The position numbers were made by a program, and so were the translations under genes. The notes beneath the pieces are model-generated. The model did not search any database, was not told where the DNA came from, and was given only the letters and a program-made list of their open reading frames with translations. A stretch of DNA of 20,101 nt from a virus, in IMG/VR virus record IMGVR_UViG_3300030101_003608, positions 1 through 20,101 of that record. One strand, given 5' to 3'. How positions within the stretch are numbered: position 1 is the first letter of the stretch; each line of letters begins with the position of its first letter. Positions 1 through 20,101 of the stretch are shown piece after piece.

Positions 1-1106
1 ATATAGATAAAGCAACTGTTGTTGTTGGTAGCAATCAAGCTGGTGAAAAACTATTTAAAGAATCTTGGAGATACACAATAAATGGTAAAAACTTTGAAGC
101 TTTAGTAGATTCATTAAATGAAATAGATGAACAAGATAACTATTATTTAAATCAATTAAATAATTTAAAAGAATCTTTTGGAGGAGAATGGCCTGAAGTA
201 ATCTATACAGATTGGAATACTCAAACTGCATGTAATGCAACAAGAGATAACCACACTCAAAATTTAAGTAATAAAATATTAGAGAAGCTTGGTTGTAATA
301 AAGATGAATACAAATCTAAATATTATATGGGTGGTTCTGAATGGACTCAAACTATAAGTGAAGATAATCTAAATTTATATAAAGAGTTTAGGACACACAC
401 TATCATAGAGCAAAGTGCATTACTTGCTGTTGTAAATGGTAGTGATGCTACTACAATTGATTTAGAAACATATCAGAATTTAAGAAATATGTTTAATAGT
501 TCTGACCGAGATAATCATGTAATGGCTATGGAAATTATGGCTAATTGTAATTATGAAGATAGTATGTTATTTTTAAACATGTTATTCTTTCATCATGAGT
601 ATCAAATAAGTTGCGTTCCAAGTAGAAATCATGTAAACTTTAAATCTTTAAAGAATTATATGGGAATAGGTAGCGGTTATCATCAACATGTAGATACCGT
701 AATTGGAAATCTTATTAAATTTAATTGTCTTACTAAAAAGGCTTTAGATTTTATACTTGAAGATCAAAAAGAATATTTTGAAAGAAATGGTCACTCTAAT
801 TACATAGTTCCACAGACTTATGTTCTAAAGCGAGATGCTGCAGAATCTGTAAATTTAAACTATAAAGTAGAACTTTTTGAGTATACAGAAGATTTACCTA
901 CAGAAGATTCAATACCTAAAGAAGAGGTTGTTGAAGATACTGTAGAAGAAGTTACTGTTTCTGAACCTGACACGGCAAATCCGGGTACCCAACCAGATCC
1001 TGAAATTGAAGAGCCTAATGTAGAAACAGAAGAAGAAGTTACAGAAGAAGTATTAATAGCAGAAAAAGAAGAAGTAAAAAATGAAGAAGAGTTTGATTGG
1101 TTCTGA
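1..1106 (+). CDS. Protein of unknown function with long acidic C-terminal tail (5'-truncated)
   Basis: The reading frame is open from the left edge (first full codon at 3) to TGA at 1104-1106, giving 367 visible residues. The first ATG, at 327 (residue 109), is therefore probably internal. Residues 1-290 look like a folded, mixed-composition domain that I cannot assign to a family. From about residue 290 the chain becomes a low-complexity tail rich in Glu, Asp, Val and Pro that ends in EEEFDWF. Acidic tails closed by aromatic residues are known on single-stranded-DNA-binding proteins (T7 gp2.5, bacterial SSB), where they dock partners; a similar docking role here is inference. The gene is first in a replication cluster and overlaps the nuclease gene by 26 bp. 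It is the only gene here ending in TGA, and a second TGA follows at once. Confidence 0.8.
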   Translation, partial: IDKATVVVGSNQAGEKLFKESWRYTINGKNFEALVDSLNEIDEQDNYYLNQLNNLKESFGGEWPEVIYTDWNTQTACNATRDNHTQNLSNKILEKLGCNKDEYKSKYYMGGSEWTQTISEDNLNLYKEFRTHTIIEQSALLAVVNGSDATTIDLETYQNLRNMFNSSDRDNHVMAMEIMANCNYEDSMLFLNMLFFHHEYQISCVPSRNHVNFKSLKNYMGIGSGYHQHVDTVIGNLIKFNCLTKKALDFILEDQKEYFERNGHSNYIVPQTYVLKRDAAESVNLNYKVELFEYTEDLPTEDSIPKEEVVEDTVEEVTVSEPDTANPGTQPDPEIEEPNVETEEEVTEEVLIAEKEEVKNEEEFDWF

Positions 1107-2094
1107 TGAACTAAATGCGTTTTATAATGAAAAGTTTTACTTTAGTTATAGTAGCATAAACAAACTATTGTTTTCACCAAGTATGTTTTTTAAAGATTAC
1201 GTGCTTAAACAAAAGGAAGAAAGTGTTGACCCTCACCTTGTAAAAGGGAAGGTCATACACTGCCTTCTTTTAAACCCTGAAGACTTTAATAGTGAGTTTA
1301 TAACTGTACCGGGTAAACTTCCAAGCGGTAATAACAAATTGATAGTTGATGAAATTTTCAAAATCTATTTGGAAGGTGCGGATAATTCATTAACTTTGGA
1401 TAAATATGAGGCTGCAATATTGGACCTCTTAGAGAAAATAAACTTGCATCAAAAGCTTAAAACTAATGAGGCAAGAGTTAAGAAAATCCTGACAGTTGAT
1501 AATATTAACTATTTTGATTTTCTGAAATTAAGTCAAGGTAAAACTTTGGTAGATTTAGATACACTTAACTATTGTAAAGATTGTGTTAACTCTATAAAAG
1601 AGAATGAATCTATTACTGCATTATTGCAGCTTGATGAATCTGATTTAGAAGTACATAATGAAGTTCCTGTAAAAACAGATCAGCTTATAAATGGTAAGTT
1701 TACATTTGGATTTAAAGGTATACTTGATAATGTAGTAATTGACAAAGAAAAGAAAACACTATTTATTAATGATTTAAAAACTACAGGTAAGCCTTTAATT
1801 GACTTTCCTGAATCTGTAGAATACTATAGATATTGGCTGCAAGCAGCTGTGTATTATAGTCTTGCATATTACAGATATATTGCTGATAAAGATGACCGTC
1901 AAGAATGGAGAATACAATTTACATTTGTCGTAGTAGATAAATATAATCAGGTATATCCGTTTCAGGTTACTGCTACAACAATGAAAGAATGGATGGAGAG
2001 ATTAAATAAAGTTCTCTTACAAGTAGTTTACCATTATGAAAAGAAAGATTACACATTACCTTATGAATTAGCAGTAGAAAACCTTAAACTTTAA
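1081..2094 (+). CDS. PD-(D/E)XK exonuclease, RecB/Cas4/RecE-like
   Basis: A 337-residue protein with the motif order of RecB-family nucleases. It has an N-terminal FSYSSINKLLFSP segment (residues 21-33), GKVIH with His60, a possible acidic ligand at Glu194, GILDNVVID with Asp216, the core INDLKTT with Asp231 and Lys233, and a closing QxxxY motif, Gln254-Tyr258. These are the metal-binding and DNA-binding positions of the fold. Such enzymes digest duplex ends, usually to make recombinogenic single strands, so a role in phage recombination or DNA processing fits the polymerase two genes downstream. The ATG at 1081 lies inside the preceding gene after an A/G-rich stretch. The next in-frame Met (residue 35) would remove the conserved N-terminal motif, so 1081 is preferred. 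No CRISPR array or other cas gene is present, so this is not an adaptation Cas4. The family is clear; polarity and substrate are not. Confidence 0.9.
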   Translation: MKKSLIGSDELNAFYNEKFYFSYSSINKLLFSPSMFFKDYVLKQKEESVDPHLVKGKVIHCLLLNPEDFNSEFITVPGKLPSGNNKLIVDEIFKIYLEGADNSLTLDKYEAAILDLLEKINLHQKLKTNEARVKKILTVDNINYFDFLKLSQGKTLVDLDTLNYCKDCVNSIKENESITALLQLDESDLEVHNEVPVKTDQLINGKFTFGFKGILDNVVIDKEKKTLFINDLKTTGKPLIDFPESVEYYRYWLQAAVYYSLAYYRYIADKDDRQEWRIQFTFVVVDKYNQVYPFQVTATTMKEWMERLNKVLLQVVYHYEKKDYTLPYELAVENLKL

Positions 2095-2099
2095 AGTAT

Positions 2100-2651
2100 A
2101 TGCCTATAAAATCAATTTATACTAAGTATTTTCAAAAGTCCAAGATGTTTTTATATCCGCTTCTTGGAATTAAAAAAGGTGTAAAAGTGGTTCCAAGCGA
2201 GACTTATCTTGCTTGGGATCCCTATTATATACCTGTGGATATGAAATTAGTTTGTTTATATCATCCTAAAGATAAAAAAGAGTATAAGGAGTTTGAAAAA
2301 GAAACCCTACTAAAAAATAACAGACTAGTAGATATAAAAATAATTGATGATAATAATAAGTTATTTATCTTTGATTTTGCTGATTTAAAAGATGATTGGT
2401 CAATGTTTTTAGGAGGAAAGTATAGTAAGATAAACCCTAGAGTAAAAGAGAAAATTTTATTTTTCTTTCCAGAAACATCTGCAAATTATGTATACATGAG
2501 AAGTTATCTATACCCAAAAGCATTCTTTAAAGATTATGCTGAAATTTTAGATGTAGACGAAAAGTTTTTATCTAGTATTGGTGAACTATGTAATAAACCA
2601 GACTTTAAGAGAGAAACTTTGATTATAAAAGAAAATTTGCAAAATGCATAA
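2100..2651 (+). CDS. Small protein of unknown function in the replication operon
   Basis: A 183-residue soluble protein whose ATG lies 5 bp after the nuclease stop codon; no earlier start is credible. It is rich in Lys, Tyr and Phe, with a basic start (MPIKSIYTKYFQKSK). A central stretch alternating hydrophobic and charged residues (about 76-96, including LFIFDFADLKDDW) looks like beta strands with an acidic turn, and the C-terminal half is more helical. I see no signal peptide, membrane span or catalytic motif that I recognise. Its position between an exonuclease and a polymerase suggests an accessory role in replication or recombination; that is inference from context only. Confidence 0.75.
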   Translation: MPIKSIYTKYFQKSKMFLYPLLGIKKGVKVVPSETYLAWDPYYIPVDMKLVCLYHPKDKKEYKEFEKETLLKNNRLVDIKIIDDNNKLFIFDFADLKDDWSMFLGGKYSKINPRVKEKILFFFPETSANYVYMRSYLYPKAFFKDYAEILDVDEKFLSSIGELCNKPDFKRETLIIKENLQNA

Positions 2652-2667
2652 ATAATTAATTAATTTG
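2636..2667 (+). promoter_or_regulatory. Weak candidate Bacteroidota-type promoter
   Basis: TTTG (2636-2639) and TAATTTG (2661-2667), 21 bp apart, resemble the Bacteroidota -33 TTTG / -7 TAnnTTTG elements, but the -7 box is one base short. It would leave a 14-base leader before the ATG at 2682. This is the largest gap between genes in the operon (30 bp). DNA this AT-rich yields such matches by chance, so this is tentative. Confidence 0.18.
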
Positions 2668-2681
2668 TAATAAAAACTAAC

Positions 2682-3065
2682 ATGAGTGATAAAACAATGA
2701 TGCTGGTTGAATCAACCTGGCAAGACACAAAAACTTTTAAGATGATTCCTGTGAGCAATGATTGCCCATATGTAGAGTGTATTTATGACCCTACATCAAA
2801 AGTTTTTGTAATTATTAGTAAAGTAACTAAAACATCTTTGCATATGCTTCCTAAGCTAGATGATTACGGTAAAGCTGTAAGTGGGAACCGTGGAGCAAAG
2901 CAAGAAAGAAGAGCCCTTGATACATTTCAAGAATATTATATTGAAGATAAAGGCTCTATTATAGATGTTGTAAACCTTTTTGCTGTAAATGCAAAGAAGT
3001 TTGATGTTGCTAAATTTGTAGATAAAGTATCTAATAAACCTTCAGTAGCTACAGTAGCAGAATAA
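2682..3065 (+). CDS. Small protein of unknown function, translationally coupled to DNA polymerase
   Basis: A 127-residue protein. The N-terminal two thirds look like an alpha/beta domain: FKMIPVSNDCPYVECIYD, then VFVIISKVTK, then HMLPKLDDYG. A basic loop (GNRGAKQERRA, about residues 69-79) leads to DTFQEYYIED and a C-terminal helical part. I cannot name a family or an active site. The upstream sequence is A-rich (taataaaaactaac) with no Shine-Dalgarno sequence, as is usual in Bacteroidota and their phages. Its stop overlaps the polymerase start as TAATG (3063-3067), so the two are probably made in a fixed ratio. A polymerase accessory or DNA-binding role is plausible but is inference from the coupling and the basic loop. 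Confidence 0.8.
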   Translation: MSDKTMMLVESTWQDTKTFKMIPVSNDCPYVECIYDPTSKVFVIISKVTKTSLHMLPKLDDYGKAVSGNRGAKQERRALDTFQEYYIEDKGSIIDVVNLFAVNAKKFDVAKFVDKVSNKPSVATVAE

Positions 3066-4972
3066 TGAATAGGACTCATTGGGTAATGGACTATGAAACT
3101 TTACTAAATTGTTTCATAGCCGTATTTGAGGATATTAAATCTGAAGACCGTGAGATATTTGTGATTCATAAAGAAAGAAATGACTGCCTAGAATTTATTA
3201 CATTTCTAGAACGGAATATTTTACTTGAAGAATGGCATGTATCTTTCAATGGTATAGGATTTGATGCTCAAGTAACTGAACACATATTGGCAAATAAAGA
3301 ACAGCTCCTTGAAATGACGGGAGAAGAAGTTGCTTTGTTTATATATGGAAAAGCCCAAGATACTATTCAAAGACAAAATGAAGGAGAATGGGCAGTGTTT
3401 GCTCCTTGGACTTTACAGATTAAACAAGTTGATGTATTTAAATTAAATCACTGGGATAATGCTGCAAAAAGAACAAGTCTAAAATGGGCTCAGTATAGCA
3501 TGGATTGGTTAAATATACAAGACATGCCTATTCATCACAGTACTGAAATTAAAACACTAAAGCAAATAGATAGTATAATAGGTTATTGTATTAATGATGT
3601 AGCTTCTACTAAAGCAATTATGTATAAAAGCAAGAAAGAAATTGCTTTAAGACAACAGCTTACTAAAGAATATAATATAGATCTATTTAGCGCATCTGAA
3701 CCTAGAATTGCAAAAGAACTATTTGCAATGTTCCTAAGTAAAAAGACAGGAATAAAAAAATATGATTTAAAAAAAATGAGGACCCATAGGTCTAAGCTTA
3801 TAGTTAATGATCTTTTGTTGCCTTATATTAAGTTTGAGACAGCAACATTTCAAAGACTTGTAAATAAGTTTAGAGCTTTAGAATTAAATCCTTATGATCT
3901 TAAAGGTAGTTTTAAATATACGGTTAGATATAAAAAGATAACTACACACTTTGGCCTTGGTGGTGTACATGGTGCACGTAAAGATATATATACATCTAAT
4001 GATGAATATGTTATAATGTCAAGTGATGTTACAAGTTTCTACCCTAATCTAGCTATTAGAAATAAATGGGCTCCAGGACATCTTCCTAAAGAAGAGTTTT
4101 GTGATCAGTATGAATGGTTCTTTAATGAAAGAAAAAAGATACCTAAGTCTGACCCTAGAAACTATGTTTACAAGATTGTATTGAATAGTACTTATGGTCT
4201 AAGTAATGATGAAAATAGTTTCCTATATGATCCTGAACTTACAATGCGTATAACTCTTAATGGACAATTAAGTCTCATGATGTTATATGAAATGATTTGT
4301 GAAGGTATTCCAAATGCTATACCTCTAATGCATAATACAGATGGTCTTGAGACTAGAATCCCAAGAAAGTATGTAGATAAGTATATGGAGATATGTAAGC
4401 AATGGGAAGATATAACTAATTTACAATTAGAACATGATACCTATCAAAAGGTTGTTCTAGCTGATTGTAATAATTATATTGCACAAACAGAAGGAGCTAA
4501 TTTTAAAACTAAATGTAAAGGTAGATTTGTATTTGATGATTTACCCTTACACAAGAATAAAAGTTTTTTATGTGTCCGTAAAGCTATATATGATTACTTT
4601 ATTAAAGGTATAGAACCTGAAGTTTCTATCAAAGAGAATAAAAATATCTTTGATTTCTGTGGGGGCAAAAAAGCCAACGCAGGTTGGGAATATTGGTCAG
4701 AGTATATAACGCAAGGACAACATAAAAAAGATAAACTGCAGAAGACTGTTAGATATTACATTAGTAATAAAGGCTCAAAGCTTATGAAGATTAATTATCT
4801 TGATGAAAGAGTCTCACAAGTTGAAGCAGGTAAATGGTTACAAACTGTATTTATTGATCATATAGAAAAACCATTTGAAGAATATAATATTAATTATGAT
4901 TTCTATATCAAGAAGGTCAAGAGAGAAATAGAATTACTTGAACCTAATAAAAATCAATTACAATTATTTTAA
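3065..4972 (+). CDS. Family B DNA polymerase with 3'-5' exonuclease domain
   Basis: A 635-residue replicative polymerase of the phage. The exonuclease domain shows Exo I DYET (Asp9, Glu11), Exo II FNGIGFD (residues 61-67, Asp67) and Exo III YCINDV (Tyr174, Asp178). The polymerase domain shows an FGLGGVHGA segment (296-304), motif A DVTSFYPN (Asp321), motif B K370xxxNSTYG (to Gly378), motif C HNTDG (Asn424, Asp426) and a KCKG motif (483-486). Motif C normally reads DTD; here the first Asp is Asn, while the second, the key metal ligand, is kept. The chain is short for family B and starts almost directly at Exo I, so it lacks the usual large N-terminal domain. I see no clear protein-priming (TPR) insertions. 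The start overlaps the previous stop by one base (TAATG). Both family A and family B polymerases occur across crAss-like phages. Confidence 0.95.
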   Translation: MNRTHWVMDYETLLNCFIAVFEDIKSEDREIFVIHKERNDCLEFITFLERNILLEEWHVSFNGIGFDAQVTEHILANKEQLLEMTGEEVALFIYGKAQDTIQRQNEGEWAVFAPWTLQIKQVDVFKLNHWDNAAKRTSLKWAQYSMDWLNIQDMPIHHSTEIKTLKQIDSIIGYCINDVASTKAIMYKSKKEIALRQQLTKEYNIDLFSASEPRIAKELFAMFLSKKTGIKKYDLKKMRTHRSKLIVNDLLLPYIKFETATFQRLVNKFRALELNPYDLKGSFKYTVRYKKITTHFGLGGVHGARKDIYTSNDEYVIMSSDVTSFYPNLAIRNKWAPGHLPKEEFCDQYEWFFNERKKIPKSDPRNYVYKIVLNSTYGLSNDENSFLYDPELTMRITLNGQLSLMMLYEMICEGIPNAIPLMHNTDGLETRIPRKYVDKYMEICKQWEDITNLQLEHDTYQKVVLADCNNYIAQTEGANFKTKCKGRFVFDDLPLHKNKSFLCVRKAIYDYFIKGIEPEVSIKENKNIFDFCGGKKANAGWEYWSEYITQGQHKKDKLQKTVRYYISNKGSKLMKINYLDERVSQVEAGKWLQTVFIDHIEKPFEEYNINYDFYIKKVKREIELLEPNKNQLQLF

Positions 4973-4973
4973 T

Positions 4974-6125
4974 ATGCCAAGAAAAATAAAAAGCTATGGT
5001 AGAGCAGACCTGATAGGTGTTGCTCTACCAAATCACGCAAGTACATACACTGTAATAAGTCATGAGTCTGTAATGGACTTGTCGGCTCAAGCATTACAAG
5101 ATGCTGGATTTAGTATAACAAGTGAAAATTATAGAGCTACACATGATGGTAATATAGCTTCAGCTATTTATACATTGAACTTTGGAGATGATCCTGAGTT
5201 ATCTATGATGTTTGCTTGGTCAAATAGTTATAATAAACAAATGAGGTTTAAATGTGGAATTGGTGCTATACATAAATTAAACAATACAAGTTTAGTTTGT
5301 GGAGACATGGGTTCATGGGCCCGTAAACACACAGGTTCTGCAGATACAGAAACCAAAGAAACAATAGAAGCTCAAATAAAACTTGCTAAATTGTACTATA
5401 CACAGTTAGTTTCCGATAAAGAAGCTATGAAAAATATCAATTTAGATACAAGAAAGCAAGCACAGCTATTGGGCATGTTGTTCGCAGAACATGATATCTT
5501 AACTACTGAGCAAGCTAGTATGATTAAACAACAAATGTTTAGAGCTACTTATAAGTCTACACATCCGGGTAGTTTATGGGAGTTTTATAACTTTGTTACA
5601 CTAGCTCTACAACAATCACATCCAAAGACTTGGATGGAAGATCAAAGAGTTCTACACTGGTTTATCTCTGATACCTTTAAATTTAATAAAGTAGACGTAG
5701 ATACTACTATAGAAGTTTTAACAGAACCTGTAGATCCTGATCAAGTAGATCTAGAAGATATGATTGCAGATGTTGAAGCAGAGAATGCTGCTGATGCTGA
5801 AATGCAGGAGATCAAGACTGAAGAAATCATTGAGGAGAGAGAAGAAGATGATGAATACACTGAAATTTCATATGAAGAAGCAGAGGAACATGTTGCTAAT
5901 CAAATTAAAGAAGATGAAAATCCTATACCAGAAGTTACTGATGCAGAAGCTGAAGAGTTAATCAGAGGTCAAGAAGCAGTTGATCAACAAGTAGCTCTAG
6001 AGCATGCTGCTACTCAACCTGAAGAAGACTTAGGTGATGCAGATTTTGATTTAGCTTTAGCATCAGATGATAATGATGAAGATGAAGATGTAGAATCAGG
6101 AGATATTGATTTTGGTTTTGCATAA
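4974..6125 (+). CDS. Acidic-tailed replication-operon protein, possibly DUF932-like
   Basis: A 383-residue protein counted from the ATG at 4974, which follows the polymerase stop after one base (TAATATG). An upstream in-frame TTG at 4938 would add 12 residues inside the polymerase gene and is less likely. Residues 1-240 look folded. FAWSNSYNKQMRFKCG (80-95) and NTSLVCGDMGSWARKHTG (104-121) recall the phage/plasmid DUF932 pattern (a hydrophobic strand, NS, then a V-C-x-x-M-type strand), but this is pattern memory and tentative. From about residue 245 to the end the chain is a Glu/Asp-rich, low-complexity, presumably disordered tail closing in DIDFGFA. This mirrors the acidic, aromatic-ended tail of the first gene in the operon. 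The last gene before the terminator; a role in DNA metabolism, for example as a binding or organising protein, is inferred from context. Confidence 0.8.
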   Translation: MPRKIKSYGRADLIGVALPNHASTYTVISHESVMDLSAQALQDAGFSITSENYRATHDGNIASAIYTLNFGDDPELSMMFAWSNSYNKQMRFKCGIGAIHKLNNTSLVCGDMGSWARKHTGSADTETKETIEAQIKLAKLYYTQLVSDKEAMKNINLDTRKQAQLLGMLFAEHDILTTEQASMIKQQMFRATYKSTHPGSLWEFYNFVTLALQQSHPKTWMEDQRVLHWFISDTFKFNKVDVDTTIEVLTEPVDPDQVDLEDMIADVEAENAADAEMQEIKTEEIIEEREEDDEYTEISYEEAEEHVANQIKEDENPIPEVTDAEAEELIRGQEAVDQQVALEHAATQPEEDLGDADFDLALASDDNDEDEDVESGDIDFGFA

Positions 6126-6139
6126 TCAACAGTAAATTA

Positions 6140-6172
6140 GGGAGATAGCTTAGGCTGTCTCCCTTTTTTTTT
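6140..6172 (+). terminator. Intrinsic terminator of the replication operon
   Basis: GGGAGATAGC (6140-6149) pairs with GGCTGTCTCCC (its last ten bases, 6154-6163) in an uninterrupted 10-bp stem with one U-G wobble and a TTAG tetraloop, followed by nine T (6164-6172). On the opposite strand the wobble becomes a C-A mismatch and no T tract follows, so the element is built to stop forward transcription, 14 bp after the stop codon at 6125. It should keep replication transcripts from running antisense into the giant genes. Confidence 0.92.
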
Positions 6173-6173
6173 C

Positions 6174-6326
6174 TTACTTACCAAAAACATTAAAACTTGC
6201 AGTAATAATAAATAAATATAATGTATATGTACTTATATCTTCTTCATCATTAGGACCTATATATTCCCATCCTAAAGCACATCTATCATGTGGCCAGTGA
6301 AAACTAAATATTAATTCCCAATTCAT
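6174..6326 (-). CDS. 50-residue predicted membrane protein downstream of the giant genes
   Basis: A short reverse-strand frame from ATG at 6326 to TAA at 6174-6176. The N-terminal half carries an aromatic-rich stretch, FHWPHDRCALGWEYIGP (residues 9-25), then an acidic NDEED, then a hydrophobic segment (about 32-47, STYTLYLFIITASFNV) that could span or enter a membrane. Support for a real gene: it begins one base after the stop of the 2,635-residue protein, in the same TAAAATG arrangement as the junction between the two giants; it fills the gap up to the terminator almost exactly; and the composition (Trp, Pro, Gly, Cys in a patterned order) does not look random. I do not recognise a named family. 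A role beside the virion proteins, for example in the membrane during entry or lysis, is speculation. Confidence 0.72.
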   Translation of the reverse strand: MNWELIFSFHWPHDRCALGWEYIGPNDEEDISTYTLYLFIITASFNVFGK

Positions 6327-6330
6327 TTTA
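6324..6330 (-). promoter_or_regulatory. TAAAATG stop-start junction (giant protein to 50-residue gene)
   Basis: On the reverse strand the stop TAA and the next ATG are separated by a single A. This spacing is typical of termination-reinitiation, where ribosomes finishing one gene start the next. AGGTAAG lies about 11 bases upstream of the ATG and may add weak ribosome binding. Confidence 0.55.
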
Positions 6331-9300
6331 TCTTAACTTACCTGATTGTTCTATACCCTTTAATGTTTGAGGTAAGTCTGCAGTACTTCCAGTAATACCA
6401 ATAGCTCTAAATAAATGATTATAAATTTTAGGTTGACCCTTTTGTTTCCACCATAAATCCCCAGTCTTTTGTTGATAATAAGCTTTTTCATTACCGGTAA
6501 TATGCTTAATAATATCTTCCATTATTTTACCATATAATATTACAGTATTACCAAATGCAGCTGTAGTAGATGTAACAAGTTTCTGATAATCATCTAATCC
6601 AAAGTTTGTTACTCCAATTTGAGGTAGAGGAACAAAGGCTGTAACTTCTTGTTGTGTTCCTATAGTTAACAGTTGTGTTAAATTTTCCAAGTAACCTTTT
6701 AATTCAAAATCTTCTGAACCTAAAGGTCCTGATTTTTCTTTCATCTTTTTAAATCTATCAGGATCATCAGGATCATAACCAAATAAAAGAACTAAAGCTA
6801 ATGCTGCTGTAGCCATAATCATTACATCCATACCTGTTCTCATTAAATCAGTTTTTTCTTGGTCTGTTAGATAATGCCAATCTTGAAACTTATTTTGAAG
6901 TATTTTATTAAATGCTTTATATGTATTAATATAATATCCTATAGGTGTTGTACCTATTGCAAAATCATATCTAGCTTGAAACCTTTCAGGTGAATAAAAC
7001 CTTTTACCTTGAGATTTATCATAAGTGAAACCCCATTTATTATAGAACATTGGAAAGAACCATTTTCTCATAAATGTAAATAATCTGTAACCTGAGTAAA
7101 GATTACCTTCTGATTGAGCAAATTCATCATAAGCCCCATACAATCTTCTTGCAACTCCTTGATGTCTATTTTTAATAACCTTAAATTTATCACTATTTGC
7201 AATAATTATTGTATCCCCATCATCTATCTCAATAACAGACTTTATGTTATTATGCTTCTTTATTTGATCTACAGTAGTGTTATAGTAATCAGCAATTTCT
7301 TCAAGTGTTTCACCATCTGTAAACTTATGTTCTAATTTGCGATTACTATATTCAGGATCTATATTTTCTTTAAGCTTTAAGATTTTTGTTTTCTTGTCTA
7401 ATTCCCAAGCATCTATATACCTTAATTTACGTACCTTACCATTTTTTAGTTTTTGTTCTACAATTGTAGAGTTCATAAATGCACCATAAAGTTGAAGAGC
7501 AGCTTCCATTTCTAAATTCTTTCTAGCCATATACATCCACTCACCATTTAACAAATCTTTATATAAAGATCTAGTAACAGCTCTACCAAATTTATCTTTA
7601 GTTGCAAATGTAGAATCAAAAGCTTCTATTAATTGTGAGTTTAAAGAGCCCGGACCTATACTGTAAACATCTTTTGCAACCCATTGTGTCATTGCTTTAG
7701 CTGCCCAAACTCTACCTTTAGCATAATCTCTTTTATTTATAAACTCCCCTCCAGCCATTTCAATATAATTCTGCATTAACTGACCAAATCTATTTTTTAA
7801 ATCAGAAGGAAGATTAACAGCTAATGAAGATCGTGCAGATAACTTTTGAATTCTAGAAAATACTCTATCAAAAGTTTCCATTCCTTTACCACCTTTAAAC
7901 TTTCTACCATAATATTCTCTTTCAATTAAAGATCTAACCTGACCTAATCTATTATAGTTTCCTTTAGCTTTAACTGCTTGCAATTTACCAGATGTCATCA
8001 TTGCACCTCTACTATATACATTAGTTTTCTTTAAAGCATTATCCGGATCTTCTAAAGTTTCTAATATAGAATTTACCATTGGCAAAGTTTCTACTAACTT
8101 TTTCTGTCGTTCAATAGAATATAAATATCTCATCATATTTCGCAATACATCTGGATCAGTATTTTCTATATTAATATCAAATAAACCTGCAACAGGTATT
8201 TTTTCCACCTCTTCCCCTTCTAAAGTAGTTTGAACTAATCTATACTCTTGTGTATTATCATCATAAATAAAGTTATAATCATCAATTGATCTATCTTTTG
8301 CAGAAGTTAAATCTCTAAAGTACTGCAAAAAGTTTTCTTTAATTTGTTTAGACTTATCTCCAACTTTTCCTGATTGTATTACAGAAAGATTATCTCTTAA
8401 TATAAACCTAGGTAAATCTAAATAAAGTTTAGATGAGTTTGGCGCACCTTCTTGTGTTTTTAAATGTTGTTCTTTCATTGCTGCTAGCAACTGAGCTCTT
8501 GCAGAAGTAGGAGAATTTTGAATTTTTATAAACTCTTTATTTATATACTTAGACCCTTCAATATTTCTAGGTAAAAATTGATCTTTATTATTTATATGCT
8601 CACCTATAACTAGTTCAACTTGTCCTGTAGCTGGATTATATCCAGTCATATACTCAGGTTTTATTCTATATTCAGAATGTCTAGCATTACCTATAACAGG
8701 GATGCCATTTATTTTAACAGTAAATGTTTCTTTAGTTAGTGGATCAGTAAGTTCAGTAGTTTGATAGTATTCTTGATTAGAAGGTAAAGAAATTATATTA
8801 ACAATACTCTTTTGATAAAAATTTTGAAGACCTCTTTTACCTTTTTCATAACCTTGATACATAACATGATTATCAAAGAACCAATCTGAAAACTCATCAT
8901 TATCTGCAATTAATTTTTTTAGATCGTCAGTATTAAGAAAATCCTCTAGTTGTTCTGGCGTTTGAGCTTCTTCACCCATTTGATTTAAGTAATCATTAAA
9001 TGTATCTACATAATATTCAGTAGCAACTTTATCTGTTAATGCACCAAGCTCAGTATATATACTGTTTAATTCATTAGCTTCTTCTAATGATAAACCTGTA
9101 GCTGTTTGTTTTTCAAGTAGCCTAAAATACTCTTGCTTATTATCTTCAGTTAAAGCTTGAGGATTCTTTTTCATTACAGCAATAATAGCAGTAAGTCTTG
9201 AAGCTTCCCCTTTAGTTAAACCAGATGTTTTATCTAAACTAGCTTTATAGTCAATAGTTTTTTGTTGAAGAATTTTAATCTTTTTAATTTTATCTACTCC

Positions 9301-12300
9301 TAATTGATCTGGTACAGGTTGATTTAGACTGTCTTTAGCACCATATATTAGGTTATACATTTCAGAAAAAGTTTCAGAAATATCAATTTTAGAATCAGTC
9401 TTCATTTTTGCTTGAAGCTCTTTTAATCTAGAAGTTAACCTCATTTTAAGATCAAAGTATTCTTGAGTCTGCGCTATTCTTGTGTTCTGTCTAAGCCATT
9501 CTTCTTTAGCATCACGGAACTTTTGTGAATCTGACCCATATTTAGTGTCAATTAAGTTTATAAAATTATCATATGCATTTTGTAAAGAGTTAGGTCTAGC
9601 TTTAAATTCATAAAATCCTCTAGATGCATCTCTATATTCATTAAGGATTTTAGCAATAGAAAGATCATATACACCATCTTGAGGAGAGTCAACTTTAGGT
9701 GTACCATCTTCATAAGTATAAGAATGTAACATTTGATAATCTTTCCATAAAGCTTGCAAAGTAGAGTACTTTTGAAATTGTTCTAACTCATCTGAAATTT
9801 CATTAGCCTCATTGTTATATGTATCTAAAGCTCTTTTTCTAGCTTGTCTAGCTGCATCAGCAATTTCAGCAGGATATTTAGCGTAAATTTTATCTAACTC
9901 ATATACCTCTGGTATATATACATCATGCATAAAACTCCTTGTAAAATCATACAATGCTTGCTTTGCATTATCAATAGCTTCTTGATCTTCAGTTTCTTGC
10001 GCTTGTCTTAAATCATATTCTAACTTACCTAAATCATATCTCCACCCATTTGTAAATTTATCATGAAAAGCATAAACTTCTTTTCTAACAGGTTTTAAAT
10101 CAATTACATTATCATTTTTATCTCTTATAGGTTCTAAACTAAACATAGCATCTTTAGTAGCAACCATGTCAAGAATTTGTCTAGTTTTTAACTTATTGTA
10201 ACCCACTCTTGGTAGTAATTCAGCCATTTTACTTCTAAACTCATAAGAAGCTTTAAGAGCAGTTTGTTCCGCTTCTGTTCTTAAATTTTGAATAAATATA
10301 GCTAATCCACCTACTATAGGATCATTAGAAGATGTATAAGCTTCTAAATATCTATTAAAAAATGTTACATCATTTAGTTTACCAGATAAGCCATCTATAA
10401 TCTTATCCCTATTAATATTAAAATCATTATACTTTCTTACAAAATTTTGTATAAACTTTATCTTTATACCTTTTCTACTTAAAGCTTTATAATCTTCCTC
10501 CTTTAACTTTCCTTCAAGAGCTTTATTAAAAAAGTCTTCTATCTCTTGATTACTTAAGTTTTTACTCATAGCTTTAAACAAATTATTTTTTAGCTCTTTA
10601 ACTAAAAATTCATTCATATAAGCTGTAGTTTCTACATATAGATCTACATCATTTTCTTTATAAATTTCTTTTATAATATTATTAGCTCTTTCAAGATTAG
10701 CTCTGGTATTATTCATTAAGTTGAAGAATTCATTATCTTCATCAATATTAAATTTTGGTTTACCTTCACCTTGGTCTTGTGTAAAAAACTCATCAAATTG
10801 TGTAAACATATTACCATAACCATTGATTGTATTTCTATAAGTATATAAAAGTAATACAGCATCTCTTGAGCCAAAACGTTTACTTTTACGTAAAGCATCT
10901 AAATCTTTATAAATATTTTTAGCAATATTATCTACTACACCTACACTATTAACAAAGGCTCTTGATGAATTCAATAAATCTAACTGCCTTTCTTTTTCAG
11001 CTCTAATAACATCTTTTATAATTTGCTTTTTGCTAGCACCTTTTAAATCACTAACAGTCTGATAAGACTTTAACATATTTTTAATTTTAGGCGCTAACTG
11101 ACCCTCATCAAAAAGTGTTTTGTTTAATCTTTTTTGAAATGCTTCACTTTGAGAAGTATAATTAAAAGCTTTATTTAAAACTAAATTATTAGTAACATAC
11201 AGTTCGTTTAGTCCTTGTTGAAGATTATTTTCACTAATACCTTTAGTAAGATCCTGAGCCATCTCTTTTATATTTCTTGCATAAAATAAAACATCCTCAT
11301 TTGTAACATAATCTAATTGTAAATCATATGTTTCATTTAAAAGCTTATCTGCAAGCTCTTTCATTGTAGTAGATTCATTTATACCTGAAACATTAGAAGT
11401 TTGATAAACTTTTCTAAACATTTGTTTGATTGCATATAAAAGTTTTTTGATAAAGGCCATAAAACCTTTAGTTTCTACTTCTTCTGTAACTTGATTTACC
11501 GCTTTAACTTGCAATGAATATGTAAGCGCTTCATTTTTAAACTCTGAACTAGTTATGTTTAGTTCAGGATAATGACGTTTAACATGATTAATTATAAACT
11601 TTCCTTCATCAGTAGCTTGCAAGGTTGCATAAAGATTGTTAAACAATTCTTTATTCTCTATTTCTATAGCTTTAATAAAAGGATGGGCAAACTCGTGAAG
11701 TACTGTATCTAAATTTATATTATCTCCTACAGTATAGACTGTTCCTGCAAAATAAAATGCCGGTTCATTGTTATAAGGTTTTCCTTTACTGTTTAATAAC
11801 TTTTTTGCTTGAGCTTGTGTTACATTTGCAAACTGTATATTAGTTGATAAGGCAAGTTTTTGAGCTAACAATTTTGCAATTTCAATACCTTGAGACTTTT
11901 GTTGAGCTTTAGTATTAAGAGGAACTTCTTTTACAAGATTTTTAATTGCTTCTTGAGCTGCAGGATCAACAAAATAATAATTACCTTTTGTTTGAGCAGC
12001 GTAACCTTCTTGTGCTAATTTTGCAAAAAGATTTTTATCTTTTAAAGAATCTTTAAGTGTCTTACCTTGAGATATAGTATCAATACCTAAAACTTTTAAA
12101 GCGCTAATTGCATCTTTCATATTTTTAGATTCAACTTCTAAAACTTCTACAGTATTATCAGTTGATTTATATTTAACCGTCCCTACAACTTTATCATTTT
12201 TATATATAGTATTAACTTGATTAGCGCCTTCTGGGTTAGCTGTCATAAGAGTTACCTCATTTTCAAAAGGATTAGTTAAATCTACTGTAAGATCATTTTG

Positions 12301-14235
12301 ATTTTCATTAGTAAAAGCAAAATATCTAAAGCCCCGGTTTTTAAATTGGTAACCTGATTTATCTTCTACTTTAGGTATAAAGTAAATTAAATCTGTAAGA
12401 TCTTTACCTCTACCCATTTTTACCTTAGCTTCAAAAATTTGTTTCCATTCTTTATACCACTGTTTATACCCATCATATTGCTGAGGATAACTACCTTCTT
12501 TAGCTCTTAAAAAGAAATCTAACATATATACTTTAGGTTTTACTTTACCTATGTCTTTAACATTATATCCATTTTTAACATTATCTTGTGTTACCAGTTC
12601 TGTATCTGTAGGATGTTCAATAGTACCTGTAATTACAATAGAATCACCGGTTTTTAAACTATCCTTACCTATAAAGGTTCTAAGTAATTTAAATGTAGGA
12701 AACATTTGTTGAACATTTCTGTACCAACTTTGACCTTCAAGTAAAGGCGTTATCTCTTTAGTAAACTTTTTAGAATTTTTTTGCTGTTGTCTTTGGCTTA
12801 CACCAAATCTTTGTGAAAGCATTAACCCTCTTTCATCAATCCACCGTAAAAACTTTTGTGCATTTTCTTCTTTTCTAAATTGTTCAAGCTTTATAACACC
12901 ATCAATATCATGAAATTCTTCATCAACACTTCTAAGTACTCTACCATACTTTCTCAATGTAGCAGAACCAGAAAGAGCATAATCTATAAAAGGATGTCCA
13001 AATAACTTTTCAATTACATCTGCAACAAAAGGATCTTTAGCAATAGACTCTTCATAATCTTTTGCTTCATACAATTGACCCTTCATGTCATACCAATTAC
13101 CATCTTCTTCAGACAAATAATAGTTCCTTATAAACTTTTCATATTTTAACTCATATACATCATCAACTACATCTAAAACTAAATCTTCTAAAGCTTCATT
13201 ATTATATGTAGCAAATGCTTTATTGTTAAATATATTTTCTTGAATCCAATTATAAATTTGATTTATAAGCCTTATTAAAGTATTCTTAGCATACTTGTCT
13301 CTGTGACCTATTGACTCAAAATAAGCTTTATTAATATCCGGATTTCCTCTCTTAGTTCCAATAAACTTTTTATCTAATCCTACTTCAAGCATCTCAGAAA
13401 TAAATTCAATTATAGCTTGTCTGTGGGCCCAAAAGTTTTTAGTAGAGTTTTTCTTATTCCATTCAACTTCATCTTTGTTAAGTTCTTCATCTAAGTACAT
13501 TACTTGAAAATCTAACTCTTTTTTAAAGATTGAATCATCTCTGTTTTCTTGAGAAATCTTATCCCATTTAGCATATACATCATCATACTTATTCCAATTT
13601 TGTATATTAAACCAAAGATCTAAAGATGTTTTACTACCACGCCCTAAAAAAGAATAGATAATATAAGCAGATTGATTTAACAAAGCTTTATCTGTTACAT
13701 CAGTTTTTAACGCTAAAAACTTTTGAATCAAATCAAATGCTGCCATTGGATTTCCTTTTCTAAAGTTTAACCCTTTTAATAATTTATCGGCAGATAAATC
13801 TGTTTGTATACCTAGTCCACCTAAAAATGTTACCAGCTTCGACTGTAGTTCATTTTGAAATAGTTTGTTAACTTCATTAGCCTCAAGTTTACCTCTTTTG
13901 AAACTGGGATTAGGTAAATCTGATTCTTCTTCAAGGTCTCTTCTAATTTTTTCATCATCAATTGTTTTAAACATTTCATCATTTGGCTGTGCCCAAATTC
14001 TTCTTGCTACAGTATTTCTCCAATATGTAGAAGTTCTTTCATCAGTTGTTTCTGTATTATATGTAGAGAATAATAATTCTCCACCAAAATCTAGATCATA
14101 CTTTAATTCTGCATATCTAGTTAAGTCTTTATTATACTTTTCAAATGAAGCTACATTTAATACATCATTATAATATCCAAGTACTTCTTTATTTTTTAAA
14201 TACTCTAATGTTCTAGCTTTTGTTTCACAAACCAT
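6328..14235 (-). CDS. Giant multidomain virion-type protein with zincin, LysM and membrane segment
   Basis: A 2,635-residue, largely helical protein. In order: an N-terminal helical region; a possible nucleotidyltransferase motif, LSGSATLRKYG (421-431) then HDIDG (442-446), similar to the G-S/D-x-D core of AbiEii/MNT enzymes but with long spacing; a zinc-metallopeptidase motif HEFAH (847-851) with a likely third ligand, Glu902 in NEALT; a long charged, coiled-coil-like middle; a LysM repeat (about 2303-2346, DGETLEEIADYYNTTVDQIK then NNIK); and a hydrophobic helix (about 2469-2487, including ATAALALVLLFGY) followed by DPDDPD. Giant proteins with such mixed domains beside the RNA polymerase are typical of crAss-like phages and resemble the phage 'polyvalent' proteins delivered with DNA. 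Packaging in the particle, and a role in genome ejection, wall passage or processing of partners, are inferred. It starts one base after the polymerase stop, and no other start is needed. Confidence 0.88.
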   Translation of the reverse strand: MVCETKARTLEYLKNKEVLGYYNDVLNVASFEKYNKDLTRYAELKYDLDFGGELLFSTYNTETTDERTSTYWRNTVARRIWAQPNDEMFKTIDDEKIRRDLEEESDLPNPSFKRGKLEANEVNKLFQNELQSKLVTFLGGLGIQTDLSADKLLKGLNFRKGNPMAAFDLIQKFLALKTDVTDKALLNQSAYIIYSFLGRGSKTSLDLWFNIQNWNKYDDVYAKWDKISQENRDDSIFKKELDFQVMYLDEELNKDEVEWNKKNSTKNFWAHRQAIIEFISEMLEVGLDKKFIGTKRGNPDINKAYFESIGHRDKYAKNTLIRLINQIYNWIQENIFNNKAFATYNNEALEDLVLDVVDDVYELKYEKFIRNYYLSEEDGNWYDMKGQLYEAKDYEESIAKDPFVADVIEKLFGHPFIDYALSGSATLRKYGRVLRSVDEEFHDIDGVIKLEQFRKEENAQKFLRWIDERGLMLSQRFGVSQRQQQKNSKKFTKEITPLLEGQSWYRNVQQMFPTFKLLRTFIGKDSLKTGDSIVITGTIEHPTDTELVTQDNVKNGYNVKDIGKVKPKVYMLDFFLRAKEGSYPQQYDGYKQWYKEWKQIFEAKVKMGRGKDLTDLIYFIPKVEDKSGYQFKNRGFRYFAFTNENQNDLTVDLTNPFENEVTLMTANPEGANQVNTIYKNDKVVGTVKYKSTDNTVEVLEVESKNMKDAISALKVLGIDTISQGKTLKDSLKDKNLFAKLAQEGYAAQTKGNYYFVDPAAQEAIKNLVKEVPLNTKAQQKSQGIEIAKLLAQKLALSTNIQFANVTQAQAKKLLNSKGKPYNNEPAFYFAGTVYTVGDNINLDTVLHEFAHPFIKAIEIENKELFNNLYATLQATDEGKFIINHVKRHYPELNITSSEFKNEALTYSLQVKAVNQVTEEVETKGFMAFIKKLLYAIKQMFRKVYQTSNVSGINESTTMKELADKLLNETYDLQLDYVTNEDVLFYARNIKEMAQDLTKGISENNLQQGLNELYVTNNLVLNKAFNYTSQSEAFQKRLNKTLFDEGQLAPKIKNMLKSYQTVSDLKGASKKQIIKDVIRAEKERQLDLLNSSRAFVNSVGVVDNIAKNIYKDLDALRKSKRFGSRDAVLLLYTYRNTINGYGNMFTQFDEFFTQDQGEGKPKFNIDEDNEFFNLMNNTRANLERANNIIKEIYKENDVDLYVETTAYMNEFLVKELKNNLFKAMSKNLSNQEIEDFFNKALEGKLKEEDYKALSRKGIKIKFIQNFVRKYNDFNINRDKIIDGLSGKLNDVTFFNRYLEAYTSSNDPIVGGLAIFIQNLRTEAEQTALKASYEFRSKMAELLPRVGYNKLKTRQILDMVATKDAMFSLEPIRDKNDNVIDLKPVRKEVYAFHDKFTNGWRYDLGKLEYDLRQAQETEDQEAIDNAKQALYDFTRSFMHDVYIPEVYELDKIYAKYPAEIADAARQARKRALDTYNNEANEISDELEQFQKYSTLQALWKDYQMLHSYTYEDGTPKVDSPQDGVYDLSIAKILNEYRDASRGFYEFKARPNSLQNAYDNFINLIDTKYGSDSQKFRDAKEEWLRQNTRIAQTQEYFDLKMRLTSRLKELQAKMKTDSKIDISETFSEMYNLIYGAKDSLNQPVPDQLGVDKIKKIKILQQKTIDYKASLDKTSGLTKGEASRLTAIIAVMKKNPQALTEDNKQEYFRLLEKQTATGLSLEEANELNSIYTELGALTDKVATEYYVDTFNDYLNQMGEEAQTPEQLEDFLNTDDLKKLIADNDEFSDWFFDNHVMYQGYEKGKRGLQNFYQKSIVNIISLPSNQEYYQTTELTDPLTKETFTVKINGIPVIGNARHSEYRIKPEYMTGYNPATGQVELVIGEHINNKDQFLPRNIEGSKYINKEFIKIQNSPTSARAQLLAAMKEQHLKTQEGAPNSSKLYLDLPRFILRDNLSVIQSGKVGDKSKQIKENFLQYFRDLTSAKDRSIDDYNFIYDDNTQEYRLVQTTLEGEEVEKIPVAGLFDINIENTDPDVLRNMMRYLYSIERQKKLVETLPMVNSILETLEDPDNALKKTNVYSRGAMMTSGKLQAVKAKGNYNRLGQVRSLIEREYYGRKFKGGKGMETFDRVFSRIQKLSARSSLAVNLPSDLKNRFGQLMQNYIEMAGGEFINKRDYAKGRVWAAKAMTQWVAKDVYSIGPGSLNSQLIEAFDSTFATKDKFGRAVTRSLYKDLLNGEWMYMARKNLEMEAALQLYGAFMNSTIVEQKLKNGKVRKLRYIDAWELDKKTKILKLKENIDPEYSNRKLEHKFTDGETLEEIADYYNTTVDQIKKHNNIKSVIEIDDGDTIIIANSDKFKVIKNRHQGVARRLYGAYDEFAQSEGNLYSGYRLFTFMRKWFFPMFYNKWGFTYDKSQGKRFYSPERFQARYDFAIGTTPIGYYINTYKAFNKILQNKFQDWHYLTDQEKTDLMRTGMDVMIMATAALALVLLFGYDPDDPDRFKKMKEKSGPLGSEDFELKGYLENLTQLLTIGTQQEVTAFVPLPQIGVTNFGLDDYQKLVTSTTAAFGNTVILYGKIMEDIIKHITGNEKAYYQQKTGDLWWKQKGQPKIYNHLFRAIGITGSTADLPQTLKGIEQSGKLR
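7198..7329 (-). other. LysM domain inside the giant protein
   Basis: Residues about 2303-2346 match the LysM pattern: an aromatic/hydrophobic start, DGETLEEIA in place of the usual GDTLWSIA, YYNTTVDQIKKHNNI in place of ygtsvdeLkklNnl, and a final DGDTIII in place of GqkLkI. LysM modules bind N-acetylglucosamine polymers such as peptidoglycan. It sits between two segments with no LysM character, so it looks like an inserted module. Confidence 0.8.
11530..11697 (-). other. Zincin-type metallopeptidase core (HEFAH ... E) in the giant protein
   Basis: The codons for His847-Glu848-Phe-Ala-His851 lie at 11683-11697, and the likely third zinc ligand Glu902 is at 11530-11532. An upstream strand-like segment (EPAFYFAGTVYTVGDNINLDTVL) leads into the HExxH helix, as in gluzincin folds. 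All catalytic residues are present, so the domain is probably active. Candidate substrates are neighbouring virion giants or host proteins; the sequence does not decide between them. Confidence 0.72.
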
Positions 14236-14239
14236 TTTA
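14233..14239 (-). promoter_or_regulatory. TAAAATG stop-start junction (RNA polymerase to giant protein)
   Basis: The stop TAA of the polymerase gene and the ATG of the next giant are separated by one A, identical to the junction at 6324-6330. No Shine-Dalgarno-like sequence is visible in the 25 bases upstream (a run ending TTGTATATAA), so reinitiation by the same ribosomes is the likely route. Confidence 0.55.
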
Positions 14240-17200
14240 TATACAATTTAATGGGTTTTCTTTATCATAAATTTCTAATATCTGTGCATCATTGATCTCT
14301 TGATCAAAATTTTCAAACACAGTTCCAATTGTTTCAGATCCAGGATTTACAAATCCAAAATTATTTAACAAGCTCTTAGATAAAGATACAAATAATTCTT
14401 GAGGAGTTGAAGTAAGATTACCCATACCTTCAAAAGGTAAAGCAATCTGACCACCATTATTAATTATGTTATTAGCTTCTTGTATAGCAGTAGCCCAACT
14501 TGTTTCAATAAATTCAACAACTCCTTCTAATTCTTCTTCACTAAGTTGATCAAGATCATTTATCTGTTGTAAACCTAAAATCATAGGTATAGCATTACCA
14601 TTAGTCATATCTTTTAATCTAGCTTCATTTGTTAAAGCTGCATCTCCTTCTACTTGTAAATAAGTTGCCGGATATATAAATGTAACATTTGGATTTGCTT
14701 TAGCAATTGCAGACATTGTTTTTTCTGTACTTGATACATTATTATACATTGTTACACCAGGAGTATTTGTAGGCATAACTTTATATTGCATAAGCTTAAA
14801 AGGATCTTCTACAGCATCTGTATCAAATGAAAATTGATCCATAGAAGATTCAGTTAAATAATCTTTAAATCTAAATTTATTTGTATTGCTTAATAAATTA
14901 TTTGTAATAAAAGTACCTAGAAAATCACTTAACAATTGTTGTTTTGTAACAGCATCTGAATTTAAGTAATTATTTACTAGAGGACTAATTGTATCAATAA
15001 ATTTAGAAAAGTCTGTAAGCCCTAAAAAGTTATATTTTGTTCTTGTAATACCAGATTGCATTGCTGCAAAGTTTGTCATATTAGCAAACAAATCACTTAT
15101 ATAATTATTAGTTTGAACATCATCTACCTTTGCAACAGTTCTATCAGCTAAGTCAGCTAAATTTTTAGTATATACATTAGATTTAAAGTTATTAAGATCC
15201 TTATCATTTAAATATATATTATAAAAAGTTCTATCTGTATTAGTATCTACTTCTAATCTTTTTAATATATCATACTTACCCTTTAAACCATACTTATCTA
15301 CAATATTCTTATACTGAATTGCATATGCATATTCAGGATCATTAAACATGTGATATGCATTAGATGTATTAGTCAAAGCCATAAATGCTAAATGTTGCTC
15401 ATATATCCGATTTTTAAGTTTGTCTCCGGTTAAAGGACTTGTCTCTTTCTGCTCTATAAGTCTATCTTTAAATAGAGCACTCTCCATAAATTCTTTTTTA
15501 GAAGTTTCACTTCTTAAAGACTCTCTTTCTATAACAAATCTTAAATACTCTTGATAATTAGAAGAGCTGTTACCACTAAATACATTAATCTCTAAAGGAT
15601 ATAAACCTTTTTTACTATAGCTGTTTTTAGATTTAGAACCTCTTTTCCAAATTCCTGCTGTAAAATCGGATCTAATTTGTTTCTCATCTATGTATATCAC
15701 ATCATCTTTAACTGCAACTCCAGATCTTAAAGAATTAACAACTTTAACAGGAATTGTTTTGTCTAGAATTTTGTTATTATATATACTACCTAAGTAATAT
15801 TTTCTCACAGCATTTTGGTACAAGAAACTTAAAAAATCATTTCTAAATGTTTGTGGTACACTGATCTTGTAATCAGGGCCAAAGTTTTCATAAAATAATG
15901 ATCTATAAGCTTTATCTTCAACTACATCTGTTATATAATCAAATGATTCATCATACCTAAATGAAAATAGTTCTTTACCTAAATCAGAAATAAGTTTATT
16001 ATTAAAGAAAGAACTAATAATAGAATTTTCTATAACATCTGTTTTTAGTTTTTGATTTAATGTAGGTTCTGAATTTAAATTTTCAATATCTTGTTCACTT
16101 TGAAGCGCTGCTTGTACATCTGTCATTGTTGTAGTATCCGGATTAGCAGCAAGCTTTAATAGCTTAGTTCCTTCCATTTGATCTTCTGCTTGAAGATAAT
16201 GTAAAAACATAACCTTAGAAAGATCACTGCTATAGTAGGCTCTGCTCTTTTTTTCATATTCAGCAAGTTCTTGAAAATATTGGTCACTCGCTTTCATATA
16301 AACCCTTCCTTCTTTATCAACAAAGTCTACTTCAAATGTTTTGGATGGCTTTCTTGGTGAACCATCTTTAATAAGCTGATACATTTCATCTTCTGTAAAT
16401 GTTTTATCTGCTCTACCTTCAAATAAAGCTTTAGCAGATGCTATACCTTCATCATATCTTTCTTGTGAACTTTGAAAAGCTTTTCCAAAATATTTATTAA
16501 TAACACTTCTTCTAGCTGTATCTTTTACACCACCGTAAGCTTGTCTTTTAAGAGGTTCAGCAAAAGTACTTTTAAGTATTCTTTGTTCTTTTACATATTC
16601 TCTAACTAAAGGTTGAGATACAAAGTAAATTGCTTCTTTTACAGGTACTCCCGATTTAATTAAGGTTAATAACACAGGTGCTACTTCATAATTACCTTGT
16701 ATAAAGAATACCCAAGCATCTTTTTCAACATCAACCCACCCATTTATCATTTGTGAAATAACATCAGATACTTTATTTATACCATCTACATCGTATAAAT
16801 TTGACAGTGATACTGCACCATCTAGCTTATGATGACGTAAAAATAAATCAATCTGTCTAACATCACCTTCTTCAACCATATATTCTTTAGGCATTGATGC
16901 CCCTACATAATTAAATATGGTATTAAAAGTATTTTCAATTGCACCTAAACCAAGTGTCTTTTTACCTACAACATTAGATTCATGCTTATACAAGTTATAT
17001 CTAGCCTCAAGTATTCTAGTAGGACTAAGTGATCCTGTATCTTGTGTCATGATATTTGATTTAGGATTATACTCCATTACATATTGAGCTAAATCATCCG
17101 CAATTTCTTTTACTAGAATTGTACTGTTAGGTGTTGTAAGAGAAATAAAGTTTTCTGGTAATGAAAGTATTTCAGACATTATATCAATTAAATCATTTTC

Positions 17201-20101
17201 TGCAACCGCTTTTTGTGCATTAAAATAATCTTCTTTATCTTGACCAGTAAGTTCTGCACCTTTACTCATACTAAACTCAGCTAGCATAGTTTTATTTAAA
17301 GCTTTTCCTTCAGAGTTAATATGCTGCATAAATATTGAAAGCTTATCAATATCAAAGTCAGCTCCTGACTTAGCAACAATTTCTGCAGGAGGTATGATTA
17401 TATTACCTGCTTGTGGCGGCAAGAAATGAAAGATTTCCATATTCTCAATAGAGTTAAGACCCTGTACAGGAACACGGACACCAACCATAGTTATTGCTTT
17501 TCTGTTAGCACCATTATCAGCATCTAACCATTCATCATCTTTAATAGCTTGATTAAGTCTTTTTAATGACTCTTCTATATCATCAGTACCAATAACTTCT
17601 CCTTTATATTTTAAGTTTAAAAGATTTTCATAATCTCCTTGAAGTGCTACCATAACTTTCATAGCAGCTGTATACCCATCTTTTCTTGCATAATAAGTAG
17701 GTAAGAAGTTATCTCCTTGTAAATACTTTTGTAGTTCTGCAGATGTAGCTTTTCTAAAGCCTTCACCCATAATACCATTATACATTGCAGATGACTTCTG
17801 TACCAGTGCTTCACCTTTTACTTTCTGTTTAATGATTGTTTTATTAATTACAGATAATAAAACTCTCTCAATTTTATTAGACTCAGGATGAAATGATAAA
17901 TCAAATTGTAAATCTCCACTGTCAGTAACATCTATAATATCTATTAGTTGATCACTTAATACATCTTCTGAAGTTAGATTATCTCTAATTAAAGATGCCA
18001 GCTTTACTATACTTTCATCTGAGTTAGCTACTACATTTCCATCTTCATCTTGGACAAAGCCCATATCATCCAAAAGTTTTTGAGTAACAAGCTTAGTATA
18101 ATCTTCAACTGCATTTACATATCTTTTAACTAAAGCATCTTTTATCTTAGCTTTATCTTTTGTAACTATTCTTCCATTTTCATAAAGACCTTCTAATATT
18201 AACTTTCTTAATTGTGTAGAGAATATAGATACTCCTTTATACTTAGTAGGTACAGCAGTCTGATTTTTTAAGAACTCACCAAAAATAATATTCTTAGTAA
18301 AAGGTACAGAACTATCAATAGAACCATCTTCTCTTACTACTGCATCTCCATTACCTTCTTGGCTAATCTTAGAACCTGTTTGAAATGTTACATAGTCAAT
18401 TTGTTCTCTCATCATTTTATCATGAAGATCTGCAAGATTGCTATTATCTATAACACCAGGGATTAAAGGAGCTAATGAAAATTTATGAAATGACATAATA
18501 GGTAACATGTCAGATTTAATATTACCAAAGTACTGATATTTTAATGGTGGAAAGAATTGCTGAATATCAGATAGAGTTACATCTTTACCATCTGATTCAA
18601 CAATTTTTTTATAAAGATTTTCTTGAGGAGTAAACCATTCACCTTCCAGCTTCTTAAACATTCTATAAGCTTCAAAAGTAATGTAACCTTGACCATCAGC
18701 TGCCTCCATGTTTTTATATGAAGCTAAAACTTTAGTAGCAAATTCCTTAGCTTTTTTAGCAGCTTCAGTTTTCTTCATACCGGAATTCATAAACCTTCTA
18801 GTATACTCTGCTACATGTCGTTTAAAATAATCCTTATACTGAGGAGACTCTTTAATTTCAAACTCCTTCATGATTGCAGTATGCATAGTACCATCATAAG
18901 GTCTTACTTCATATTTTTTCTTTTCTGCATATAGCTGTTTAAACTTATCACTATTTATAAACTGTCTTGCTCTAGGATCTGTTCTTAAGCTTCTACCACC
19001 AGATGCAAATCCGGCATTTCTTTTATGAAATTCTTCTTTAGCGTGATTATACTGTACAGGATCTCCGTAACCCAAAATCAAAGTTTCAAAGTTGTGAATC
19101 CAAGAATTCCAAGTATAAGCATCAACTAAAACTCTTTCTATTTGGCCTTTACTTAAATCAGCATCAGCAGCTTCTTTAAAAATTACAGGGTCAACATACT
19201 TATTATCATTTAGTACACCCATGTTTTCAGTTCCTTGCTGTTCAAAATAAGCCAATACATCTGATTTAACTTGAGATCTTAAGTCCTCATTATCATTAAT
19301 CATGTCTTGTAAAGTCATTTCACCACTAGCTAGAGCTGCTTGGTTTTCATCTATAAGATCATAAAGAAGTTTCTGTGTATTTTCTCCATTTTCTTTAGTG
19401 CCATCAGTCAGTATATCATCAAATATTGTAAACGCTTCTCCTGCAACAACTTTTTGTCCTGTTCCTTTTCTTGTAGCAGGTTTATTGTATCCAGGAATGT
19501 CTAAGTTATTTTCTTTATACTTTGCGATCCTTTGAGCTTCCCCTGATAAATAACCTAATACAATATTAAAACCTTTATTCTGTCCAGGTGTAGATATACC
19601 AGTTAAATTTTTAGGATTAAAATCTTGAATATCTATATATAAAGACTTGTTTTTATTTTTACCATAACCTTCTAATTGTAAACCATCAAAAGTTAGCGCT
19701 AAAGATGTACTCTTAGAAGCGTGTCTCATAAATTCTTGAACACCAGCCTCTAAAAGTGTATGAAACTCTTGTAAGAATTTTGTAGTAACATCTGCGTTAG
19801 CTGTACTTACTCCTGTAAAGTTAGAACTATCAACTACATTAAGTTGAGTACCACCTATATTTTTTAGTTCTAATTTAAATCCGGGTTTCTTTTCACCATA
19901 TGTTGGACTATTAGGATCTAAATCAAACATGTTATTAAGCAGTACTGAATATTTAGATTGTGTATTTATCTCAGTAGATAACCATCTCATATGTTGAAAC
20001 AAACCATTTGGATCTGCAGACTCAGTAGCACTTTCACCTTCAGCTGTAAGCTCTTGCCAAGTATCTGCATAGTTTAAAGCTGTTATTAATCTTGTTGCAG
20101 T
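14237..20101 (-). CDS. Giant single-chain phage RNA polymerase, DFDID type (N-terminus outside window)
   Basis: The frame stays open to the right edge, giving 1,954 visible residues. A TTG at 20002 with no gap or start context is not a real start. Numbering from the edge, the catalytic loop SGADFDIDKLS has the three Mg-binding Asp at 915, 917 and 919 (17345-17359). Upstream, VGVRVPVQG (Arg876, Pro878) resembles the RxP element before the catalytic loop of bacterial beta-prime, and KVKGEALVQKSS (760-771) resembles its GKRVDxSxRS strand. DFDID in place of cellular DFDGD is the hallmark of crAss-like virion RNA polymerases (phi14:2 gp66, about 2,200 residues) related to YonO and eukaryotic RNA-dependent polymerases. 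This enzyme is expected to be packaged, injected and used to transcribe early genes in the host cytoplasm; that is family knowledge, not seen here. The C-terminal approximately 1,000 residues after the loop are helical, without other motifs I recognise. Confidence 0.93.
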   Translation of the reverse strand, partial: TATRLITALNYADTWQELTAEGESATESADPNGLFQHMRWLSTEINTQSKYSVLLNNMFDLDPNSPTYGEKKPGFKLELKNIGGTQLNVVDSSNFTGVSTANADVTTKFLQEFHTLLEAGVQEFMRHASKSTSLALTFDGLQLEGYGKNKNKSLYIDIQDFNPKNLTGISTPGQNKGFNIVLGYLSGEAQRIAKYKENNLDIPGYNKPATRKGTGQKVVAGEAFTIFDDILTDGTKENGENTQKLLYDLIDENQAALASGEMTLQDMINDNEDLRSQVKSDVLAYFEQQGTENMGVLNDNKYVDPVIFKEAADADLSKGQIERVLVDAYTWNSWIHNFETLILGYGDPVQYNHAKEEFHKRNAGFASGGRSLRTDPRARQFINSDKFKQLYAEKKKYEVRPYDGTMHTAIMKEFEIKESPQYKDYFKRHVAEYTRRFMNSGMKKTEAAKKAKEFATKVLASYKNMEAADGQGYITFEAYRMFKKLEGEWFTPQENLYKKIVESDGKDVTLSDIQQFFPPLKYQYFGNIKSDMLPIMSFHKFSLAPLIPGVIDNSNLADLHDKMMREQIDYVTFQTGSKISQEGNGDAVVREDGSIDSSVPFTKNIIFGEFLKNQTAVPTKYKGVSIFSTQLRKLILEGLYENGRIVTKDKAKIKDALVKRYVNAVEDYTKLVTQKLLDDMGFVQDEDGNVVANSDESIVKLASLIRDNLTSEDVLSDQLIDIIDVTDSGDLQFDLSFHPESNKIERVLLSVINKTIIKQKVKGEALVQKSSAMYNGIMGEGFRKATSAELQKYLQGDNFLPTYYARKDGYTAAMKVMVALQGDYENLLNLKYKGEVIGTDDIEESLKRLNQAIKDDEWLDADNGANRKAITMVGVRVPVQGLNSIENMEIFHFLPPQAGNIIIPPAEIVAKSGADFDIDKLSIFMQHINSEGKALNKTMLAEFSMSKGAELTGQDKEDYFNAQKAVAENDLIDIMSEILSLPENFISLTTPNSTILVKEIADDLAQYVMEYNPKSNIMTQDTGSLSPTRILEARYNLYKHESNVVGKKTLGLGAIENTFNTIFNYVGASMPKEYMVEEGDVRQIDLFLRHHKLDGAVSLSNLYDVDGINKVSDVISQMINGWVDVEKDAWVFFIQGNYEVAPVLLTLIKSGVPVKEAIYFVSQPLVREYVKEQRILKSTFAEPLKRQAYGGVKDTARRSVINKYFGKAFQSSQERYDEGIASAKALFEGRADKTFTEDEMYQLIKDGSPRKPSKTFEVDFVDKEGRVYMKASDQYFQELAEYEKKSRAYYSSDLSKVMFLHYLQAEDQMEGTKLLKLAANPDTTTMTDVQAALQSEQDIENLNSEPTLNQKLKTDVIENSIISSFFNNKLISDLGKELFSFRYDESFDYITDVVEDKAYRSLFYENFGPDYKISVPQTFRNDFLSFLYQNAVRKYYLGSIYNNKILDKTIPVKVVNSLRSGVAVKDDVIYIDEKQIRSDFTAGIWKRGSKSKNSYSKKGLYPLEINVFSGNSSSNYQEYLRFVIERESLRSETSKKEFMESALFKDRLIEQKETSPLTGDKLKNRIYEQHLAFMALTNTSNAYHMFNDPEYAYAIQYKNIVDKYGLKGKYDILKRLEVDTNTDRTFYNIYLNDKDLNNFKSNVYTKNLADLADRTVAKVDDVQTNNYISDLFANMTNFAAMQSGITRTKYNFLGLTDFSKFIDTISPLVNNYLNSDAVTKQQLLSDFLGTFITNNLLSNTNKFRFKDYLTESSMDQFSFDTDAVEDPFKLMQYKVMPTNTPGVTMYNNVSSTEKTMSAIAKANPNVTFIYPATYLQVEGDAALTNEARLKDMTNGNAIPMILGLQQINDLDQLSEEELEGVVEFIETSWATAIQEANNIINNGGQIALPFEGMGNLTSTPQELFVSLSKSLLNNFGFVNPGSETIGTVFENFDQEINDAQILEIYDKENPLNCI
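17345..17359 (-). other. RNA polymerase catalytic DFDID codons
   Basis: These five codons encode D-F-D-I-D, the metal-binding loop of the second double-psi beta-barrel. All three Asp are intact, so the enzyme is predicted to be active. The Ile in place of Gly at the fourth position separates this group from cellular multisubunit polymerases (DFDGD). Confidence 0.92.

Follow-up and report, generated by a model that had tools for sequence, protein, structure and literature searches.

Large proteins that combine several domains, among them zincins, nucleotidyltransferases (NTases), GNATs, ADP-ribosyltransferases (ARTs) and nucleases, and that are transferred, have been described as polyvalent proteins (PMC5512222). 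In that account, zincin, NTase, GNAT and ART are listed among the domains that act on proteins, and N4-like virion RNA polymerases (vRNAPs) are described as always fused to a zincin. The account does not include crAss phages, and the likeness to the protein described below is one of domain make-up. In Crassvirales, phiCrAss001 gp49 was detected in virions by mass spectrometry (MS) and is named a 'putative RNA-polymerase subunit' (PMC10172136). A related protein, phi14:2 gp76 (AGO48954), is a 'structural protein' by MS according to its record annotation, and RefSeq names it 'RNA polymerase accociated protein'. A zincin in a polymerase-associated crAss cargo protein has already been annotated in p-crAssphage ('RNAP associated protein fused to zincinprotease', MW067000); unlike the gene studied here, that gene precedes the polymerase, in the gp47-type position. 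Searches of the open-licence literature found no paper that calls the gp49 family polyvalent or mentions an ART in it. Here, we analysed a window of 20,101 nucleotides from a virus (IMG/VR record IMGVR_UViG_3300030101_003608, positions 1 to 20,101), which encodes a giant protein, P0001. We consider it probable that P0001 is a polyvalent-like cargo protein, ejected with the polymerase, in which exchangeable enzyme modules are carried on a conserved core.

The frame of P0001 begins with an ATG at 14235 and runs without interruption to a stop at 6328, while the plus strand across the same span is rich in stops. A sequence-only reading of this DNA had described one unbroken frame of 2,635 residues, and this is borne out, with the strand now given. 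Since the differences from the orthologue L010 (70% amino acid identity) number 634, 398 and 1074 at the first, second and third codon positions, respectively, the gene is judged to be under coding constraint. The neighbouring protein P0002, whose stop is separated from the start of P0001 by 1 nt, runs off the end of the window into a gap of 10 N (20102-20111). It matches crAss-like vRNAP in BLAST (E 3e-13) and in a vRNAP profile alignment (hhalign Prob 100, E 6.9e-39). The order of vRNAP followed by a gp49-type gene is common to phi14:2, phiCrAss001, cr128_1 and cr111_1. The major capsid protein (MCP), portal and TerL of the genome match phage PHROG families, and TerL is about 25% identical to those of Crassvirales and equally to those of non-Crassvirales Flavobacterium phages. 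The sequence-only reading had taken the virus for a crAss-like phage, and this is supported. The motifs that it had named, of a zinc protease, a LysM module, an NTase and a membrane helix, are all present, LysM alone being backed by a curated model.

Table 1 Features of P0001 and its neighbour, with positions in the window.
Feature	Position	Strand	Residues, motifs and basis
P0001, whole gene	6328..14235	minus	2635 aa + stop codon; ORF, translation; orthologues 64-72% identity
N-terminal region	13954..14235	minus	residues 1-94, homologous to phi14:2 gp76 N-terminus; Cys3
Probable Pol-beta-type NTase	12316..13023	minus	residues ~405-640; GS...DID 423-445, later Asp in LDFF at 573
GNAT-like fold	11956..12258	minus	residues ~660-760; AlphaFold2 model, structure matches
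Probable zincin	11356..11748	minus	residues ~830-960; HEFAH 847-851 (11683-11697), proposed ligand E902 (11530-11532)
gp49-type C-terminal core	6391..8568	minus	residues ~1890-2615; hhalign
LysM domain	7201..7320	minus	residues 2306-2345, inside core; Pfam PF01476
Candidate membrane helix	6778..6834	minus	residues 2468-2486; hydrophobicity, family profile alignment
Upstream neighbour P0002, virion RNA polymerase C-terminal part	14237..20101	minus	SGADFDIDK; DFDID 17345-17359

By profile comparison, P0001 is a divergent and enlarged gp49-type Crassvirales protein, of the family of phi14:2 gp76 and phiCrAss001 gp49. Profiles were required to establish this membership because tblastn with the whole protein found no match in annotated phages. 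The part that matches the order-wide family consists of the C-terminal ~730 residues, which align to a 22-member Crassvirales alignment over 600 columns (hhalign Prob 99.6, E 1.5e-23); five column-shuffled control alignments all gave E values of at least 0.05. When the phi14:2 genome was searched with a profile, the N-terminus matched that of gp76 (E 1.8e-8). Furthermore, a cysteine is found at residues 2-6 in all complete gp49-type family members (20/20) and, in P0001, at residue 3. A scan of viral contigs with the NTase-zincin alignment added one relative, L028. Further scans of viral contigs returned only contigs already found or no match, and a scan of genome contigs found no relative of P0001. 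The AlphaFold2 model of the C-terminal core was unusable (mean pLDDT 34), and weak matches, such as those to GCR1_C and Band_7, which are under the Pfam cut-off, were dismissed. The gp49-type identity of P0001 had been missed in the sequence-only reading.

The probable zincin contains the single HExxH of P0001, where 0.014 occurrences are expected from composition. This motif is conserved in both orthologues that cover the region, L010 and L009, as is the segment FKNE[AV]LTYSLQ, which supplies E902. Across the three orthologues, H847, E848, H851 and E902 are invariant, and an EFxxE pattern is present in relatives; E902 is probably the third zinc ligand. The region has no Pfam match and no PDB sequence-profile match. 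It does match the HExxH domains of related cargo proteins in a profile comparison (Prob 88, E 2.9e-6), in which shuffled controls gave at least 0.08 and masking of the HExxH left a weaker but persisting match (E 6e-4). These domains of the relatives themselves have sub-threshold matches to zincin families. The P0001 domain aligns with other gp49-type zincins (Prob 88%), while a direct alignment with the gp47-type zincin fails (Prob 0.9%), and an origin as a copy of the latter was rejected. The AlphaFold2 model that covers this region, made from four sequences, has a mean pLDDT of 45, with low confidence at 847-902. A second probable zincin is found in the same genome, in the giant on the polymerase side.

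In the region of the probable NTase, the motif GSATLRKYG...VDEEFHDID (423-445) is kept in four sequences, including L028, whose identity is as low as 38%. The later aspartate, in LDFF or VDFF, is invariant in the same number of sequences, L028 included, and the low-confidence AlphaFold2 model places it, as the third NTase aspartate, on a strand. In L028, a gene of its own encodes the counterpart of this N-terminal part (P0001 101-680; E 1e-85). The region has no Pfam match, and the PDB sequence profile gave one chance match. For both the NTase and the zincin, the assignment is probable and rests on motif, conservation and profile. The GNAT-like block that lies between them scores higher than any other local stretch of this model (pLDDT 60-82). 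In a Foldseek search of this block of the low-confidence model against the PDB, almost all of the 50 listed matches are GNATs (best E 2.3e-3, prob 1.00), and several of its top viral structure matches are GNATs as well. An acetyl-CoA loop (Q/RxxGxG/A) was not seen by eye, and SKNMKDAISAL stands at the expected place; this loop is probably lacking. The GNAT-like part is also the least conserved enzyme module of P0001 (41-58%). Because the loop is apparently missing and conservation is the lowest among the enzyme modules, this part may be inactive.

Two further elements lie within the core. LysM scores 22.4 bits against PF01476 (cut-off 20.9) in P0001, and 38 and 27.5 bits in two orthologues, among which it is poorly conserved (45-57%). 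Its position corresponds to a gap in L028 and in the gp49-type family alignment, which identifies it as a lineage-specific insertion within the conserved core. A second cargo gene of the same genome likewise has a LysM. No other 19-residue window of P0001 is as hydrophobic as the candidate membrane helix (KD 2.04). Most gp49-type members have a comparable helix ~130-170 residues before the C-end, aligned by profile and in most of them only moderately hydrophobic. The alignment thus marks it as a conserved, Crassvirales-wide element of the gp49-type core, and its acquisition as a new feature was rejected on the grounds of this conservation. The earlier proposals that LysM serves for peptidoglycan and that the helix is an inner-membrane module are not supported as stated, the former being a core insertion missing from the other members examined, the latter an element of the order-wide core. 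For the zincin, sequence gives no preference between the two roles that had been proposed, maturation of giants and attack on a host protein.

Comparison with relatives shows that the N-terminal parts differ, carrying ART-PolyVal, a PDDEXK nuclease, an HExxH domain, or none of these. Like P0001, phi14:2 gp76 lies directly behind vRNAP and has the first ~94 residues, an HExxH domain before the core, the core and the helix. However, it has 1421 residues compared with 2635 in P0001, and LysM, the NTase motif and the GNAT-like block are not recognised in it. phiCrAss001 gp49 shares gene order, core, hydrophobic helix and N-terminal cysteine with P0001 but has 1349 residues, and no HExxH, ART or LysM was found in it. 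In the Suoliviridae members cr130_1 (gp80), cr1_1, cr4_1 and cr56_1, enzyme modules likewise precede the same core; here an N-terminal ART-PolyVal, which exceeds its cut-off in all four, stands instead of the NTase and GNAT-like fold of P0001, and LysM was not found. An HExxH domain is also present in phi14:2, cr130_1, cr1_1 and cr4_1, whereas the HExxH of cr56_1 may be unrelated. L028 has a PDDEXK_1 match that exceeds its cut-off, and cr1_1 has an exonuclease family. The ART and PDDEXK modules of the relatives are firm assignments, while the NTase, GNAT-like and zincin modules of P0001 are only probable. No ART, PDDEXK or HExxH was found in phiCrAss001 gp49 and several other members. As no enzyme module can be recognised in several of the proteins, the core is bound to serve some function by itself. 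The presence of two relatives in virions and the presumed ejection of such cargo are taken from the literature and from record annotation (virion MS: PMC10172136). By analogy, P0001 is probably carried in the phage particle, as the sequence-only reading had supposed.

P0001 could instead be an accessory or structural subunit of the polymerase, whose core binds vRNAP and whose N-terminal domains are scaffold or decayed relics with no separate effector activity. Relatives are annotated as RNA-polymerase subunits, the gp49-type core is fused to the catalytic polymerase subunit in phages such as crAss002 and C0521BD4, no enzyme module is recognised in phiCrAss001 gp49, and the GNAT-like part of P0001 looks degenerate. 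We nevertheless find this unlikely, as HExxH and GS...DID are intact in orthologues that have diverged by 30-36%, and an exchange of modules, as seen in the ART and PDDEXK of relatives above curated cut-offs, would not be expected of a scaffold. A chance origin of the motifs, in a long protein with some unrelated role, is very improbable and already disfavoured. Although zincin and NTase have no curated match, a fortuitous HExxH is rarely expected, the motifs are conserved in orthologues, the likeness to the domain of relatives survives masking in weaker form, and LysM exceeds its curated cut-off.

The genuine LysM, its counterpart in another cargo gene and the family-conserved helix would also suit a cell-envelope ejection protein, in which LysM would bind peptidoglycan, and the helix would pass into the inner membrane and help DNA and cargo across. 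This is less probable than a subunit role. LysM is poorly conserved, and its absence from the other gp49-type proteins examined means that the family must have a different main job; the moderately hydrophobic helix of most members could be buried; and for phiCrAss001, gp45 and gp46 rather than gp49 have been put forward as the channel proteins (PMC10172136). Less probable again is a zincin that acts as a virion-maturation protease and trims the giant cargo inside the capsid ahead of release. DdrB of phage P1 is processed before packaging and autoproteolysis by its zincin has been suggested by Iyer et al. (PMC5512222), which, together with the second probable zincin of this genome, would be in its favour. 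However, the zincin-bearing N4 vRNAP is packaged unprocessed (PMC5512222), and phiCrAss001 gp49 reaches virions without an HExxH, which indicates that the family does not need a zincin.

Although of a type usually labelled RNA-polymerase subunit, P0001 looks more like an injected multi-tool. As polyvalent-like cargo, P0001 would be produced with the polymerase and then packaged. It would be ejected via the tail, partly unfolded, and would refold in the host, where the conserved core may keep it in place, either together with the polymerase or on the inner membrane. The zincin would most likely cleave P0001 itself to release modules, or else cleave a host target, and the NTase may modify a host protein or nucleic acid, which would favour early infection. 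More tentatively, and short of calling it probable, we propose that gp49-type 'RNA-polymerase subunits' are not subunits but an order-wide chassis for injected effectors, formed of a cysteine near the N-terminus and a conserved, membrane-contacting core common to all members, onto which each lineage would place host-modifying enzymes of its own (NTase, GNAT-like, ART, nuclease or zincin). The analysis also suggests what may be the role of a family in which the proteins vary chiefly in their N-terminal half. If the gp49 family does import exchangeable enzymes, the modules could be tested separately in the cultured phages phi14:2, phiCrAss001 and DAC15, and the host would be reprogrammed by pre-made proteins ahead of any phage transcription.

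The giant protein P0001 of this crAss-like phage is encoded on the minus strand by a single open frame of 2635 residues, running from an ATG at 14235 to a stop at 6328, and stops abound on the plus strand across 6328-14235. The viral contig (G000) is 110,525 bases long, and the stretch covers its first 20,101 bases. The sequence-only reading had named a zinc protease, a possible nucleotidyltransferase (NTase), a LysM and a membrane helix in this protein, and the motifs for all four (an HExxH, an NTase-like motif, a LysM and a hydrophobic helix) were located in the one frame. From composition, 0.014 HExxH would be expected in such a protein. IMG/VR yielded four related contigs, one of which (L010) has a full-length orthologue with 70% identity. 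The HExxH, the NTase-like motif and a segment FKNE[AV]LTYSLQ are kept in the orthologues that cover them.

P0001 had no tblastn match among 50,697 annotated phage records. A profile of P0001 and its orthologues matched phi14:2 gp76 through residues 1-94 (E 1.8e-8). The C-terminal profile matched a 22-member Crassvirales alignment of phi14:2 gp76/phiCrAss001 gp49-type proteins across 600 columns with a probability of 99.6% and an E-value of 1.5e-23; none of five column-shuffled controls scored better than 0.05. By this profile comparison, the core of P0001 belongs to the gp49 family. The gene upstream, which stops 1 nt ahead of the P0001 start, is, judged from its SGADFDIDK motif and its match to the crAss-like polymerase alignment (E 6.9e-39), a virion RNA polymerase; the order of polymerase and gp49-type gene is that of phi14:2 and phiCrAss001. 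A 10-N scaffold gap lies at the window edge (G000:20102-20111; L003:1103-1112). The 1954-residue polymerase part and the 1632-residue upstream ORF probably belong to a single protein with a length of about 3,590 residues or more.

The core and a hydrophobic helix about 130-170 residues before the C-terminus are common to most members of the gp49 family. The family alignment has a gap where the LysM of P0001 falls, and the distant relative L028 lacks this domain; the LysM is therefore an insertion of the P0001 lineage. The N-terminal half differs among relatives, and across the family it is modular. An ART-PolyVal ADP-ribosyltransferase scores over the curated cut-off in cr130_1, cr1_1, cr4_1 and cr56_1, an HExxH domain precedes the core in phi14:2, cr1_1, cr130_1 and cr4_1, PDDEXK_1 is over cut-off in L028, and the cr1_1 protein matches an exonuclease family. 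None of these was seen in phiCrAss001 gp49 and several relatives. L028 encodes the counterpart of P0001 residues 101-680, including the NTase motif, on a gene of its own immediately upstream (39% identity, E 1e-85). By eye, the start of that gene resembles another GNAT-like stretch.

The region around residues 847-902 aligned to the HExxH domains of relatives with E 2.9e-6 (Prob 88%), against 0.08 or worse in six shuffled controls; with the HExxH masked, E was 6e-4. We grade this region only as a probable zincin because neither Pfam nor PDB sequence profiles recognise it. Glu902, within FKNE[AV]LTYSLQ, is the likely third zinc ligand.

The GS...DxD and a later Asp (573) of the probable NTase part are invariant in four sequences, and this part had no family match in Pfam or PDB sequence profiles. 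Residues ~660-760 form the sole well-modelled block of P0001 (pLDDT 60-82); the rest of the model is poor (mean 45), and the C-terminal model failed (pLDDT 34). GNAT acetyltransferases make up nearly all of the PDB matches that Foldseek listed for the model (best E 2.3e-3, prob 1.00). These matches would fall on the 660-760 block, a placement that follows from model confidence and secondary-structure order, since the Foldseek table has no query coordinates. The block seems to lack the acetyl-CoA loop.

Coordinates of features in P0001, its contig and other phages
Feature	Location	Strand	Remark
Near-N-terminal Cys of P0001	window 14227-14235	minus	also at N-termini of related giants
NTase-like motif GSATLRKYGRVLRSVDEEFHDID	P0001 residues 423-445	minus	
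HEFAH	P0001 residues 847-851	minus	
LysM	P0001 residues 2306-2345	minus	Pfam 22.4 bits, cut-off 20.9
Hydrophobic helix	P0001 residues 2468-2486	minus	most hydrophobic stretch of the protein
HEAWH...EELLAEEYRSYA, probable second zincin	G000:20086-24984 (L003:1087-5985)	minus	polymerase-side giant, just past window
1603-residue cargo-region giant	G000:41019-45830 (L004)	minus	LysM at start, 36.6 bits
HEISH at residue 396	G000:45832-48918		structural block
HEFTH and HEFIH, phi14:2 gp81	L024:15361-17142		structural block
NTase part, separate gene	L028:2-2275		
Core protein of relative	L028:2277-8348		PDDEXK at its start
Flavobacterium phage Fpv3 giant	L014:33939-46802		DYDID polymerase-like, C-terminal HExxH domain
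Fpv3 large gene	L014:46832-50000		starts MAC, after polymerase-like giant

The HEAWH probable zincin of the polymerase-side giant has a homologue in the HEA[FY]H domain close to the C-terminal end of phiCrAss001 gp47 and relatives. The HExxH proteins of the structural blocks are possibly a third zincin class. A Cys within residues 2-6 was present in all 20 complete gp49-type proteins examined and in 10 of 278 other ORFs (p 5e-24, a value that exaggerates the contrast, since the proteins are relatives of one another and were picked as a group once the pattern had been noticed). Such a Cys is also found in polymerases unfused at their N-terminus. Fpv3, which is not placed in Crassvirales, has the layout of the P0001 locus, with a polymerase-like giant followed by the MAC-starting gene.

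Annotations of p-crAssphage relatives already include a polymerase-associated crAss protein with a fused zincin, but at the gp47-type position, whereas the probable zincin of P0001 is at the gp49-type position. In the transcription block, Yutin et al. 2021 noted a PDDEXK domain as well as large proteins with multiple domains (PMC7886860). In the open-licence literature, we found no paper in which the gp49 family is called polyvalent or credited with ART-PolyVal, and none on the NTase, GNAT-like, zincin and LysM combination of P0001.

Polyvalent proteins are large and transferred, with zincins, NTases, GNATs, ARTs and nucleases as recurring domains, and a zincin fusion has been described as constant in N4-like virion RNA polymerases (PMC5512222); in the N4 structure, an HExxH subdomain adjoins the polymerase (PMC12633501). 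The module combination of P0001 matches that of polyvalent proteins. By analogy with its relatives, we infer that P0001 is present in the virion. Most likely, it would be packaged and ejected together with the polymerase. The core would hold it to the polymerase or the membrane. As catalytic steps we infer that the zincin would release the modules or cleave a host protein, and that the NTase would modify a host target.
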